Shown one piece after another: positions 1 to 64,000 of a stretch of DNA of 64,000 nt (the first letter of the stretch is position 1; the number at the start of each line of letters is the position of its first letter). The notes under the pieces were generated by a model, which was not told the origin of the DNA, ran no database searches, and saw only the letters and a list, made by a program, of their open reading frames with translations. A program made the position numbers and the translations under genes. The stretch comes from Pseudomonas lalkuanensis (GTDB taxonomy: Bacteria; Pseudomonadota; Gammaproteobacteria; Pseudomonadales; Pseudomonadaceae): NCBI RefSeq assembly GCF_008807375.1, contig NZ_CP043311.1, positions 4,134,001 through 4,198,000 on the forward strand, read 5' to 3'.

Positions 1-512
1 AGACCGACATCGGTGACCTGCGCCAGCAGATCGGCTACGTCAGCCACGATCTGCCCCTGCTGGCCGGCAGCCTGCGCGACAACCTCACCCTTGGGGCGCG
101 CTACGTCAGCGACGAACGCATGCTCGAAGTGGCCGAACTGACCGGCGTCGCCGACCTCGCCCGGCAACATCCGCAAGGCTACGACCGCCCCGTGGGCGAG
201 CGCGGGCAGTTGCTCTCCAGCGGCCAGCGCCAGGCCGTGCTGCTGGCCCGCGCACTGCTGCTGGACCCGCCGCTGCTGGTGCTCGACGAACCCACCAGCG
301 CCATGGACAACGCCAGCGAAGAGCAACTGCGCCAGCGCCTGGCGGTCTGGTCGGCGGGCAAGACGCTGATCCTCATCACCCATCGCAGCTCGATGCTGGC
401 ATTGGTGGATCGCCTGGTGGTGCTGGACAACGGCCAGGTCGTCGCCGACGGACCCAAGGACACCGTCATCGACGCCCTGCGCAAGGGCCGCATCGGTCAG
501 GGCATCGCCTGA
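1..512 (+). CDS. Type I secretion ABC transporter ATPase, C-terminal end (partial)
   Basis: The reading frame is open from base 3 and gives the last 169 codons of an ABC-type ATPase; the N-terminus and Walker A lie before the window. Visible are a Q-loop-like GYVSHD segment, the signature LSSGQRQ, Walker B LLVLDEPTS and an H-loop ITHR. Such domains in the HlyB/LapB family energise export of large adhesins or RTX proteins across the inner membrane, together with an HlyD adaptor and a TolC channel. The HlyD-type gene starts 11 bases downstream, which supports this over an importer. The substrate is not visible. Family assignment is from motifs and context. Confidence 0.85.
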   Translation, partial: TDIGDLRQQIGYVSHDLPLLAGSLRDNLTLGARYVSDERMLEVAELTGVADLARQHPQGYDRPVGERGQLLSSGQRQAVLLARALLLDPPLLVLDEPTSAMDNASEEQLRQRLAVWSAGKTLILITHRSSMLALVDRLVVLDNGQVVADGPKDTVIDALRKGRIGQGIA

Positions 513-523
513 GGAGGCACAGC

Positions 524-1876
524 ATGGCCAGCGCAGAGAGGCCCCACTCCTACTTCGGCCGCAACAATGGCGCCGATGCCGAGTTCATGCCCGAAGTGGC
601 CGGCGCCATGGCGGAGGATTCTCCACGGGCGACCCGCATCACCGTCTGGGTGGCCTGCTCCCTGCTGCTGGTGGCACTGGCCTGGGCGCACTTCGCCGTG
701 CTGGACGAAGTCACCACCGGCGAAGGCAAGGCGATCCCCTCCAGCAAGGTGCAGATCATCCAGAATCTGGAGGGCGGCATCGTCTCCGAAATCCTCGTTC
801 GCGAGGGCCAGGTGGTGGACAAGGGCACAGTCCTGCTGCGCCTCGACGACACCCGCTTCCGCTCGAACAAGGGCGAGACCGAAGCCGACCGTCTGGCGCT
901 GACGGCCAAGGTCGAACGCCTGTCCGCCGAGGCCGAAGGCCGCGAAATGGTCCTGCCCGAAGAAATCACCCGCGACGCACCGCAACTGGCCGAAGACGAG
1001 CAATCCCTCTACCGCGCGCGCAACGAGCGCCTGGAAAGCGAGCAACGCATCCTCAGCGAGCAGCTGCGGCAGAAAAAGCAGGAACTGGCCGAATTCCGCT
1101 CCAAGAGCCAGCAGTACCGCTCCAGCCTGGGGCTGATCCAGCAGGAGCTGAACATGTCCCAGCCGCTGGTGAAGTCCGGTGCCATCGCCCAGGTGGAAAT
1201 CCTCCGCCTGCAGCGCAGCGCCGTGGAAACGCGCGGCGAGCTGGAAGCCACCAACCTGGCCATTCCCCGCGCCGAGGCGGCGGTATCGGAGATCGAGCGG
1301 AAGATGGAGGAAAGCCGGCTGTCGTTCCGCTCCGACGCCTTCAAGGAGCTCAACGAGGCGCGCACCGAGCTGTCGAAGATCACCTCCACCAGCAAGGCCA
1401 TCGACGACCGCGTCAGCCGCACCACCGTGGTCTCGCCGGTGCACGGCGTGATCAAGCAGCTCAAGGTCAACACCATCGGCGGCGTGGTCCAGCCCGGCAG
1501 CGACCTGGTGGAAGTGGTGCCGCTGGAAGACAGCCTGCTGATCGAAGCGCGCATCCGCCCGCAGGACGTGGCGTTCCTGCATCCAGGGCAGAAGGCGATG
1601 GTCAAGTTCACCGCGTACGACTACACCATCTACGGCGGCCTCAAGGCAGACCTGGAGCTGATCAGCGCCGACACCATCCAGGATGAGGAAGGCAAGAGCT
1701 TCTACCTGATCCAGGTACGCACCGAGAAGAGCCACCTGGGCAAGGACGACCATCCGCTGCTGATCATCCCGGGCATGGTCGCCACGGTGGACATCATCAC
1801 CGGCCAGAAGAGCGTGCTGGATTACCTGTTGAAACCTGTGCTGAAGGCGCGGCAGGAAGCGATGCGCGAGCGGTAA
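524..1876 (+). CDS. HlyD-family type I secretion periplasmic adaptor (LapC-like)
   Basis: This 450-aa protein has the layout of a membrane fusion protein. It has a short cytoplasmic N-terminus, one transmembrane helix at about residues 38-58, and a half-lipoyl segment at about 80-109 with the motif NLEGGIVSEI. A long charged alpha-helical hairpin spans about 120-300. The second lipoyl half begins near VVSPVHGVIKQL, and a beta-barrel region closes the protein. It would bridge the inner-membrane ABC transporter and a TolC-type channel. It follows the ATPase by 11 bases, with GAGGAGG just before the ATG, so the two form an operon. No TolC-like gene is visible in the window. Length is normal for the family. 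Confidence 0.9.
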   Translation: MASAERPHSYFGRNNGADAEFMPEVAGAMAEDSPRATRITVWVACSLLLVALAWAHFAVLDEVTTGEGKAIPSSKVQIIQNLEGGIVSEILVREGQVVDKGTVLLRLDDTRFRSNKGETEADRLALTAKVERLSAEAEGREMVLPEEITRDAPQLAEDEQSLYRARNERLESEQRILSEQLRQKKQELAEFRSKSQQYRSSLGLIQQELNMSQPLVKSGAIAQVEILRLQRSAVETRGELEATNLAIPRAEAAVSEIERKMEESRLSFRSDAFKELNEARTELSKITSTSKAIDDRVSRTTVVSPVHGVIKQLKVNTIGGVVQPGSDLVEVVPLEDSLLIEARIRPQDVAFLHPGQKAMVKFTAYDYTIYGGLKADLELISADTIQDEEGKSFYLIQVRTEKSHLGKDDHPLLIIPGMVATVDIITGQKSVLDYLLKPVLKARQEAMRER

Positions 1877-1882
1877 GGCATT

Positions 1883-1950
1883 TGTGGGAGCGAATGCATT
1901 CGCGATGCGGCCCCACGGGCCGTTGGTCCCTCGCGAATGAACTCGCTGCC
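1883..1950. repeat. REP/BIME-like intergenic repeat, copy 1
   Basis: Two inverted copies of a REP core (TGTGGGAGCGAATGCATTCG and TCGCGAATGAACTCGC) flank a short GC-rich stem. The same core recurs at least nine times between genes in the window. It lies just after the HlyD gene and may act as a 3' stem-loop, but has no T-tract. Confidence 0.8.
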
Positions 1951-1990
1951 GCATGGAGCAGGCTGTGCCAATGCCCTGCATCGGCGCTCG

Positions 1991-2587
1991 TCATGAGCCA
2001 TGATTCTTCCTGAAGGTCTCCTCCCCCATCGCCTCGATCTGTCCCTGGATCAGGACCTCGAACGGCCGCAGCAGCTCGTCGAAACGATTCGGTGCCTCGA
2101 GAATATCGAGGGCGGCAGCGATGGCTTCGATGGTGGACAGCGCACCGGCCATCGGTGCCTTGCGCAGGCGATAACGGGAGGTCAGGCCCGCGGGCAGGGT
2201 CACCCTGGGCAGGGCTTCCAGTTCGGGGTTGAGATAGAGCAGCTTGCGCGCCTTGCGCCAGGTGCCGTCCGGTACCACCAGCAGGAGCGGGCGCGGATCG
2301 TCGCCCGCCACTTCCGCGACGGGTCGGGCGTCATCGCCGGGGAACAGCAGGCAAGCGCGATAGCGGGAGTCGCTCAGGCTTCCGGCCAGATCGTCGAAGC
2401 GCTCCCCCACACGCAGCTCGGCATTTTCCAATCCCAGGGCGGCCAGGCGTGCGGTGTTCAGCGCATGGCCGACCTCACTCGGGTGCTGCAGCAGCAACAC
2501 GCGGGTGCGGCTGGCCAGGTGTGGTATCAGCGGGCACAGGCAATGGGACTCGGGGCGCTGGCAGCGCGGGCAACTCGGGCGGGGCAT
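1991..2587 (-). CDS. DTW-domain protein, tRNA-uridine aminocarboxypropyltransferase family (TapT/YfiP-like)
   Basis: This 198-aa protein carries the DTW-domain hallmarks. Four cysteines near the N-terminus (C6, C9, C16, C18) suit a zinc site, followed by LLQHPSEV at about 32-39 and DGTW at 107-110. Family members transfer the 3-amino-3-carboxypropyl group of S-adenosylmethionine to tRNA uridine (acp3U). I place the start at 2587 because AGGAGA lies six bases upstream; an upstream start at 2617 adds ten residues and has no clear ribosome site. Pseudomonads can carry more than one DTW paralogue, so the exact tRNA position modified is not assigned. Confidence 0.85.
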   Translation of the reverse strand: MPRPSCPRCQRPESHCLCPLIPHLASRTRVLLLQHPSEVGHALNTARLAALGLENAELRVGERFDDLAGSLSDSRYRACLLFPGDDARPVAEVAGDDPRPLLLVVPDGTWRKARKLLYLNPELEALPRVTLPAGLTSRYRLRKAPMAGALSTIEAIAAALDILEAPNRFDELLRPFEVLIQGQIEAMGEETFRKNHGS

Positions 2588-2622
2588 GGCGGTCTCCTGG
2601 GGCGCGCAGTGTGCCACAGGGC

Positions 2623-2662
2623 CGTGGGAGCGAATTCATTCACGAATGATTTCGTTCCCACA
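2623..2662. repeat. REP-like short palindromic repeat, copy 2
   Basis: A compact palindrome of the same family lies between the DTW gene and the aerotaxis receptor: GTGGGAGCGAATTCATTC is followed at once by its near inverse, CGAATGATTTCGTTCCCAC. Confidence 0.75.
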
Positions 2663-2672
2663 AATGCACACA

Positions 2673-4238
2673 TCAGCGATTGAACCGCTCCGCCAGGCTG
2701 TGCAGGTAGTCCGCCATGCGCTCCAGGTCCTGGCTGATGGCTGCGCCTTCCTGGGCCTGGCCGGCGCTGTGATCGGAAAGCTGGGCGATGCGGGTGATCT
2801 GCCGACTGATGTCTTCGGCCACATGGCTCTGCTGCTCGGACGCGGCGGCCATCTGCTGGCTCATGCCGGTGATGCGGGTCACCGCCTGGCTGATGCCTTC
2901 CAGGGCTTCGCGTACGGCCTGCACGCTGTCCACGCTGTCGCGGGAAATGGCCTCGCCGCGGCTGGCGGTGACCACGGCACGTTCAGCGCCGGCACGCAGG
3001 GAAGCGACGATTTCGTGGATCTGTTCGGTGGACTGGCGGGTGCGCGAGGCCAGGGTGCGCACCTCATCGGCCACCACCGCGAAGCCCCTGCCCTGCTCGC
3101 CGGCCCGCGCCGCTTCGATGGCGGCATTGAGGGCCAGCAGGTTGGTCTGCTCGGCAATGGCGGTGATCACGTCCGCCACGCTGCCGATGGAGTGGGTGGA
3201 CTCGGCCAGGTCATGCACCGCGCGGCCGATCTCGCTCACCGCCTCGGCCATGTGGCGCATGGCGCCCAGGCTTTCGCCAGCCAGGTCGTTGCCCTGGCGC
3301 GCCAGGCGTTCGGCTTCCTCGGCGGCATGGGCGGTGTGGCTGACGTTGTGGGAGACCTCCTGGATGGTGGCCGCCATCTCGTTGATGGCGGTGGCCGACT
3401 GGTCCGTCTCATTGCGTTGCTGCTCCAGCAGTTCGGCTTCCGAACGCGATAGCCGCGCCGCCTCGGCGGCACGCTGCTTGACGCTTTCGCCGGCGTCTTC
3501 CAGGCGTGTGAGGGCGGTCTGCAGGCGCGCCTCTTCGCTGATCATGGCCATGTCCAGCAAGGCCTGGGCGCCTCGGCTGTCGGAGTAGGTCAGAGCCACC
3601 AGGCCACTGGTGAAGGCCTTGGGATGCTCGGCCAGGGTGCGGCGAATGGTCTGCCGGTAGCGGTACAGCTGGAAGGAGCCCAGGCCGAACATGGTCGCCA
3701 GGGTCAGGACCAGCGATGGCCAGCCTTGCAGCAGCAGATTGCCGGCCACCAGAACCAGGGTGGCGAGGATCACCGGCCAGGAACGCACGAAGTCGTAGGT
3801 CCAGTACTCCAGCCGCGGCACCGGCGACTTGCCGGCGCGCAGGCGCGCATAGAGGGCATCGGCCCGAGCCACCTGATCGCGGCTGGGCATGGAGCGCACC
3901 GACTCGTAGCCGATCATCCGACCGTCTTCGTAGACCGGCGTGACGTAGGCGCTGACCCAGTAGAAATCGCCGTTCTTCGAGCGGTTCTTCACCAGCCCCA
4001 TCCAGGGCTTGCCCTGCTTGAGGGTGTCCCACATGTGGGCGAATACCGGAGGCGGCATGTCGGGGTGGCGGACGATGTTGTGGGGCTGGCCGAGCAGCTC
4101 TTCGCGGGTGAAGCCGCTGATGGCGACGAAGGCGTCGTTGCAGTAGGTGATCTTGCTGTTGAGGTCGGTGGTGGAAATCAGCCTTTCATCGGCACTGAAC
4201 GTACGCTCCCGCTGGGTCACGGGCAGATTCTGACGCAT
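2673..4238 (-). CDS. aer: Aerotaxis receptor Aer (PAS-containing methyl-accepting chemotaxis protein)
   Basis: At 521 aa this protein has the Aer architecture. An N-terminal PAS domain spans about 15-115, a hydrophobic hairpin lies at about 152-192, and a cytoplasmic signalling domain carries [19 protein letters not shown] at 363-381. Residues at positions I recall as FAD-binding in E. coli Aer are present here at the same numbers (N34, R57, H58, W70, W79), which argues for an FAD redox sensor rather than a haem PAS. It should signal through CheA/CheW to steer cells by respiratory redox state. There is no periplasmic ligand domain. It is a single gene with its own upstream gap. BdlA is less likely because only one PAS domain is present. 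Confidence 0.88.
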
Positions 4239-4376
4239 GGCTGACCACTCCTGTGCATGGGCGCATTGCCATTACTCGCCGATAAAAAAGGTCTAGCACG
4301 GCGCCTTTCAAACCCATGACCGGAGTGTGGTTATTCCATCAGCAATGTGACGCACCTCTCAAAAAGCCCGAGGGCG

Positions 4377-5270
4377 TCAGCGCAGGTTCAACTGGGCTCG
4401 CAGGAGGTCGCGGAACGTGAGGATCAGCGGCTCCTTGGCGCGGCCCCGGCGCAGGATCATGGAGAACGGCGCCTGGTAGCCGAAGGTGGCCGGCAGCAAG
4501 GCGCGCAGGCGCTTCTGCTCCACCCAGGGCTGGGCGTAGTGCTCCGGCAGGTAGCCGATGTAGGCGCCGGACAGCACCAGGATCAGTTGCGCCTCCATGG
4601 ACTCCACCGTTGCCGCGCTGTGCTTGAAGCCATGGCGCGCCAGTTCCGCCTGGCTCCAGTAACCACGGCCCACCATGCGCTGCTGGGTGATGAGTTCGGC
4701 GGGAATGCGCCGTTCGCTGTACAGCGGGTGCCGCTCGCTGCAGTAGAGCCAGTGTTGCTCGCGGTAGAGCGGCTGGTAGACCAGGCCGTTCATGCGCGTG
4801 GAGAAGGCGCCGATGGCGAGGTCCAGGCGGTTGTCCAGGACGCCGAGTTGCAGGTCGTAGGGGCTCATCACAGAGAGGTGCAGGTGCACCGCCGCGTGCT
4901 CCTTGCTGTAGGCGCCGATCACCTCGGCCAGCGGCAATGCCGGATCGCCCACGGTGGAGTCGAGCACGCCCAGGTTCAGGGTGCCGCGCAGTTCGCCCTT
5001 GAGGGACGCGGAGTAGCGCTCGAAGCTTTCCAGCTCGCCCAGCAGGCGCAGGGTCTCCTGGTAGTACAGCTCGCCCTTGCTGGTCAGGCTGAACCCACCG
5101 CGACCGCGATGGCAGAGGGTCAGGCCCACCTGCCCTTCCAGCTGGCTCATGTAGGTGCTGATGGCCGAAGTAGAGAGGTTCAGCTCCTGCTGCGCGGCAG
5201 CAAAGCCCTGGTTGCGGACCACGCTGGCGAAGATGCGCAGGAGTTTCAGGTCGGGCATGGCGGTGGACAT
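4377..5270 (-). CDS. gbuR: LysR-type regulator, likely activator of the guanidinobutyrase locus (GbuR-like)
   Basis: This 297-aa LysR-type protein has an N-terminal winged helix-turn-helix (about 5-65) and a substrate-binding domain. It is divergent from gbuA with a 180-base gap, the classical arrangement of a LysR activator and its target; P. aeruginosa gbuR/gbuA (PA1422/PA1421) are arranged the same way as I recall. I choose the ATG at 5270 because GGAG precedes it by six bases; the ATG at 5282 has no ribosome site. The likely inducer is 4-guanidinobutyrate, by analogy only. The name rests on context. Confidence 0.75.
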   Translation of the reverse strand: MSTAMPDLKLLRIFASVVRNQGFAAAQQELNLSTSAISTYMSQLEGQVGLTLCHRGRGGFSLTSKGELYYQETLRLLGELESFERYSASLKGELRGTLNLGVLDSTVGDPALPLAEVIGAYSKEHAAVHLHLSVMSPYDLQLGVLDNRLDLAIGAFSTRMNGLVYQPLYREQHWLYCSERHPLYSERRIPAELITQQRMVGRGYWSQAELARHGFKHSAATVESMEAQLILVLSGAYIGYLPEHYAQPWVEQKRLRALLPATFGYQAPFSMILRRGRAKEPLILTFRDLLRAQLNLR

Positions 5271-5450
5271 GGGGGGCTCCATCGAAGCGACAGGAAGAAC
5301 AGGCGATCCATGCCGGCGCGGAAATATTACCCGTTCCCGATAGTTTAGAAATCCTTGAAGTAATTATTTGCCGCCAGCGATTTTTCCGTGATGGCACTGT
5401 CACCAGAATCCGCCCACTACCTACAACCACAACAACCGTGAGGCCACCCC

Positions 5451-6410
5451 GTGGACAAGAAACTCCATCAGCCCCTGGGCGGCAATGAGATGCCCCGTTT
5501 CGGCGGTATCGCCACCATGCTTCGCCTGCCGCACATCCAGACCCCTGCCGAACTTGACGCCCTGGACGCCGCCTTCGTTGGCGTTCCGCTGGACATCGGC
5601 ACCTCCCTGCGTTCCGGTACCCGCTTCGGCCCGCGCCAGATCCGCGCCGAATCGGTGATGATCCGCCCGTACAACATGGCGACCGGCGCTGCCCCCTTCG
5701 ATTCGCTGAACGTGGCCGACATCGGCGATGTGGCCATCAACACCTTCAACCTGCTGGAAGCCGTGCGCATCATCGAGCAGGAATACGACCGCATCCTCGG
5801 CCACGGCATCGTCCCGCTGACCCTGGGCGGCGACCACACCATCACCCTGCCGATCCTGCGTGCCATCAACAAGGTGCACGGCAAGGTGGGCCTGGTGCAC
5901 ATCGACGCCCACGCCGACGTCAACGACAACATGTTCGGCGAGAAGATCGCCCACGGCACCACCTTCCGCCGTGCCGTGGAAGAAGGCCTGCTGGATTGCG
6001 ACCGCGTGGTGCAGATCGGCCTGCGCGCCCAGGGCTACACCGCCGAAGACTTCAACTGGAGCCGCAAGCAGGGCTTCCGCGTGGTGCAGGCCGAAGAGTG
6101 CTGGCACAAGTCGCTGGCTCCGCTGATGGCCGAAGTCCGCGAGAAAGTCGGTGGCGGCCCGGTTTATCTCTCCTTCGATATCGACGGCATCGATCCGGCC
6201 TGGGCGCCCGGTACCGGCACCCCGGAAATCGGCGGCCTGACCACCATCCAGGCGATGGAAATCATCCGTGGCTGCCAGGGCCTGGACGTCATCGGCTGCG
6301 ACCTGGTCGAAGTCTCCCCGCCCTACGACACCACCGGCAACACCTCGCTGCTGGGCGCCAACCTGCTCTACGAAATGCTCTGCATCCTGCCGGGCGTTGA
6401 GCGCCGTTGA
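5451..6410 (+). CDS. gbuA: Guanidinobutyrase (ureohydrolase family)
   Basis: This 319-aa enzyme has all manganese-binding motifs of the arginase/agmatinase family: GGDHT with H129, IDAHAD with D152, H154 and D156, and SFDIDGID with D243 and D245. It hydrolyses a guanidino compound to urea and an amine. The length, the segment NDNMFGEKIAHGT and the adjacent LysR gene all fit guanidinobutyrase, which converts 4-guanidinobutyrate to 4-aminobutyrate plus urea in the arginine decarboxylase and transamination routes. The start is GTG with GAGG eight bases upstream. Agmatinase or guanidinopropionase are alternatives within the same fold. Confidence 0.88.
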   Translation: MDKKLHQPLGGNEMPRFGGIATMLRLPHIQTPAELDALDAAFVGVPLDIGTSLRSGTRFGPRQIRAESVMIRPYNMATGAAPFDSLNVADIGDVAINTFNLLEAVRIIEQEYDRILGHGIVPLTLGGDHTITLPILRAINKVHGKVGLVHIDAHADVNDNMFGEKIAHGTTFRRAVEEGLLDCDRVVQIGLRAQGYTAEDFNWSRKQGFRVVQAEECWHKSLAPLMAEVREKVGGGPVYLSFDIDGIDPAWAPGTGTPEIGGLTTIQAMEIIRGCQGLDVIGCDLVEVSPPYDTTGNTSLLGANLLYEMLCILPGVERR

Positions 6411-6418
6411 GTTCAGCC

Positions 6419-6823
6419 ATGAGCGAGCAACAGGTCCAGGAGGCCGCCAGCAAGCTGGTGGCCGCCTTCGCCGCGAACGATACCGAAGCCTACTTCGCTG
6501 CCTTCAGCGAAGACGCCAGTTTCGTCTTCCACACCTGCGAGCAGCCGCTGCACACCCGCGCGGCTTATCGCGAGCTGTGGGAAGGCTGGCAGCGCGACGG
6601 TTTCCAGGTGCTGGCGTGCCAATCCCTCAACCCCGTGGTGAGCCTGCAGGGCGACGTGGCGATCTTCTACCACGACGTCGCCACGCGCCTGCGCATCCAG
6701 GGTGAAGAAATAGAAAGCCGCGAGCGGGAAACCATCGTTTTCCGTCGGCAACAAGAAAGCGGCCACTGGTTGGCCTGTCATGAGCACTTGTCGGCCATGC
6801 CGGCGCATCTGCCGCCTACCTGA
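6419..6823 (+). CDS. Small NTF2/SnoaL-like protein in the gbu operon
   Basis: This 134-aa protein has the size and pattern of a cone-shaped alpha+beta NTF2-like domain: an N-terminal helix pair, a WEGWQRDGF segment and terminal strands ending in WLACHEHLSAMP. The ATG at 6419 is eight bases after the gbuA stop; a TTG overlapping that stop would add four residues. Proteins of this size often act as nuclear-transport-factor-like or ketosteroid-isomerase-like catalysts or binders, but no catalytic residues can be assigned. Its place between gbuA and a permease suggests a helper role in guanidino-compound use. The equivalent position in P. aeruginosa (PA1420) also holds a small uncharacterised gene, as I recall. 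Confidence 0.75.
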   Translation: MSEQQVQEAASKLVAAFAANDTEAYFAAFSEDASFVFHTCEQPLHTRAAYRELWEGWQRDGFQVLACQSLNPVVSLQGDVAIFYHDVATRLRIQGEEIESRERETIVFRRQQESGHWLACHEHLSAMPAHLPPT

Positions 6824-6847
6824 CAAGGCTCCCTGGGAGAGCAGGAA

Positions 6848-8365
6848 ATGCATAACAACAACAACGATCACGCAGTCACCCGAATAGAAACCCACGGTGT
6901 CGAACAGATTCCCGATCACGAACGGGATGCCGGCCCCCTGGACCTGTTCCGCCTGATCTTCGGCGGCGCAAACACCTTCGCTACCGCTGTACTCGGCAGC
7001 TTCCCGGTGCTCTTCGGCCTCTCTTTCGAGGCGGGCTTCTGGGCGATCCTGCTGGGTGTGCTGACAGGTTCGCTCATCCTCGCCCCGATGGGCGTGTTCG
7101 GCGCGCTGAACGGCACCAACAACGCAGTGTCCTCGGGCGCCCACTTCGGCGTGCATGGTCGTATCGTTGGTTCCTTCCTCTCCCTGCTCACCGCCATCGC
7201 GTTCTTCTCGCTGTCGGTCTGGAGCTCCGGTGACGCCCTGGTGGGCGGCGCCAAGCGCCTGTTCGACCTGCCGGAAACCGACCTGACCCTGGGCCTGGCC
7301 TACGGCCTGTTCGCCGTGCTGGTGCTGGTGGTGTGCATCTACGGTTTCCGCTTCATGCTGCTGGTGAACAAGGTCGCGGTATGGGCCGCCAGCGTCATGT
7401 TCCTGCTGGGCATCTTCGCCTTCGCTGGCCCGTTCGACGCCGCCTATTCCGGCTCCGTGAACCTCGGCCAGGAAGGTTTCTGGGCCGCCTTCATCGGCGC
7501 CGCCCTGCTGGCCATGAGCAACCCGGTTTCCTTCGGCGCCTTCCTCGGTGACTGGTCGCGCTACATCCCGCGTGAAACCTCCAGGCAGCGCATCATGCTG
7601 GCCGTGATCGCCGCGCAGTTCGCCACCCTGATCCCCTTCCTGTTCGGCCTGGTCACCGCGACCATCGTTGCCGTGCAGGCACCGGACTACATCGCCCAGA
7701 ACAACTACGTCGGCGGCCTGCTGGCCGTATCCCCTGCTTGGTTCTTCCTGCCGGTGTGCCTGATTGCGGTGATCGGCGGCATGTCCACCGGCACCACCTC
7801 GCTCTACGGCACCGGCCTGGACATGTCCTCGGTCTTCCCGCGCCTGCTCAACCGTGTGCAGGCCACCGTGATGATCGGCGTGCTGTCCATCGGCTTCATC
7901 TTCATCGGCCGCTTCGCCTTCAACCTGGTGCAGAGCGTGTCGACCTTCGCCGTGCTGATCATCACCTGCACCAGCCCCTGGATGGTGATCATGATCCTCG
8001 GCCTGATCATCCGCCGCGGCTTCTACTGCCCGGACGACCTGCAGGTCTTCACCCGTGGCCTGTCCGGCGGCCGCTACTGGTTCACCAACGGCTGGAACTG
8101 GCGCGGCATGGGCGCCTGGATCCCGAGCGCCGTGGTCGGCCTATGCTTTGTAAACCTCCCGGGCCAGTTCGTCGGCCCGCTGGGCGAGCTGGCCGGTGGC
8201 ATCGATATCAGCCTGCCGGTCACTCTGGGCACGGCCGCCCTGCTGTACCTGGTACTGCTGGCGCTCTTCCCGGAACCGGCCGCCGTCTACGGTCCCAAGG
8301 GCCCTCGCTGGGTCCCCTCGAAGACTTCCCAAGTACCCGCTCAGGGTTCCCCTGAAGCTGCGTGA
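6848..8365 (+). CDS. NCS1-family permease (cytosine/purine/thiamine/allantoin type)
   Basis: This 505-aa integral membrane protein has about twelve hydrophobic segments. NCS1-like features include the early GANTFATAVLGSFPVLFGLSF stretch, and GALNGTNNAVSSGAHFGV after it. It follows the NTF2-like gene by 24 bases. NCS1 carriers bring nucleobases, hydantoins, allantoin or related nitrogen-rich heterocycles into the cell with protons or sodium. Its fixed association with guanidinobutyrase suggests uptake of a guanidino or ureido compound; the substrate is inferred. P. aeruginosa PA1419 occupies the same place. Confidence 0.85.
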   Translation: MHNNNNDHAVTRIETHGVEQIPDHERDAGPLDLFRLIFGGANTFATAVLGSFPVLFGLSFEAGFWAILLGVLTGSLILAPMGVFGALNGTNNAVSSGAHFGVHGRIVGSFLSLLTAIAFFSLSVWSSGDALVGGAKRLFDLPETDLTLGLAYGLFAVLVLVVCIYGFRFMLLVNKVAVWAASVMFLLGIFAFAGPFDAAYSGSVNLGQEGFWAAFIGAALLAMSNPVSFGAFLGDWSRYIPRETSRQRIMLAVIAAQFATLIPFLFGLVTATIVAVQAPDYIAQNNYVGGLLAVSPAWFFLPVCLIAVIGGMSTGTTSLYGTGLDMSSVFPRLLNRVQATVMIGVLSIGFIFIGRFAFNLVQSVSTFAVLIITCTSPWMVIMILGLIIRRGFYCPDDLQVFTRGLSGGRYWFTNGWNWRGMGAWIPSAVVGLCFVNLPGQFVGPLGELAGGIDISLPVTLGTAALLYLVLLALFPEPAAVYGPKGPRWVPSKTSQVPAQGSPEAA

Positions 8366-8437
8366 CACGAATTAGCTCCACTTTATTGCGACTGCCTACA
8401 ACAACAACCACTGCAATACGCCTTGAAGGAGTTACCG

Positions 8438-9262
8438 ATGAGCAATCGTCCGCTGAAACTGTTCGCCCTCGCCGGCCTGTTCGCCGCCACCCTGAGCGGC
8501 GGCGCCATGGCCGCCGACAACAAGCCCTCGTTCGTGGGCTCGGGAAGTTTCCAGGTCTGTTCCGATCCGACTTTCCCGCCGCTGGAGTTCTTCGAGAAAA
8601 CCGGTGACCGCGAGCCCAGCGGCTTCGATGCGGACCTGATCCGCGCCCTGGCCAAGCACTGGGGCGTGAAGCCGCGCTTCATCGTCACCGAATTCACCGG
8701 CCTGCTGCCGGGCCTGGACGCCAAGCGTTGCGACGCAGTCATCAGCGGTACCCTGATCACCCCCGAGCGCACCCAGAAGCTCCATGCCGTGGCCTACCTC
8801 GCCAGCGCCACCATCGTCTTCGGCAGCGGCAAGAGCGACCTGAAGCTGAACACCCTGGATGACCTGTCGGGCAAGGTAGTGGCGGTGCAGTCCGGCACCC
8901 GCTACGTGACCATCATGGAAAAGCTCAATGAGCAGCTGAAGGCCGCCGGCAAGACCCCGGCCACCCTGCAGACCTATCCGAAAGGCAGCGACGTGGCCCA
9001 GCAGGTACTGGTAGGCCGCGCCGCCGCCGGCCTGTCCCAGGACACCGAACTGGCCTATCGCGAACTGCAGACCCCCGGCCAGTTCAAGACCCTTTACGCC
9101 TTCCCCGAGAAGGACATCTTCGGCGCATACATGCGTCCGAGCCCGGAAGACAAGCAGGCCGTTCAGGACGCCGTGTCTGCACTGAAAGCCGATGGAACCC
9201 TCAAGGCCATCGCCGAGAAATGGAAGCTCGATCCAGCCAACCTGGAAACCGCCGCGCAGTAA
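8438..9262 (+). CDS. Periplasmic polar amino-acid-type ABC substrate-binding protein
   Basis: This 274-aa protein has a signal peptide of about 25 residues ending in GGAMA, then a family 3 solute-binding fold (VCSDPTFPPLEFF, DADLIRALAKHWG, TFPEKDIFGAYMRPS-like pattern). The start is ATG 8438 with GAAGGAG six bases upstream; an upstream TTG lies inside that ribosome site. It heads a three-gene ABC importer with the permease and ATPase that follow. The ligand should be a polar or basic amino-acid-like molecule, and the location suggests a guanidino acid, which is inference. This importer is not in the P. aeruginosa gbu locus as I remember it. Confidence 0.85.
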   Translation: MSNRPLKLFALAGLFAATLSGGAMAADNKPSFVGSGSFQVCSDPTFPPLEFFEKTGDREPSGFDADLIRALAKHWGVKPRFIVTEFTGLLPGLDAKRCDAVISGTLITPERTQKLHAVAYLASATIVFGSGKSDLKLNTLDDLSGKVVAVQSGTRYVTIMEKLNEQLKAAGKTPATLQTYPKGSDVAQQVLVGRAAAGLSQDTELAYRELQTPGQFKTLYAFPEKDIFGAYMRPSPEDKQAVQDAVSALKADGTLKAIAEKWKLDPANLETAAQ

Positions 9263-9280
9263 GCACGGCCAACGCCTCGC

Positions 9281-9304
9281 CCCTCTCCCGTTAGCGGGAG
9301 AGGG
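9281..9304. repeat. Perfect GC hairpin between binding-protein and permease genes
   Basis: CCCTCTCCCG, a TTAG loop and the exact complement CGGGAGAGGG make a 10-bp stem. It matches the core of a second dispersed repeat family in the window (36.4, 45.9, 53.1 and 64.0 kb). Lying between an abundant binding protein and its permease, it could protect the upstream mRNA from 3' exonucleases; that role is inferred. Confidence 0.7.
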
Positions 9305-9340
9305 TGCAACGGCACGCTTTCATTCACGCAGGACACGTAC

Positions 9341-10084
9341 ATGAACTTCGATGTGACTGTCTTCTGGGACGCCCTGACGTCCTGGCACTTTTTCCGCGGA
9401 GCCTGCATCACCCTGGTGCTGGCGCTGGTTTCCCATTCCGTTGGCATCCTGATTTCCATTCCCTGCGCCCTGGCCCTGGACGGCCCGCCGAATGCCTGGC
9501 GCACCACCCTGCGCGGCGTACTCAGCGTGTTCCGTGGCGCCCCTACCCTGTTGCAGCTGCTGTTCGTGTGGAACGCGCTGCCGCAGTTCTTCCCGGTGTT
9601 CCGCGAAGAGTGGTTCACCCCCTTCATCGCCGCCTGGATCGCCCTGTCGATCAACGAAGCCGCCTACCAGGTGGAGATCAACCGCGCCGCGCTGAAAGCC
9701 GTGGACAAGGGCCAGTACGCCGCCGGCCACGCCCTGGGTCTGTCGCGCTGGCACATCTTCCGCTACGTCATCATGCCCCAGGCCGCGCGCATCGCCGTGC
9801 CGCCGACCGCCAACGAATTCATCACCCTGCTGAAGATCACCTCGCTGGCGTCGGTGATTTCCCTGCAGGAACTGATGGCAGTGACCTCGCAAACGGTCTC
9901 CACCACCTTCCAGTTCTCCGAGTACTACGCCGTCGCCCTCGTCTACTACCTCGTCATGGTTTACACCCTGACCTGGATGCAGGGTGGCCTCGAACGGCGC
10001 CTGGCGTGGGATTCCCACACCGGTACCAGCAGCAAGTCCGTCGGCCTGGTGCAACGCACCCTGGCTCGCATGCGCCGTATCTGA
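9341..10084 (+). CDS. ABC transporter permease (HisM/GlnP family)
   Basis: This 247-aa protein has about five membrane helices and the permease EAA-type loop in [19 protein letters not shown]...[18 protein letters not shown], which docks the ATPase. Only one permease gene is present, so the transporter probably uses a homodimer, as glutamine-type systems do. It follows the binding-protein gene and precedes the ATPase by 10 bases, giving a complete importer. AGGA lies eight bases before the ATG. Substrate range follows that of the binding protein and is not known. Confidence 0.85.
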
Positions 10085-10094
10085 GGAGAGCGTC

Positions 10095-10826
10095 ATGAAC
10101 GAAATCATCCGTCTGCAGAACGTCGGCAAGCGCTATGAGGATTTCCAGGTGCTGCAAGGCATCAACCTCTCCGTGCGCCAGGGCGAGAAGATCGTCATCT
10201 GCGGTCCCTCGGGCTCCGGCAAGTCGACCCTGATCCGCTGCATCAACCGCCTCAATCCCCATGACACCGGCACCATCACGGTGGAAGAGCAGGACATTTC
10301 CACCAAGTCCGGCAGCGACCACGTGCGCCGCGAAGTGGGCATGGTGTTCCAGAACTTCAACCTGTTCCCCCACCTGACGGTGCTGGAGAACTGCACCCTG
10401 GCGCCGATGAAGGTCCGCGGAATGGGCCGCAAGCAAGCCGAGGAACTGGCCCTGCGCTACCTCAATCGCGTGCACATCGGCTCCCAGGCGCACAAGAAAC
10501 CCGGCCAGCTTTCCGGCGGCCAGCAACAGCGCGTGGCCATCGCCCGTGCCCTGTGCATGAACCCCAAGGTGATGCTGTTCGACGAACCCACCTCGGCGCT
10601 GGACCCGGAAATGGTCGGCGAAGTGCTGGAAGTGATGACCGAGCTGGCCCAGGACGGCATGACCATGCTCTGCGTGACCCATGAGATGGGCTTCGCACGC
10701 AAGGTAGCCGATCGCGTGGTGTTCATGGACGCCGGCCAGATCGTGGAAACCGCCACCCCGGCCGAGTTCTTCGACAACCCGCAGCACCCGCGCACCCGGG
10801 CCTTCCTTTCGCAGATCCGTCACTGA
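10095..10826 (+). CDS. ABC transporter ATP-binding protein (polar amino-acid family)
   Basis: This 243-aa ATPase has Walker A GPSGSGKS at 37-44, the signature LSGGQQQR, Walker [13 protein letters not shown] and an H-loop in VTHEMGFA. The size and sequence style match GlnQ/HisP-type ATPases. The start is ATG 10095 after CTGAGGAGAG; upstream in-frame codons run through the permease gene. Its stop overlaps the start of the next gene by one base (TGATG), which implies coupled translation with the aldolase-like gene. Confidence 0.9.
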
Positions 10827-11548
10827 TGAACGCACAGAACGAAGCCATCCTGCGTCGTGACCTGGCGGCCGCCTACCGGCTGGCCGCCCTGTTCGGCTGG
10901 GATGACACTCTCTACACCCACTTCTCGGTGCGCCTGCCGGGCGTGGAGCCGCGCTTCCTGATCAACCCGTTCGGGCTGATGTTCGAAGAGATCCGCGCCA
11001 GCGACCTGATCGTGGTCGACATGCACGGCCGCGTGGTGGAAGGCAACGCCGACTACAACATCGCCGGTTTCACCATCCACAGCGCCGTACACATGGCCCG
11101 CGCCGATGCCCACTGCGTGATCCACACCCATACCCTCGCGGGTATGGCGGTGGCTGCGGCGGACAACGGCCTGGCCCAGCTCAACCAGATCAGCGCCGAG
11201 TTCCATCAGCGGGTCGGCTACCACACCTACGAAGGCATCGCCCTGGACCTGGGCGAGCGCGAGCGCCTGGTGGCGTCGCTGGGCGACAACATCGCCCTGA
11301 TGCTGCGCCACCATGGCCTGCTCAGCGTCGGCGCCAGCGTCGCCGACGCCTTCTACGTCATGTACTACCTGAACAAGGCGTGCGAGATCCAGGTCGCCGC
11401 CGCCTCCTTGCGCGGCATCCGCGAGATGTCCGACGAGCTCAGCACGCACGCCTGCGAACAGTTCCAGGCCTGCGAGTGGCAGCGCCAGCTGGTCTGGGAA
11501 GCCTGGCTGAGAAAGCTCGAAAGGGAGTGCCCCGAATACAAGGACTAG
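10826..11548 (+). CDS. Class II aldolase/adducin-family protein
   Basis: This 240-aa protein has a class II aldolase fold. Zinc-type histidines are visible in VIHTHTLAGMA and in the later LRHHGLLSVGAS segment. Relatives include fuculose-phosphate aldolase, ribulose-phosphate epimerase and several non-phosphorylated aldolases or decarboxylases. Its first base is the last base of the ATPase stop codon, so it belongs to the transporter operon. It may cleave or decarboxylate a product of the imported compound; the reaction cannot be named. Its presence inside a gbu-type cluster is unusual. Confidence 0.8.
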   Translation: MNAQNEAILRRDLAAAYRLAALFGWDDTLYTHFSVRLPGVEPRFLINPFGLMFEEIRASDLIVVDMHGRVVEGNADYNIAGFTIHSAVHMARADAHCVIHTHTLAGMAVAAADNGLAQLNQISAEFHQRVGYHTYEGIALDLGERERLVASLGDNIALMLRHHGLLSVGASVADAFYVMYYLNKACEIQVAAASLRGIREMSDELSTHACEQFQACEWQRQLVWEAWLRKLERECPEYKD

Positions 11549-11656
11549 GACAAGCGGGATTGCTTGATAACGGCGCAGTGTGAAGCGTTGCGCGCCTTGC
11601 AACACCTGTCGCGGCTTTGCGAACCGCGGCGACAACAATAGAAAGAGAGACCTGTA

Positions 11657-13042
11657 ATGGCTTTGGATATTTTCGTAGTACTCCTATACGTAGCTGCCAT
11701 GCTTGCACTGGGCTGGTACGGCATGCGCCGTGCCAAGACCCGTGAGGACTATCTGGTGGCCGGCCGCAACCTCGGGCCAGGCTTCTATCTCGGCACCATG
11801 GCGGCCACCGTACTCGGCGGCGCCGCCACCATCGGCACCGTACGCCTGGGCTACGTCCATGGCATTTCCGGTTTCTGGCTGTGCGCCAGCCTCGGCTTCG
11901 GCATCATGGGCATCAGCCTGTTCCTGGCCAAGCCGCTGCTGAAGCTCAAGATCTACACCGTGACCCAGGTACTGGAGCGTCGTTACAACCCGACCGCCCG
12001 CCATGCCAGCGCCGCCATCATGCTGGTGTACGCCCTGATGATCGGCGCGACCTCCACCATCGCCATCGGCACCGTGATGCAGGTCCTGTTCGGCCTGCCG
12101 TTCTGGGTTTCCGTGCTGATCGGCGGCGGCATCGTGGTCGCCTACTCCACGATCGGCGGCATGTGGTCCCTGACCCTGACTGACATCGTGCAGTTCATGA
12201 TCATGACCATCGGCCTGGTATTCATCCTGTTGCCGATGACCATGAGTGACGCTGGCGGCTGGGACGCCCTGGTAGCCAAGCTGCCGGAAAGCTACTTCTC
12301 CCTGACCGCCATCGGTTGGGACACCATCATCACGTACTTCCTGATCTACTTCTTCGGCATCTTCATTGGCCAGGACATCTGGCAGCGCGTGTTCACCGCC
12401 CGCACCGAGACCGTCGCCAAGGTCGCTGGTACCGCCGCTGGTGTCTACTGCGTACTCTACGGCCTGGCCGGCGCCCTGATCGGCATGGCTGCCAAGGTGC
12501 TGCTGCCTGATCTGGACAACGTCAACAACGCCTTCGCCACCATCGTCGACACCACGCTGCCGGACGGTGTCCGTGGCCTGGTAGTCGCAGCCGCCCTGGC
12601 GGCCCTGATGTCCACCGCCAGCGCCGGGCTGCTGGCCGCCTCCACCACCGCCGCGCAGGACCTCTGGCCGCTGCTGGGTGGCAAGGCCGATGACGAAGGC
12701 GACGCGCACAAGAACCGTCTGTTCACCCTGCTGCTGGGTGTGGTGGTACTGGGCATCGCCCTGGTGGTAAGCGACGTGATCAGTGCCCTGACCCTGGCCT
12801 ACAACCTGCTGGTAGGCGGCATGCTCATCCCGCTGCTGGGCGCCATCTACTGGAAGCGCGCCAGCACCGCCGGCGCCATCGCCAGCATGGTCCTGGGCAG
12901 CATCACCGCCTGCGTCTTCATGTTCACCGATGGCCTCGAAGCCAATACCCCGATCTACTACAGCCTGGCTGTAGGCGCGGTGAGCTTCGTGGTGATCAGC
13001 CTGCTGTCCCGCAGCTCTGCGGAGACCGCCGAGCTGGCCTGA
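11657..13042 (+). CDS. Sodium:solute symporter family transporter
   Basis: This 461-aa integral membrane protein has about thirteen hydrophobic helices and SSS-family features: RRAKTREDYLVAGRNLG near the N-terminus, and a core such as AALAALMSTASAGLLAASTTAAQDLW, where small and hydroxyl residues contribute to the sodium site. It ends the transport cluster, and a strong terminator lies 38 bases after its stop. PA1418 of P. aeruginosa is a symporter of this kind close to gbuA. The substrate may be a guanidino acid or the product of the pathway; this is inferred from context. Confidence 0.85.
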   Translation: MALDIFVVLLYVAAMLALGWYGMRRAKTREDYLVAGRNLGPGFYLGTMAATVLGGAATIGTVRLGYVHGISGFWLCASLGFGIMGISLFLAKPLLKLKIYTVTQVLERRYNPTARHASAAIMLVYALMIGATSTIAIGTVMQVLFGLPFWVSVLIGGGIVVAYSTIGGMWSLTLTDIVQFMIMTIGLVFILLPMTMSDAGGWDALVAKLPESYFSLTAIGWDTIITYFLIYFFGIFIGQDIWQRVFTARTETVAKVAGTAAGVYCVLYGLAGALIGMAAKVLLPDLDNVNNAFATIVDTTLPDGVRGLVVAAALAALMSTASAGLLAASTTAAQDLWPLLGGKADDEGDAHKNRLFTLLLGVVVLGIALVVSDVISALTLAYNLLVGGMLIPLLGAIYWKRASTAGAIASMVLGSITACVFMFTDGLEANTPIYYSLAVGAVSFVVISLLSRSSAETAELA

Positions 13043-13080
13043 CATGCACTGCCGCCTCTTCCCGGAGGTGGCCTTTCCGG

Positions 13081-13115
13081 GCCCCGGATCGGCATTGCCG
13101 ACCGGGGCTTTTTTT
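13081..13115 (+). terminator. Rho-independent terminator after the symporter gene
   Basis: GCCCCGG pairs with CCGGGGC around an inner CGGC/GCCG stem, followed by a run of seven T. It closes the gbu-type transcription unit. Confidence 0.9.
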
Positions 13116-13157
13116 GTTCCCCATCGAGCTGCGACTAGGCTGAATACATGGTTTTCC

Positions 13158-13254
13158 TGTGGGGGCGAATTCATTCGCTATGCAGACCGCAGGTCTGCCT
13201 GGAGCATCCAGGGGCGGCTACGCCGCCCATCGCGAATGAATTCACCCCCACAGA
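13158..13254. repeat. REP/BIME-like repeat, copy 3 (about 97 bp)
   Basis: TGTGGGGGCGAATTCATTCG and its inverse, CGAATGAATTCACCCCCACA, bracket an inner GC hairpin (GGGGCGGCTACGCCGCCC). It fills most of the gap before the MBL-fold gene. Confidence 0.85.
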
Positions 13255-13303
13255 TTTCCGCCCCACAGTCAGCCACGTGGCATCAACCGGCACGGAGCAC
13301 CCC

Positions 13304-14029
13304 ATGAAAATCGTCAGCCGCGACCAGTGGTTCGAAGTCGAGCACCGCTACGACGGCATCAGCCTGATCAGTGAGCCATTCGTGCGGCCCTTCTACCGCT
13401 GCAACCTCTGGCACGTTCAGGGCCGCGACAAGGACCTGCTGATCGACTCCGGCTCCGGCGTCGTCAGCCTGCGCGAACAGCTGCCCTGGCTCACCCAGCG
13501 CCCGCTGCTGGCGGTGGCCAGCCACACCCACTTCGACCATATCGCCGGGCATCACGAATTCCCCGAGCGCCTGGTCCATCCGGCAGAAGCGCACATCCTG
13601 GCCACGCCCACGGGCGAAAACACCCTGGCCAAGGACTATGTCGGCGACGAGATGTTCGAGGCGCACCCGGACTGCCCGCTGTGCTATGCCGAATACCGCG
13701 TGAAGGCGGCGCCGGCGACACGCCTGATCGATGAGGGGGATGTGCTGGACCTGGGGAATCGGGTGCTGGAGGTGCTGCATACCCCCGGCCATTCACCGGG
13801 CGGCATCAGCCTGTGGGAAGCGAAGACGCAGACACTGTTCAGCGGCGACATCATCTACGACGGCCCGCTGATCGATAACGCCTACCACTCGAATCTGGAT
13901 GATTACGCCAAGAGCCTCGCACGGCTGCGCGACCTTCCGGTGCGCACCGTGCATGGCGGTCACTTCGCCAGTTTCTCCGGTGAGCGCCTGCGCGAGTTGG
14001 CGGACAACTGGCTACGCGCTCACGAGTGA
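13304..14029 (+). CDS. MBL-fold metallohydrolase
   Basis: This 241-aa protein has the metallo-beta-lactamase fold signature HTHFDH at 74-79, followed by HTPGHSPGG and FSGDIIYDGP; these supply histidine and aspartate ligands for two metals, and a final HGGHFAS completes the site. Such proteins hydrolyse thioesters, lactones or phosphodiesters. The start is ATG 13304 with GGAG nine bases upstream; longer readings run back through the REP repeat. It lies between the symporter and the 45-aa gene, as PA1415 does in P. aeruginosa. The substrate is unknown. Confidence 0.85.
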   Translation: MKIVSRDQWFEVEHRYDGISLISEPFVRPFYRCNLWHVQGRDKDLLIDSGSGVVSLREQLPWLTQRPLLAVASHTHFDHIAGHHEFPERLVHPAEAHILATPTGENTLAKDYVGDEMFEAHPDCPLCYAEYRVKAAPATRLIDEGDVLDLGNRVLEVLHTPGHSPGGISLWEAKTQTLFSGDIIYDGPLIDNAYHSNLDDYAKSLARLRDLPVRTVHGGHFASFSGERLRELADNWLRAHE

Positions 14030-14034
14030 GCCGG

Positions 14035-14172
14035 TCACTTCCTCAGGCGGCGCTGCTCGGCGAGGCGGCGCTGCTCTTCACTCCGGACCGGAATGGGCTG
14101 CAGGCGCGGTGCCTCGATCAGGCCCAGCGCGACACCCAGTTGCCACATCCACGCTTCTAGCCGCTTTCTCAT
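14035..14172 (-). CDS. 45-aa protein downstream of an Anr-type promoter (PA1414-like)
   Basis: This small ORF encodes 45 residues starting MRKRLEAWMWQLGVALGL and ending in an Arg/Glu/Gln-rich tail (SEEQRRLAEQRRLRK). The amphipathic N-terminal half could bind a membrane. A run of five G lies eight bases before the ATG. The gene sits between an MBL-fold gene and a LysR/MFS pair, the position of PA1414 in P. aeruginosa as I recall. Upstream in-frame Met codons reach 14256, but the predicted transcript starts at about 14254, so ATG 14172 is preferred. The function of the peptide is unknown; the leader RNA may be the active product. Confidence 0.65.
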   Translation of the reverse strand: MRKRLEAWMWQLGVALGLIEAPRLQPIPVRSEEQRRLAEQRRLRK

Positions 14173-14254
14173 GCTTGACCCCCTTTCCTGGGACGATGGT
14201 CGGGTGGCCCGTGCTTCTTGGGCCACCCTCGTCAGGAGCTTAGTTGCTCCGGGC
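14173..14254 (-). ncRNA. Candidate SicX-like structured 5' leader / small RNA
   Basis: The leader between the predicted start of transcription and the 45-aa ORF holds two perfect stem-loops. GGAGC-AACTAA-GCTCC lies at 14235-14250. GGGTGGCCC, a 9-base loop and GGGCCACCC lie at 14202-14228. The second stem could act as a terminator or processing point and leave a short RNA of about 50-80 bases. In P. aeruginosa the PA1414 locus yields the oxygen-responsive small RNA SicX, as I recall. Identity here is inferred from position, the Anr box and structure, not from an alignment. Confidence 0.55.
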
Positions 14255-14261
14255 AAGATCC

Positions 14262-14302
14262 AAAATACGCCCGCCCTGAAATTTCCTACTGATCTGAATC
14301 AA
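14262..14302 (-). promoter_or_regulatory. Anr/FNR box with spaced -10 element
   Basis: Read on the minus strand, 14302-14289 is TTGATTCAGATCAG, which matches the Anr/FNR consensus TTGAT-N4-ATCAA at every position but the last. A -10-like TATTTT lies at 14267-14262. Transcription starting at 14254-14255 would put the box centre near -41, the class II activator position, so low-oxygen induction is predicted. Confidence 0.8.
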
Positions 14303-14480
14303 ACCGCTGAACGGTATACGGGAAACGTCTTACCGGAGGATCGCCGCTTACTTACTGAAACTTCAGTGCAATTGCCGATGTATCTCACTTCATTCAACAC
14401 TGACCAGGAACTTCCCCGTAGGGCGCGCCGTGCGCACCGAAACCCTGCGAACCGGTCCACAAACGAATCCAGATTCGCTC

Positions 14481-15350
14481 TTACGACGCCTGGGACCGCC
14501 CCTGCTGCAGGTCGATCCAGGCCCGCAGGTTCGCCCCGAGCATGCCCTTGCGCCACATCAGCCAGGTGGTGGCGCGGTTGAACGGCGCGTCCAGCTGGTG
14601 AACCCGCACTTCGTCCCGTCCCGGCAGGCTATCGAGCATCGAGCGCGGCACCAGGGCGATGCCGCCCCCGGCGATCACGCAGGCCAGCATGCTGTGGTAG
14701 GACTCGATTTCCATGGGCGGCGCCATCGGCACTCGCGAGGCCACGAACCAGCCCTCCAGGCGACGGCGATAGGAGCAGCTCTGGCGGAAGGCGAACACCT
14801 CCAGCCCGGCCACGTCCTGTGCCGACTTCACCGGCCCATGGGCGGCCTCGGTGATCAGCACCATTTCCTCCTCGAACAGCGGCAGACCATCCAGCTCGGC
14901 GAACTCAACCGGACCATCCACCAGGGCGGCATCCAGGCGGCCACCGAGCAGGCCATCGAGCAATTCACCGCTGGGTGCGGTCTGCACCTGCAGGTTCACC
15001 GCCGGCCAGGTGCGGTGGTAGCGCACGAGAATGGGCGGCAGGTGGATGGCGGCGGTGCTGAACATGGAGCCGATGACGAAATCCCCCGCCGGCTCACCAC
15101 CGCGCAGGGCAGCCTCGGCCTCGGCCTGCAGGGCGAACATGCGCTCGGCGTAGCCCAGCATCACCTTGCCCGCCGGTGACAGGGTCAGGCGCTGGCGTTC
15201 ACGGAGAAACAGCTCCACGCCCAGACTCTCCTCCAACTGCCTGAGGCGCGTGGACAGGTTCGACGGTACCCGGTGCATGCGCGACGCCGCGCGGGTGATG
15301 GAGCCTTCCTCGGCCACGGCCTGGAAGATGCGGAGCTGGCTGAGTTCCAT
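14481..15350 (-). CDS. LysR-type transcriptional regulator
   Basis: This 289-aa protein has a LysR helix-turn-helix (about 3-60, with SITRAASRMHRVPSNLSTRL) and a C-terminal effector domain. It is divergent from a YbfB/YjiJ-type MFS gene with a 109-base AT-rich gap holding a palindrome, so it probably controls that exporter and itself. PA1413/PA1412 in P. aeruginosa show the same pair, as I recall. The start ATG directly follows the shared promoter region. The effector is unknown. Confidence 0.85.
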   Translation of the reverse strand: MELSQLRIFQAVAEEGSITRAASRMHRVPSNLSTRLRQLEESLGVELFLRERQRLTLSPAGKVMLGYAERMFALQAEAEAALRGGEPAGDFVIGSMFSTAAIHLPPILVRYHRTWPAVNLQVQTAPSGELLDGLLGGRLDAALVDGPVEFAELDGLPLFEEEMVLITEAAHGPVKSAQDVAGLEVFAFRQSCSYRRRLEGWFVASRVPMAPPMEIESYHSMLACVIAGGGIALVPRSMLDSLPGRDEVRVHQLDAPFNRATTWLMWRKGMLGANLRAWIDLQQGRSQAS

Positions 15351-15371
15351 GGATTATCCATTCAATCAAAC

Positions 15372-15387
15372 AGAACATATTTGTTCT
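15372..15387. promoter_or_regulatory. Palindromic operator in the LysR/MFS intergenic region
   Basis: AGAACA-TATT-TGTTCT is a perfect dyad in an AT-rich gap between divergent genes, as expected for a LysR binding site. Confidence 0.5.
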
Positions 15388-15459
15388 TTTTTATTCGTTT
15401 TTATTGAACACATCCAGCCCCTAGCATGGAATTCCGATGACCAGCACCGGAGCCCTCCC

Positions 15460-16665
15460 ATGCCACCGCTGATCCGCCTGATGGCCTGCCTGTTCGCCCT
15501 GATCGTCGCCATGGGTGTCGGTCGCTTCGCCCTGACTCCGCTGCTCCCACACTTGATCGCCGAAGGCCAGGTGAGCCTTACCGGTGCCGGCCTGGTAGCC
15601 GCCGCCAACTACCTGGGCTACCTGGTGGGAGCCCTGGACGCTTTCTATGCCAGCTCCCCGCGACAGGCACGGCTACGTCTGGTGGCGGGGCTCTGGGCCA
15701 CCGTCCTGCTGACCCTGGCTTCCGCGCTGGCCGAAGGCTTCTGGCCCCATGTGCTGCTGCGTTTCGCCCTGGGGGTGACCAGCGCCTGGGTGCTGGTGGT
15801 GGTCACCGGCCTCAGCCAGCGCATCGCCGCAGAGGCCAACAGGCCCCGCCTGGGCAGCCTGGTATTCGCCGGCCCCGCCTTCGGCGTGATGCTGACCGGC
15901 GCGCTGGCCCTGGAGCTGAACCTGCAAGGCCAGGGTTCGGCCATGCTCTGGCTGGCCTTCGGCGTTCTGGCCCTTCTGCTGACCCTGGCTACCCATCCGC
16001 TGCTGCCCCATCCGCAAGCGCCAACCGTGACGACGATCCAACCCGTCCCACGGCGACCGCGCTCCCTGTATGCGCTGCTCGCTGCCTATGGCCTGGTGGG
16101 CCTGGGCTACATCATCCCCGCCACCTTCCTTTCGCAGATGGCTGCGGCGCGCTTCCACGGTCAATGGCAGGCGGACCTGTTCTGGCCGGCCTTCGGCCTG
16201 GCGGCAGCCATCGGCGTGGTGTTGGTCAGCCTGCGCCGCCAGCGGCCCGGTGGCACTCGCCGCTGGCTGGTGGTCGCGCTGTGGTTACAAGCCTTGGGCA
16301 CCCTCGCCTGCACCCTGCCGGGCATGGCCGGATTGGTTCTGGGGGTGATCCTAAGCGGCGGCCCCTTCCTCGCCGGGATGCAACTGGTGATGCAGTACGC
16401 CCGCGAACTGGACCCGCAGGGCCATAGCCGTAACGTCGGCCTGCTGACCGCCGCCTTCGCCCTCGGGCAACTTGCCGGCCCGCTGCTGGCGGCTGCCAGC
16501 AGCCATTTCAGCGGCGATCTGCAACCGGCACTCTATGCGGCCGGCGCGGGGCTGCTCCTGGCGGGTGCCCTGATGGCGCGTCCGGGCGCCAACCCTGCCG
16601 GGGCGAACTCATTCGCCAAGCAGGACGCAGTCCTGCCCTGTGGGAGCGAATTTATTCGCGAATGA
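15460..16665 (+). CDS. YbfB/YjiJ-family MFS transporter
   Basis: This 401-aa protein has about twelve transmembrane helices and the family opening MACLFALIVAMGVGRFALTPLLP. The start is ATG 15460; earlier in-frame codons run into the divergent LysR gene. Members are putative drug or metabolite exporters. The final residues, after GALMARPGANPAGA, are encoded by a REP repeat that also supplies the stop codon (...GSEFIRE-stop). The native C-terminus has therefore probably been extended by about 20 residues. Substrate unknown. Confidence 0.85.
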   Translation: MPPLIRLMACLFALIVAMGVGRFALTPLLPHLIAEGQVSLTGAGLVAAANYLGYLVGALDAFYASSPRQARLRLVAGLWATVLLTLASALAEGFWPHVLLRFALGVTSAWVLVVVTGLSQRIAAEANRPRLGSLVFAGPAFGVMLTGALALELNLQGQGSAMLWLAFGVLALLLTLATHPLLPHPQAPTVTTIQPVPRRPRSLYALLAAYGLVGLGYIIPATFLSQMAAARFHGQWQADLFWPAFGLAAAIGVVLVSLRRQRPGGTRRWLVVALWLQALGTLACTLPGMAGLVLGVILSGGPFLAGMQLVMQYARELDPQGHSRNVGLLTAAFALGQLAGPLLAAASSHFSGDLQPALYAAGAGLLLAGALMARPGANPAGANSFAKQDAVLPCGSEFIRE

Positions 16666-16732
16666 ATTCGTTCCCACAGGAAATGCAAAAGGGCCGCAGC
16701 GCGGCCCTTCGCGAATGACTTCGCCCCCACAA
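16639..16732. repeat. REP/BIME-like repeat, copy 4, overlapping a gene end
   Basis: Two REP palindromes (GTGGGAGCGAATTTATTCG... and ...TTCGCGAATGACTTCGCC) flank the hairpin GGGCCGCAGCGCGGCCC. The first unit encodes the tail and stop codon of the MFS gene. Confidence 0.85.
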
Positions 16733-16758
16733 AAGGCAGGCACCAGCGAGGAGCGTAG

Positions 16759-17844
16759 CTAGGTCCCGGTCTTGATCCTGGTCCAGGTGCGGGTACGGAC
16801 GCGCTCCAGCTTCGGCGGCAGCATCTCCACCGAGAACAGCCTGGCCTGCACCTCGGCCGGCGGGTAGACGTTGGGGTTGTCGCGCAGCTCCGCGGAGATC
16901 AGCGAGTCCGCCGCCTGGTTGGGGTTGGCGTAGGCGACATGGTCAGAGATGGGCGCGACGACTTCGGGTTGCAGCAGGTAGTTGAGGAAGGCATGGGCCT
17001 GCTCGACGTTCTTGGCGTCCTTCGGAATCGCCAGCACATCGAACCAGGCTGCGGTACCTTCCTTGGGAATGCGGTACTCCACCTTCACCCCATTGCCGGC
17101 CTCCTTCGCACGGGCGGCGGCCTGCATGGCGCCGCCCGACCAGGCCAGTGCCACGCAGACTTCGCCGTTGGCGAGGTCGGTGACGAACTTCGACGAGCTG
17201 AAATAGCTCACGTTCGGGCGCAGCTTCGCCAGCAATTCCTCGGCCTTCTTGTAATCGTCCGGATTGCGGCTGTTGGGCGGCAGGCCCAGGTAGTGCAGCA
17301 CCTCCGGAATCACCTCGGTGGGCGAGTCGAGGAAGGCCACGCCGCACTGCTTGAGCCTGGCCAGGTTGTCCGGGTTGAAGATCAGCTCCCAGGAGTCCAC
17401 CGGCGCGTTTTCACCCAGCACGGCCTTCACCTTGTCGACGTTGTAGGCGATGCCGTTGGTGCCCCACATGTAGGGCATCACGTACTGGTTGCCCGGGTCC
17501 TTGGCGGCCAGCACCTTGAGCAGCCCCGGGTTGAGATTCTTCCAGTTGGGCAGCTTGCTCTTGTCCAGCGGCTGGAACACGCCGGCCTTCATGTAGTTGG
17601 GCAGGAAGCCGTCGCTGGGCACCACCAGGTCGTAGCCGGAACGGCCAGAAAGCAGCTTGGCCTCCAGCACTTCGTTGCTGTCGTAGACGTCGTACTGGGG
17701 CTTGATGCCAGAAGCGGCCTGGAAGTCCTTCAGGGTGTTCGGGCCAATGTAGTCGAACCAGTTGTAGATGCGTACCTCCGGCTCGGCGACAGCGTTCAGC
17801 GAGGCGCCCAACAGGGCCCCCGCCAGCAGGATGCGGGCCTTCAT
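16759..17844 (-). CDS. Periplasmic polyamine-binding protein (PotF/SpuD-like), orphan
   Basis: This 361-aa protein has a signal peptide (MKARILLAGALLGASLNAVA) then the polyamine-binding-protein opening VRIYNWFDYIGPNTL. YDLVVPSDGFLPNYM and MWGTNGIAYNVDKVK also fit the PotF/SpuD family, which binds putrescine or spermidine in the periplasm. Its ATG overlaps the stop of the upstream acetylpolyamine amidohydrolase as ATGA, so the two are translated together. No permease or ATPase gene adjoins, so it must use a transporter elsewhere or serve a sensory role. PA1410 in P. aeruginosa has the same place beside aphA, as I recall. Confidence 0.88.
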   Translation of the reverse strand: MKARILLAGALLGASLNAVAEPEVRIYNWFDYIGPNTLKDFQAASGIKPQYDVYDSNEVLEAKLLSGRSGYDLVVPSDGFLPNYMKAGVFQPLDKSKLPNWKNLNPGLLKVLAAKDPGNQYVMPYMWGTNGIAYNVDKVKAVLGENAPVDSWELIFNPDNLARLKQCGVAFLDSPTEVIPEVLHYLGLPPNSRNPDDYKKAEELLAKLRPNVSYFSSSKFVTDLANGEVCVALAWSGGAMQAAARAKEAGNGVKVEYRIPKEGTAAWFDVLAIPKDAKNVEQAHAFLNYLLQPEVVAPISDHVAYANPNQAADSLISAELRDNPNVYPPAEVQARLFSVEMLPPKLERVRTRTWTRIKTGT

Positions 17845-18881
17845 CGGGCGGCCCCTTCGTAACCTTGCAGCACGTTCACCGCGTTCACGCCGATGGCCTC
17901 CACTGCGTAGCCGCCCTCCATGATGAACAGGGTGGGCAGGCCGAGTGCGGCGATGCGCTGGCCCATGCGGATGTAGTCCGGCGAGTCCAGCTTGAACTTG
18001 GAGATGGGGTCGTCCTTGTAGGTGTCCACACCGAGGGAGATCACCAGGGCATCCGGCGCGTAGGCGGCGATCTTGCGGCAGGCATCGTCGAGGGCGGCAG
18101 ACCAGCCATCCCAACCGGTACCGTGGGGCAGCGGATAGTTGTGGTTGAAGCCTGTGCCCTCGCCTTCGCCGCGCTCGTCGGCATGGCCCAGGTAGTAGGG
18201 ATATTCCACCAGCGGGTCGCCGTGGATGGAGGCGAAGAGCACGTCGCTGCGCTCGTAGAACAGCTCCTGGGTACCGTTGCCGTGGTGGTAGTCGACGTCG
18301 AGGATGGCCACGCGCTTGGCGCCCTGGTCGAGAAAGGCCTGGGTGACGATGGCGGCGTTGTTGAAGAAGCAGTAGCCGCCCATGAAGTCGCTGCCGGCGT
18401 GGTGTCCCGGCGGACGGCAGAGGGCGAAGGCGGTGTTGGCGCCCTGGCGGATATGATCCTGGGCGGTCAGCGCCACCTGGGCGGAGCTGTACACGGCCTG
18501 CCAGGTACCGGCGGTGATCGGCGCTTCGGTGTCGAAGCAGTAGTGGCCGAGCTGGCCATGCAGCGCGGTAGGAATGGGGCCGTCGCGGCGCAGGCGGCGC
18601 GCCGGGAAGGTACTGGGGAGCATGTCGCAGCTATGGCCGTCGGCGGCCCAGCGATCCCAGGCACCCTTGAGGAACTCCACGTAGGCGGCGTCGTGGACCT
18701 GCAGGATGGGCTCCAGGCCGAAGTCCTTCGGCTCGATCACCTCACCGATTTCCTGCTGGCGAACCCGCGCCAGCACGGTGTCCGCGCGGCTGGGCATTTC
18801 GAAACAGGGCTGGAGTTTGCCGTCGACCAGTTCCGACTGGCCGAAGTGGAGACGGTGATCGTCGCTATAGACGGTCAGCAT
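17841..18881 (-). CDS. aphA: Acetylpolyamine amidohydrolase (histone-deacetylase family)
   Basis: This 346-aa enzyme has the zinc-deacetylase motifs of the HDAC superfamily: PPGHHAG with the catalytic H160/H161 pair, ILDVDYHHGNG with zinc ligands D197 and H199, LGVD with D286, and GGY near 323-325. Bacterial relatives deacetylate N-acetylputrescine and N-acetylcadaverine so that they can be used as carbon and nitrogen sources. Coupling to a polyamine-binding protein supports this substrate class. The start is ATG 18881 with GAGG about nine bases upstream; GTG at 18890 is possible but lies too close to that site. It matches PA1409 by context. Confidence 0.87.
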   Translation of the reverse strand: MLTVYSDDHRLHFGQSELVDGKLQPCFEMPSRADTVLARVRQQEIGEVIEPKDFGLEPILQVHDAAYVEFLKGAWDRWAADGHSCDMLPSTFPARRLRRDGPIPTALHGQLGHYCFDTEAPITAGTWQAVYSSAQVALTAQDHIRQGANTAFALCRPPGHHAGSDFMGGYCFFNNAAIVTQAFLDQGAKRVAILDVDYHHGNGTQELFYERSDVLFASIHGDPLVEYPYYLGHADERGEGEGTGFNHNYPLPHGTGWDGWSAALDDACRKIAAYAPDALVISLGVDTYKDDPISKFKLDSPDYIRMGQRIAALGLPTLFIMEGGYAVEAIGVNAVNVLQGYEGAAR

Positions 18882-18960
18882 GGAGGGCACCTCATTCGGG
18901 TCTTGTTATTGGTGAGCTGATTCTGTGGGCAATCGGGGGTGTTTGCGCAGTGGCGAGGAC

Positions 18961-18997
18961 GGCCAATAGAGGATCTAAATGGCCAAAATTATTGGCC
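18961..18997. promoter_or_regulatory. Inverted repeats upstream of aphA
   Basis: GGCCAATA at 18961-18968 is repeated inverted as TATTGGCC at 18990-18997, and GGCCAA/TTGGCC also pair within 18981-18997. They lie about 80-116 bases upstream of aphA and may be an operator. No regulator can be named. Confidence 0.4.
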
Positions 18998-19207
18998 GAA
19001 CACCCACTCATGATGCATTTGCAGGATTGCATCACCAATCCGAAACGTCCGACCCCCCAACCGCATTGCCGTCCTACAAAGTCCTTGGGCAGCATCCGGC
19101 CTCGTTGCAGCTTCTGTCGCGACCCGGGCTGGAACCCCGGCAGTAAACCGGTACTACCCCATAGGCAGAACCAAAGGGCCCTCGCCCCTCGGCTTCTGGC
19201 CGTCTAT

Positions 19208-19284
19208 GGCGGACGGTGCAAGGCGGGCATTCGCCCGGCCGGTTTTCTGTGTTTCCCGGTGGTTCCAACCTTGCACAGTCCGCC
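19208..19284 (+). other. Structured inverted-repeat element (possible phage immunity-type RNA)
   Basis: GGCGGAC-G-GTGCAAGG at 19208-19223 pairs with CCTTGCAC-A-GTCCGCC at 19269-19284: fifteen base pairs with one mismatch. Inside is a second perfect hairpin, CGGGC-ATTC-GCCCG, at 19224-19237. The element precedes a BRO-like ORF. The pattern resembles RNA elements seen near P4/ash-type phage regulatory genes, which is only a tentative resemblance. The rest of 18998-19207 holds no gene I can support. Confidence 0.45.
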
Positions 19285-19316
19285 ACCCCTTCAGGAATTC
19301 CAGGTGGCGGCCCTCA

Positions 19317-19659
19317 TTGTTCGACAGGGAGTTGCACCCTGGGCACCACCTACTGCGAAACCCTCCACGTCTTCCGCCACAGCCGCTTGCCGCGCGTCAC
19401 CCTCATTGGCCATGAACCCTGTCGCCTGCTGGGCGTTTCGGCCAACGTCCACATGAACGACGGCCTCGACGCGGACCAATGGCGCACCGGTTTGCTCAAG
19501 TGCGAACGGGGGCTGATGGGGGAAGAAATGCTAATCAGCGAGTCCGCCAGCCACGACCTGACACCGCGCCACGTCTATCACCCGGAAACCCGCAACCTGC
19601 GCCGCTGGCTGACCCATGAGGTGATTCCCGTCCTGCGCGCGGTGCGGCGGGCGGCGTAG
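19317..19659 (+). pseudogene. Degenerate BRO-N/antirepressor-like ORF
   Basis: The C-terminal part of this frame ends in VYHPETRNLRRWLTHEVIPV, which closely fits the end of phage BRO-N domains; MLISESA before it matches the usual LLISESG block. The segment that usually reads WF-ARDLG is missing. The frame has no good start codon: a plausible start at TTG 19317 reads LFDRELHPG and then needs a one-base shift near 19341 to continue as TTYCET. It is therefore probably a frameshifted phage-derived remnant. No other phage genes adjoin it. Confidence 0.5.
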
Positions 19660-19683
19660 AAGTCCTGGTTCAGTTACGCTGCC

Positions 19684-19710
19684 CTTTCGCGCATGAATTC
19701 GCCCCCTCAC
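19684..19710. repeat. Degenerate REP half-unit
   Basis: TTTCGCGCATGAATTCGCCC resembles one arm of the REP palindrome found elsewhere in the window, with no partner arm visible. Confidence 0.45.
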
Positions 19711-19734
19711 TAGTGCGCCCCCTGATCCCCTCCA

Positions 19735-20754
19735 CTACCCCCGGAAATGACTCGGCGGCTGGCCGCTCCAGCGTTGGAAGGCGTGACGCAGGCTGGCGGT
19801 TTCGCTGAAGCCGAGCGCCTCGGCGATGCGGTAGATGGGGATGTCGCCCTGCTGGAGCATTTCCTTGGCGCGGGTGAAGCGCAGTTCGTCCAGCAGCTGC
19901 TGGTAGCTGGTCTGCTGCTGGGCCAGGTGGCGGCGCAGACTGCGCGAGGAGCAGTTCATCTGCTTCGCCAGTTCCTCCAGCCCCGGCGGGTCGGCCAGGC
20001 GGGCGGCGAGCAGGCCGCGCACCCGTTCCAGCCAGGCGCGACGGGCGGCGAACTCGACGTTCTGCCGGCGGCATTGTTCGAGCATTTCCTTGTGGGTCAC
20101 CGGGTCGGCGAGCGGCAGGCGGCGGGTCAGCCAGGCGGCGTCGAAACCGATGGCGCTGCGGTTGGCACCAAAGCTCACCGGGCAGCCGAATCCGCGTGCA
20201 TAGGGCCGCGCCATGCCGCCGCCGGAGGGATAGTCCACCTGCACCGCGTGCAACGGCAGCGGCTGCCCCAGCAGGTCGGCGAAGGTGACCTTGAGCGAGC
20301 CCAGGCAGACTTCGGTATTGAACGCCCGCAACGACTCGTCCTCGCTGTAGCCGGTGGCGGTGAGCCAGGCGATGTCGCCATCCTGCTCCAGCGCCAGGCG
20401 GAAGTAGGTACCCAGCAGCACCGGGTAGCTCAGGCCGACGCGCAGGGCCTCGCCGAAGGTGGGCGCCGACAGCATGGCGTAGCCCAGCAGGCCGTAGGCG
20501 GAGATGCGGGTACGCAGGCCGAGGGCCAGGCCCACGGCCGGGCGCGGCGCCAGGCGCACGGCGTTGGCGTAGACCTGCTGCTCCTGCTCGGGGTTGACCA
20601 GTTTCTGCAGTTCGGCGAGGTCCTGTTCGCTGATGCCGCTGCCGGCCAGCAGGTCGCAGGCAGCAATGCCCTCCTCCTGCAGCAGCGCCACGGTAAGCGC
20701 CGACATGTGCAGCGAGTTCAGCCAGGTGGCGCGGGAGAAGGTGTGCTCGACCAT
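19735..20754 (-). CDS. AraC-family transcriptional regulator
   Basis: This 339-aa protein has the layout of AraC regulators with an N-terminal arabinose-binding-like domain (about 1-210) and a C-terminal pair of helix-turn-helix motifs (about 235-335, with CSSRSLRRHLAQQQTSYQQLL and IAEALGFSETASLRHAFQRW). It starts five bases after the aceK stop codon on the same strand, so the two genes are probably co-transcribed. Relatives control lipid, fatty acid or virulence functions, but its targets are unknown. No obvious partner other than aceK lies nearby. Confidence 0.85.
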   Translation of the reverse strand: MVEHTFSRATWLNSLHMSALTVALLQEEGIAACDLLAGSGISEQDLAELQKLVNPEQEQQVYANAVRLAPRPAVGLALGLRTRISAYGLLGYAMLSAPTFGEALRVGLSYPVLLGTYFRLALEQDGDIAWLTATGYSEDESLRAFNTEVCLGSLKVTFADLLGQPLPLHAVQVDYPSGGGMARPYARGFGCPVSFGANRSAIGFDAAWLTRRLPLADPVTHKEMLEQCRRQNVEFAARRAWLERVRGLLAARLADPPGLEELAKQMNCSSRSLRRHLAQQQTSYQQLLDELRFTRAKEMLQQGDIPIYRIAEALGFSETASLRHAFQRWSGQPPSHFRG

Positions 20755-20759
20755 GATGC

Positions 20760-22496
20760 CTACTGGATGGCCTCGGTGAGTTCTCGTTCCTGGCGCCTGT
20801 AGGGGAAGACGTCGATCACCTTGCCGGAGCGGATGGCGGCCTGCAGGGTCTTCCAGTACTCGGCGTCATAGAGCTCGCCATGGAGCTTGGCGAACAGCCG
20901 GCGCTGGCCGATGTCGGCGAAAAGGAAGCGCGGGAACTCCTCGGGGAAGACGTCGTTGGGCGCCACCGAATACCAGGGCTCGGCGGACATCTCGTCCTCC
21001 GGGTAACGCGGCGGCGGGATGACGCGGAAGTTCACCTCGGTGAGGTAGCAGATCTCGTCGTAGTCGTAGAACACCACGCGGCCGTGGCGGGTGACGCCGA
21101 AGTTCTTCAGCAGCATGTCGCCGGGGAAAATGTTCGCCGCCGCCAGTTGCTTGATGGCCAGGCCATAGTCGTAGAGCGCCTCGTGCACCTGGGCGTCGCT
21201 GGCGCTTTCCAGGTAGATGTTCAGCGGCGTCATGCGGCGCTCGGTCCAGCAGTGACGGATCAGCACCACGTCGCCCTCCAGGGCCACGGTGGACGGCGCC
21301 ACCTCCAGCAGTTCGGCCAGGCAATCCGGGTCGAACTTGGACCTGGGGAAGCGGAAGTCGGCGAACTCCTGGGTATCGGCCATGCGCCCTACCCGGTCGA
21401 CGTTCTTCACCAGACGGTACTTCTCGATCACGGTGTTGCGGTCCACCGTCTTGGCGTGGGCGAAGCGGTCCTTGATGATCTTGAACACCGTGTTGAAGCC
21501 CGGCAGGGTGAACACGCTCATCACCATGCCGCGCACGCCGGGCGCCATGATGAAGCGGTCGTCGGTGTTGGCCAGGTGGTTGATCAGCGCGCGGTAGAAC
21601 TCCGACTTGCCGTGCTTGTAGAAACCGATGGAGGTGTACAGTTCGGCGATGTGCTTGCCCGGCAGGATGCGCTTGAGGAAGCCGACGAACTCGGCGGGCA
21701 CGGCCACGTCCACCATGAAGTAGGAACGGGTGAAGGAGAAGATGATCGACACTTCCGCTTCGTCGGTGATCACCGCGTCGGCCTGGATGCCGCGGCCCTC
21801 GCGGTGCAGCAACGGCAGCACCAGCGGCCATTGCTCGTCGCGGGTGTAGATGCGCCCCACCAGGTACGCGCCCTTGTTGCGGTAAAGCGGCGAGGCGAAG
21901 AGTTCGATGCACAGCTCCGGGTCCTTGCAGACCCAGTCGGGCAGGTTTTCGCGCAGCTGGGTTTCAAGGCGTTCCAGGTCGCCGGCGCGGTCGTCGTAGG
22001 GCACATCGAAACGGAAGTCATCGAGCACCGCCGAGAGCGCCGCATGCAGTCGGCCTGCGGGGCGGTAGCTGCGGGTCTGGGGGGCGCGCTCGTGGGTGCG
22101 CAGCGAAGGCCGGGTGGTGTGGATGAACATGCAGCCGTCGCTGATCAGGTCGTGGCTGAACAGACTGCAGAAGATCGAGTTGTACCAGGTCTCGGACAGC
22201 TCATCGTCCAGGCGCAGGTCGATCAGGCCGATGTAGGCGCTCTTCACCAGGGGCCAGAGCTGCACGTCCAGCAATTCATCCACCGCGTAGGCTGCGCGCA
22301 GCCGTTCGCTGGTTTCACCGACCTTTATCTCGTAGAGAGCGATCCGCTCCGCCGCCGCATGTTGCGTGGCCTGCCACTGTGCCTCCTCGAAGCGGGCACG
22401 GGCGCCGTCGGTGATCTGGCGGAAATGCTCACGGTAGTCGTCGAAACCTTCGAGGATCAGTCGGGCGATGCCTTCGGCCGGCCATTGCTGCGCCAT
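20760..22496 (-). CDS. aceK: Isocitrate dehydrogenase kinase/phosphatase
   Basis: This 578-aa protein matches AceK in length and in sequence landmarks: an N-terminal helical regulatory domain starting [20 protein letters not shown], the ATP-site loop [17 protein letters not shown], and a C-terminal kinase-like part with [23 protein letters not shown]. It reversibly phosphorylates isocitrate dehydrogenase and so divides carbon flow between the TCA cycle and the glyoxylate bypass during growth on acetate or fatty acids. Here it is not next to aceA or aceB. A REP repeat lies upstream. Confidence 0.95.
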
Positions 22497-22583
22497 GTTG
22501 ATGTCTCGGCTGCGGAAACGGGAATGGCGAGCTTAGCCAGAGGCCGGGACAAAAAGAAACACCGGCCGAAGGCTGGGGCTGCG

Positions 22584-22681
22584 TTGTGGGAGCGAATTCA
22601 TTCGCGAAACAGGCCGTGGGCCTGGCCGGATGTCCCTGGGGCGACTTCATCGCCCTTCGCGAATGAATACGCTCCTACAAG
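22584..22681. repeat. REP/BIME-like repeat, copy 5, left border of the duplicated module
   Basis: TGTGGGAGCGAATTCATTCG and the inverse, CGAATGAATACGCTCCTACA, bracket inner GC hairpins. It separates aceK from the first LysR/amidohydrolase/porin module. Confidence 0.85.
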
Positions 22682-22701
22682 GTGATGTTCGCGGTGGCCC
22701 G

Positions 22702-23616
22702 TCAGGCAATCCCCTTCTCCCGCAGGCAGGCCTCCAGCATTTCGATGAATACCCGCACCTTGCGCGTGCGCCGGCGATGGGCCAGGTAGAGGACATGGAC
22801 CCAGGGACCGAAGGCGTCGGGCTCCAGCTCGTAGTCGGCCATCACCCGGACCAGTTGGCCGCTGGCCAGGTAGGGTGCGGCGCTCCATTGCGGCATCACC
22901 TGCAAGCCGTGGCCGGCCAGGAGGCAGGTGAGCAGGAAGTCGTAGTTGTCGCTGGCCATTCTCGGCACGGGCTGCGGCAAGCGTATGCGCTCGCCGTCGC
23001 GCAGCAGCCACCAGAAGTGCCGGTTGAGCAACGGATGCTGGAAGATCAGCCAGTCGTGCTGCAGGTAGTTTTCCAGGGTCACCGCTCCCCCCTTGCGCGC
23101 CAGGTAACCGGGACTGGCGCACAGGTAGATGCGGTTCTCCGTCAGCGGCCTTGCGATCAGCCCCGGCAAGTCGGTGGGCCCGTCGCGCAGGGCCAGGTCG
23201 TAGCCGCCGTCGATCAGGTCGACGAAGGCGTCGTTGAGGTCCACTTCCAGGCGCACCTGCGGGTGCTCGCTCATGAAGCGGCAGCACACCTCGCTCAGGA
23301 AGGCCGGGCCGAAGGACGGTGGCGCGGTGAGGCGAAGAGTTCCGCGCAGTTCGTGTTGCAACTGGTCCACTTCCTCGCCGGCCAGTTGCAATTGCATCAA
23401 GGCCTGCCGGGCGCCCTCCAGGTAGATATGCCCGGCTTCAGTCAGCGCCATGCGCCGGGTGGTGCGTTCGAACAGCCGCACGCCCAGCTCGCCTTCCAGA
23501 TGGCCTACCGCCTTGGTCAAGGCCGAGGGCGTCTTGCCGAGTTGTTCGGCGGCGCGGCTGAAACTGCCGTACTCGGCGGTGGCGACGAACATGGTGAGCG
23601 CGCTGAGCTTGTCCAT
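22702..23616 (-). CDS. LysR-type regulator, module copy 1
   Basis: This 304-aa LysR protein has its helix-turn-helix at about 1-60 (SFSRAAEQLGKTPSALTKAV) and an effector domain. It is divergent from a secreted amidohydrolase gene with a 106-base gap, so it probably regulates that gene. It is clearly paralogous to the LysR protein at 26504-27421: both start MDKL, share SRAAE-LGKTPSALTKAV, and have similar C-terminal layouts. The inducer is unknown. Confidence 0.87.
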   Translation of the reverse strand: MDKLSALTMFVATAEYGSFSRAAEQLGKTPSALTKAVGHLEGELGVRLFERTTRRMALTEAGHIYLEGARQALMQLQLAGEEVDQLQHELRGTLRLTAPPSFGPAFLSEVCCRFMSEHPQVRLEVDLNDAFVDLIDGGYDLALRDGPTDLPGLIARPLTENRIYLCASPGYLARKGGAVTLENYLQHDWLIFQHPLLNRHFWWLLRDGERIRLPQPVPRMASDNYDFLLTCLLAGHGLQVMPQWSAAPYLASGQLVRVMADYELEPDAFGPWVHVLYLAHRRRTRKVRVFIEMLEACLREKGIA

Positions 23617-23722
23617 TCATCTATTCCGGATCGGCACAAAAGTTGTGCGAGAACATAGCATTCTGTCGCTTCATCGGCTTGGTTAGGCTCACCGGCAGAC
23701 CAACAAGAACCGGAAATCACCG

Positions 23723-25465
23723 ATGAAAACCTTCGCCCCTACCCTGCTGGCCGTCGCGCTGGCTTGTTCCTCGATGGAAAGCTTCGCGGCCGTCGATCTC
23801 ATCCTGCACAACGCCAAGGTCTACACCGCCGAACCCGGCCAGGCCCTGCAACAGGCCGTGGCCGTGGAAGACGGCAAGGTCCGCGCCGTCGGCAGCAACG
23901 ATGACGTGCTGGAACTCAGGGAATCCGCTACCCAGGTGATCGACCTCGGCGGCAAGGTGCTGATGCCGGGCTTTATCGACTCCCATTCCCACGCCATCTT
24001 CGGCGGACTGGAGCTGGATTCGGCCAGCCTTGGCGGTCAGCTGGTACCCGTGGCGGAACTGGAGCAGCGCCTGCGCCAGTGGCGCGACAACGGCAAGGCG
24101 CGGCATGGCGATGCGCTCAGCGTCAGCGGCATGCCGTCGGCCGCCTGGGGCGAGGTGGCTGAGCTGGAGCAGCGCTTCAACCAGGGCGAATGGGCCGAGG
24201 TGCCGATCTTCTTCATGGGCTGGGACCACCACACCGGCTGGGCCAACCGCGCCATGTTGAAACGCGCCGGCGTCGACGCCGCCATGGTTAAGGGCCTGAA
24301 AGGCGAGGCGCAGGCCACCATCGGTCATCACGACGATGGCCAGCCCAATGGTTTTCTCGCCGACGCCGGCCTGGACCCGGTGATGGCGCAACTGCCGCCG
24401 GCCACCGCCGAGCAACTGTTGAAGGCTGCCCGCTCGGCACTGCGTTACAACCTCAGCCTGGGCATCACCGCGTGGATGGACCCGGCGGCCAACGCCGCAC
24501 CGGGAGAGCCCTTGTTCGACTTCAAGCCCACCGCCCAGACCTTGGGCGTATTACCTGCTTACAAGGCACTGGCTGAGAAGGGCGAACTGACCGCCCATGT
24601 CGCCGCCCTGCTGGTGGCCAACCCGAAGAGCCGCCCGGCCGACCTCGACACCCTGGACAAGGTACGCCAGCAGTTCCAGGGCGTGCCCAACCTGACCCTG
24701 CCCGGCATCAAGGTCTTCGCCGATGGCGTGGCGGAAATCCCGGCGCAGACCGCAGCCATGCTCGAGCCCTACAAGAACTCGAACAAGCGCGGTGAGCTGC
24801 TGATCGACCCGGCGCATTTCGGTGAACTGGTCAGCGCCGCCGACGCCCGTGGCTGGCTGGTGCATGTCCATGCCATCGGCGACCGCGCGGTGCGCGAATC
24901 CCTGAACGGCATCGAGCAGGCGCGCAAGGACCGTCAGAGCGGCATCGCCCACTCGGTCACCCATCTGCAAATGGTCAACCCGAAGGAGTTCGCCCGCTTC
25001 CAGCCGCTGGGCGTGATCGCCTCCATGCAGCTCTACTGGGCCAGCGCCGACGAGCTCAGCCTGGACCTGGTGCAACCCTACATCAGCGCCATGGCCTTCC
25101 ATTACCAGTATCCGGCGCGCTCGCTGTTGAAGAATGGAGCGACCATCTCCGGCGCCAGCGACTGGCCGGTGACCACCCCCGAACCCTGGAAAGCCATCTA
25201 TCAGGCGGTCAGCCGCAAGGGTCCCAAGGGCGTGCTGAACGCGGACGAGGAGATCGACCGCGAGACCATGTTCCAGGCCTATACCCTCAACTCCGCACGC
25301 ACCATCGGCCTCGACAAGCAGATCGGCTCGCTCGCGCCCGGCAAACAGGCCGACCTGATCCTGCTGGACCGCGATGTGTTCCAGGTCGAACCCGAAGCCC
25401 TGCGCGACACCCAGGTGCTGAAAACCTGGTTCGCCGGCCGCGAAGTCTTCAACGCCGCTCTCTAA
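23723..25465 (+). CDS. Secreted amidohydrolase (YtcJ-like), module copy 1
   Basis: This 580-aa protein has a signal peptide of about 23 residues and an amidohydrolase-family fold. LMPGFIDSHSHAIFGG supplies the H88/H90 metal pair, HVHAIGDRAV another histidine, and GASDWPVTTPEPW the late aspartate. YtcJ-type members act on N-substituted amides, formamides or cyclic amides; the substrate here is not known. The signal peptide places it in the periplasm, which is less common than cytoplasmic amidohydrolases. A TorF-type outer-membrane protein follows, suggesting entry of the substrate through that porin. It is paralogous to 27528-29273. Confidence 0.87.
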   Translation: MKTFAPTLLAVALACSSMESFAAVDLILHNAKVYTAEPGQALQQAVAVEDGKVRAVGSNDDVLELRESATQVIDLGGKVLMPGFIDSHSHAIFGGLELDSASLGGQLVPVAELEQRLRQWRDNGKARHGDALSVSGMPSAAWGEVAELEQRFNQGEWAEVPIFFMGWDHHTGWANRAMLKRAGVDAAMVKGLKGEAQATIGHHDDGQPNGFLADAGLDPVMAQLPPATAEQLLKAARSALRYNLSLGITAWMDPAANAAPGEPLFDFKPTAQTLGVLPAYKALAEKGELTAHVAALLVANPKSRPADLDTLDKVRQQFQGVPNLTLPGIKVFADGVAEIPAQTAAMLEPYKNSNKRGELLIDPAHFGELVSAADARGWLVHVHAIGDRAVRESLNGIEQARKDRQSGIAHSVTHLQMVNPKEFARFQPLGVIASMQLYWASADELSLDLVQPYISAMAFHYQYPARSLLKNGATISGASDWPVTTPEPWKAIYQAVSRKGPKGVLNADEEIDRETMFQAYTLNSARTIGLDKQIGSLAPGKQADLILLDRDVFQVEPEALRDTQVLKTWFAGREVFNAAL

Positions 25466-25490
25466 CTACCAATAACCACCTGCTCCGCAC

Positions 25491-25518
25491 CCATCCCCCG
25501 CCAGTTGGCGGGGGATGG
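25491..25518 (+). repeat. Perfect 12-bp hairpin between amidohydrolase and porin genes
   Basis: CCATCCCCCGCC, an AGTT loop and GGCGGGGGATGG form a perfect stem with no T-run. It could stabilise the upstream mRNA or reduce read-through into the porin gene. The second module has only an imperfect stem at the same place. Confidence 0.7.
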
Positions 25519-25569
25519 CGGAGCCTTGCCTGCATCTGCCCGAACAATCACAACAACGGGAAACCCTCG

Positions 25570-26301
25570 ATGAACCGCTTCACCCTCCTTGCGCTCGCCC
25601 TGGCTCCGCTGGCCTGCCAGGCCATTGAACTGAACGACGACTTTTCCCTGCAGGTCGATCTCGCCCTGCTCAGCGACTACCGCACCCGAGGCATCTCCCA
25701 GACCCAGAACGACCCGGCGGCCCAGGCCAGCGCAACCCTGCTGCATAGCAGCGGCCTTTATGTCGGGGTATGGACCTCGAACGTGGACTTCGGCTTCGGC
25801 CTCAAGACCCGCCAGGAAGTGGACTACTACGCCGGCTGGTACTGGCAGGCCACCGACGAGGTGAACCTGGATCTCGGCTACATCAAGTACAGCTACCCGA
25901 AGGAAGGCCAGTTCAACCAGAGCGAGGCCTACGCCATCCTCGGCGCCTACGGCTTCAGGCTTGGGGCCCAGTACTCCAACGACGCGAAGAACCTGATCGG
26001 TGAGAAGCAGGACACCTTCTACAGCTACGTCAGCTACGAGGACACCCTCCCCCTGGACGTGGGCCTGAAGCTGCGTTACGGGCGCAACGACTTCAAGGAC
26101 CCGCTGTTCTGGTCCGCCCGGGGCGAAAGTTCCGACGCCTACCACGAGTGGGAAGCCAAGCTGACCCGGGACTTCGTTGGCGTCACCTGGGGCCTCGCCT
26201 ACATCGATACCGACCTCTCCGAGTCGGAATGCGCGAGCTACTACGGCTTCACCGATGTGTGCAACTCGACCTGGGTGGCGAGCGTGAGCAAGCGTTTCTA
26301 G
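25570..26301 (+). CDS. TorF-family putative porin, module copy 1
   Basis: This 243-aa protein has a short signal peptide (MNRFTLLALALAPLACQA) and a predicted outer-membrane beta-barrel: alternating strands rich in aromatic residues, the family motif LLSDYRTRGISQTQNDPAAQ, and a final strand ending in Phe (WVASVSKRF). It matches the TorF/Gcw_chp family of proteobacterial outer-membrane proteins. It follows the amidohydrolase in one transcription unit. It probably admits the amidohydrolase substrate to the periplasm, which is inference. The protein is paralogous to 29378-30109, with identical length. Confidence 0.87.
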   Translation: MNRFTLLALALAPLACQAIELNDDFSLQVDLALLSDYRTRGISQTQNDPAAQASATLLHSSGLYVGVWTSNVDFGFGLKTRQEVDYYAGWYWQATDEVNLDLGYIKYSYPKEGQFNQSEAYAILGAYGFRLGAQYSNDAKNLIGEKQDTFYSYVSYEDTLPLDVGLKLRYGRNDFKDPLFWSARGESSDAYHEWEAKLTRDFVGVTWGLAYIDTDLSESECASYYGFTDVCNSTWVASVSKRF

Positions 26302-26387
26302 GGGGCTGCCTTGGCTCCAATGGTGGATCGGTAAAGCGCGATCCACCCTGCGCAAATCCCAACCTTCGCCCCTCGGACTGGCTCTAT

Positions 26388-26485
26388 TGTGGGGGCGAAT
26401 TCATTCGCTATGCAGGCCGAAGGTCTGCCCCTCAGCGGCTGAGGGAGCACTGCGTGCTCCTTAGCGAATGAATTCTCCCCCACAG
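26388..26485. repeat. REP/BIME-like repeat, copy 6, between the two module copies
   Basis: TTGTGGGGGCGAATTCATTC and its inverse, GCGAATGAATTCTCCCCCAC, flank inner hairpins (GGAGCACTGCGTGCTCC and CCCTCAGCGGCTGAGGG). It lies exactly between the two copies of the LysR/amidohydrolase/porin module. Confidence 0.85.
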
Positions 26486-26503
26486 ACAATCAGCACCCAT
26501 CCT

Positions 26504-27421
26504 TCACGCCAACCCGCGCTCCGCAAGAAAACCGGCCAGATAGTCGATGAACGCCAGCACCTTGCCGGTGGCGCGGCGGTGGCTGGGGTAGACGGCGAGG
26601 ATCTGCGGCCCGAAGGCGTCGGGGTCGATCTCGTAGTCGGCCATCAGGCGCACCAGCCGGCCATCGGTCAGGTAGGGGGCAGCACTCCACAGCGGCACGT
26701 GGTAGAGGCCGACACCAGCCAGGGCGCTGGCCATCAGCAGGTCGTGGTTGTCACTGCCCAAGCGTGGCGTCGGCGGCCTGGGCAGACTCAGGCGCTGGCC
26801 GTCGCGCTCCACCCACCACCAGGTGCGGTCCAGGGCAGCGTGGTAGTAGAGCAGCCAGTCGTGCTGGTCGAGGGTTTCCGGCGTCACCGGCAGGGGGTTG
26901 CGGGCAAGGTAGGCCGGGCTGGCGAACAGAGCCAGGCGATTGCTCCCGACCACCCTGGCGATCATCCCCGGCTGGTCGCTGCGGCCCTCCCGCAACGCCA
27001 GGTCGTAGCCGGACTCCACCAGATCGACGAAATCATCGGACAGGTCCACCCGCAGGCGGATCTGCGGGTACTCGGCGAGAAAGCCGACGCACACCTCATC
27101 GAGAAAGGCCCTCCCGAAGGCCAGCGGCGCCGTGAGCCGCAGGCTGCCATGCAGGCCGTACTGCAACTGGCTCACCTCCTCTCCAACATCCTGCAAACGT
27201 TGCAGAACCTGCCGGGCAGTTTCCAGATAGACCCGTCCGGCCTCGGTCAGCACCGTGCGCCGGGTACTGCGCTCGAACAGCAGCACGCCGAGGTCATCTT
27301 CCAGATGGCTGACGGCCTTGGTCAGGGCCGAAGGGGTCTTGCCCAGTCGCTCGGCGGCACGGCTGAAACTGCCGTGATCCGCCGTGGCGACGAACATGCT
27401 GATGGCGCCGAGCTTATCCAT
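26504..27421 (-). CDS. LysR-type regulator, module copy 2
   Basis: This 305-aa LysR protein has the helix-turn-helix SFSRAAERLGKTPSALTKAV and shares its layout with the copy at 22702-23616. It is divergent from the second amidohydrolase with a 106-base gap, the same gap length as in copy 1. An alternative start at 27433 adds MAKP; the chosen start matches the paralogue. It probably controls copy 2, and cross-control between the two regulators is possible since the DNA-binding domains are nearly the same. Confidence 0.87.
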   Translation of the reverse strand: MDKLGAISMFVATADHGSFSRAAERLGKTPSALTKAVSHLEDDLGVLLFERSTRRTVLTEAGRVYLETARQVLQRLQDVGEEVSQLQYGLHGSLRLTAPLAFGRAFLDEVCVGFLAEYPQIRLRVDLSDDFVDLVESGYDLALREGRSDQPGMIARVVGSNRLALFASPAYLARNPLPVTPETLDQHDWLLYYHAALDRTWWWVERDGQRLSLPRPPTPRLGSDNHDLLMASALAGVGLYHVPLWSAAPYLTDGRLVRLMADYEIDPDAFGPQILAVYPSHRRATGKVLAFIDYLAGFLAERGLA

Positions 27422-27527
27422 GGGTTTTGCCATTCCGGAAAAAAGGTTTTGCACGTTTCGGGCGTTCTGCCAGCCCGGGTCAGTCGCTAGTCTCGCTGCC
27501 AGATCAATAAAAACAAGGGGATTTCCC

Positions 27528-29273
27528 ATGAAAGGCTTCACGCCCACCCTGCTGGCCATGGCGCTGGCTTTTTCCTCGATGGACTCCATGGCGGCCGCTG
27601 ACCTGGTGCTGCTCAACGGCAAGCTGTACACCGCCGATCCTTCGCAACCCTCGGCACAAGCCATGGCGGTAGAAGACGGCAAGGTGCTGAAGGTGGGCAC
27701 CGACGCCGAAATCAAGGCCCTCGCCGACGCGTCCACCCAGGTCATCGACCTGGCGGGCAAGCGCCTTCTGCCGGGGCTGATCGATACCCACTCCCATGCC
27801 ATCTTCGGCGGCCTGGAAATGACCTCGGCCAACCTCGACAGCGAGGAGAACGTGGCCCTGGCGGATCTGGAAAAACGCCTGCGTGGCTGGCGCGACGACG
27901 GCACGGCCCGCCATGGCGACATACTGAGCGTCGCCGGCGTGAGCTCCACCTACTGGAGCAAGGCCGAGGAACTGGGGCGCATCTTCAACAACGGTGAGTG
28001 GGCGAAGGTGCCGGTGGTGTTCATGGGCAGCGACCACCACACCGGCTGGGCCAACCAGGCCATGCTCGACCGCGCCGGGGTGAATGCCGCGCTGGTCGCC
28101 TCCCTGCCGGAAGCCGAAAAGGGCACCGTGGGCACCAGCAAGGACGGCAAACCCAACGGTTTCGTGGTGGATGCCGGCTGGGACCGCATCGCTTCCGCCA
28201 TGCCGCCAGTCAGCCCCGAGGAGCTGCTGCGCGCCGGCGAGGCCGCGGTGAAATACAACAACAGCCAGGGCATCACCGCCTGGATGGACCCGGCCGCCAA
28301 CGCCGCGCCAGGCGAAGCGATCTTCGCGCTCAAGCCCACCGAGAAGTCCGTCGGCGTGCTGCCGGCCTACAAGGCGCTGGCCGACAAGGGCGAGCTGAGC
28401 GCCCACGTCGCCGCGCTGCTGGTGGCCAATCCGAAGAGCCGCCCGGCCGACCTGGACACCCTGGACAAGGTGCGCCAGCGCTTCCAGGGCATCCCCAACC
28501 TGACCCTGCCCGGCATCAAGGTCTTCGCTGACGGCGTACTGGAATACCCGGCGCAGAGCGCGGCGCTGATCGACCCGTACAACAACTCGCAGAAACGCGG
28601 CGAACTGCTGATCGACCCGGCGCATTTCGGCGAGCTGGTGAGCGCGGCCGACGCACGAGGCTGGCTGGTGCACATCCACGCCATCGGTGACCGCGCGGTG
28701 CGTGATTCGCTCAACGGCATCGAGCAGGCGCGCAAGGATCGCCAGAGCGGCATCGCCCACTCCATCACTCACCTGCAACTGGTGAATCCGAAGGAGTTCG
28801 CCCGCTTCAAGCCGCTGGACGTGATCGCCTCCATGCAGCTGCTCTGGGCCTCTGGGGACGAGTACACCCTGGATATGGTCAAGCCCTACGTCAGCGCCTT
28901 CGCCTTCCGCTACCAATACCCGGCCCACTCGCTGTTGCAGCAGGGCGCAACCATCGCCGGCGCCAGTGACTGGCCGGTTTCCTCGCCCAACCCCTGGCAG
29001 GCGATCCACCAGGCCATCAGCCGCGAAGGCCCGAAAGGCGTGCTCAATGCCGACGAGCGCATCGACCGCGAAACCATGCTCCAGGCCTACACCCTGAACG
29101 CCGCCCGCACCATCGGACTGGAACAGCGGATCGGTTCCCTCACTCCCGGCAAGCAGGCCGACTTCATCATCCTCGACCGCGACGTGCTCAGCGTCGCCGA
29201 CAAGGATCTGGCGGAAACCCGCGTCCTCAAGACCTACTTCGCTGGCCGCGAGGTCTTCAGCACCCCGCTCTAG
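27528..29273 (+). CDS. Secreted amidohydrolase (YtcJ-like), module copy 2
   Basis: This 581-aa protein has a signal peptide ending in DSMAAA and all the metal motifs of copy 1 (LLPGLIDTHSHAIFGG, HIHAIGDRAV, GASDWPVSSPNPW). Long stretches such as AALLVANPKSRPADLDTLDK are identical to copy 1, while the substrate-pocket side near AELEQR and EDLEKR differs. It is therefore a diverged duplicate that may act on a related substrate. The start is ATG 27528 with AAGGGG upstream. A porin gene follows, as in copy 1. Confidence 0.87.
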   Translation: MKGFTPTLLAMALAFSSMDSMAAADLVLLNGKLYTADPSQPSAQAMAVEDGKVLKVGTDAEIKALADASTQVIDLAGKRLLPGLIDTHSHAIFGGLEMTSANLDSEENVALADLEKRLRGWRDDGTARHGDILSVAGVSSTYWSKAEELGRIFNNGEWAKVPVVFMGSDHHTGWANQAMLDRAGVNAALVASLPEAEKGTVGTSKDGKPNGFVVDAGWDRIASAMPPVSPEELLRAGEAAVKYNNSQGITAWMDPAANAAPGEAIFALKPTEKSVGVLPAYKALADKGELSAHVAALLVANPKSRPADLDTLDKVRQRFQGIPNLTLPGIKVFADGVLEYPAQSAALIDPYNNSQKRGELLIDPAHFGELVSAADARGWLVHIHAIGDRAVRDSLNGIEQARKDRQSGIAHSITHLQLVNPKEFARFKPLDVIASMQLLWASGDEYTLDMVKPYVSAFAFRYQYPAHSLLQQGATIAGASDWPVSSPNPWQAIHQAISREGPKGVLNADERIDRETMLQAYTLNAARTIGLEQRIGSLTPGKQADFIILDRDVLSVADKDLAETRVLKTYFAGREVFSTPL

Positions 29274-29377
29274 TCACCCGGTTCCTCTCGCTCCACGCCC
29301 CGCTCCCGCCGCAATGCCGGGGGCCGGGCGGAGCCTTGCCCGCATCTGCCATAACAATCACAACAACGGGAAACACC

Positions 29378-30109
29378 ATGCGCCGCATCACGCTCCTCGC
29401 CCTCACCCTGGCCCCGCTCGCCTGCCAGGCCGTGCAACTGAATGACGACTTCGCCCTGCAGATCGACCTGAACCTCGCCAGCGACTACCGCACCCGAGGC
29501 ATTTCCCAGACCCAGAACGATCCCGCTGCCCAGGCTGGCGCCACCCTGCTGCACAGCAGCGGCCTCTACGCCGGGGCCTGGACCTCGAACGTGGATTACG
29601 GCTTCGGCCTCAAGACCCGCCAGGAAGTGGACTACTACGCCGGCTGGTACTGGCAGGCCTCCGACGAGGTGAACCTGGACCTCGGCTACATCAAGTACAG
29701 CTATCCGAAGGAAAGCCAGTTCAACCAGAGCGAGGTCTACGCCATCCTCGGTGCCTTTGGATTCCAACTGGCGGCCTACTACTCCAATGACGCCTCCACC
29801 GTGTTCGGCGAAGACCAGGACGCGCTCTACACCTACGTCGGCTACGAGACCCGCCTGCCCATGGAGGTCGGCCTGGAACTGCGCTACGGACGGATGGACT
29901 TCAAGGACCCGATGTTCTGGTCCACCAATGGCGACAGCACTGACAGCTACCACGAGTGGCAGGCCAAGCTGACTCGCGACTTCGTGGGCGTCACCTGGGG
30001 CCTGTCCTACATCGATACCGACCTCTCCGAAGCCGAATGCACCAGCAACTATGGGTTCACCGACGTCTGCACGGCGACCTGGGTGGCGAGTGTGAGCAAG
30101 AGTTTCTGA
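29378..30109 (+). CDS. TorF-family putative porin, module copy 2
   Basis: This 243-aa outer-membrane protein has a signal peptide (MRRITLLALTLAPLACQA) and a beta-barrel closely matching copy 1; segments such as SDYRTRGISQTQNDPAAQ and GLKTRQEVDYYAGWYWQA are identical. The central and C-terminal loops differ, which may reflect different solutes. The leader bases before the start (ATAACAATCACAACAACGGG) also match copy 1, so the duplication includes regulatory DNA. The final strand ends in Phe. Confidence 0.87.
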   Translation: MRRITLLALTLAPLACQAVQLNDDFALQIDLNLASDYRTRGISQTQNDPAAQAGATLLHSSGLYAGAWTSNVDYGFGLKTRQEVDYYAGWYWQASDEVNLDLGYIKYSYPKESQFNQSEVYAILGAFGFQLAAYYSNDASTVFGEDQDALYTYVGYETRLPMEVGLELRYGRMDFKDPMFWSTNGDSTDSYHEWQAKLTRDFVGVTWGLSYIDTDLSEAECTSNYGFTDVCTATWVASVSKSF

Positions 30110-30121
30110 TAGCTGTTGCTG

Positions 30122-30218
30122 TTGTGGGGGCGAATTCATTCGCGATGCAGGTCGAAGACCTGCCGTAATCCGGCCGGGGCCGCTGCGCGTCCCTTCGCGA
30201 ATGAATTCGCCCCCACAG
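30122..30218. repeat. REP/BIME-like repeat, copy 7, right border of the duplicated module
   Basis: TTGTGGGGGCGAATTCATTC and its inverse, GCGAATGAATTCGCCCCCAC, flank the stem GCAGGTCGAAGACCTGC. With the copies at 22.6 and 26.4 kb it brackets both module copies. Confidence 0.85.
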
Positions 30219-30327
30219 AAACTCAATCCGCGCACCGAAAACTGTTCCGCCAATTTGAAAGCAAGTTGTAGATTGCGCCGCCTTCCCGGGCGGCGCATCG
30301 TGCCGGCTCCACTGCCCGGAGCCCGCC

Positions 30328-31236
30328 ATGAAACCCGCCGACCTCGTTCGCCTGCTGAGCCTTGCCGCCATCTGGGGCGCCAGCTTTCTGTTCATCCGCA
30401 TGCTGGTGCCGGAAATCGGCGCGCTGCCCACGGCCTTCCTGCGGGTTCTGCTGTCGGCCATCGGCCTGGCCGTGCTCCTCGCCGTGCTGCGCAGCGACTG
30501 GGATTTTCGCGGCAAGCTGGGCAAGACATGGGTGATCGGCATCGTCAGTTCCGGGGTTCCGGCGGCCATGTATGCCTTGGCAGCCAAGGTGCTGCCGGCC
30601 GGCTACTCGGCCATCTTCAATGCCACCACGCCGCTGATGGGGGTTCTGATCGGCGCGTTGTTCTTCGCCGAAAAACTCACCGGCACCAAGGCAGCTGGCG
30701 TGCTGCTGGGGCTGGCGGGCGTTGCCGTGCTGACCCGCACCGGGCCGGTGGCCTTCGACGCGCAATTGCTCTGGGGCGCAGCGGCCTGCCTGGTGGCCAC
30801 CACCTGCTACGGCTTCGCCGGGTTCATGACCAAGCGCTGGATCACCGAGGCCGGCGGCATGGACAGCGGCATGGTGGCGCTGGGTTGCCAGATCGGCGCC
30901 ACCCTGTGCCTGGTGCCGGTGTTCGCCTGGGATGCCCCGCGCATGCCACTGGAGCCCCTGCTGCAACCTGGCACCTGGCTGGCCCTGGCGGCGCTGGGTT
31001 TTCTCTGCACGTCGTTCGCCTACATCCTCTACTTCCGCCTGATCGCCAACATCGGCCCGGTGAAAACCATGACCGTGACCTTCCTGATACCGCCCTTCGG
31101 CGTGTTCTGGGGCGTGCTGCTGCTCGGGGAGTCCGTATCGATGGCGCACCTGCAAGGCGGCGTGCTGATCGCCCTGGCGCTGTGGCTGGTGCTCAAGCCC
31201 GCGGCGGTGCCGGCGGCGGTGAAATCGGCGGGGTAG
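30328..31236 (+). CDS. EamA-family (DMT) transporter
   Basis: This 302-aa protein has ten predicted helices arranged as two EamA repeats. The first contains LAAIWGASFLFIRMLVPEI; the second ends in PPFGVFWGVLLLGESVSM, the usual export-family pattern. Relatives export amino acids or other metabolites. A ribosome site, GGAG, lies upstream of the ATG. The gene is monocistronic between REP elements. The substrate is unknown. Confidence 0.87.
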   Translation: MKPADLVRLLSLAAIWGASFLFIRMLVPEIGALPTAFLRVLLSAIGLAVLLAVLRSDWDFRGKLGKTWVIGIVSSGVPAAMYALAAKVLPAGYSAIFNATTPLMGVLIGALFFAEKLTGTKAAGVLLGLAGVAVLTRTGPVAFDAQLLWGAAACLVATTCYGFAGFMTKRWITEAGGMDSGMVALGCQIGATLCLVPVFAWDAPRMPLEPLLQPGTWLALAALGFLCTSFAYILYFRLIANIGPVKTMTVTFLIPPFGVFWGVLLLGESVSMAHLQGGVLIALALWLVLKPAAVPAAVKSAG

Positions 31237-31241
31237 TTTTC

Positions 31242-31270
31242 CGTAGGGGCGAAATCATTCGCCCCTACAG
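31242..31270. repeat. Minimal REP palindrome
   Basis: CGTAGGGGCGAAATCATTCG followed by CCCCTAC is the short form of the REP unit, just after the EamA gene stop. Confidence 0.7.
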
Positions 31271-31302
31271 GGTGAATCCCCAAGAGATTCACCGGAGAGG
31301 GA

Positions 31303-32460
<1,158 letters not shown>

Positions 32461-32598
32461 TCAGTGACAATGCGCGGCAAGTCCCAGCGTGCCCGCGAGG
32501 AAGCCTGACCTGAGGCAAAACCGGGCCATCGGCGCCGTCTACACTTCAGCCTTGACCGGCCCGCCTGTCCGGGGCCGCGCACTGCAAGGATGGCCCTG

Positions 32599-34257
32599 AT
32601 GCTCCAGTCCGTCTCCCCGAAAAACGACCTGCCCCTCGACGCCGAACCCGAAGCCAAGCCACGCCACGGACTGTTCAGCCCTTTCGCCATTACCGCGTTC
32701 CGCATCATCTGGATCGCCAACCTGTTCGCCAATCTCGGCACCTGGGCGCAATCGGTGGCCGCTGCCTGGGTGGTCACCGAGGCCCACGCCAGCCCGCTGC
32801 TGGTGGCGATGATCCAGGTGGCCTCCGCCCTGCCCCTGGTGCTGCTGTCTATGCTCTCCGGGGTTCTGGCGGACAACCACGACCGGCGCAAGATCATGCT
32901 CGCCGGGCTCTGCTTCGAGATGAGCGGCGCCATCTTCCTCAGCACCATCGCCTTCCTCGGCATCCTCGATCCCATCCTGCTGATCATTTCCATCCTCTGG
33001 ATCAGCATCGGTGGCGCCGTCACCATTCCCGCCTGGCAGGCGGCGGTGAGCGAGCAGGTGCCCGGCGAGATGCTGGGCAATGCGGTGCTGCTCAACAGCG
33101 TCAACTACAACGTCGCGCGCGCCGCCGGCCCGGCACTCGGTGGGTTGATGCTCAGTGCCGTGGGCCCGGCCTGGGTGTTCCTGTTCAACTGCCTGTGCTA
33201 CCTGGCGCTGATCTGGGCGATCTGGCGCTGGCGCCGCGAACTGCCGGTGCGCACCCTGCCGCCCGAGGGGCTGTTCCAGGGCGTGGTGGCCGCGCTGCGT
33301 TTCACCCAGTACTCCAGCGTCACCCGCCTGGTGATGCTGCGCTCGTTCTCCTTCGGCATTTCCGCCAGCGCCGTGTGGGCCCTGCTGCCGCTGCTGGCGC
33401 ACCGCAACCCCGATGGCGACGCGGCGGTGTACGGCTACATGCTCGGCGCGCTGGGTGCCGGGGCCATTGGTGGCAGCCTGCTGGTGAACCGGGGACGGCT
33501 GCTGATCGGCACCAGCAGACTGATCAGCCTTGCCGGCCTGACATTCGGCCTGGTGATGCTGTTACTGGGCACGCTGGACAGCCTCTGGGCGATCTTCCCC
33601 GCCCTGCTGACGGGCGGAATCTGCTGGATCGCGGCAGTGGCCAGCTACAACTCGGCGGTGCAGATCCTGGTGCCGGACTGGGTCAAGGCACGCGCCCTGG
33701 CGCTGTACCAGACGGCCATCTACGGCGGCCTGGCGCTGGGTTCCTATCTCTGGGGCCACCTGGCGGAGAGCATGGGCGTGAAGGGCGCGCTGTTCAGCGC
33801 GGGCGTACTGATGATCGCCTGCGCCTTCCTGCTCTACCCGCGCCGCCTGCCTGAGCTGGACGCCTCCAGCATCGCCCACGCCGACAGCCCACAACCGGGC
33901 CAACCCGGTTTCGCCTTCAATCCGGACCGGGGCTCGGTGCTGGTGACCATCGAATACCGCATCCCCCAGGAGCGCACCCGTGACTTCGTGCGGGCCAGCC
34001 GCCCATTACGCCGTCTGCGGCTGCGCAACGGCGCCGACCGCTGGGCGCTGTACCGCGACGCCGGCGATCCGGAGCTGTGGCAGGAAACCATGGTGGTGGA
34101 GAACTGGTTGCAGCACTTGCGGATGCTCGATCGCCTGACCATCGCCGACAAGGCGATCATCGACAACCTGACCATGCTGCACGAAGGCGACGGCCCACCC
34201 CGCGTGCGCCACGGGGTGAGTTATGAGTCGGGTAGCTACGAACCGGCGCAGCCGTAG
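32599..34257 (+). CDS. MFS_3-family exporter with C-terminal monooxygenase-like domain
   Basis: The first 400 or so residues form an EntS-like MFS_3 transporter with about eleven or twelve helices (FANLGTWAQSVAAAWVV, SVNYNVARAAGPALGG). The C-terminal 140 residues (VLVTIEYRIPQERTRDFVRA to about the end) look like a soluble ferredoxin-type antibiotic-biosynthesis-monooxygenase domain, which is known in this MFS class. EntS relatives export siderophores, but no siderophore genes adjoin. The start at 32599 has AAGGA at a good distance; ATG 32590 overlaps that site and would add three residues. Substrate unknown. Confidence 0.82.
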   Translation: MLQSVSPKNDLPLDAEPEAKPRHGLFSPFAITAFRIIWIANLFANLGTWAQSVAAAWVVTEAHASPLLVAMIQVASALPLVLLSMLSGVLADNHDRRKIMLAGLCFEMSGAIFLSTIAFLGILDPILLIISILWISIGGAVTIPAWQAAVSEQVPGEMLGNAVLLNSVNYNVARAAGPALGGLMLSAVGPAWVFLFNCLCYLALIWAIWRWRRELPVRTLPPEGLFQGVVAALRFTQYSSVTRLVMLRSFSFGISASAVWALLPLLAHRNPDGDAAVYGYMLGALGAGAIGGSLLVNRGRLLIGTSRLISLAGLTFGLVMLLLGTLDSLWAIFPALLTGGICWIAAVASYNSAVQILVPDWVKARALALYQTAIYGGLALGSYLWGHLAESMGVKGALFSAGVLMIACAFLLYPRRLPELDASSIAHADSPQPGQPGFAFNPDRGSVLVTIEYRIPQERTRDFVRASRPLRRLRLRNGADRWALYRDAGDPELWQETMVVENWLQHLRMLDRLTIADKAIIDNLTMLHEGDGPPRVRHGVSYESGSYEPAQP

Positions 34258-34319
34258 ATTGGTGCGGAAAAGACAGGAACCTGCGTAGGTTGTGCCTGGG
34301 CGCAGCGAAGCCCAGCGGT

Positions 34320-34351
34320 GCGAGGCCCATGGTCTGAATGTCGGGCCTCGC
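34320..34351. other. Inverted repeat between convergent genes
   Basis: GCGAGGCCC and GGGCCTCGC pair perfectly across a 14-base loop. Another stem, CTGGGC-GCAGCGAA-GCCCAG, lies just before. They sit between the convergent MFS_3 gene and cysK and may end or stabilise both transcripts; there is no T-run. Confidence 0.45.
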
Positions 34352-34366
34352 GGAACTCGGACCGAC

Positions 34367-35341
<975 letters not shown>

Positions 35342-35440
35342 GGCGGAATCCTTGTCATGGCGGGAGAAAGGAGCCGCAAGCCTAAGGCGGTGCCCGGGCA
35401 GCGTCCAGCGCTCGCCGGGTCGGACAGAGGGCATTCCTGC

Positions 35441-35457
35441 CATTCAGTGACTGAATG
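35441..35457. promoter_or_regulatory. Perfect palindrome between cysK and moxR
   Basis: CATTCAGT-G-ACTGAATG is a perfect 8-bp dyad with a one-base centre. It lies about 100 bases from cysK and just upstream of the moxR promoter, so it could be an operator for either gene. Confidence 0.45.
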
Positions 35458-35468
35458 AGGGTTCTGCG

Positions 35469-35497
35469 TTCACAGTCGACTTGTGCCCGCGTTATAG
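35469..35497 (+). promoter_or_regulatory. Predicted sigma-70-type promoter for the moxR operon
   Basis: TTCACA (35469-35474) and TTATAG (35492-35497) are separated by 17 bases, a good -35/-10 match, about 65 bases before the moxR start. Confidence 0.5.
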
Positions 35498-35564
35498 TCA
35501 GCCCTTTCCCAAATACTGAACCGTCCGGTTTTCCAACCGGAGTGATAAGTCCGAGGATTCCCTG

Positions 35565-36410
35565 ATGAAGTTCGAAGGCACCCAGTCCTACGTCGCCACC
35601 GACGACCTCAAGCTCGCGGTGAACGCCGCCATCACCCTGCAGCGCCCGCTGCTGGTCAAGGGCGAGCCAGGTACCGGCAAGACCATGCTGGCCGAGCAGC
35701 TGGCCGAGTCCTTCGGCGCCAGGCTGATCACCTGGCACATCAAGTCCACCACCAAGGCGCACCAGGGCCTGTACGAGTACGACGCGGTGAGCCGCCTGCG
35801 GGATTCCCAGCTGAATTCCGACAAGGTCCACGACGTTCGCAACTACATCAAGAAAGGCAAGCTGTGGGAGGCGTTCGAGTCCGAAGAGCGCGTGATCCTG
35901 CTGATCGACGAGATCGACAAGGCCGACATCGAGTTCCCGAACGACCTGCTGCAGGAACTCGACAAGATGGAGTTCTACGTTTACGAGACCAACGAGACCA
36001 TCAAGGCCAAGCAGCGCCCGATCATCATCATCACCTCCAACAACGAGAAAGAGCTGCCGGACGCCTTCCTGCGCCGCTGCTTCTTCCACTACATCGCCTT
36101 CCCCGACCGCGACACCCTGCAAAAGATCGTCGATGTGCACTACCCGAACATCAGCAACTCGCTGGTATCCGAGGCGCTGGACGTGTTCTTCGACGTGCGC
36201 AAGGTTCCGGGCCTGAAGAAAAAGCCCTCCACCTCCGAGCTGGTGGACTGGCTGAAGCTGCTGATGGCCGACAACATCGGCGAAGCCGTACTGCGCGAGC
36301 GCGACCCCACCAAGGCCATCCCGCCGCTGGCCGGCGCCCTGGTGAAGAACGAGCAGGACGTGCAACTGCTGGAGCGCCTGGCCTTCATGAGCCGCCGCGC
36401 CAGCCGCTGA
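35565..36410 (+). CDS. MoxR-family AAA+ ATPase
   Basis: This 281-aa ATPase has Walker A GEPGTGKT at 33-40, Walker B VILLIDEIDKAD, and an ITSNNEKELPDAFLRRC sensor and arginine-finger region. MoxR ATPases work with von Willebrand-type metal-binding proteins to insert cofactors or remodel protein complexes. Here a VWA/CoxE-like gene follows, separated by a GFA-domain gene. GAGGA lies about eleven bases before the ATG. The target complex is unknown. Confidence 0.9.
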   Translation: MKFEGTQSYVATDDLKLAVNAAITLQRPLLVKGEPGTGKTMLAEQLAESFGARLITWHIKSTTKAHQGLYEYDAVSRLRDSQLNSDKVHDVRNYIKKGKLWEAFESEERVILLIDEIDKADIEFPNDLLQELDKMEFYVYETNETIKAKQRPIIIITSNNEKELPDAFLRRCFFHYIAFPDRDTLQKIVDVHYPNISNSLVSEALDVFFDVRKVPGLKKKPSTSELVDWLKLLMADNIGEAVLRERDPTKAIPPLAGALVKNEQDVQLLERLAFMSRRASR

Positions 36411-36416
36411 CGAACC

Positions 36417-36457
36417 TCCCCTCTCCCGCTTGCGGGAAAGGGGCCGGGGGTGAGGGT
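36417..36457. repeat. GC-rich dispersed repeat, family 2, between moxR and the GFA gene
   Basis: CTCTCCCGCTTGCGGGAAAG and GGGCCGGGGGTGAGGG match the second repeat family also present at 9.3, 45.9, 53.1 and 64.0 kb. It may mark the site where the GFA gene was inserted. Confidence 0.7.
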
Positions 36458-36483
36458 AATCCCGCCCACTTAGGAGACCAGCC

Positions 36484-36879
36484 ATGCACCACGGCAGTTG
36501 CCTGTGCGGCGCGGTGAAGTACGAGATCGACGCGCCTATCAATTCCGCCACCCATTGCCATTGCAGCCAGTGCCGCAAAGGCCACGGGGCGGCGTTCGGC
36601 ACCTATGGCAACGTGCGCTGGAGCGCCTTCCGCCTGGTACAGGGCGAGGATGCGCTGGCCCGGTACCACTCCTCCCCCGGCGTGACCCGGTCCTTCTGCC
36701 GGCAGTGCGGCTCAACCCTGCAGTGGTACAGCGAGACCGCCCATCCCGACTGGGTTTCAGTCGCCCTGGGCACGCTGGACTCGCCGCTGGGCCCGATCCC
36801 GCAGAAGCACATCTTTCCGGAATCCAAGGCCGACTGGTACGCCATCGCCGACGGCCTGCCCCAGGAGCCCCGCTCCTGA
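36484..36879 (+). CDS. GFA (glutathione-dependent formaldehyde-activating-like) zinc-binding protein
   Basis: This 131-aa protein has the zinc motifs of the GFA family: GSCLCGAV near residue 5, HCHCSQCRK in the middle and SFCRQCGSTL later; these cysteines bind two zinc ions. Members were first linked to glutathione adducts of formaldehyde, but many have unknown function. The gene lies between moxR and the VWA gene on the same strand, with AGGAG before its ATG. It has a dispersed repeat on its left, which suggests later insertion. Its role in the moxR operon is unclear. Confidence 0.9.
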   Translation: MHHGSCLCGAVKYEIDAPINSATHCHCSQCRKGHGAAFGTYGNVRWSAFRLVQGEDALARYHSSPGVTRSFCRQCGSTLQWYSETAHPDWVSVALGTLDSPLGPIPQKHIFPESKADWYAIADGLPQEPRS

Positions 36880-36907
36880 GAACCAACAGATAGACGAGGG
36901 TGCAGCC

Positions 36908-38086
36908 ATGCTGCTCAACCTGTTCAACGAAATGCGCGCAGCCAAGGTGCCGGTGTCGGTCCGCGAGCTGCTGGACCTGATCAACGCGTTGAAGCACAAC
37001 GTGGTGTTCGCCGACATGGACGAGTTCTACTTCCTCGCCCGCACGGTGCTGGTCAAGGACGAGCGCCATTTCGACAAGTTCGACCGCGCCTTCTCCGCCT
37101 ACTTCAAGGGTCTGGAGAAGCTCGACGACTACCTCCAGGCGCTGATTCCCGAGGAATGGCTGCGCAAGGAGTTCGAACGCATGCTCACCGATGAGGAGCG
37201 TGCGCAGATCCAGTCCCTCGGCGGGCTGGACAAGCTGATCGAGGAGTTCAAGAAGCGCCTCGAAGAACAGAAGGAACGCCACGCCGGCGGCAACAAGTGG
37301 ATCGGCACCGGCGGCACCAGCCCCTTCGGCTCCGGCGGTTTCAACCCCGAAGGCATCCGCGTGGGCGATGCCGGCAAGCGCCAGGGCCGGGCCGTGAAGG
37401 TCTGGGACCAGCGCGAGTACAAGAACCTCGACGACCAGGTGGAACTGGGCACCCGCAACATCAAGGTCGCCCTGCGCCGCCTGCGCAAGTTCGCCCGCGA
37501 GGGCGCGGCGGAAGAGCTGGACCTGGACGGCACCATCGACCACACCGCCCGCGACGCCGGCCTGCTCAACATCCAGATGCGCCCGGAACGCCGCAACACC
37601 GTGAAGCTGCTCCTGCTGCTGGATATCGGCGGTTCCATGGACGCCCACGTGAAGGTCTGCGAAGAACTCTTCTCGGCGTGCAAGACCGAGTTCAAGCACC
37701 TGGAGTACTTCTACTTCCACAACTTCATCTACGAATCCGTGTGGAAGAACAACCTGCGCCGTACCTCCGAGCGCACCTCCACCCTCGACCTGCTGCACAA
37801 GTACGGCCCGGACTACAAAGTGGTCTTCGTCGGCGACGCCGCAATGGCGCCCTACGAGATCACCCAGGCCGGCGGCAGCGTCGAACACTGGAACGAAGAG
37901 CCGGGCTACGTCTGGATGAAACGCTTCATGGAGAAGTACAAGAAGCTCATCTGGATCAACCCCTACCCCAAGGACACCTGGAACTACACCGCCTCCACCA
38001 ACATCGTCCGCGAGCTGATCAACGACCAGATGCACCCCCTGACCCTGCAGGGGCTGGAGGAAGGGATGAGGTTCCTCTCGAAATGA
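36908..38086 (+). CDS. VWA-domain (CoxE-like) protein, partner of MoxR
   Basis: This 392-aa protein has a helical, charged N-terminal half and a C-terminal von Willebrand A-like domain beginning NTVKLLLLLDIGGSMDAHV (D239 in the metal-site loop). The usual DxSxS reads D-I-G-G-S here, so the first serine is replaced by glycine. This may weaken metal binding or be a family feature. CoxE-type VWA proteins act with MoxR ATPases in cofactor insertion. It starts 28 bases after the GFA gene and ends at a terminator. Target unknown. Confidence 0.88.
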   Translation: MLLNLFNEMRAAKVPVSVRELLDLINALKHNVVFADMDEFYFLARTVLVKDERHFDKFDRAFSAYFKGLEKLDDYLQALIPEEWLRKEFERMLTDEERAQIQSLGGLDKLIEEFKKRLEEQKERHAGGNKWIGTGGTSPFGSGGFNPEGIRVGDAGKRQGRAVKVWDQREYKNLDDQVELGTRNIKVALRRLRKFAREGAAEELDLDGTIDHTARDAGLLNIQMRPERRNTVKLLLLLDIGGSMDAHVKVCEELFSACKTEFKHLEYFYFHNFIYESVWKNNLRRTSERTSTLDLLHKYGPDYKVVFVGDAAMAPYEITQAGGSVEHWNEEPGYVWMKRFMEKYKKLIWINPYPKDTWNYTASTNIVRELINDQMHPLTLQGLEEGMRFLSK

Positions 38087-38088
38087 AA

Positions 38089-38118
38089 GAACGGGCCCGG
38101 AAGGGCCCGTTCTACTTT
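38089..38118 (+). terminator. Rho-independent terminator after the VWA gene
   Basis: GAACGGGCCC-GGAA-GGGCCCGTTC is a perfect 10-bp stem followed by TACTTT. The T-run is short, so termination may be partial. Confidence 0.75.
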
Positions 38119-38168
38119 GCGGCCAAAGCCGCTAGGCTTGGCGCTCACTTCTTCGAAACGAGCCGATC

Positions 38169-38663
38169 ATGCAAGACATCTCCCTGCAGGACATCGCCGC
38201 GCCGGACGGCGTCTGCTACGGCTGTGGCGGCCGCAACCATCACGGCCTGCACATCAAGAGCCGCTGGCACGAGGATGGCGTACACGTCGTGGCCGAACAC
38301 GTGCCGGATGCCAAGTACTGCGGTTGGCCGGACCTGGTGTATGGCGGGCTGATCGCCATGCTGGTGGACTGCCACTCCAACTGGACCGCCATGGCCTACC
38401 ACTACCGCGACGAGGGCCGCGAGCCTGGCAGCCTGCCACGCATCGAGTGCGTCACCGGCAACCTCGGCATCAAGTTCATCAAGCCGACCCCCATGGGTGT
38501 GCCGCTGCTGCTGCGCGCCCGGCTGGAGGGCGAACCGGGGCGCAAGACCCGGGTGATCTGCGAGGTCTATGCGGGGGAACTGCTGACCGCCGTCGGCGAC
38601 TCCGTCTTCGTCCGGGTAGACACCGGGCAACTGGCCGCGGCGGCCCACGGCCGCGAGTCCTGA
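38169..38663 (+). CDS. PaaI-family hotdog thioesterase-like protein
   Basis: This 164-aa protein has a hotdog-fold pattern: CYGCGGRNHHGLHIKSRW near the N-terminus, VYGGLIAMLVDCHSNWTA with the catalytic acidic residue of the central helix, and LGIKFIKPTPMGVPLLLRARL strands. PaaI-type proteins hydrolyse acyl-CoA thioesters, often aromatic ones. It lies alone between the terminator and the MerR gene. The substrate is unknown. The CYGCG cysteines are found in a subset of these proteins. Confidence 0.83.
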   Translation: MQDISLQDIAAPDGVCYGCGGRNHHGLHIKSRWHEDGVHVVAEHVPDAKYCGWPDLVYGGLIAMLVDCHSNWTAMAYHYRDEGREPGSLPRIECVTGNLGIKFIKPTPMGVPLLLRARLEGEPGRKTRVICEVYAGELLTAVGDSVFVRVDTGQLAAAAHGRES

Positions 38664-38739
38664 GCACTGCCTGAGCCCCACCGACCATAGACCGGATGTA
38701 GCGCTTGCAACCGCCCCACTCAAGGATGAGAAACCTGCC

Positions 38740-39120
38740 ATGTATATCGGAAAGCTCGCCAAGTTGACCGGCTGCACGCCGAAGGCGATCCGCCTGTATG
38801 AGGAACTGGGGCTGTTCGAAGCGCCGCCACGCCAGGGCCGTTATCGCGTCTATACACCGCATCATGTGGACATCGTACGGCTGATCCGGGTCGCCCAATC
38901 GGTAGGGTTCAAGCTTTCGGAAATGAGCGAACTGCTTGCGGAGAAACAGCTCAAGCGGCGCTTCCCGCTGGAGTTGGCGAGCGCAGGTATCGAGCTGAAG
39001 CGCCTGCAAGTACAGGCGCAGATTGCAGAACTGCACGCCCTTGACGCTCGCCTGGTGGAGCTCAAGGAGGAAGTCTCCCGGCTGTTTTCCGAGCAGCCGC
39101 AGCAACAGTGCCGCGGTTAG
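38740..39120 (+). CDS. MerR-family transcriptional regulator
   Basis: This 126-aa protein has the MerR winged helix-turn-helix (MYIGKLAKLTGCTPKAIRLY at 1-20, then RYRVYTPHHVDIVRLI) and a short C-terminal coiled coil at about 80-118 for dimer formation. The metal-binding cysteines of SoxR- or CueR-type proteins are absent, so a small organic effector or protein-level signal is more likely. The gene converges with an epimerase-like gene, overlapping its stop by about three bases; a typical MerR dyad lies at that gene's promoter. Confidence 0.88.
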   Translation: MYIGKLAKLTGCTPKAIRLYEELGLFEAPPRQGRYRVYTPHHVDIVRLIRVAQSVGFKLSEMSELLAEKQLKRRFPLELASAGIELKRLQVQAQIAELHALDARLVELKEEVSRLFSEQPQQQCRG

Positions 39121-40103
39121 CTCGGGCGCTGATGCAGGAATTCGAAGGCCTCGCGTAACGCCTCTGCCGGAGGCCGCGGCCGATAGCCCAGTTCGGCCCG
39201 TGCCTTGGCGATGCTGTACTCCTGGCGTACCCCGTGAAACAGCCGCACCTGGCTGGCCAGCAGTTTGGCCGGGCGGCCAGTCAACTGCGCCCAACGCTCC
39301 TGAAGCCAGGCCAGGGCTAACAGAAGCCAACGCGGAGCGGGAGGCGGCAATCGATATCCCGGCTCGACCACGTTGGCGGCCTCGATCAGTGCCTGCAGCG
39401 GAGACGAATGTTCGTTGGCGAGGATGTATCGCTCGCCTGCACGCCCTCGTGCGGCGGCCTGAATCAACCCTTCGGCCACGTCGCGCACGTCGACGAAGTT
39501 GAAGTGGAAACCAGGATCGAGCGGTACCTGTCGTTCCGCCACTGCCTCGAGAAAACTCATCGTATCGGTCAGCCGTTGTGCGTTTGGACCGACCATGGCC
39601 GACGGCAGTACTACCACCAGATCGAGGCCCAGGCGCCGCGAGACCTCCCAGGCCACCTGCTCCGCAAGTATCTTGGAGCGGTAATAGGCATTGTCCGGCT
39701 CATCGTTCCAGTGCTCTTCGCCCAGCCGCTGGCCGTTGTGCCCTACTGCGGCGACCGAGCTGACATAGACCACTCGCTTCACACCCGCCTCGGCGGCTGC
39801 CTCCAGCACATTCCGGGTGCCTTCGACGTTAGGCAGCACGATCTCAGCCTGCGGGTCGCGCGCCCAATGGCGGAACACCGCGGCGACCTGATACAGCACC
39901 TCCACCCCGTGCAGCGCTTGCAGCAGCGCCTGCTTATCCTGCAACTCGGTATACACCAGCTCGCAGTCGAGCCCGGCGAAGGCCGAGCGGTCGCCCGGAT
40001 CGCGCACTCCCGCCCGCACTCGCTCGCCGCGCGCTACCAGCGTGCGCACGAGCGTATTGCCAAGATGGCCATTGGCCCCTGTGACCAGACACAACCCATT
40101 CAT
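39117..40103 (-). CDS. NAD-dependent epimerase/dihydroflavonol-reductase-like protein
   Basis: This 328-aa extended short-chain-type protein has the dinucleotide motif TGANGHLG at 8-15 and a YYRSK segment giving the catalytic tyrosine and lysine. It resembles NAD(P)-dependent epimerases and dihydroflavonol reductases; the substrate is unknown. The ATG at 40103 has GGAG about eight bases before it; a start at 40121 would add six residues. The promoter carries a MerR-type dyad, and the last bases overlap the end of the convergent merR gene. Confidence 0.83.
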   Translation of the reverse strand: MNGLCLVTGANGHLGNTLVRTLVARGERVRAGVRDPGDRSAFAGLDCELVYTELQDKQALLQALHGVEVLYQVAAVFRHWARDPQAEIVLPNVEGTRNVLEAAAEAGVKRVVYVSSVAAVGHNGQRLGEEHWNDEPDNAYYRSKILAEQVAWEVSRRLGLDLVVVLPSAMVGPNAQRLTDTMSFLEAVAERQVPLDPGFHFNFVDVRDVAEGLIQAAARGRAGERYILANEHSSPLQALIEAANVVEPGYRLPPPAPRWLLLALAWLQERWAQLTGRPAKLLASQVRLFHGVRQEYSIAKARAELGYRPRPPAEALREAFEFLHQRPS

Positions 40104-40135
40104 CTGAAGCACTCCCTGCATAGAAGGTAGCGCCA

Positions 40136-40166
40136 GCCTAGAGTCTGCCCCTTGGGGCAGAGTCAA
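40136..40166 (-). promoter_or_regulatory. MerR-type operator/promoter upstream of the epimerase gene
   Basis: On the minus strand, TTGACT (40166-40161) is the -35 element. It overlaps the perfect dyad TCTGCCCC-AA-GGGGCAGA (40161-40144), and a weak -10 element (CTAGGC or TAGGCT) follows after a long 19- to 20-base spacer. A dyad inside an overlong spacer is the classical MerR activator arrangement. Confidence 0.75.
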
Positions 40167-40294
40167 GTGCCTGGTTGTGTGCTGTGAACCATTTCGGTAC
40201 GACGAGCCACGCCCAATCGCAGAATCCGTTCCCCGTGAGCCGCTTGGCCACGGACGTCCAGGGAAAGGCGACGCTGGTTGTCCTGCTCTGCGGG

Positions 40295-41068
40295 TCAGGC
40301 ACGGCCCTGGGTGACGATCTCGCCGCGGCGCCAGAGAATCCACTCGCCCGGCTGGTAGATGTTCCAGGTTTCGTTGTCGGTCAGAGGCTCGGTGGCGATC
40401 ACCGTCACCACGTCGTTGGGAGTGGTTTCCGCCTGGAAGTCCACGGTCAGGTCGGCGTCCTTCAGACTCGCAGGGCCGAAAGGCGCGCGGCGGGTGATGT
40501 GGGCGAGCTTGGTGGAGCAGAAGCTGAACAGCCAGTCGCCGTCGCTCAGCAGGCAGTTGAACACCCCTTTCTGGCGGTATTCGAAGCAGGCCTGGATCAG
40601 TACCGGCAGGAGGATTTCCGCCATCACAGGTTCCGGGAAGGCACCGCGCACACGGTTCAGCAGGTCGCAGAAGGCGGCTTCGCTGTCGGTGTCACCAACC
40701 GGGCTGTAGAAGCCTTTCGGCGGCTCGAAGCCGGCCAGTTGGCCGTTGTGGGCGAAGCACCAGTTGCGGCCCCAGAGCTCGCGCACGAAGGGATGGGTGT
40801 TGGACAGGCAGACCTTGCCGACGTTGGCCTGGCGGATATGGCCGATCACCGTCTCGCTCTTGATCGGGTAGCGCTGCACCAGGCGCGCCACTTCGGATTC
40901 GACACTGGCCGACGGGTCCTGGAACAGGCGCAGGCCGCGTCCTTCGTAGAAGCCGATGCCCCAGCCGTCGCGGTGCGGACCGGTGCCGCCGCCGCGCTGC
41001 ATCAGGCCGGTGAAGCTGAAGACGATATCGGTGGGGACGTTGGCGCTCATGCCAAGCAATTCGCACAT
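40295..41068 (-). CDS. Class II glutamine amidotransferase (YafJ-like)
   Basis: This 257-aa protein begins [11 protein letters not shown], which leaves Cys2 as the N-terminal nucleophile after removal of Met, as in class II glutamine amidotransferases. [13 protein letters not shown] and [20 protein letters not shown] fit the YafJ group. It may release ammonia from glutamine or hydrolyse gamma-glutamyl compounds; the acceptor is unknown. It starts three bases after the HIT gene stop. P. aeruginosa PA1307 is the likely equivalent. Confidence 0.85.
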
Positions 41069-41071
41069 GGT

Positions 41072-41518
41072 TCAGAATTCCAGCTTCAGGGCGTTTTTCA
41101 GTTGTTCGGCTTCGCGTTCCAGGCGCGCCTGCACGACAGAGCGGCCAAGGGGCAGGAAGCGGGTCAGGGCTCGCCAGAGCAGGCCGGTGAGGTCGCCACG
41201 GCGACGGGGAATCAGGTGCAGATGCAGGTGCGGCACGTGCTGGTTGGAGGCGGGGCCGTCGTTGACCAGCAGGTTGATGCCCTCGCGCCCGTAGCCGGCC
41301 CAGCGCAAGGCCTGGCTCAGGCGCGCGGTCAGGGCGAGCAGGCGGTCGCGGGCATCGGCGGAGAGGTCGGTGAGCAGGGGAGCGTGTTCGCGGCTGACGA
41401 CCAGCACATGCGCAGGCCGTAGCGGGTAGATGTCCAGCAGCACCAGGAAATGCTCGTCTTCATGCAGCAGATGGGCCGGCAGCCTGCCAGCGGCGATGGC
41501 ACAGAACACGCAGTCCAT
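41072..41518 (-). CDS. HIT-family (histidine triad) nucleotide hydrolase/transferase
   Basis: This 148-aa protein has CVFC near the N-terminus (MDCVFCAIAAGRLPAHLLHE) and the histidine triad HVPHLHLHLIP at 94-104, with H97, H99 and H101. HIT proteins cleave phosphoramidate or dinucleotide bonds, such as adenosine 5'-phosphoramidates. The start is ATG 41518 after AAGGAG; a longer reading at 41572 has no ribosome site. It precedes the YafJ-like gene in the same transcription unit, as PA1306 does. Confidence 0.88.
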   Translation of the reverse strand: MDCVFCAIAAGRLPAHLLHEDEHFLVLLDIYPLRPAHVLVVSREHAPLLTDLSADARDRLLALTARLSQALRWAGYGREGINLLVNDGPASNQHVPHLHLHLIPRRRGDLTGLLWRALTRFLPLGRSVVQARLEREAEQLKNALKLEF

Positions 41519-41583
41519 GGGCGCTCCTTCACGGGAATGGCTCATGCTGAACGCGTAGTGCCCGGCCTGCAAGGCCCCCGGCG

Positions 41584-42063
41584 TTACAGGCGGGGTTCGA
41601 TTCGCAGGCGGCGGTCGCCGTTCTGATCGAAGCGGGTATCGGCTTCGGGCCGGCCGTCGCGCATGACGTCACGCAGGGTCGGCTCTTCATCGGCCTGTTG
41701 TGCGGCCTCGCGCTCGGCGCGGCGCGCCTTGAGCTTGTTCTCGATGGGCCAGCGAATAGCGGCGAATACCAGATACAGGGTCAAGGCGATGATGCTGTAC
41801 ATGGTCAGGTCGAGCGCCGCCTTCCAGGCGTTGTTGCCGACCTTGAACACCAGGTCCAGGGCGGTGATGGCCACGGCCGGGGCGAACTGGTCCTTGGCCG
41901 GGTCGACGATGGTCGGGGTCAGCAGCAGGACCGCTACCAGTACCCGCAGGGGCTCACGCAGCCAGCGCCACATCCAGCCGGTCAGGCGGAACCACACCAG
42001 CAGGCAGCCAAGCGCGGCCACTCCGTAGGCGGACCAGGCGAGCAGGTAGTCGTGTTCAGTCAT
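41584..42063 (-). CDS. Small predicted inner-membrane protein
   Basis: This 159-aa protein has about three or four hydrophobic helices (LLAWSAYGVAALGCLLVWF, EPLRVLVAVLLLTPTIV, LDLTMYSIIALTLYLVFAAI) and a charged, alanine- and arginine-rich C-terminal tail. I choose ATG 42063; a TTG at 42087 would add eight residues. It is upstream of the HIT and YafJ-like genes on the same strand, probably in one unit. No domain is recognised. PA1305 seems to be its counterpart. Confidence 0.78.
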   Translation of the reverse strand: MTEHDYLLAWSAYGVAALGCLLVWFRLTGWMWRWLREPLRVLVAVLLLTPTIVDPAKDQFAPAVAITALDLVFKVGNNAWKAALDLTMYSIIALTLYLVFAAIRWPIENKLKARRAEREAAQQADEEPTLRDVMRDGRPEADTRFDQNGDRRLRIEPRL

Positions 42064-42164
42064 TGGCGTCCGTGGCAAGGCTGGCAAAAGGGCGCTTATG
42101 ATAAACGCTTTTAGCGGTTCCGGCGCTCCTGCCGTCGCCGCCCGGCCTGCCTTCGAGAATGCCC

Positions 42165-44201
42165 ATGTCCCAAGCCCCCATCGCCCGTATCGAACCCGGT
42201 GACGACCCCTATCGCTGGCTGGAAGAACGCGACGCCCCCGAAGTGCTCGCCTACCTCGAGGCGGAGAACGCCTGGCTGGAAACCGAGCTGGCCGACCAGA
42301 AAGAGCTGCGCGAGACGCTGTTCCAGGAGATCAAGGGCCGCATCCGCGAGACCGACCTTTCCCTGCCGGTGCCCTGGGGCCCCTGGCTCTACTACCAGCG
42401 CACCACCGCCGGCGACGAGTACGCGCGCCATTACCGCTGCCCGCGTCCGGCGGACGGGTCCCTGACCCCGGACTCCGCCGGCGAGGAATTGCTGCTGGAC
42501 CCGAACGAGCTGGCGGCCGGCGGCTTCCTCTCCATCGGCGCTTTCAGCGTCAGCCCCGACCACACGCGCCTGGCCTACAGCCTGGACACCAGCGGCGACG
42601 AGATCTACCAGCTGTTCGTCAAGGAACTGGCCAGCGGTGAGGTGACCGCCCTGCCCTTCGAACAGTGCGACGGCAGCATGACCTGGGCCAACGACAGCGC
42701 CACCCTGTTCTTCGGCGAGCTGGACGACACCCATCGCCCGCACCGCCTGCACCGCCATCGCCTGGGCGAGGCCGGCGCCACCCTGGTGTTCGAGGAAGAC
42801 GACGGCCGCTTCTTCCTCCACTGCTATCGCGCCAGTTCCGAACGCCAGCTGATCCTGCTGCTGAACAGCAAGACCACCAGCGAAACCTGGGTGCTGGATG
42901 CCGGGACGCCGGAAGGTACCTGGACCTGCCTGGCACCGCGCGAGGAAAACCACGAGTACTACGCCGACCACGGCAGGCTGAACGGGCAATGGGCCTGGCT
43001 GCTGCGCAGCAACCAGACCGGCATCAACTTCGCCCTCTACCACGCCACCGAGAGCGAACCCACCCGCGCTCACTGGCAGGAACTGATCGCCCACGACGAG
43101 GCCCGCATGCTGGAGGGCATCAGCCTGAATGCTGGCGGTTTCGTCCTCAGCCTGCGCGAAGGCGGCCTGCCGATCGTCCAGGTGCACCCGGAAGGCAGCG
43201 CGCCCTATCCGCTGCAACTGCCGGACGCCGCCTACAGCCTCTATGTGCAGGACAACCTGGAGTTCGACAGCCCGTTCGTTCGCCTGCGCTATGAGGCCCT
43301 GAATCGCCCGGCCCAGGTTCGCCAGCTGGAACTGGCCACCGGCGAGCAGAAAGTGCTGAAGGAAACCCCGGTGGAAGGCCCCTTCGATGCCGATGCCTAT
43401 GTCAGCCAGCGTCTCTGGGCGACGGCAGAGGATGGCACACGCATTCCCATCAGCCTGGTGGCCCGCCGCGAAGCCCTGGGCAAACCCGCCCCGCTCTACC
43501 TTTACGGCTACGGCGCCTATGGCGAGAGCCTCGACCCCTGGTTCTCCCATGCACGCCTGAGCCTGCTGGATCGCGGTTTCGTCTTCGCCATCGCCCACGT
43601 ACGTGGCGGCGGTGAGCTGGGGGAAGCCTGGTACCGCGCCGGCAAGCTGGAGCACAAGGCCAATACCTTCGGCGATTTCATCGCCTGCGCCGAACACCTG
43701 ATCGCCGAGGGCTACACCAGCCGGGCGCAACTGGCCGTCAGCGGTGGCAGCGCCGGTGGCCTGCTGATCGGGGCGGTGCTCAACCTGCGCCCCGAACTCT
43801 TCGCCGCGGCCATCGCCGAAGTGCCGTTCGTGGACGTGCTGAACACCATGCAGAACCCCGACCTGCCGCTGACCGTGACCGAGTACGACGAGTGGGGCGA
43901 CCCGAACGACCCCGAGGTATTCGAGCGGATCAAGGGCTATGCGCCCTACGAGAACGTCCGCGCCCAGGCCTATCCGGCAATGCTGGTGGTGGCCGGCTAC
44001 AACGACAGCCGCGTGCAGTACTGGGAAGCGGCCAAGTGGGTGGCCCGCCTGCGCGCGACCCGCACCGACAGCAACCCGCTGCTGCTCAAGACCGACCTCG
44101 GCGCCGGCCACGGCGGCATGAGCGGCCGCTACCAGGCGCTGCGCGACGTGGCGCTGGAATACGCCTTCCTGCTCAAGGTGCTGGGCCTTTCCGGCAACTG
44201 A
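42165..44201 (+). CDS. ptrB: Oligopeptidase B (prolyl oligopeptidase family, S9A)
   Basis: This 678-aa serine peptidase has a seven-bladed beta-propeller N-terminal domain and an alpha/beta hydrolase C-terminal domain. The triad is visible as S529 in GGSAGG, D614 in NDSRV and H649 in GAGHGGMSGR; each lies three residues before the numbers I recall for E. coli PtrB. It cleaves small peptides after basic residues in the cytoplasm. A start at ATG 42159 would add two residues. It converges with a small secreted protein gene. Confidence 0.9.
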   Translation: MSQAPIARIEPGDDPYRWLEERDAPEVLAYLEAENAWLETELADQKELRETLFQEIKGRIRETDLSLPVPWGPWLYYQRTTAGDEYARHYRCPRPADGSLTPDSAGEELLLDPNELAAGGFLSIGAFSVSPDHTRLAYSLDTSGDEIYQLFVKELASGEVTALPFEQCDGSMTWANDSATLFFGELDDTHRPHRLHRHRLGEAGATLVFEEDDGRFFLHCYRASSERQLILLLNSKTTSETWVLDAGTPEGTWTCLAPREENHEYYADHGRLNGQWAWLLRSNQTGINFALYHATESEPTRAHWQELIAHDEARMLEGISLNAGGFVLSLREGGLPIVQVHPEGSAPYPLQLPDAAYSLYVQDNLEFDSPFVRLRYEALNRPAQVRQLELATGEQKVLKETPVEGPFDADAYVSQRLWATAEDGTRIPISLVARREALGKPAPLYLYGYGAYGESLDPWFSHARLSLLDRGFVFAIAHVRGGGELGEAWYRAGKLEHKANTFGDFIACAEHLIAEGYTSRAQLAVSGGSAGGLLIGAVLNLRPELFAAAIAEVPFVDVLNTMQNPDLPLTVTEYDEWGDPNDPEVFERIKGYAPYENVRAQAYPAMLVVAGYNDSRVQYWEAAKWVARLRATRTDSNPLLLKTDLGAGHGGMSGRYQALRDVALEYAFLLKVLGLSGN

Positions 44202-44528
44202 TCAGGGATTGCCGGTGCTGGTCCCGAGCCCCCTGGAGTTGCGCTCCAGTTGCTGCTCCAGCACCGGAATGGCCTGGTCGCGCTGTTCCAGGGACTCGCG
44301 CAGACGCTGCTCCTGGTCCGGACGCTTCATCAATTGCGGGCTGCCGCTCTGCGGCGACGGGCTGGTGACCGCGCGCGGCACCACCTGCGGGTAGGGCTGC
44401 GGATTTGCCGTGCCGGGCGCCCCCGCCGGAGCCTGCAACGGCGCCCGCAGCAGCGGGGGATTCTGCGCCAGCGCGCCACCGGCGATCAGGACCAGCGCCA
44501 GGAGCAGAGGAATTCGGGAGCGAGTCAT
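44202..44528 (-). CDS. Small secreted/periplasmic protein of unknown function
   Basis: This 108-aa protein has a signal peptide (MTRSRIPLLLALVLIAGGALA) and a Pro/Ala/Gln-rich mature part, with a charged helix near DQEQRLRESLEQRDQ. It probably lies in the periplasm. GGAGG lies seven bases before the ATG. The stop directly abuts the stop of ptrB on the other strand. I do not recognise a family; low sequence complexity limits what can be said. Confidence 0.7.
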   Translation of the reverse strand: MTRSRIPLLLALVLIAGGALAQNPPLLRAPLQAPAGAPGTANPQPYPQVVPRAVTSPSPQSGSPQLMKRPDQEQRLRESLEQRDQAIPVLEQQLERNSRGLGTSTGNP

Positions 44529-44662
44529 GATGCGGCCTCCTGCTCATCACTGATGACCAGTCTAGTTCCGGCAGGATCGGGCGCGTCCCGACGCGACGGG
44601 ATGCCAGCGATCCGGCGTCCTCGCAACTAGACTTTTCACAGGTTCAAGCACGGGAGCGAAAG

Positions 44663-45037
44663 ATGAGCACAGGACCGTCGGCGACCCCGACCGGCAAGCT
44701 GGACAAACTGCTCGCCGACGAACGCAAGCGGCGCGAGCACAGCTACCGGGAACAGGCGCTGAAGCTGTTTCCCTGGGTCTGCGCCCGTTGCGGTCGCGAG
44801 TTCAGCGGCAAGCGCCTGTCCGAACTTACCGTGCATCACCGCGATCACAACCATGACAACAATCCGGCCGACGGTTCGAACTGGGAGCTGCTCTGTCTCT
44901 ACTGTCACGACAACGAGCACTCCCGCTACACCGATCAGCAGTGGCACAGCGAGGAACAACCCGGCGCGCGGCAGGGACCGCGCGCCACCTACAAGGCGTT
45001 CGCCGCCATCGGCGACCTGTTGAAGCGCGAGGAATAG
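44663..45037 (+). CDS. YajD-family HNH nuclease-like protein
   Basis: This 124-aa protein has an HNH-type zinc-finger nuclease domain. CARCGREF and CLYCHDNEH give two CxxC-type ligand pairs, and TVHHRDHNHDNNPADGSNWE gives the catalytic histidines and asparagine. YajD relatives are short stand-alone HNH proteins of uncertain role. It is separated from the DJ-1 gene by 41 bases. No toxin partner or phage gene is seen nearby. Confidence 0.88.
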   Translation: MSTGPSATPTGKLDKLLADERKRREHSYREQALKLFPWVCARCGREFSGKRLSELTVHHRDHNHDNNPADGSNWELLCLYCHDNEHSRYTDQQWHSEEQPGARQGPRATYKAFAAIGDLLKREE

Positions 45038-45078
45038 CCCGCCGGGCCGTTCGAAACCGAGTCTGCAAGGAGTTCACG

Positions 45079-45774
45079 ATGAAAATCCTCATGGTACTGA
45101 CCTCCCATGACCAGCTGGGCAACACCGGCAAGAAGACCGGTTTCTGGCTGGAGGAGTTCGCCGCTCCCTACTTCGCGTTCCGCGATGCCGGCGCCGAGGT
45201 GGTGCTGGCTTCCCCCAAGGGCGGCCACCCACCGCTGGACCCGAAGAGCGACGACCCGGAGGCGCAGACCGAAGCGACCCACCGCTTTCGCGACGATGAC
45301 CAAGCCCGCCGGGCGCTCGCCAACACCCATATGCTGGCCGGCCTGGTGCCGGGCGACTACGACGCCCTCTTCTACCCCGGCGGCCACGGCCCGATGTGGG
45401 ACCTGGTGGACGACCTGCATTCCATCGTGATGGTCGAAACCTTCTACGCCGCCGGCAAACCGGTAGGCGCCGTGTGCCACGCGCCGGCGGTACTGCTCAA
45501 CGCCAAGGCGCCGGACGGCGCGCCGCTGGTGCAGGGCAACGCGGTGACGGGCTTCTCCAACTCCGAGGAAACCGCGGTCGGCCTGGCCGAAGTGGTGCCC
45601 TTCCTGCTGGAGGACGAACTGAAGGACAAAGGCGCCCATTACTCCAAGGTGGCGGACTGGCAGCCCCATGTGGTCACCGACGGCAACCTGATCACCGGGC
45701 AGAACCCGGCGTCGTCCGAGCCGACCGCGGCGGCGATGCTGGAACTGCTGAGTGGTCGAAGGGGGGAGATGTAG
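45079..45774 (+). CDS. DJ-1/PfpI-family protein (Hsp31/glyoxalase III-like)
   Basis: This 231-aa protein has a type 1 glutamine-amidotransferase-like fold with the nucleophile elbow GAVCHAPAV (C133, H134) and a glutamate near LEEFAAPY (E25 or E26), the usual DJ-1/Hsp31 site. Such proteins act as glyoxalase III, protein deglycases or chaperones that help against methylglyoxal stress. The start is ATG 45079 after AAGGAG; longer readings cross the YajD gene. Activity is not proven by sequence. Confidence 0.85.
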   Translation: MKILMVLTSHDQLGNTGKKTGFWLEEFAAPYFAFRDAGAEVVLASPKGGHPPLDPKSDDPEAQTEATHRFRDDDQARRALANTHMLAGLVPGDYDALFYPGGHGPMWDLVDDLHSIVMVETFYAAGKPVGAVCHAPAVLLNAKAPDGAPLVQGNAVTGFSNSEETAVGLAEVVPFLLEDELKDKGAHYSKVADWQPHVVTDGNLITGQNPASSEPTAAAMLELLSGRRGEM

Positions 45775-45798
45775 CCCGAATGGCGACGGATCGATACA

Positions 45799-45835
45799 TG
45801 TAAGGGCGAATTCATTCGCCAAGGATTACGCCCTT
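45799..45835. repeat. REP-like repeat, degenerate
   Basis: GTAAGGGCGAATTCATTCGC with a weak partner, ATTACGCCCTT, matches the REP family with sequence drift. Confidence 0.55.
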
Positions 45836-45868
45836 CCCACTCACCTTCCAGACTTTCGCGCCAGCCTG

Positions 45869-45910
45869 CCCCCTCACCCCCGGCCCCTCTCCCTGAAGAG
45901 GAGAGGGGTG
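45869..45910. repeat. GC-rich dispersed repeat, family 2
   Basis: CCCCCTCACCCCCGGCCCCT followed by CTCCCTGAAGAGGAGAGGGG belongs to the same family as the copies at 36.4, 53.1 and 64.0 kb. Confidence 0.7.
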
Positions 45911-46020
45911 ACTCGCGCCGGCGAGGGACAAAAAATTCTGAAGCAGCCAACCGCCTGAAACTGAGCAACTGAGCAACTGAGCTGAGGCGGCGACTTCGCC
46001 CCTTCAGGAGGCCGAGCGGA

Positions 46021-46240
46021 ATCGTTGCAGAGGGGGACGAGCGGCATGGATGCAGCGAGAGGCGTGCGGGGCCATGGATGGCCCCTCTCGCCGTGCCCCC
46101 GGCGCAACGATGGAAGGAGGGCACACCGGCAAAGCCGGGGCGGATGCAGGGGCAAGCGCTTTTGGTTACTTTTCTGGCGTTTGAGAAAAGTGACTCGCCT
46201 GGGAAGGCGAAACCAGAAACATCCGCAGAACTCGGCAAGC
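46021..46240. repeat. Dispersed repeat containing GGTTACTTTTCTGGCGTTTG
   Basis: The stretch includes GGCATGGATGCAGCGAGAGG, CGATGGAAGGAGGGCAC and GGTTACTTTTCTGGCGTTTG followed by AGAAAAGTGACTCGCC, a pattern I recognise as a common intergenic repeat of Pseudomonas and related genera. The 45775-46268 gap holds only this and two shorter repeats; I see no supportable gene in it. Confidence 0.55.
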
Positions 46241-46268
46241 AACCTGGACCAGGACGTTCCAGCAATGC

Positions 46269-47492
46269 TTAACGCAGCAGCCTGGTATCCAGCACGTCCG
46301 ACGCGCCGCCCATGATGTTCTCGGTGATTTCGATGAAATCCCTGGTGCTGGCCTTGTCCAGGCGCATCAGGCCGCGGGCGACATCGTCCATGGAGTGCTT
46401 GCCGTCGGTGCGCAGGCGGATTTCCTTGTCCAGGTCCTGCAGCAGCAGTACGGCGCGGGCGGTGATGGCGCCGCTGGCATGTTCGCCGCGCAGGCTGTCC
46501 ACCTTCTTGCTCCACTGGCGCAGCTGCTCGCGGATCGCCTCGTAGCGGTCGTCGCCCAGGCCTCCTGCGCGGCGCAGCAGTTCGATGGCGTAGTACTCGG
46601 CCACCCCTTCGCTGATCCAGTCGCTGCGATCGGTATCGCTGATCCGGCTGAGCACGTGCACCAGTTCGTGCACCAGGGAACTGGTGCCGTTCTCGCTCAC
46701 CATCGGGCGCGCCGAGTGCATGAAGAACGAGTTGGGTGCCGACAGTCCGCCGCGCCACATGGGGTCGTTGGCGCCGACGATCAGCAGCTTGCCCGGCTCA
46801 CGGGGAAAGACTTCCTGGGCGTGGGGCCAGACGAAGGTGAGCATGGTCAGGATGTCCATGCGCCGCATGTCCTCGCCCACCGGGGCGCTGACGGTGACGT
46901 CGGTCGTACCCAGGGTGACACGGCGGCTGCCCAGCTTGCCGGCGAGGATCCAGCCGGTGGGGCGGTCGAGCATGCGTTCGGGATTGTCGATGCGGAAACG
47001 GTTCTTGCCGATGCGCGGCCAGCCGGTCTCCACCGACTGCCAGCCGCTGGGCAGTTCGAACTGCAGGCGCGCCACCAGGTCGACGCCTTCCACCATGTCC
47101 AGGCGTGCTGCCGGCACCAGGTCGTCACCGCGCAGCAATGCCCAGTCCGGGGTCATGCGGGCGTCGAAGCGGCCGTCGCCACGGGGATGGCTGATGCGCA
47201 CCCTGTAACTGAGGCTGGCCTTGCCCTTGCCGGGCACCCAGGTGCCGTGGCCCGGATCTTCCTGGCTCCAGGTGCCACTGGTCTTGAAGTCGCTGTAGTA
47301 GCCCTTGTCGCCCAGGTCGAAGCGCAGGCTGCGCACGCCGTCACCCTTCTCCAGCACCACATTGACTTCCGCCTGGTCGCTCTCGGGCAGAAAGCGCACC
47401 TGATAGTCGAGATCGACCTTCTTCGCCGCCCACAACGGGGCGCTCAGGGTGAGCAGGACGGTGGACAGCAGGAGCTGGGAACGGGCGGACAT
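46269..47492 (-). CDS. Secreted gluzincin-like metalloprotease of unknown family
   Basis: This 407-aa protein has a signal peptide (about 1-22, ending LWA), a beta-rich N-terminal half and a metal-protease motif HELVH at 275-279 with a downstream WISEG glutamate (E295) as third ligand. This fits a gluzincin, with some resemblance to M61-type peptidases. It would act in the periplasm or outside the cell. No adjacent gene gives its role. The N-terminal half may be a propeptide or substrate-docking domain. The exact family is not certain. Confidence 0.8.
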   Translation of the reverse strand: MSARSQLLLSTVLLTLSAPLWAAKKVDLDYQVRFLPESDQAEVNVVLEKGDGVRSLRFDLGDKGYYSDFKTSGTWSQEDPGHGTWVPGKGKASLSYRVRISHPRGDGRFDARMTPDWALLRGDDLVPAARLDMVEGVDLVARLQFELPSGWQSVETGWPRIGKNRFRIDNPERMLDRPTGWILAGKLGSRRVTLGTTDVTVSAPVGEDMRRMDILTMLTFVWPHAQEVFPREPGKLLIVGANDPMWRGGLSAPNSFFMHSARPMVSENGTSSLVHELVHVLSRISDTDRSDWISEGVAEYYAIELLRRAGGLGDDRYEAIREQLRQWSKKVDSLRGEHASGAITARAVLLLQDLDKEIRLRTDGKHSMDDVARGLMRLDKASTRDFIEITENIMGGASDVLDTRLLR

Positions 47493-47617
47493 CGAGGATG
47501 GCTTCCTTGGTGGGTGTGACGGTCAGTCCCTGAGACTCGAAAGGCGGCGATTTGATCCGTGACCGCCCCAGCAGCACGTAGAAAACGTGAGCGACGCGGC
47601 CAGCTTCCAACGGCCTG

Positions 47618-48067
47618 CTAGCCTGCGCGGAAAATCAGGTGCTCCTCCCAATCATCCTCGGAGACGCTGTTCTCGCTGAGCATGCGGCCGGATTGGGAGA
47701 TGCCCGTCTTGTGCACCGCTTCGGGGTCATTGCAGACCAGGTGGTGCCAGGGCGGCAGGTCCTTGCCCTCGGCCACCAGGCGATAGCCGCAGGTGGGTGG
47801 CAGCCATTGGAACTCGTCGGCCTGGGCCGGGGTGAGCTGGATGCAGTCGGCGACGAACTGGCGGCGATTGGCGTAGTCGGTGCAGCGGCAGGTCTTCAGG
47901 TCCAGCAGCTTGCAGGCGATGCGCGTGTAATAGACGCTGCCGTCGTCCTCGTCTTCGAGCTTCTGCAGGCAGCACAGGCCGCAGCCGTCGCAGAGGGATT
48001 CCCACTCTTCCTGATCGAGCTGTGCGAGGGTCTTGCGCTTCCAGAAAGGTTCGACTTTGGCGGCCAT
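47618..48067 (-). CDS. YcgN/YkgJ-family cysteine-cluster protein (UPF0260)
   Basis: This 149-aa protein has the cysteine cluster [11 protein letters not shown] near residue 26, then [14 protein letters not shown] and further cysteines, which match the YcgN family; the pattern suggests a zinc or iron-sulfur site. Function is unknown; it is a conserved single-domain cytoplasmic protein. It lies between the protease gene and the 2-hydroxyacid dehydrogenase. PA1299 seems to be the counterpart. Confidence 0.88.
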
Positions 48068-48159
48068 GGCGTGCGGGGGGTTGGTTCGGGGGCGCGTAGT
48101 CTAGTCGGGTACAGGGTATCGGCCAAGCATAGCTGACCGTCGGTTACAGCGCGGCTAAC

Positions 48160-49089
48160 TCAGTAGCCGCGCTCGAAATTGACCTGCCCACGCAACGGTT
48201 CGCCTGCCTGGTAGTGGATGAGGTTGTCGACGAACAGCCGGGCCATGGCGCTGGGCAGCGTGGGCGCCGAGCTATGACCGGTGATCAGCAGGTTGGGGGC
48301 GTTCCAGAACGGGTGCCACGCGGGCAACGGCTCTTCGCGACAGACGTCGATCACCGCGGCCGCCAGTTGGCCGGCCTGCAGTGCCGCCACCAGGTCGTGC
48401 TCAACCACCGCCACGCCGCGTCCGGCATTGATGAACAGGGCGGTCGGACGCATGCAGGCGAAAGTCGCCGCGTCGTAGATATCGCGGGTGGCCGGGGTAT
48501 CCGGCAGCAGGTTCACCACGCAATCGGCCCAGGCCACCTGTTCGGCCAGCGCCTCCATGCCGAAGACCCGCTCGAAAGGTTCCAGCGGGCGCGGCTCGCG
48601 GGCGATGCCGTGGAGCTCAACGCCGAAGGGCTCGAGGAAGCCGGCCACGCTCTGGCCGATATCGCCGCTGCCGACGATCAGCACCCGCTTGCCTTCGAGG
48701 CTGCGCGGCAGGCGGTTGTCCCAGCGCTTCTCGGCCTGGGCGGCCGCCCGCGAGAACAGCTGCCGCTGATGGGCCAGCAGGTAGGTGAGGACGTACTCGG
48801 CCATCACCTGGCCGAAGATGCCCACGGCGCGGGTCAACCGGTAGTCCTGGGGCAGGTCGGCGGCCAGCAGCGGGGTGATGCCGGCCCAGGTCGACTGCAT
48901 CCAGTCCGGCTTGCAGCCCCTGCGCAGCAGTTCCGCCATCAGGTCGGGCTCGCCCAGCCACACCGGGCATTCCCGCGCGGACTCCACCAGGCGCTCTACA
49001 TCGCTGCCGCCATGGAACTGCAGGCCGGTCTGGGTGCGCAGCAGGTCGGCGTAGAGCGCGAACTCTTCTTCGGCGATGAGGATTTTCAT
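48160..49089 (-). CDS. D-2-hydroxyacid dehydrogenase
   Basis: This 309-aa enzyme has an NAD(P)-binding fold with VLIVGSGDIGQSVAGFLEPF, an arginine in FINAGRGVAV, a late acidic residue in DVCREEPLP, and ITGHSSAPT, where the active-site histidine of the family lies. It probably reduces a 2-keto acid to the D-hydroxy acid. Its start overlaps the stop of the YcgL gene (TGATG), so the two are translated together. It matches PA1296 by position. Confidence 0.87.
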   Translation of the reverse strand: MKILIAEEEFALYADLLRTQTGLQFHGGSDVERLVESARECPVWLGEPDLMAELLRRGCKPDWMQSTWAGITPLLAADLPQDYRLTRAVGIFGQVMAEYVLTYLLAHQRQLFSRAAAQAEKRWDNRLPRSLEGKRVLIVGSGDIGQSVAGFLEPFGVELHGIAREPRPLEPFERVFGMEALAEQVAWADCVVNLLPDTPATRDIYDAATFACMRPTALFINAGRGVAVVEHDLVAALQAGQLAAAVIDVCREEPLPAWHPFWNAPNLLITGHSSAPTLPSAMARLFVDNLIHYQAGEPLRGQVNFERGY

Positions 49090-49382
49090 CAGATGGGGTC
49101 GTTCATCCGCAGCAGCTCTTCCGGCAGGTGCTCGATGTACTCGTCCTGGGCCGGCGGCATCTGCAGGTGGAAGCCCTGCTTCTCGATGTTCTCCAGCACC
49201 TTGTTGATGTCCTCGCGGGCCAGTTGGCGCTCGGGTGTCAGCACCAGGTCGAAGGCGTGCTGCGGGGCACCGAAGGCGGCGATCAGGGCTTCGGGCACGC
49301 GGCTCAGGGCTTCGCGCTTGTCGACGTAGAGGTACATCTCGTTCTTGCGCGGGCTTTTGTAGATGGAGCAGATACGTTTCAT
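49089..49382 (-). CDS. YcgL-domain protein
   Basis: This 97-aa protein is the right length for YcgL and starts [20 protein letters not shown], the family opening. The function of this small alpha/beta protein is unknown. Its stop overlaps the start of the 2-hydroxyacid dehydrogenase, and it lies 47 bases after rnd on the same strand. The rnd-ycgL-2-hydroxyacid dehydrogenase order is conserved in Pseudomonas, as I recall. Confidence 0.9.
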
Positions 49383-49429
49383 GGTCGGGCTCGTGGGGCG
49401 AGCCGTGCCGGACGGCACGGCGGATTGGT

Positions 49430-50557
49430 TCATTGGCCGGCCGTGGCCAGGGTGTCCAGCAGGGCCTGGCCCATCAGCTCGCGGCGCCAGCCACGCAGGC
49501 CGTCGGGCAGGCTGTAGGGGCCGTCGGGGAAGCCGCTCTTGAGCAGGGCTTCCAGGTGCTTCTTGCGCAGCATCAGCTCCGGCGCCATTCCGAGGCGTTC
49601 GGCTTCCGCCTGGCCGACTGCACGCAGCTTCTTCAGCAACGGCGAGGCCTCCGGCGGCAGCGGCTCGGGCAGTGCCTCGGGCCATTGATCGGGCGGAGTC
49701 TCGGCGGCCTCGCGGATCAATTCAAGCAGGGTATTGCCGTCCTGACGCACGGTGCGCGGGTGCATGTCCTCGATTCGCGCCAGGGACACCAGGTTGTCCG
49801 GCTGGAAGCGCGCCAGGGGCCAGAGGCTGTGTTCACGCAGGATGCGGTTGCGCGGCTGGTCGCGCAGGCGCGCTTCGATCTCGCGCCAGGCACAGAGCTC
49901 GCGCAGCACGGCGAGTTGGGCACGGGAAAGCTTCCAGGCCAGCTTGGCTTCTCGGTAGAGCTCTTCGGGAACGACTTCGCGGCGCAGGTTGGCCACCAGT
50001 TCGGCGCCATCTTCCAGTACCCAGGCGCGCTTGGGCTCGGTCAGGCGCGGCTCCAGGGCGGCATAGAGCTCGGCCAGGTGCTGCGCGTCTTCGGCGGCAT
50101 AACGCACCTGCATCTCGGTGAGCGGGCGCTGCAGCCAGTCGGAACGGGTCTCGTCCTTGGGCAGGTCGATGCCGAGGACCGCCTGCACCAGGCGCGAATA
50201 GCCCATGGAGTAGCCGATGCCGAGATAACCGGCGGCCAGCTGGGTGTCCAGCAGCGGCTGCGGCAGGGCGCCGGCCAGGCGCAGGAAGACCTCCAGGTCC
50301 TCGCTGCAGGCGTGCAGCACCTTGAGTACCGCGCGGTCTTCCAGCAGCTCGGCGAAAGGCGACCAGTCGCGAATCAGCAGCGGGTCGATGAGGAAGGCGT
50401 GTTCACCGTCGCCGACCTGCACCAGGCCAGCCTTGGGGTAGAAGGTGTCGACGCGCATGAACTCGGTGTCCAGGGCCACGAAGGGCAGGTGCCGCCACGC
50501 GGCGCAGTGTTCGGCCAGCGCAGCGTCGTCGCGGATCCAGATAATGTCGATGGCCAC
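49430..50557 (-). CDS. rnd: Ribonuclease D
   Basis: This 375-aa exonuclease has the DEDDy catalytic residues: D30 and E32 in ALDTEF, an aspartate in [10 protein letters not shown], and YAAEDAQHL for the final Tyr/Asp pair. Two HRDC-type helical domains follow. It trims the 3' ends of tRNA precursors and other stable RNAs. A ribosome site, AAGGAGAG, lies upstream of the ATG. It is the first gene of the rnd-ycgL-dehydrogenase unit. Confidence 0.95.
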
Positions 50558-50668
50558 AGGGCTCTCCTTGAATCAGTGGCGCGCAGTATATATCGCGCCG
50601 GGTCATCGCTTCGCGCCTTGCATCACTCCCGCCCCGCCGCTGCCGGTCCGCACGGGGCGGGCGAGCGC

Positions 50669-51523
50669 CTAGGCCAGCTCGTTGCGCAGTCGTTGCAGCA
50701 GGGCTTCGGAACTGGGCTGCATGGGCAGGCGCAACTCGTCGCGGATCAGCCCCTGCATCGCCAGCAGGCTTTTCACCGGGGCCGGATTGGGTTCGGCGAA
50801 GGCCAGGCGAATCAGTGCCTGTATTTTCTGGAAGATCGCTCGCGCGGCCTCAAGTTCACCTTTGTCGATGCATTCGGCCATTTCCACGAACTGGCGCGGG
50901 CGGATATGCGCCGAGGCCGCGATCGCACCGCGGCCGCCCATGCACAGGGTGGTGAAGATCTGCCCGTCTTCGCCGGTCAGCACGTCCAGCTCGCCGTCGG
51001 CGATCAGCGCCAGGGTGGTTTCCGGGTTGCCGCCGCAGTCCTTGATGGCCACGATCCGCGGGTGGCGGGCGAGCTGGCGCAGGGTAGCCAGTTCCAGGCG
51101 CACGCCGGTGCGGTAGGGAATGTCATAGAGGATCACCGGCACGCTGGAGGCATCGGCGATGGCACCGAACCAGGCCAGCAGGCCTTCCTGGGACGGGCGG
51201 ATGTAGTAAGGCGCCGGCACCAGCACGCCGGCGATGGGACGACGCTGCACCTCGCGCTGGAAAGCCAGCAGTTCGGCCAGGTGGTTGCCGGCCAGCCCCA
51301 TCACCAGGCGGTCGCCGGGGATCTCTTCCAGCAACGCGTCCAGCACTGCCAATTGCTCATCCTTCGACAGCGCCGCCGCCTCTCCCGTGGTGCCGCAGGC
51401 CACCAGTCCGGCAACGCCTTCATCCAGCAGGTGCCGCGCCAGGCGGCGCAGGGCGGGGAAGTCGATGGCGCCATCGTTGAAGGGGGTCACCAGGGCAACC
51501 CAGATTCCAGAAAACACAGGCAT
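50669..51523 (-). CDS. DapA/NanA-family aldolase (dihydrodipicolinate synthase-like)
   Basis: This 284-aa lyase has GTTGE (44-48), YDIPYRTG (Y133 and R138) and VAIKDCGG with the Schiff-base lysine K161; these key positions coincide with those I recall for E. coli DapA. It condenses pyruvate with an aldehyde, or splits such a product. I place the start at ATG 51523 after AGGAGA. I hold back the name dapA because the locus is not the usual dapA neighbourhood of Pseudomonas, so a paralogue with another aldehyde is possible. Confidence 0.83.
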   Translation of the reverse strand: MPVFSGIWVALVTPFNDGAIDFPALRRLARHLLDEGVAGLVACGTTGEAAALSKDEQLAVLDALLEEIPGDRLVMGLAGNHLAELLAFQREVQRRPIAGVLVPAPYYIRPSQEGLLAWFGAIADASSVPVILYDIPYRTGVRLELATLRQLARHPRIVAIKDCGGNPETTLALIADGELDVLTGEDGQIFTTLCMGGRGAIAASAHIRPRQFVEMAECIDKGELEAARAIFQKIQALIRLAFAEPNPAPVKSLLAMQGLIRDELRLPMQPSSEALLQRLRNELA

Positions 51524-51650
51524 TGCAGATCTCCTTTGGCTGACCGTCAGAGTCACCGTCGGAGGGATGCAGGGAGGAGATTCGAAAGGGGGAAGACCCG
51601 GTTCACGCCTACTGTCCTGTCAGCCCATCTGACGGGACAGCACGCCCCGG

Positions 51651-51758
51651 TCAAATGAGCGACTGTTTCTTGGATTTCTTGCCCGCGGCAACGCCATAGG
51701 CCGACGCCTGGGCCGTGAGGGCCAGGGCGGAAACGGCGGAGTGGGCGATTGCGGACAT
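51651..51758 (-). CDS. Candidate 35-aa protein upstream of the dapA-like gene
   Basis: A short frame encodes MSAIAHSAVSALALTAQASA followed by YGVAAGKKSKKQSLI. The first half is hydrophobic and Ala/Ser-rich like a signal peptide; the second is lysine-rich. No strong ribosome site precedes the ATG. It shares the strand of the dapA-like gene, 127 bases upstream of it. It may be a small secreted or membrane peptide, or chance. I do not recognise a family. Confidence 0.35.
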   Translation of the reverse strand: MSAIAHSAVSALALTAQASAYGVAAGKKSKKQSLI

Positions 51759-51937
51759 TGAAAAGCTCGGTTGGATCAAGCGAGGCACCGATACTGCTCA
51801 GTCCGCCCCCACACTGTCAACCGTGGCCTGCCTGATGGCACAGCATTCAGCCCTGGCGCCAGCCACGGGCGGCTGCTAAAAAGCCCGCGCAGAACAACAG
51901 GCCCCGGCCATCACCCCACCTCAATGGATACAAGAAG

Positions 51938-52999
51938 ATGAAAAAACTGCTGGGCGTGCTCGCCCTGCTGATCGCCGCCGTGGCGGTCTATCTCGCCGTC
52001 ACGCCCTCACCCATCGACCCGCTGGCCTGGGACGCACCCAAGGCCCCGGCCATGACCGGCGTACTGGAGCCCAACGACACCCTGATGAAGGCCGAGCTGA
52101 TCGCCCAGGGCCAGATACATGGACCGGAAGATACCGCCGTCGATGGCCAGGGCCGCCTCTACGCCGGCCTGCACGACGGTCGTATCGTGCGCATCGGCGA
52201 GAAGGGCGAAGTGGAAACCTTCGTCGAAACCGGCGGCCGCCCCCTGGGCATGGACTTCGATGCCGCCGGCAACCTGATCGTCGGCGACGCCTACAAGGGC
52301 CTGCTGCGCATCGACCCGCAAGGCAAGCTCGACGTACTGGCCAGTGAGGCCGACGGCGTGCCCTTCCGCTTCACCGATGACCTGGACATCGCCCAGGACG
52401 GCCGCATCTACTTCACCGACGCGTCCAGCAGGTTCCAGCAGCCGGATTACCTGCTCGACCTGCTGGAGGCCCGCCCCCACGGTCGCCTGATGCGTTTCGA
52501 CCCGGTGACCGGCAAGACCGAGGTGCTGCTCAAGGACCTGTACTTCGCCAATGGCGTGGCGCTGTCGGCCAACGAGGACTTCGTGCTGGTCAACGAGACC
52601 TATCGCTACCGCATCACCCGCTACTGGCTGAGCGGCGAAAAGGCCGGCACCCATGACGTGTTCATCGACAACCTGCCGGGCCTGCCGGACAACCTCCAGG
52701 GCGACCACCAGGGCACCTTCTGGGTCGCCCTGCCCTCGCCGCGCAAGGCCGACGCCGACTTCCTCCACACCCAGCCCTGGTTGAAGGCGCAGATCGCCAA
52801 ACTGCCGCGCATGTTCTGGCCCAAGCCGGTGCCCTACGGCCTGGTCCTGCAACTGAACGAAAAAGGCGAGATCGTCCACAGCCTGCACGACACCAGCGGC
52901 ACCCACCTGCGCATGGTCACCTCGGCCAAGCCGGTGGGGGACTACCTCTACCTGGGTAGCCTGGACAATGACCGGATCGGCAAGCTGAAGATTCGCTGA
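51938..52999 (+). CDS. SMP-30/strictosidine-synthase-like beta-propeller protein
   Basis: This 353-aa protein has an N-terminal hydrophobic anchor or signal (KKLLGVLALLIAAVAVYLAV) and a six-bladed propeller pattern with blades such as GRLYAGLHDGRIVRI, FTDDLDIAQDGRIYFTDASS and FANGVALSANEDFVLVNET. The family contains calcium-dependent lactonases and strictosidine-synthase-like proteins. The ligand is unknown. It is probably exported or membrane-anchored in the periplasm. There is no obvious operon partner. Confidence 0.83.
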   Translation: MKKLLGVLALLIAAVAVYLAVTPSPIDPLAWDAPKAPAMTGVLEPNDTLMKAELIAQGQIHGPEDTAVDGQGRLYAGLHDGRIVRIGEKGEVETFVETGGRPLGMDFDAAGNLIVGDAYKGLLRIDPQGKLDVLASEADGVPFRFTDDLDIAQDGRIYFTDASSRFQQPDYLLDLLEARPHGRLMRFDPVTGKTEVLLKDLYFANGVALSANEDFVLVNETYRYRITRYWLSGEKAGTHDVFIDNLPGLPDNLQGDHQGTFWVALPSPRKADADFLHTQPWLKAQIAKLPRMFWPKPVPYGLVLQLNEKGEIVHSLHDTSGTHLRMVTSAKPVGDYLYLGSLDNDRIGKLKIR

Positions 53000-53120
53000 C
53001 GCCGGGCAGGCTTTCGCGGGGTGGACATCCCCCGTCATGTCCACCTTTCAGCGCCTGTGTCGTACGGGATGGTGGATGCAGGACCGCATCGTTGGCGGTC
53101 TGGAAGTCAACCCTCGTTCT

Positions 53121-53147
53121 CTGGGAGAGGGGCCGGGGGTGAGGGAT
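53121..53147. repeat. GC-rich dispersed repeat, family 2
   Basis: CTGGGAGAGGGGCCGGGGGT followed by GAGGGAT is the same repeat as at 36.4, 45.9 and 64.0 kb, in the gap before the acyltransferase. Confidence 0.65.
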
Positions 53148-53171
53148 GTTCCAGGCAGCTCGGCGCCACGT

Positions 53172-53200
53172 CCTTTCGCGAATGCATTCGCTCCTACAAG
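53172..53200. repeat. REP half-unit overlapping the end of the acyltransferase gene
   Basis: CTTTCGCGAATGCATTCGCT followed by CCTACAA matches one REP arm; the acyltransferase stop codon lies inside it. Confidence 0.65.
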
Positions 53201-54000
53201 GCTCGCGCTGGCGGCAGGTCGGAAGCCCCTGCAGGATTCATGGCTTCACCGGGCTCCTGCCCCAGCAGCTCCTGCATCCGTGCGCGCGTCTCGGCCATCA
53301 GCTCGCCGAGCCGCGCCGCGTCGTACTGGCTGGCGTCGATGGGCTCACCCACGTGTACTTCGACCTTCTGCCCCAGGTTCAGGCGGAAGGTGCGGGCCGG
53401 CAGCACGCGGTGAATGCCACGAATGGACACCGGGATGATCACGGCGTCGGTATCCAGGGCCAGGTGGAAGCAGCCTTTCTTGAACTTCAGCAGGCGGCCA
53501 TCGGCGGAGCGGGTGCCTTCGGGTGCGGCCCAGAGGACGATGCCGCTCTCCATCATGCGCCGCGCGGTTTCCAGGTCCGCCAGGGCCTGGCGGCGGTTGT
53601 GCCGGTCGATGGACGGGAACTCCGCTGCTCGCATGGCCGGGCCAAGGAAGGGGATGCGGAACAGCTCCTTCTTGGCCAGCATGCGGATCGACCCCGGCAG
53701 GGCGACGAAGCTGGCCGGGATGTCGTAGTGGCTGGAATGGCTGCAGAGGATCAGGTAGCGACGGCCGTCGTTGAAGTCGGGTATCGCACCGTGCACCGAC
53801 AGGTCCATGCGTACCAGGCGCAGCAACAGGCGCGACATGGCGCGGGTATAGCGGTCCACGCAAGCGCGGTCGAGGCGCTTCATCGGCGCGCGCACCAGAA
53901 CCTTGCAGCAGTAGTAGAGGACCACCGACAAGGTCCCCAGGATCACGCCCAGACGGCGGATCAGCGAGGCACGTTCACTCAGTATTTGCAGGCTTGGCAT
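53194..54000 (-). CDS. 1-acylglycerol-3-phosphate O-acyltransferase-like protein
   Basis: This 268-aa protein has the acyltransferase HX4D motif in LCSHSSHYDIPA and the second block PEGTRSADG, typical of PlsC-type enzymes that acylate lysophospholipids at the membrane. A hydrophobic stretch near LGVILGTLSVVLYYCCKVLV is a likely anchor. The start at 54000 has GGGAG five bases upstream; ATG codons at 54012 and 54033 would add four or eleven residues. The stop lies in a REP half-unit. The substrate lipid is not assigned. Confidence 0.83.
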   Translation of the reverse strand: MPSLQILSERASLIRRLGVILGTLSVVLYYCCKVLVRAPMKRLDRACVDRYTRAMSRLLLRLVRMDLSVHGAIPDFNDGRRYLILCSHSSHYDIPASFVALPGSIRMLAKKELFRIPFLGPAMRAAEFPSIDRHNRRQALADLETARRMMESGIVLWAAPEGTRSADGRLLKFKKGCFHLALDTDAVIIPVSIRGIHRVLPARTFRLNLGQKVEVHVGEPIDASQYDAARLGELMAETRARMQELLGQEPGEAMNPAGASDLPPARAL

Positions 54001-54125
54001 CGGCTCTCCCATCTTCTCCCGGCGCGACTTCATGCACGGGTGACCTTATGATGCCGATTGTCATCGTTTCGACACACTTGGCCCGCCAGCCTCCTGACCA
54101 AATGCACCCGCCACGGACCCAGCCC

Positions 54126-54602
54126 ATGGACAAGAAAGACCTGCAGATCATCGCCCTCCTGCAGCAGGACGCTTCCATTTCCCTCGCGGAGCTGGCCGAA
54201 GCGGTGAACCTCTCTCCCACGCCCTGCTGGCGGCGCCTGCAGAAGCTGCGCGAGGACGGCGTGATCACCCGGCAGGTGGCGCTCTGCGATGCCGAACGGC
54301 TCAAGCTCGGGGTCACAGTGTTCGTCACCATCCGCACCAGCCGCCACAGCGACGACTGGACCCGCCAGTTCATCGAAGGCACCCGCGACATTCCCGAGAT
54401 CGTCGAGATCTACCGCATGACCGGCGACGTCGATTACCTGTTGAAGATCGTGGTTCCCGACATCAAGGGTTATGACGCCGTGTACAAGCGACTGATACGC
54501 GTCGCCGACCTGTCCGACGTCAGTTCCGGCTTCGCCATGGAGGTGATCAAGCACACCACGGCGCTGCCTCTCGACCACCTGACCCAGGCCGGCGACTCAT
54601 GA
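54126..54602 (+). CDS. Lrp/AsnC-family transcriptional regulator
   Basis: This 158-aa protein has a helix-turn-helix at about 5-60 (ISLAELAEAVNLSPTPCWRR) and an AsnC-type ligand domain with MTGDVDYLLKIVVPDI. Such regulators respond to amino acids. It lies 203 bases upstream of a cystathionine beta-lyase gene on the same strand, with an AT-rich gap between. Control of sulfur amino-acid metabolism is plausible but inferred. A start at 54102 would add eight residues. Confidence 0.85.
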   Translation: MDKKDLQIIALLQQDASISLAELAEAVNLSPTPCWRRLQKLREDGVITRQVALCDAERLKLGVTVFVTIRTSRHSDDWTRQFIEGTRDIPEIVEIYRMTGDVDYLLKIVVPDIKGYDAVYKRLIRVADLSDVSSGFAMEVIKHTTALPLDHLTQAGDS

Positions 54603-54629
54603 TCTCCACCCCATTGTCACTCTGTAAAA

Positions 54630-54666
54630 AATATTTCTACTTGAAAACAAAATAATAGAAATTATT
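54630..54666. promoter_or_regulatory. AT-rich imperfect inverted repeat upstream of the cystathionine beta-lyase gene
   Basis: TTTCTA (54634-54639) and TAGAAA (54656-54661) pair, and flanking AATA/TTATT extends the symmetry. It stands out by AT content from the GC-rich neighbours and is a candidate Lrp/AsnC operator or promoter region. Confidence 0.4.
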
Positions 54667-54805
54667 TCCAATTTTCCTGTACTCCCGGCAAATCAAAGCA
54701 AAGAAATTCCCCACATCCATCGGTAATCTTCTCGCCATCCCAGACGCCTTCCGGCCCAGGCAGGCACTGCTCCATTCCGCTATCCCGACCCAGAGGAACA
54801 CCCAG

Positions 54806-55981
54806 GTGGACGAACGCAAGCTGCATCTCGAAACGCTGCTGGCCCATGAAGGCCGTGAACGGGGCCGGGTCGGCGGTACCGTGAACACCCCGGTCTACCG
54901 TGCCTCCACCCTGCTCTTCCCCAGCGTGGAAGCCCTGCACGCGCAGAACGGCACCCTCAACACCTACGGCCGTCACGGCAACCCCACGACCCGCTCGCTG
55001 GAGACTGCCCTGGCCGAACTGGAAGGCGCCTATGGAGCCATGCTCACCCCCAGCGGCCTGAGCGCCCTGACCACCGCCCTGCTGGCCACCCTCAAGCCCG
55101 GTGATCACCTGCTGATGACCGATTCGGTGTACGACCCGACCCGCGCCTTCTGCGACGAGACCCTGAAGCGCTTCGGCATCGAGACCACCTACTACGACCC
55201 GCTGATCGGCGGCGGCATCGCCGAGCTGATGCGTCCCAACACCCGCGTGGTATTCCTCGAATCTCCCGGCTCGCTGACCTTCGAAGTGCAGGACGTGCCC
55301 AGCATCGCCGAGGTGGCTCATGCCCACGGCGCCCTGGTGATGGTCGACAACACCTGGGGCACGCCGGTGCATTTCGCCTCCTTCAAGCACGGCGTGGATA
55401 TCTCCATCCATGCCGCCACCAAGTACATCGTCGGTCACTCGGACGTGCTGATGGGCGTGATCATGACCACCGAGGCGCTCTACCCGCAGGTGCGCGGCTT
55501 CTACAAGCAGCTCGGCCTGTCGGTCAGCGCCGACGATGCCTACCTGGCCCTGCGTGGCCTGCGCACCCTCTCCACGCGCCTGGAACGCCACCAGCGCAAT
55601 GCGGAGAAGGTGACCCGGTGGCTCGCCGAGCAGCCGGAAGTGGAACGCATCCTCTACCCCGCCCTGCCCGGCGCGCCCGGCCATGAACTGTGGAAGCGCG
55701 ACTTCACCGGCGCCTGCGGCCTCTTCAGCGTGGAATTCAAGGCGATGCCCGAACAGGCGGTGCGCGCCATGCTCGACGGCATGCAACTGTTCGGCATGGG
55801 CTACAGCTGGGGCGGTTTCGAGAGCCTGATCCTGCTGACCAATCCCGGCGCCCATCGCAGCGCGACCACCTGGAAGGCCGACGGTCCGCTGGTGCGCCTG
55901 CACGTCGGCCTGGAGCATCCGGACGACCTGATCGCCGACCTCGACGCCGGCTTCCAGCGCCTGCGCACCACCTGCCGCTGA
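54806..55981 (+). CDS. metC: Cystathionine beta-lyase-type Cys/Met-metabolism PLP enzyme
   Basis: This 391-aa pyridoxal-phosphate enzyme has the family pattern: TYGRHGNPTTRSLE for phosphate contact, VDNTWGTPVHF, and HAATKYIVGHSD with the Schiff-base lysine K206. The sequence style and length favour cystathionine beta-lyase (cystathionine to homocysteine, pyruvate and ammonia), although other family members cannot be excluded. The start is GTG with AGAGGA eight bases upstream. An Lrp-family regulator gene precedes it. Confidence 0.82.
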   Translation: MDERKLHLETLLAHEGRERGRVGGTVNTPVYRASTLLFPSVEALHAQNGTLNTYGRHGNPTTRSLETALAELEGAYGAMLTPSGLSALTTALLATLKPGDHLLMTDSVYDPTRAFCDETLKRFGIETTYYDPLIGGGIAELMRPNTRVVFLESPGSLTFEVQDVPSIAEVAHAHGALVMVDNTWGTPVHFASFKHGVDISIHAATKYIVGHSDVLMGVIMTTEALYPQVRGFYKQLGLSVSADDAYLALRGLRTLSTRLERHQRNAEKVTRWLAEQPEVERILYPALPGAPGHELWKRDFTGACGLFSVEFKAMPEQAVRAMLDGMQLFGMGYSWGGFESLILLTNPGAHRSATTWKADGPLVRLHVGLEHPDDLIADLDAGFQRLRTTCR

Positions 55982-56087
55982 CCCCACGGGCGGCGTGGGT
56001 TCCGCGCCGCCGCCAATAGCGCGCGACAGCCAGTGCGGGCGTCCTTATGATGCTTGCCACAACAATGGTCACGACAAGGACCCCGCC

Positions 56088-56942
56088 ATGTCGCTCGCAC
56101 AGCTCATCAGCCCTGCCAAACTCAGTGCCCGCCAGGAAGAACCGGGCCTGGTCATCCTCGACTGCCGCTTCTCCCTCGACGACCCGGCCTACGGCGAGCG
56201 CAGCTATGCCGAGAGCCACATTCCCAAGGCCCGCTTCGCCGATCTGGAGCACGACCTGTCCGGCCCGGTGACCAAGGGCGTGACCGGCCGCCATCCGCTG
56301 CCGGACCCGGCAGCGCTCGCCGAGAAGCTGCGCAACTGGGGTATCGATGCTGAAAGTACGGTCGTGCTCTACGACGACGGCCCCGGCGCCTTCGCCGCGC
56401 GCGCCTGGTGGCTGCTGGCCTGGCTGGGCAAGCGCGACGGCGTGTTCCTGCTGGACGGCGGCCTCAAGGCCTGGCGCGATGCGGAACTTCCACTGACAGC
56501 CGTGACACCGACCGCGCAACCCGGCACCTTCTCCGGACAGCCTGACTCCAGCCTGTTGGTCGATGCCGACGCGCTCCAGCAACGTCTGGGCGACGCGAAC
56601 CTGACCCTGCTGGACGCCCGCGCCCTGCCGCGCTTCAAGGGCGAGGTGGAACCCATCGACCCGGTGGCCGGCCATATCCCCGGCGCCCAATGCGCAGCCT
56701 TCTCCGACAACCTCGGCGGTGATGGCCGCTTCCTTCCGGCCGATGCCCTCAAGCAACGCTTCGCCGCCCTGCTCGGCGACCGCCCGCTGGACGAGGTGGT
56801 GGCCTACTGCGGTTCGGGCGTCACCGCCTGCCACAACCTCTTCGCCCTGTGCCTGGCCGGCTATCCCCTGGCGCGGCTCTACGCCGGCTCCTGGAGCGAG
56901 TGGATCACCAACCCGTCTCGCCCCCTGGCCAAGGGCGAATGA
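56088..56942 (+). CDS. 3-mercaptopyruvate sulfurtransferase-type rhodanese
   Basis: This 284-aa protein has two rhodanese domains; only the second has the catalytic cysteine, C241 in the loop CGSGVTAC. That loop is the mercaptopyruvate type rather than the CRxGx[RT] loop of thiosulfate sulfurtransferases. It moves sulfur from 3-mercaptopyruvate to acceptors such as cyanide or thioredoxin. AAGGA lies upstream of ATG 56088. PA1292 is the likely counterpart. A terminator follows. Confidence 0.88.
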   Translation: MSLAQLISPAKLSARQEEPGLVILDCRFSLDDPAYGERSYAESHIPKARFADLEHDLSGPVTKGVTGRHPLPDPAALAEKLRNWGIDAESTVVLYDDGPGAFAARAWWLLAWLGKRDGVFLLDGGLKAWRDAELPLTAVTPTAQPGTFSGQPDSSLLVDADALQQRLGDANLTLLDARALPRFKGEVEPIDPVAGHIPGAQCAAFSDNLGGDGRFLPADALKQRFAALLGDRPLDEVVAYCGSGVTACHNLFALCLAGYPLARLYAGSWSEWITNPSRPLAKGE

Positions 56943-56953
56943 GGTAGAAAGTC

Positions 56954-56998
56954 AGCCGGCATGGGGCGTTGCGGCCCTTGCCGGCTGGCTGTTTTTTA
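56954..56998 (+). terminator. Rho-independent terminator after the sulfurtransferase gene
   Basis: AGCCGGCA pairs with TGCCGGCT around an inner GGGC/GCCC-like stem; six T residues follow at about 56992-56997. Confidence 0.8.
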
Positions 56999-57184
56999 AT
57001 CACAGCCAGCTATATAGACAATAACCAGAAGCCTGAATCGGTTTAAAAACAGGCCTTTACAGCATAAATATCCCACTAGACTTCAAATCGAGCGGCTAAC
57101 TCCGCTCCCGGTGGGGCCCTTTCCTAGAACGACTAGAAGCTGCCAAAACGCCCCGGCCCCGCCGGCACCCTTCGCGAGGGCCAA

Positions 57185-57664
57185 ATGGGAATAGCCGCCA
57201 GCGATCTCCGCCAGCACGTGATACGACCGACGTTGCATTACCTGCAACGCCCCTCCTCCACCGCCGAAACCCTCCTGCTGGGCGCCGCCGCATGCCAATC
57301 GGCACTGGGCTCCGCCCTGGACTGCGGCAACGGACGCGGCCTCTATGGCATCAGCGACGAGCGCCACCAGCAGCTCTGGGACCGTCACCTGGCACTCGAC
57401 CCGGACCTTGCCAGCCAGGTCCGTGGGCTGGCCAGCCAACATGCCTTCCTCGCCGCGCCGCACCTGGAGCTGACCGTCAACCTGCGCTATGCCACCGCCA
57501 TCGCCTGGATGCTGGTGGAGTCGAGCATCCTGGTGCTGCCCGCCGCCGACGACCTGATCGGCATGGCCATGATCTGGCGCCAGGTCTTCCATCCCGAAGG
57601 CAGCCCGAGGGACTTCATCGACGCCTGGCAACGCCATGTCGGAGGCCTCAGCCAGGTCGCCTGA
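57185..57664 (+). CDS. Conserved protein of unknown function upstream of fadL
   Basis: This 159-aa protein contains a run of helices (ADDLIGMAMIWRQVFHPEGS) with no signal peptide or membrane span, and cysteines near residues 38 and 47. GAGGG lies six bases before the ATG. It lies between a terminator and fadL and is probably transcribed on its own. Phage lysozyme-like or structural features are hinted by QHVIRPTLHYL...NCGNGRGLYGIS but are not firm. I do not recognise the family with confidence. Confidence 0.65.
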   Translation: MGIAASDLRQHVIRPTLHYLQRPSSTAETLLLGAAACQSALGSALDCGNGRGLYGISDERHQQLWDRHLALDPDLASQVRGLASQHAFLAAPHLELTVNLRYATAIAWMLVESSILVLPAADDLIGMAMIWRQVFHPEGSPRDFIDAWQRHVGGLSQVA

Positions 57665-57844
57665 TCACTGACCGATCAGTCAGGAACGGCCGTACCAGGC
57701 AATTTGCACGATCAGCGGAAATGCCGACAAATTCCATATTGTTCGACAATCTTACAAAGAAATTCGCCGAAAACTTCCGAGCTGGAAAGGCCTTTTGAAT
57801 CCTGTTAGCGTGCCGGCCTTTGCACCACCGCTCAGGAGTTCACC

Positions 57845-59113
57845 GTGATAAGCAGAGTCTTCAGGACCGCCCTCGCCCTGGCCGTCAGCGCCGCTTCCAG
57901 CTACAGCCTGGCCGCTGGTTTCGCCCTCAACGAGCAAAGCGTCAGCGGCATGGGTACCGCCTTCGCCGGCCGTTCGTCCTCCGCCGATGACGCCACCACC
58001 GTGTACGGCAACCCCGCGGGCATGGCCCGCCTCAAGCGCGAGCAGGTGAGCGTCGGCGCCGCCGCCATCTTCGCCAGGACCGACATCGACGACGCCCGCA
58101 GCACCTTCGGCGGCAGCAACGACGGCGACATGGTTCCCACCGTAGGCGTGCCCATGGGCTACTACGTCAAGCCGATCGACGACAAATGGTCCTTCGGCCT
58201 CGGCATGTATGTGCCCTTCGGCCTGATCACCGATTACGAAACCGGCTTCGCCGGCCGGTATTACGGCGACAAGAGCGAAGTGCGCGTGATCACCCTGCAG
58301 CCCACGGTCAGCTACCGCATCAACGACCAGCTGTCCGTTGGCTTCGGCCCCACCATCAACCGCATCGACGGTGAACTGACTTCCGCAGTCCTCAATCCGC
58401 TGTCCCCGGGCCGCAATGACGGCAAGGTGAAGGTCAAGGGCGATGACACCGCAGTGGGCTTCAATGCCGGCGTGCTCTTCGAACTGGACGCGCGCACCCG
58501 CTTCGGCCTGACCTACCACTCCAAGGTGGATTACAAGCTGGAAGGCGACACCACCGTTTCCGGCAGCGGCTCGGTACTGGGCAGTTCCGCAGGCAAGTAC
58601 GACGCCTCCCTGGACCTGGAAACCCCGGAATCGGTCGACTTCTCCGTCACCCACGACCTGAACGACAGCTGGACCCTCTACGCCGGCAGCACCTGGACCC
58701 GCTGGAGCCGCCTGGAAGAGATCAAGGTGGAGAACGAAGGCGTTCGCGGCCTGCTGGCCCCGGCCCTCGGCACCATTACCGAAGAGCAGGACTGGCGTGA
58801 CACCTGGTCCTACGCCGTCGGCGCCGCCTACAAGCTGAACCAGCAGTGGGTCCTGCGCGCCGGCCTGGCCTACGACCAGTCCCCGGCTCGCAACGAGTTC
58901 CGCTCGCCGCGCATCCCCACTGACGATCGCAAGATCTTCAGCCTGGGTGCCGCCTGGAGCCCGAACGACGACGTGACCGTCGACGTCGCCTATTCCTACC
59001 TGAAGGAAGAAGACGCCGACATCAACCAGGTCAGCGCCAGCAAGGGGGCCTACCGCGCCACCTACAAGAACAGCGCCCATGGCCTGGGTGCGCAGCTGAC
59101 CTATCGCTTCTGA
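57845..59113 (+). CDS. fadL: FadL-type outer-membrane long-chain fatty acid transporter
   Basis: This 422-aa protein has a signal peptide (about 1-24, ending SLAA) and the FadL-family motif GNPAGMARL in the N-terminal hatch region. The rest is a 14-strand beta-barrel pattern, with a final strand ending in LTYRF. FadL lets long-chain fatty acids cross the outer membrane by lateral diffusion. The start is GTG with AGGAG six bases upstream. An acyl-CoA dehydrogenase lies nearby, in line with fatty acid use. Confidence 0.9.
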   Translation: MISRVFRTALALAVSAASSYSLAAGFALNEQSVSGMGTAFAGRSSSADDATTVYGNPAGMARLKREQVSVGAAAIFARTDIDDARSTFGGSNDGDMVPTVGVPMGYYVKPIDDKWSFGLGMYVPFGLITDYETGFAGRYYGDKSEVRVITLQPTVSYRINDQLSVGFGPTINRIDGELTSAVLNPLSPGRNDGKVKVKGDDTAVGFNAGVLFELDARTRFGLTYHSKVDYKLEGDTTVSGSGSVLGSSAGKYDASLDLETPESVDFSVTHDLNDSWTLYAGSTWTRWSRLEEIKVENEGVRGLLAPALGTITEEQDWRDTWSYAVGAAYKLNQQWVLRAGLAYDQSPARNEFRSPRIPTDDRKIFSLGAAWSPNDDVTVDVAYSYLKEEDADINQVSASKGAYRATYKNSAHGLGAQLTYRF

Positions 59114-59131
59114 TCAGGCGGCAGGCAAAAG

Positions 59132-59158
59132 AAAGCCCGGAACAGTCCGGGCTTTTTT
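59132..59158. terminator. Bidirectional terminator between fadL and the glutathione peroxidase gene
   Basis: AAAGCCCGGA-ACAG-TCCGGGCTTT is a perfect 10-bp stem flanked by A-rich and T-rich sequence, so it can end both convergent transcripts. Confidence 0.9.
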
Positions 59159-59169
59159 CTGCCTGCCGA

Positions 59170-59724
59170 TCAGGGTTGGCTGGCCAGCGCCTGCTCCACC
59201 GCCTTCAGCAGGTCGGGGTCATCCGGCTTGGTGAGGCTGGAGAAATGGGCGATCACCTTGCCCTGGCGATCCACCACGTACTTGTAGAAGTTCCAGCGCG
59301 GCGTCTGCCCGGACTGGGCGATCAGCTCCTTGTAGAGCGGAATCGCCTCGTCGCCGGTGACATGCTGAGGCTGGGTCATGGCGAAGGTCACGCCGTAGTT
59401 CACGTAGCAGACCTTGGCGGTCTCCTCGTTGGAGGCGGCCTCCTGCCTGAAGTCGTCCGAAGGCACGCCCAGCACTTCCAGGCCCTGGTCCTTGTAGCGT
59501 TTGTAGAGCGCCTCCAGACCCTTGAACTGCGGGGTGAAACCGCAATGGCTGGCGGTGTTGACCACCACCAGCGGCTTGCCGGCGAAGCGCTGGCAGAGGT
59601 CGATGGTGTTCTTGGAGCGGAGTTGCGGCAGGTTGTGCTGCAGCAGCGAAGGGCACTCGGCAGCCATGGCCTGGCCGCCGAACAGGGCCAGCAGCGACAG
59701 TGACAGGATGGGCAAGGCTTTCAT
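59170..59724 (-). CDS. Exported glutathione peroxidase-family thiol peroxidase
   Basis: This 184-aa protein has a signal peptide (about 1-22, ending QAMA) and the GPx active-site motif [12 protein letters not shown] with C61 in place of selenocysteine, then a [11 protein letters not shown] segment with the conserved Trp/Asn. It likely reduces peroxides in the periplasm, perhaps through thioredoxin-like partners rather than glutathione. It converges on fadL with a shared terminator. PA1287 is the likely counterpart. Confidence 0.88.
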
Positions 59725-59779
59725 GGCGGGCTCCGGCGCGGATCGAGTGATCTGACTACGCTACCGCCGGGCCGCCCGA

Positions 59780-59899
59780 CTAGCAATTGAATCCCAACTG
59801 CATCAGTGCCAATCCGCCTTGCTGCCAGCCCCACCAGCCGAGAGCCAGCAGCAGGCCGGCCGCCAAGGCGCCGATGACCCAACCCAGGCGCAGGCTCAT
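59780..59899 (-). CDS. 39-aa single-span membrane protein coupled to an MFS gene
   Basis: This tiny protein begins MSLRLGWVIGALAAGLLLAL and continues GWWGWQQGGLALMQLGFNC, a single transmembrane span with tryptophans near one side and a terminal cysteine. Its ATG overlaps the MFS stop codon as ATGA (59899-59896), the usual sign of coupled translation. It may be a small subunit or regulator of the transporter; this is inference. Longer readings at 59995 run into the MFS gene and are not needed. The overlap makes chance less likely. Confidence 0.65.
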   Translation of the reverse strand: MSLRLGWVIGALAAGLLLALGWWGWQQGGLALMQLGFNC

Positions 59900-61101
59900 G
59901 CCGCCCCGACGGGCCGCAGGCGCGCCACCGGCTGCTCGCGCACCGGCCAGTTCAGCACCGCTGCCGCCAGACTGAGGAAAATGGATATCTGCCATACCAG
60001 TTCGTAACTGCCCGTGTGGTCATAGAGATAGCCCCCCAGCCAGCCGCCGAGGAAGGCGCCCAACTGGTGGAACAGGAAAACGATACCACCGAGCATGGAC
60101 AGGTTGCGCACGCCGAACAGGGTCGCGACGGTGCCGTTGGTCAGGGGAACGGTGGACAGCCACAGCAGCCCCATGGCCATGCCGAAGGCGTAGGCGCTCC
60201 AGATGGTCAGCGGCGAGTAGACGAAAGCCACTATCACCACGCCGCGCAGCAGGTACAGCGCGGTGAGCAGCTTCGGCTTGGAGTGGCGGCCGCCGAGCCA
60301 GCCGGCGATGTAAGTGCCGAACACGTTGAACAGCCCCACCAGGGCCAGCACCGTGGTGCCCACCGAGGCCGGCAGATGCTGGTCCACCAGATAGGCCGGC
60401 AGGTGCACACCGATGAACACCACCTGGAAGCCGCAGACGAAGAAGCCCAGGGCCAGCAGCCAGAAGCCGGAGTGGCCGGCGGCTTCGCGCAGCGCCTCGA
60501 CCAGCCCCTGTTCATGGGCCTGGGGCGGTGGCGGATTGTCCTTGAGCAACCCCACCAGCGGCACGATCAGCGCCACCAGCAGGCCCAGCGCCAGCAGCGC
60601 GGAAGACCAGCCGAGCCAACTGATCAGGCCGAGGGTGCCGGGCAGCATGGCGAACTGGCCGAAGGAACCGGCAGCCGCGGCGATGCCCATGGCCATGCTG
60701 CGCTTCTCCATCGGCACGGCACGCCCCACCACGCCCAGGATCACCGAGAACGAAGTGCCCGACAGACCGATGCCGATCAGCAGGCCGGCGCTGAGCGACA
60801 GCGACAGGGCCGAATCGGAGAAGCCCATCAGCACCAGCCCCAGGGTGTAGAGCACGCCGCCGACGATCACCGTCTTCGCCGCGCCGAAACGGTCGGCCAG
60901 GGCTCCGGTGAAGGGCTGCGCCAGGCCCCAGATGAGGTTCTGCAAGGCGATGGCGAAGGCGAAAACCTCCCGGCCCCAGCCGAACTCGCTGCTCATGGGT
61001 GCCAGGAACAGGCCGAAGCCATGGCGAATACCCAGCGACAACGCCAGGATCAGCGATGCCCCAAGGAGAACCCAGCCACTCGTACGCCATACCGAAGTCA
61101 T
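59896..61101 (-). CDS. MFS transporter under MarR control
   Basis: This 401-aa protein has about twelve helices with the motif GALADRFGAAKTVIVGG between helices 2 and 3, the classic MFS loop A. It starts at ATG 61101 after AAAGGA. An exact palindrome overlaps its predicted -10 region, and the marR gene lies directly upstream on the same strand. The substrate may be a weak acid or drug, since MarR-linked MFS pumps often export such compounds. A 39-aa membrane protein gene overlaps its stop. PA1286 seems to correspond. Confidence 0.88.
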   Translation of the reverse strand: MTSVWRTSGWVLLGASLILALSLGIRHGFGLFLAPMSSEFGWGREVFAFAIALQNLIWGLAQPFTGALADRFGAAKTVIVGGVLYTLGLVLMGFSDSALSLSLSAGLLIGIGLSGTSFSVILGVVGRAVPMEKRSMAMGIAAAAGSFGQFAMLPGTLGLISWLGWSSALLALGLLVALIVPLVGLLKDNPPPPQAHEQGLVEALREAAGHSGFWLLALGFFVCGFQVVFIGVHLPAYLVDQHLPASVGTTVLALVGLFNVFGTYIAGWLGGRHSKPKLLTALYLLRGVVIVAFVYSPLTIWSAYAFGMAMGLLWLSTVPLTNGTVATLFGVRNLSMLGGIVFLFHQLGAFLGGWLGGYLYDHTGSYELVWQISIFLSLAAAVLNWPVREQPVARLRPVGAA

Positions 61102-61114
61102 AGAAAGTCCTTTG

Positions 61115-61128
61115 CGGGTATATACCCG
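61115..61128. promoter_or_regulatory. Palindromic MarR-type operator upstream of the MFS gene
   Basis: CGGGTATATACCCG is a perfect 14-bp palindrome. It contains TATATA (61119-61124), a probable -10 element on the minus strand 17 bases before the MFS start codon. A near-identical site lies upstream of marR. Confidence 0.75.
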
Positions 61129-61144
61129 TATTCCAGCGAAAATA

Positions 61145-61558
61145 TCAGCCGATATGTTCCAGATCATCCAGCAGCGCCATCAGCTCCGCCCGCTTCTCCA
61201 GCCCTATGCGCTGCCCCAGCCGCACCTGCACCTGTTCCCAGGCCTGCAGCGCCTCATCGAGGCAGGCGCGCCCGGCCGGCGTCAGGGAAACCAGGCGATT
61301 GCGCTGGTCCTCGCCACCTTCCAGGTGTACCAGCCCCTTGCCTTCGAGCACCTTGAGATTGCGCCCCAATGTACTGCGATCCAGCCCCAGGGCTTCCGCC
61401 AGGCTGGTGATGCTGGGCTGGTCCAACCGCGTCAGGTTCTTCAACAGCGAATACTGGGCGACGTTCACCCCGACGCCCTCGAGGGCATCGTCGTAAAGCC
61501 GGGTCACGTTTCGCGTGGCACGGCGCAGCTTGGTACAGAGGCACTGGGTCGGCAACAT
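61145..61558 (-). CDS. MarR-family transcriptional repressor
   Basis: This 137-aa protein has the MarR winged helix (SITSLAEALGLDRSTLGRNL) and wing (EGGEDQRNRLVSLTPAGR). It is upstream of the MFS gene on the same strand; each gene has its own copy of the same palindrome. The ATG lies two bases from its own operator and about nine bases after a -10 element, so the mRNA is almost leaderless. It probably represses itself and the exporter until a small ligand binds. PA1285 seems to correspond. Confidence 0.9.
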   Translation of the reverse strand: MLPTQCLCTKLRRATRNVTRLYDDALEGVGVNVAQYSLLKNLTRLDQPSITSLAEALGLDRSTLGRNLKVLEGKGLVHLEGGEDQRNRLVSLTPAGRACLDEALQAWEQVQVRLGQRIGLEKRAELMALLDDLEHIG

Positions 61559-61560
61559 GA

Positions 61561-61595
61561 ATGCGTGTATATACCCGCATTAGCCGGGGCGTCAA
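61561..61595 (-). promoter_or_regulatory. marR promoter with overlapping palindromic operator
   Basis: On the minus strand TTGACG (61595-61590), a 16-base spacer and TATATA (61573-61568) form a good sigma-70-type promoter. The 20-bp near-palindrome ATGCGTGTATATACCCGCAT (61561-61580) covers the -10 element and start site; one base pair breaks the symmetry. Confidence 0.75.
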
Positions 61596-61730
61596 TCCAA
61601 GCCTGCGCGAGAGCGATGGCCGGACACCCGCCGATTGTCCCAAGTGCCAGACAAAGCCGTTGCCGCTGCCAAGGCCCCCGGCCTGCCCGACCTCGTATAA
61701 ACCGGGCCATCAACGCACGCCGAGGTCACC

Positions 61731-63548
61731 ATGCCCAGCTACAAAGCCCCGCTGCGCGACATGCGCTTCCTGCTCAACGAAGTCTTCGACTTTCCCGCCC
61801 ACTATCGCGCCCTGGCCAACGGTGGCGAGGCCACGCCGGACATGGTCGAAGCCATCCTCGGCGAATGCGCGCGGCTCTGCGAAGAAGTGATCGCCCCGCT
61901 CTATCACAGTGGCGACGAGGAAGGCTGCCACCTGGAGAACGGCGAAGTACGCACGCCCAAAGGCTTCAAGGAAGCCTACGACGCCTACGTGGCCGGTGGC
62001 TGGCAAGGCCTGTCGCACCCGGTGGAGTACGGCGGCCAGGGCCTGCCCATGAGCCTGGGCGCCTTGAAGCAGGAAATGCTCGGCACCGCCAACTGGCCCT
62101 TCTCCATGTACCCCGGCCTCTCCCTGGGTGCGATGAACACCCTGATGCAGCACGGCACCGAGGAGCAGAAGCAGACCTACCTGGTACCCCTGACCGAAGG
62201 CCGCTGGGGCGGCACCATGTGCCTCACCGAACCCCAGTGCGGCACCGACCTGGGCCAGGTGAAGACCCGTGCCCAGGCCAATCCCGATGGCAGCTATGCC
62301 CTGACCGGCACCAAGATCTTCATCTCTTCCGGCGAGCACGACCTGACCGAAAACATCGTGCACATCGTCCTCGCCCGCCTGCCGGACGCGCCCAAGGGCA
62401 CCCGTGGCATCTCCCTGTTCATCGTGCCCAAGTTCCTCCCTGCCGACGGGGGGCCCGGTCCGCGCAACGGCGTGAGCTGCGGCGCGCTGGAGAAGAAGAT
62501 GGGCATCAAGGCGTCCAGCACCTGCGTGATGAACTTCGACGGCGCCACCGGCTTTCTCATCGGCCCGCCGAACAAGGGCCTGGAATGCATGTTCACCTTC
62601 ATGAACAGCGCCCGCATCGGCACCGCCATCCAGGGCGTGGCCACCGCCGAACTGGCTTACCAGGGCGCCCTGGCCTACGCCCGCGAACGCCGCTCGATGC
62701 GCGCACTGTCCGGCACCAAGGAGCCCGGATCGGTGGCCGACCCGCTGATGGTCCACGGCGACGTGCGGCGCATGCTGCTGACCCAGAAGGCCGTGGCCGA
62801 GGGTGGCCGAGCGCTGGTCTACCTCGCCACCCAGTACGCCGACCGCATGATCGAAGGCATCCTGCACAAGGACGAACGCCAGTACGCCCACTGGGACGAC
62901 AAACTTGGCTTCCTCACCCCCATCCTCAAGGGCTGCCTGACCGAACTGGGCCTGGAAAGCGCGAACCTCGGCATGCAGGTGTTCGGCGGCCATGGCTACA
63001 TCCGCGAGCACGGCATGGAGCAGATCGTCCGCGACGCGCGCATCGCCACCCTCTACGAAGGCACCACCGGCATCCAGGCCCTCGACCTGCTGGGCCGCAA
63101 GGTGTTGCTGATGACCCGGGGCAAGGCCGTGCGCGACTTCACCGGCCAGATCGCCCGCTTCGCCGTGGACCTGCTGAAGACCCAACCCGCCATGCGCGGC
63201 CGCGCCCTGGTGTTGCTGAAGCTTGCGGCCGAGTGGAACTGGCTGACCCTGCGCATCGCCCTGCGCGCCCGCAAGGACCGCGACCTGGTAAGCACCGCCA
63301 GCCACGATTTCCTGATGTACTCCGGCTACGCCGCGCTGGCCTATGCCTGGGCCCTCCAGGAGCACGCCGCCCGGCAACGACTGCGCGACGGCGGTGCGGA
63401 ATCAACCGACTTCTACCGCGCCAAGCTGGCCACCAGCGACTTCTACTTCGCCCGCCTGCTCCCCCGCGCCAAGGGACACGCAGCAGCGATGCTGAAGCCG
63501 ACGGGGTCGGTGATGGGGCTGGCGAGTGAGCATTTTGTGTTTGAGTAG
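61731..63548 (+). CDS. Acyl-CoA dehydrogenase, long form
   Basis: This 605-aa flavoenzyme has the acyl-CoA dehydrogenase core: MCLTEPQCGTDLGQVKTRA with the FAD-contacting Ser/Thr region, QVFGGHGYIREHGMEQIVRD and RIATLYEGTTGIQALDL with the glutamate base near the end of the core. An extra N-terminal block and a C-terminal helical extension make it longer than the usual 380-400-aa enzyme, as in the FadE5/AcdA-type long form. It desaturates an acyl-CoA in beta-oxidation. It diverges from marR. PA1284 seems to correspond. Confidence 0.9.
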   Translation: MPSYKAPLRDMRFLLNEVFDFPAHYRALANGGEATPDMVEAILGECARLCEEVIAPLYHSGDEEGCHLENGEVRTPKGFKEAYDAYVAGGWQGLSHPVEYGGQGLPMSLGALKQEMLGTANWPFSMYPGLSLGAMNTLMQHGTEEQKQTYLVPLTEGRWGGTMCLTEPQCGTDLGQVKTRAQANPDGSYALTGTKIFISSGEHDLTENIVHIVLARLPDAPKGTRGISLFIVPKFLPADGGPGPRNGVSCGALEKKMGIKASSTCVMNFDGATGFLIGPPNKGLECMFTFMNSARIGTAIQGVATAELAYQGALAYARERRSMRALSGTKEPGSVADPLMVHGDVRRMLLTQKAVAEGGRALVYLATQYADRMIEGILHKDERQYAHWDDKLGFLTPILKGCLTELGLESANLGMQVFGGHGYIREHGMEQIVRDARIATLYEGTTGIQALDLLGRKVLLMTRGKAVRDFTGQIARFAVDLLKTQPAMRGRALVLLKLAAEWNWLTLRIALRARKDRDLVSTASHDFLMYSGYAALAYAWALQEHAARQRLRDGGAESTDFYRAKLATSDFYFARLLPRAKGHAAAMLKPTGSVMGLASEHFVFE

Positions 63549-63632
63549 ATCAGGGGAGTCGCGAGGGAATTTCGGACGGTTCCGAAGCTGATTGCATGGA
63601 AGATCGAGTCTTTCCACATGGGAGGAATGGCC

Positions 63633-64000
63633 ATGGAAAGGCTCGAGTTCGCCAGACAGCTCAGGGCAGAGCAGACGGATGCGGAGCGCACGTTATGGCA
63701 TTGCCTACGCAACAGGCAGTTGGCAGGGATGAAGTTTCGGCGACAACAACCGCTGGGGCTGTACTTCGCCGATTTCTACTGTCACGAGTTGAAGCTCGTC
63801 ATTGAGCTCGATGGCGGCCAGCATGTCGACAATGCACAGGACGCCACGCGAGATGCCTGGCTCAATGCGCAGGGGTATCGCGTTCTGCGTTTCTGGAATC
63901 ATGACGTGCTGGGACAGACGGACGTGGTGCTGGAAGCAATCTGGCAGATGATCTCAAAATCGAAGCATGCCGATGCCCCCTCACCCCCGGCCCCTCTCCC
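63633..64000 (+). CDS. DUF559-family endonuclease-like protein (runs off the window)
   Basis: The frame opens MERLEFARQLRAEQTDAERT and continues LWHCLRNRQLAGMKFRRQQP, then VIELDGGQHVD; this is the DUF559 pattern, related to very-short-patch-repair endonucleases, with the metal-binding glutamate/aspartate in ELDGG. The ribosome site GGAGG lies before the ATG; an alternative ATG at 63627 lies too close to it. The frame is still open at the window edge and enters a family 2 repeat at 63976, so the stop is not seen. Such genes are often single, mobile-type neighbours of repeats. Confidence 0.8.
   Translation, partial: MERLEFARQLRAEQTDAERTLWHCLRNRQLAGMKFRRQQPLGLYFADFYCHELKLVIELDGGQHVDNAQDATRDAWLNAQGYRVLRFWNHDVLGQTDVVLEAIWQMISKSKHADAPSPPAPL
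63976..64000. repeat. GC-rich dispersed repeat, family 2, at the window edge
   Basis: CCCCCTCACCCCCGGCCCCT followed by CTCCC matches the copies at 36.4, 45.9 and 53.1 kb. It encodes the visible tail of the DUF559 gene and may continue beyond the window. Confidence 0.65.

What the first reader, a model, noticed from the sequence alone, without database searches (positions are those of the whole stretch)
14035..14302. Anr-controlled structured leader and 45-aa gene: candidate SicX/PA1414-type locus
The sequence shows an Anr/FNR box (13 of 14 consensus positions) placed near -41 from a predicted start, a leader with two perfect stem-loops (5-bp and 9-bp stems), and then a 45-codon ORF with a G-rich ribosome site. 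Gene order around it matches the PA1415-PA1414-PA1413 interval of P. aeruginosa as I recall, where the oxygen-responsive small RNA SicX is made. If correct, this is a homologue outside P. aeruginosa, and the RNA, the peptide or both may act in low oxygen.
Basis: partly seen in the sequence, partly recalled or inferred. Interest (0 to 1): 0.75.

Follow-up and report, generated by a model that had tools for sequence, protein, structure and literature searches.

The report
PA1414/SicX locus outside Pseudomonas aeruginosa
This is an environmental Pseudomonas version of the gene region that makes the low-oxygen regulatory RNA SicX in P. aeruginosa; it keeps a likely oxygen-sensor switch and a conserved tiny protein but not the part of the RNA thought to act on ubiquinone genes, which suggests the tiny protein, or another RNA target, is the older function.

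Summary
On the minus strand: an Anr/FNR box (14289-14302, 9 of 10 specified bases) centred -41.5 from a predicted start at 14254; a leader with perfect 5-bp and 9-bp stem-loops; a 45-codon ORF (14035-14172). The ORF matches NCBIfam PA1414_fam (78.4 bits, cut-off 28), and the PtrR/LysR-PA1414-MBL order matches a P. aeruginosa-lineage genome. So this is an orthologue of PA1414/sicX, which was reported in 2023 as restricted to P. aeruginosa. PA1414_fam passes its cut-off in 295 of 398 Pseudomonadaceae genomes drawn and is under purifying selection.

It is not shown to be a working SicX. A model of P. aeruginosa-group leaders finds the window leader (30.8 bits) through hairpin 2 and the start region, not the seed hairpin. 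Here I found no pairing with the ubiU leader above chance, no Anr box upstream of ubiU and no leader terminator. UbiU is missing from 16 of 18 genomes of this genus, all with PA1414. In the P. aeruginosa group an 18-nt SicX stretch is invariant in 24 of 24 leaders, 5 from genomes without UbiU; 1 of 19 genomes with UbiU pairs at p < 0.05. Best reading: an Anr-driven small-protein mRNA whose leader became SicX in the P. aeruginosa line.

The parts
14289..14302 (-). Anr/FNR box TTGATTCAGATCAG, centre at -41.5 from the predicted start
   Evidence: position kept in 11 of 14 orthologous loci
14262..14267 (-). -10-like hexamer TATTTT
   Evidence: Sequence; read by eye, not found by the sigma-70 scan
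14254..14254 (-). predicted transcription start (G)
   Evidence: Inferred from box spacing; no transcript data
14173..14254 (-). structured leader, homologous to the SicX/PA1414 leader in hairpin 2 and the start region
14235..14250 (-). hairpin 1, GGAGC-AACTAA-GCTCC; stem invariant and loop nearly invariant in 14 loci
14202..14228 (-). hairpin 2, 9-bp stem, changes on both sides at 3 pairs; no U-tract after it
14179..14186 (-). ribosome-binding region AAAGGGGG
   Evidence: low divergence
14035..14172 (-). 45-aa PA1414-family small protein gene
   Evidence: NF041729 78.4 bits; pN/pS 0.24
14481..15350 (-). upstream neighbour: LysR-type regulator matching PtrR (place of PA1413)
   Evidence: NF047711 450 bits, cut-off 400
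13304..14029 (+). convergent downstream neighbour: MBL-fold hydrolase (place of PA1415)
   Evidence: PF00753

Best explanation
This is the orthologue, in the genus that holds P. resinovorans, of the P. aeruginosa PA1414/sicX locus. Most likely it is an oxygen-controlled mRNA: when oxygen falls, Anr binds the box at 14289-14302 and switches on transcription from about 14254 (inferred); the short, strongly folded leader shapes stability or translation (inferred); and a 45-aa PA1414-family protein is made (coding conservation shown, product not). The protein has a hydrophobic first half and a basic tail (net charge +6), so I expect it to sit at the membrane or to bind RNA or another partner; that step is a guess. 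SicX is the P. aeruginosa-lineage form of the same leader, where a different first hairpin carries the seed, a terminator-like hairpin 2 precedes the peptide gene, and ubiU has an Anr box and a pairable leader. In the window's organism none of these three was found, so it should not activate ubiUVT the way SicX does.
For: PA1414_fam match 78.4 bits against cut-off 28; family above cut-off in 295 of 398 Pseudomonadaceae genomes drawn. Purifying selection: pN/pS 0.24, 0.31, 0.31 and 0.14 in four clades, while the two shifted frames give 1.1 to 4.5. Gene order: MBL in 14 of 14 and PtrR in 13 of 14 orthologous loci, both in the P. aeruginosa-lineage locus L104. Anr box kept at a fixed place in this genus and in the P. 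aeruginosa group. A model of 24 P. aeruginosa-group leaders finds the window leader at 30.8 bits, E 3.1e-6 in 305 kb, and all 14 leaders of this type (E-values are rough). Seed and target not kept here. Terminator-like hairpin 2 in the P. aeruginosa-lineage locus but in 0 of 14 leaders of this type.
Against: Hairpin 1 is more conserved than a mere stabiliser needs: stem 0.000 and loop 0.024 pairwise difference, against 0.245 at fourfold sites of the MBL gene and 0.164 at those of the peptide gene; that looks like an RNA with a partner. Published tests found the P. aeruginosa growth phenotype to depend on the RNA and not on the annotated reading frame (PMC10247376, section 7). The Anr box alone is within chance for 64 kb. 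No expression, binding or protein data exist here. No post-stop terminator was found in the 14 loci of this type, so the transcript end is unknown. The terminator-like signal in the P. aeruginosa-lineage locus is itself a weak test (shuffles give 0.3 on average).
Confidence: 0.72

Rival explanations
1. The leader is a stand-alone trans-acting sRNA in this genus too, with hairpin 1 (loop AACUAA) as a genus-specific seed for a target other than ubiUVT; the peptide is a second product of the same transcript.
For: Hairpin 1 is nearly invariant in 14 loci, loop included; no second exact copy of its core in 8 genomes. The homologous P. aeruginosa leader is an sRNA by genetics and northern blot (PMC10247376).
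Against: A terminator-like signal follows hairpin 2 in 0 of 14 leaders of this type. The hairpin core at one mismatch gives 6 other places in 8 genomes (4 for the reversed control); none are orthologous to each other. The loop has only 6 nt.
Confidence: 0.3
2. True SicX homologue that activates ubiUVT by base-pairing.
For: Orthologous locus, Anr box, leader homology; this genome does hold UbiU (549 bits, cut-off 440) and an adjacent second U32 gene in the place of UbiV.
Against: Pairing with own ubiU leader p 0.63 and 0.89; no Anr box upstream of ubiU; ubiU lies 45 nt behind a MoeA-like gene; 13 of 14 genomes with this leader lack UbiU; seed not conserved.
Confidence: 0.05
3. Chance: a random short ORF behind a random palindrome.
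For: A box of this quality is expected 0.43 times per window.
Against: Family match, selection, synteny and position-conserved box.
Confidence: 0.01

Closest known systems
SicX sRNA / PA1414 of Pseudomonas aeruginosa (PMC10247376)
   Same: Same gene order, Anr box near -41.5, two-hairpin leader, hairpin 2 and start region homologous, same peptide family downstream.
   Different: First hairpin and loop differ; leader about 25 nt shorter if the starts are placed alike (inferred); no terminator-like tail after hairpin 2; no pairing above chance with own ubiU leader; ubiU not preceded by an Anr box; 13 of 14 genomes with this leader have no UbiU.
PA1414 family protein (NCBIfam NF041729; PF28105 as a label)
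   Same: 45-aa ORF scores 78.4 bits over positions 1-42 of the 43-position model.
   Different: Nothing outside family variation; no function is given in the libraries searched.
ubiUVT Anr-controlled leader
   Same: ubiU is present elsewhere in this genome.
   Different: Here ubiU follows a MoeA-like gene with a 45-nt gap and no Anr box; a box with at most 1 mismatch precedes ubiU in 16 of 16 loci read from two other genera.

Membership tests
PA1414 family protein (NF041729) | score above the curated cut-off | tested here: met
   78.4 bits, cut-off 28
PA1414 family protein (NF041729) | under coding selection | tested here: met
   pN/pS 0.24 in 14 orthologues; shifted frames 1.19 and 1.34
PA1414/sicX locus | between PtrR/LysR (PA1413) and MBL (PA1415) | tested here: met
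   the two flanking locus numbers are recalled, the order was tested on L104
SicX sRNA | Anr box driving the transcript | tested here: met
   Box and spacing present and conserved; binding and expression not tested
SicX sRNA | sequence and structure homology of the RNA | tested here: inconclusive
   Model R1 30.8 bits, but aligned only at hairpin 2 and the start region
SicX sRNA | conserved loop (taken as the seed) GCGGAGAGTGGGACGCCG | tested here: not met
   Invariant in 24 of 24 P. aeruginosa-group leaders, absent here; the published seed letters were not seen
SicX sRNA | pairs with the ubiU 5' leader | tested here: not met
   p 0.63 and 0.89 against shuffles; accessibility not modelled
SicX sRNA | intrinsic terminator inside the gene | tested here: not met
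   Found in L100, not in the window
SicX sRNA | short RNA abundant in low oxygen, Hfq-independent | not testable with these tools
   No RNA data

The most novel reading that the evidence does not exclude
PA1414 is an ancient dual-function locus of Pseudomonadaceae: a conserved small protein found through most of the family, and an Anr-controlled leader RNA in the P. aeruginosa and P. resinovorans groups, whose loop has a conserved partner that is not ubiUVT. The ubiUVT activation known as SicX is a late addition in the P. aeruginosa line, where a terminator arose ahead of the peptide gene. The main target of SicX is then still undiscovered.
Probability: 0.37. Interest if true: 0.78.

Novelty: new variant of a known kind. 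Interest (0 to 1): 0.6.

Why it matters
SicX was described as restricted to P. aeruginosa and explained through ubiUVT. Here the locus is found across the family at the protein level, and the 18-nt SicX stretch is invariant in 24 leaders of the P. aeruginosa group, although only 1 of 19 genomes with UbiU pairs with its ubiU leader at p < 0.05 and 5 of the 24 have no UbiU. Named species outside P. aeruginosa with the stretch include P. nitroreducens, P. citronellolis and P. jinjuensis. That makes two questions testable in environmental species: what the 44-45-aa protein does, and what the conserved RNA loop pairs with. It also suggests that the annotated PA1414 start (234 bp) lies 33 codons upstream of the conserved start.

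Tried and rejected
Whole-length duplex prediction between leaders and ubiU leaders was uninformative: it pairs almost end to end and ignores internal folding. It was replaced by seed-only duplexes, which also ignore accessibility. There 1 of 22 comparisons reached p < 0.05 (the P. aeruginosa-lineage genome, p 0.018); that would not survive correction by itself and counts because the pairing was predicted from the paper. Five near-identical ubiU leaders (G107, G139, G186, G086, G076) came close, p 0.075 to 0.084, with duplex energies of -27.3 against -28.2 kcal/mol in the P. aeruginosa-lineage genome, through a GC-rich hairpin; so pairing in those species is not excluded. After this recheck I lowered the novel reading from 0.40 to 0.37.

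Search for another target of the P. aeruginosa-group loop: the exact 12-mer complement in 12 genomes gave 45 places (28 forward, 17 reverse), 12 of them the sicX loci themselves, against 22 for the reversed control pattern. Thirty of the 45 had loci; 11 of these, from recurring groups, were looked at and 10 could be read: all lie inside long open frames, none in an evident leader. The exact 10-mer loop complement in 3 genomes gave 13 places, 3 of them sicX; the other 10 were read and none recurs between genomes. One (L225, genome G121) lies a short way ahead of a GAGGAG and an ATG, a single unreplicated candidate. The window hairpin core at one mismatch in 8 genomes gave 14 places: the 8 loci themselves and 6 others (4 for the reversed control), not orthologous to each other and in or beside long open frames.

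A third hairpin hiding the window's ribosome site appears in the 137-nt fold but has no covariation support. Rfam at E up to 1 found nothing at the locus. The Pfam-A copy gave no match for the peptide. Two leader terminator-like hits in L117 and L122 span hairpins 1 and 2 in another register; I do not count them as hairpin-2 terminators. The U-tail after hairpin 2 in L105 (G121) is as U-rich as in G143, but the terminator scan did not report it.

Full report
What is there. On the minus strand of 14035-14302 lie an Anr/FNR-type box (TTGATTCAGATCAG, 14302-14289), a -10-like TATTTT (14267-14262), a leader from about 14254 with two perfect stem-loops (14250-14235 and 14228-14202), a G-rich ribosome site (14186-14179) and a 45-codon ORF (14172-14035). 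The box is the only match with at most one mismatch in the window, but 35 of 100 shuffled windows also have one. The 84-nt leader folds better than all but 1 of 200 shuffles; the leader plus 53 nt of the ORF is less remarkable (10 of 200). No sigma-70 promoter or intrinsic terminator was found in 13950-14480 by the simple scans.

Family. The ORF matches NCBIfam NF041729, PA1414 family protein, at 78.4 bits (cut-off 28). The upstream LysR gene matches PtrR (NF047711, 450 bits, cut-off 400) and the convergent downstream gene is an MBL-fold hydrolase. In 14 orthologous loci of the same genus, the window's own included, the MBL gene is present in 14 and PtrR in 13; a P. aeruginosa-lineage locus (L104, genome G143) has both, at 83% and 72% identity. 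The names PA1413 and PA1415 are recalled; PA1414 is borne out by the family name and.

Names. By matching contig lengths, the window's genus includes P. resinovorans (G004, L029), P. otitidis (G002, L038) and P. alcaligenes MRY13-0052 (G001, L047). G143's peptide is 98% identical to a protein named 'PA1414 family protein [Pseudomonas aeruginosa]', and a 77-aa P. aeruginosa protein (P0003) begins with 33 residues identical to the translation of G143's leader apart from the start residue. 33 + 44 codons plus stop gives 234 bp, the length the SicX paper gives for PA1414. So the annotated start lies in the SicX region, 33 codons upstream of the start that the family model and the conservation support. 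G143's contig length also equals the length I recall for strain PA7; that is recall only.

Protein evidence. NF041729 is above cut-off in 295 of 398 Pseudomonadaceae genomes drawn; 340 of 398 have some match at E up to 0.1, which includes weak ones. All 18 genomes of the window's genus in that draw match at E 1e-17 or better. Nonsynonymous to synonymous difference ratios are 0.24 (14 loci), 0.31 (24), 0.31 (15) and 0.14 (19; one of 20 loci dropped because no ORF was recognised by the script), while the shifted frames give 1.1 to 4.5. This is good evidence that the small protein is translated and kept. The SicX paper reported no homologues in other Pseudomonas species, keeping blastn hits with more than 90% identity and coverage; I read that as a threshold effect.

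RNA evidence. Hairpin 2 of the window type has changes on both sides at 3 of 9 pairs, one cell each; hairpin 1 does not vary. Hairpin 1 stem and loop differ by 0.000 and 0.024 per site between genomes, against 0.245 at fourfold sites of the adjacent MBL gene and 0.164 at those of the peptide gene. In the P. aeruginosa group the stretch GCGGAGAGTGGGACGCCG is invariant in 24 of 24 leaders; the 25th genome of that group, G150, has a PA1414 family match but no leader match. Among 39 named loci, 11 hold that stretch (P. citronellolis, P. pseudonitroreducens, P. nitroreducens, P. delhiensis, P. jinjuensis, P. nicosulfuronedens and strains without a species name) and 7 hold the window-type hairpin 1, one of them with one changed base. 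A covariance model built from the 24 leaders finds the window leader at 30.8 bits (E 3.1e-6 over 305 kb) and all 14 leaders of this type; next come L016 and L017 at E 0.025, and no named Stutzerimonas, luteola-type or g27 locus is below E 4 (calibration was short, so E-values are rough). The reverse model finds the P. aeruginosa-lineage leader at E 1.2e-4. The alignment shows that the match rests on hairpin 2 and the start region; the first hairpin is not aligned.

The ubiUVT link. The window genome's UbiU and G143's UbiU pass NCBIfam's UbiU cut-off (549 and 547 bits, cut-off 440). UbiU orthologues (at least 79% identity, well apart from paralogues at 37% or less) occur in 2 of 18 genomes of the window's genus and 19 of 25 of the P. 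aeruginosa group, and in 17 of 28 further genomes that I chose for having PA1414 family matches. Thus the locus persists without UbiU: 13 of the 14 genomes with the window-type leader lack it, and so do 5 of the 24 genomes with the invariant SicX stretch. Seed-to-leader duplexes were tested in 21 genomes with UbiU (22 comparisons): only G143 beats its shuffles at p < 0.05 (z -2.5, p 0.018), pairing at -52 to -31 where the leader's stem hides the ribosome site, as the paper describes; five near-identical leaders reach p 0.075 to 0.084; the window genome gives p 0.63 and 0.89. The published seed letters are in a figure I could not see, so taking my invariant stretch as the seed is an inference. 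An Anr box with at most 2 mismatches lies within 1500 nt upstream of ubiU in 2 of these 21 genomes, G143 and G002, but one with at most 1 mismatch lies within 120 nt in 16 of 16 loci read from g27 and g28 (a 17th genome with UbiU had no locus). So Anr control of ubiU looks ancestral and lost in the window's genome and in 18 of the 19 P. aeruginosa-group genomes with UbiU. In the window genome ubiU starts 45 nt behind a MoeA-like gene (MoeA model 378 bits, below its cut-off of 440).

Termination. Hairpin 2 in the P. aeruginosa-lineage locus is followed by a U-rich tail and scores as a terminator (shuffles give 0.3 on average), in line with the paper's terminator inside PA1414 (section 6 figure legend). 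None of 14 window-type leaders does. In the P. aeruginosa group 15 of 24 loci have a terminator-like signal within 80 nt after the peptide's stop, while G143 has none there. This fits, without proving, a history in which a small-protein mRNA became an early-terminated sRNA.

Anr control across the family. A box with at most two mismatches is found in 12 of 14 window-type loci and 22 of 24 P. aeruginosa-group loci, against about 4% of shuffles; in 0 of 3 otitidis/alcaligenes-type loci (two have one with 3 mismatches at the same place), 3 of 15 Stutzerimonas loci (shuffles 3.7%; all about 215 nt before the ATG), 0 of 3 luteola-type loci and 7 of 19 g27 loci (shuffles 11%, places scattered). So a box at a fixed place is seen in only part of the family, while the protein is wider spread.

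Literature. I read sections 6, 7 and 8 and searched passages of PMC10247376; figures and supplements were not seen. I saw passages of PMC12300143 (where the hits were other locus tags) and PMC12274486. Searches for SicX or PA1414, alone or with homologue, small-protein or family terms, of which I saw listings, showed no report of the locus outside P. aeruginosa or of the peptide; the library holds openly licensed PMC papers only.

Judgement. It is not evidence of a ubiUVT-activating SicX in this organism. The most interesting residue is the pair of near-invariant loops without a known partner.

Noticed in passing
19202-19290: C4 antisense RNA (RF01695) at 73.2 bits, E 2.2e-12, the only Rfam hit in the window at gathering threshold.
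   Followed up: no
13157-13253 and 16637-16731: Similar palindromic repeats around TGTGGGGGCGAATTCATTCGC, arms of 22-26 nt, at two places in the window.
   Followed up: no
L015 (P. otitidis), L016, L017 (P. alcaligenes type): Same peptide but different leaders: a CGGAA-TTCCG first hairpin, and by eye no hairpin 2 in L015.
   Followed up: partly
L104-L127: Within the roughly 1.5 kb held on each side, PtrR is found upstream only in G143 among 24 P. aeruginosa-group loci, while MBL is found in 23 of 24; six others show different upstream genes.
   Followed up: partly
L131-L149: 18 of 19 P. aeruginosa-group ubiU loci have no Anr box within 1500 nt upstream; many have a GC-rich hairpin just ahead of ubiU.
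   Followed up: partly
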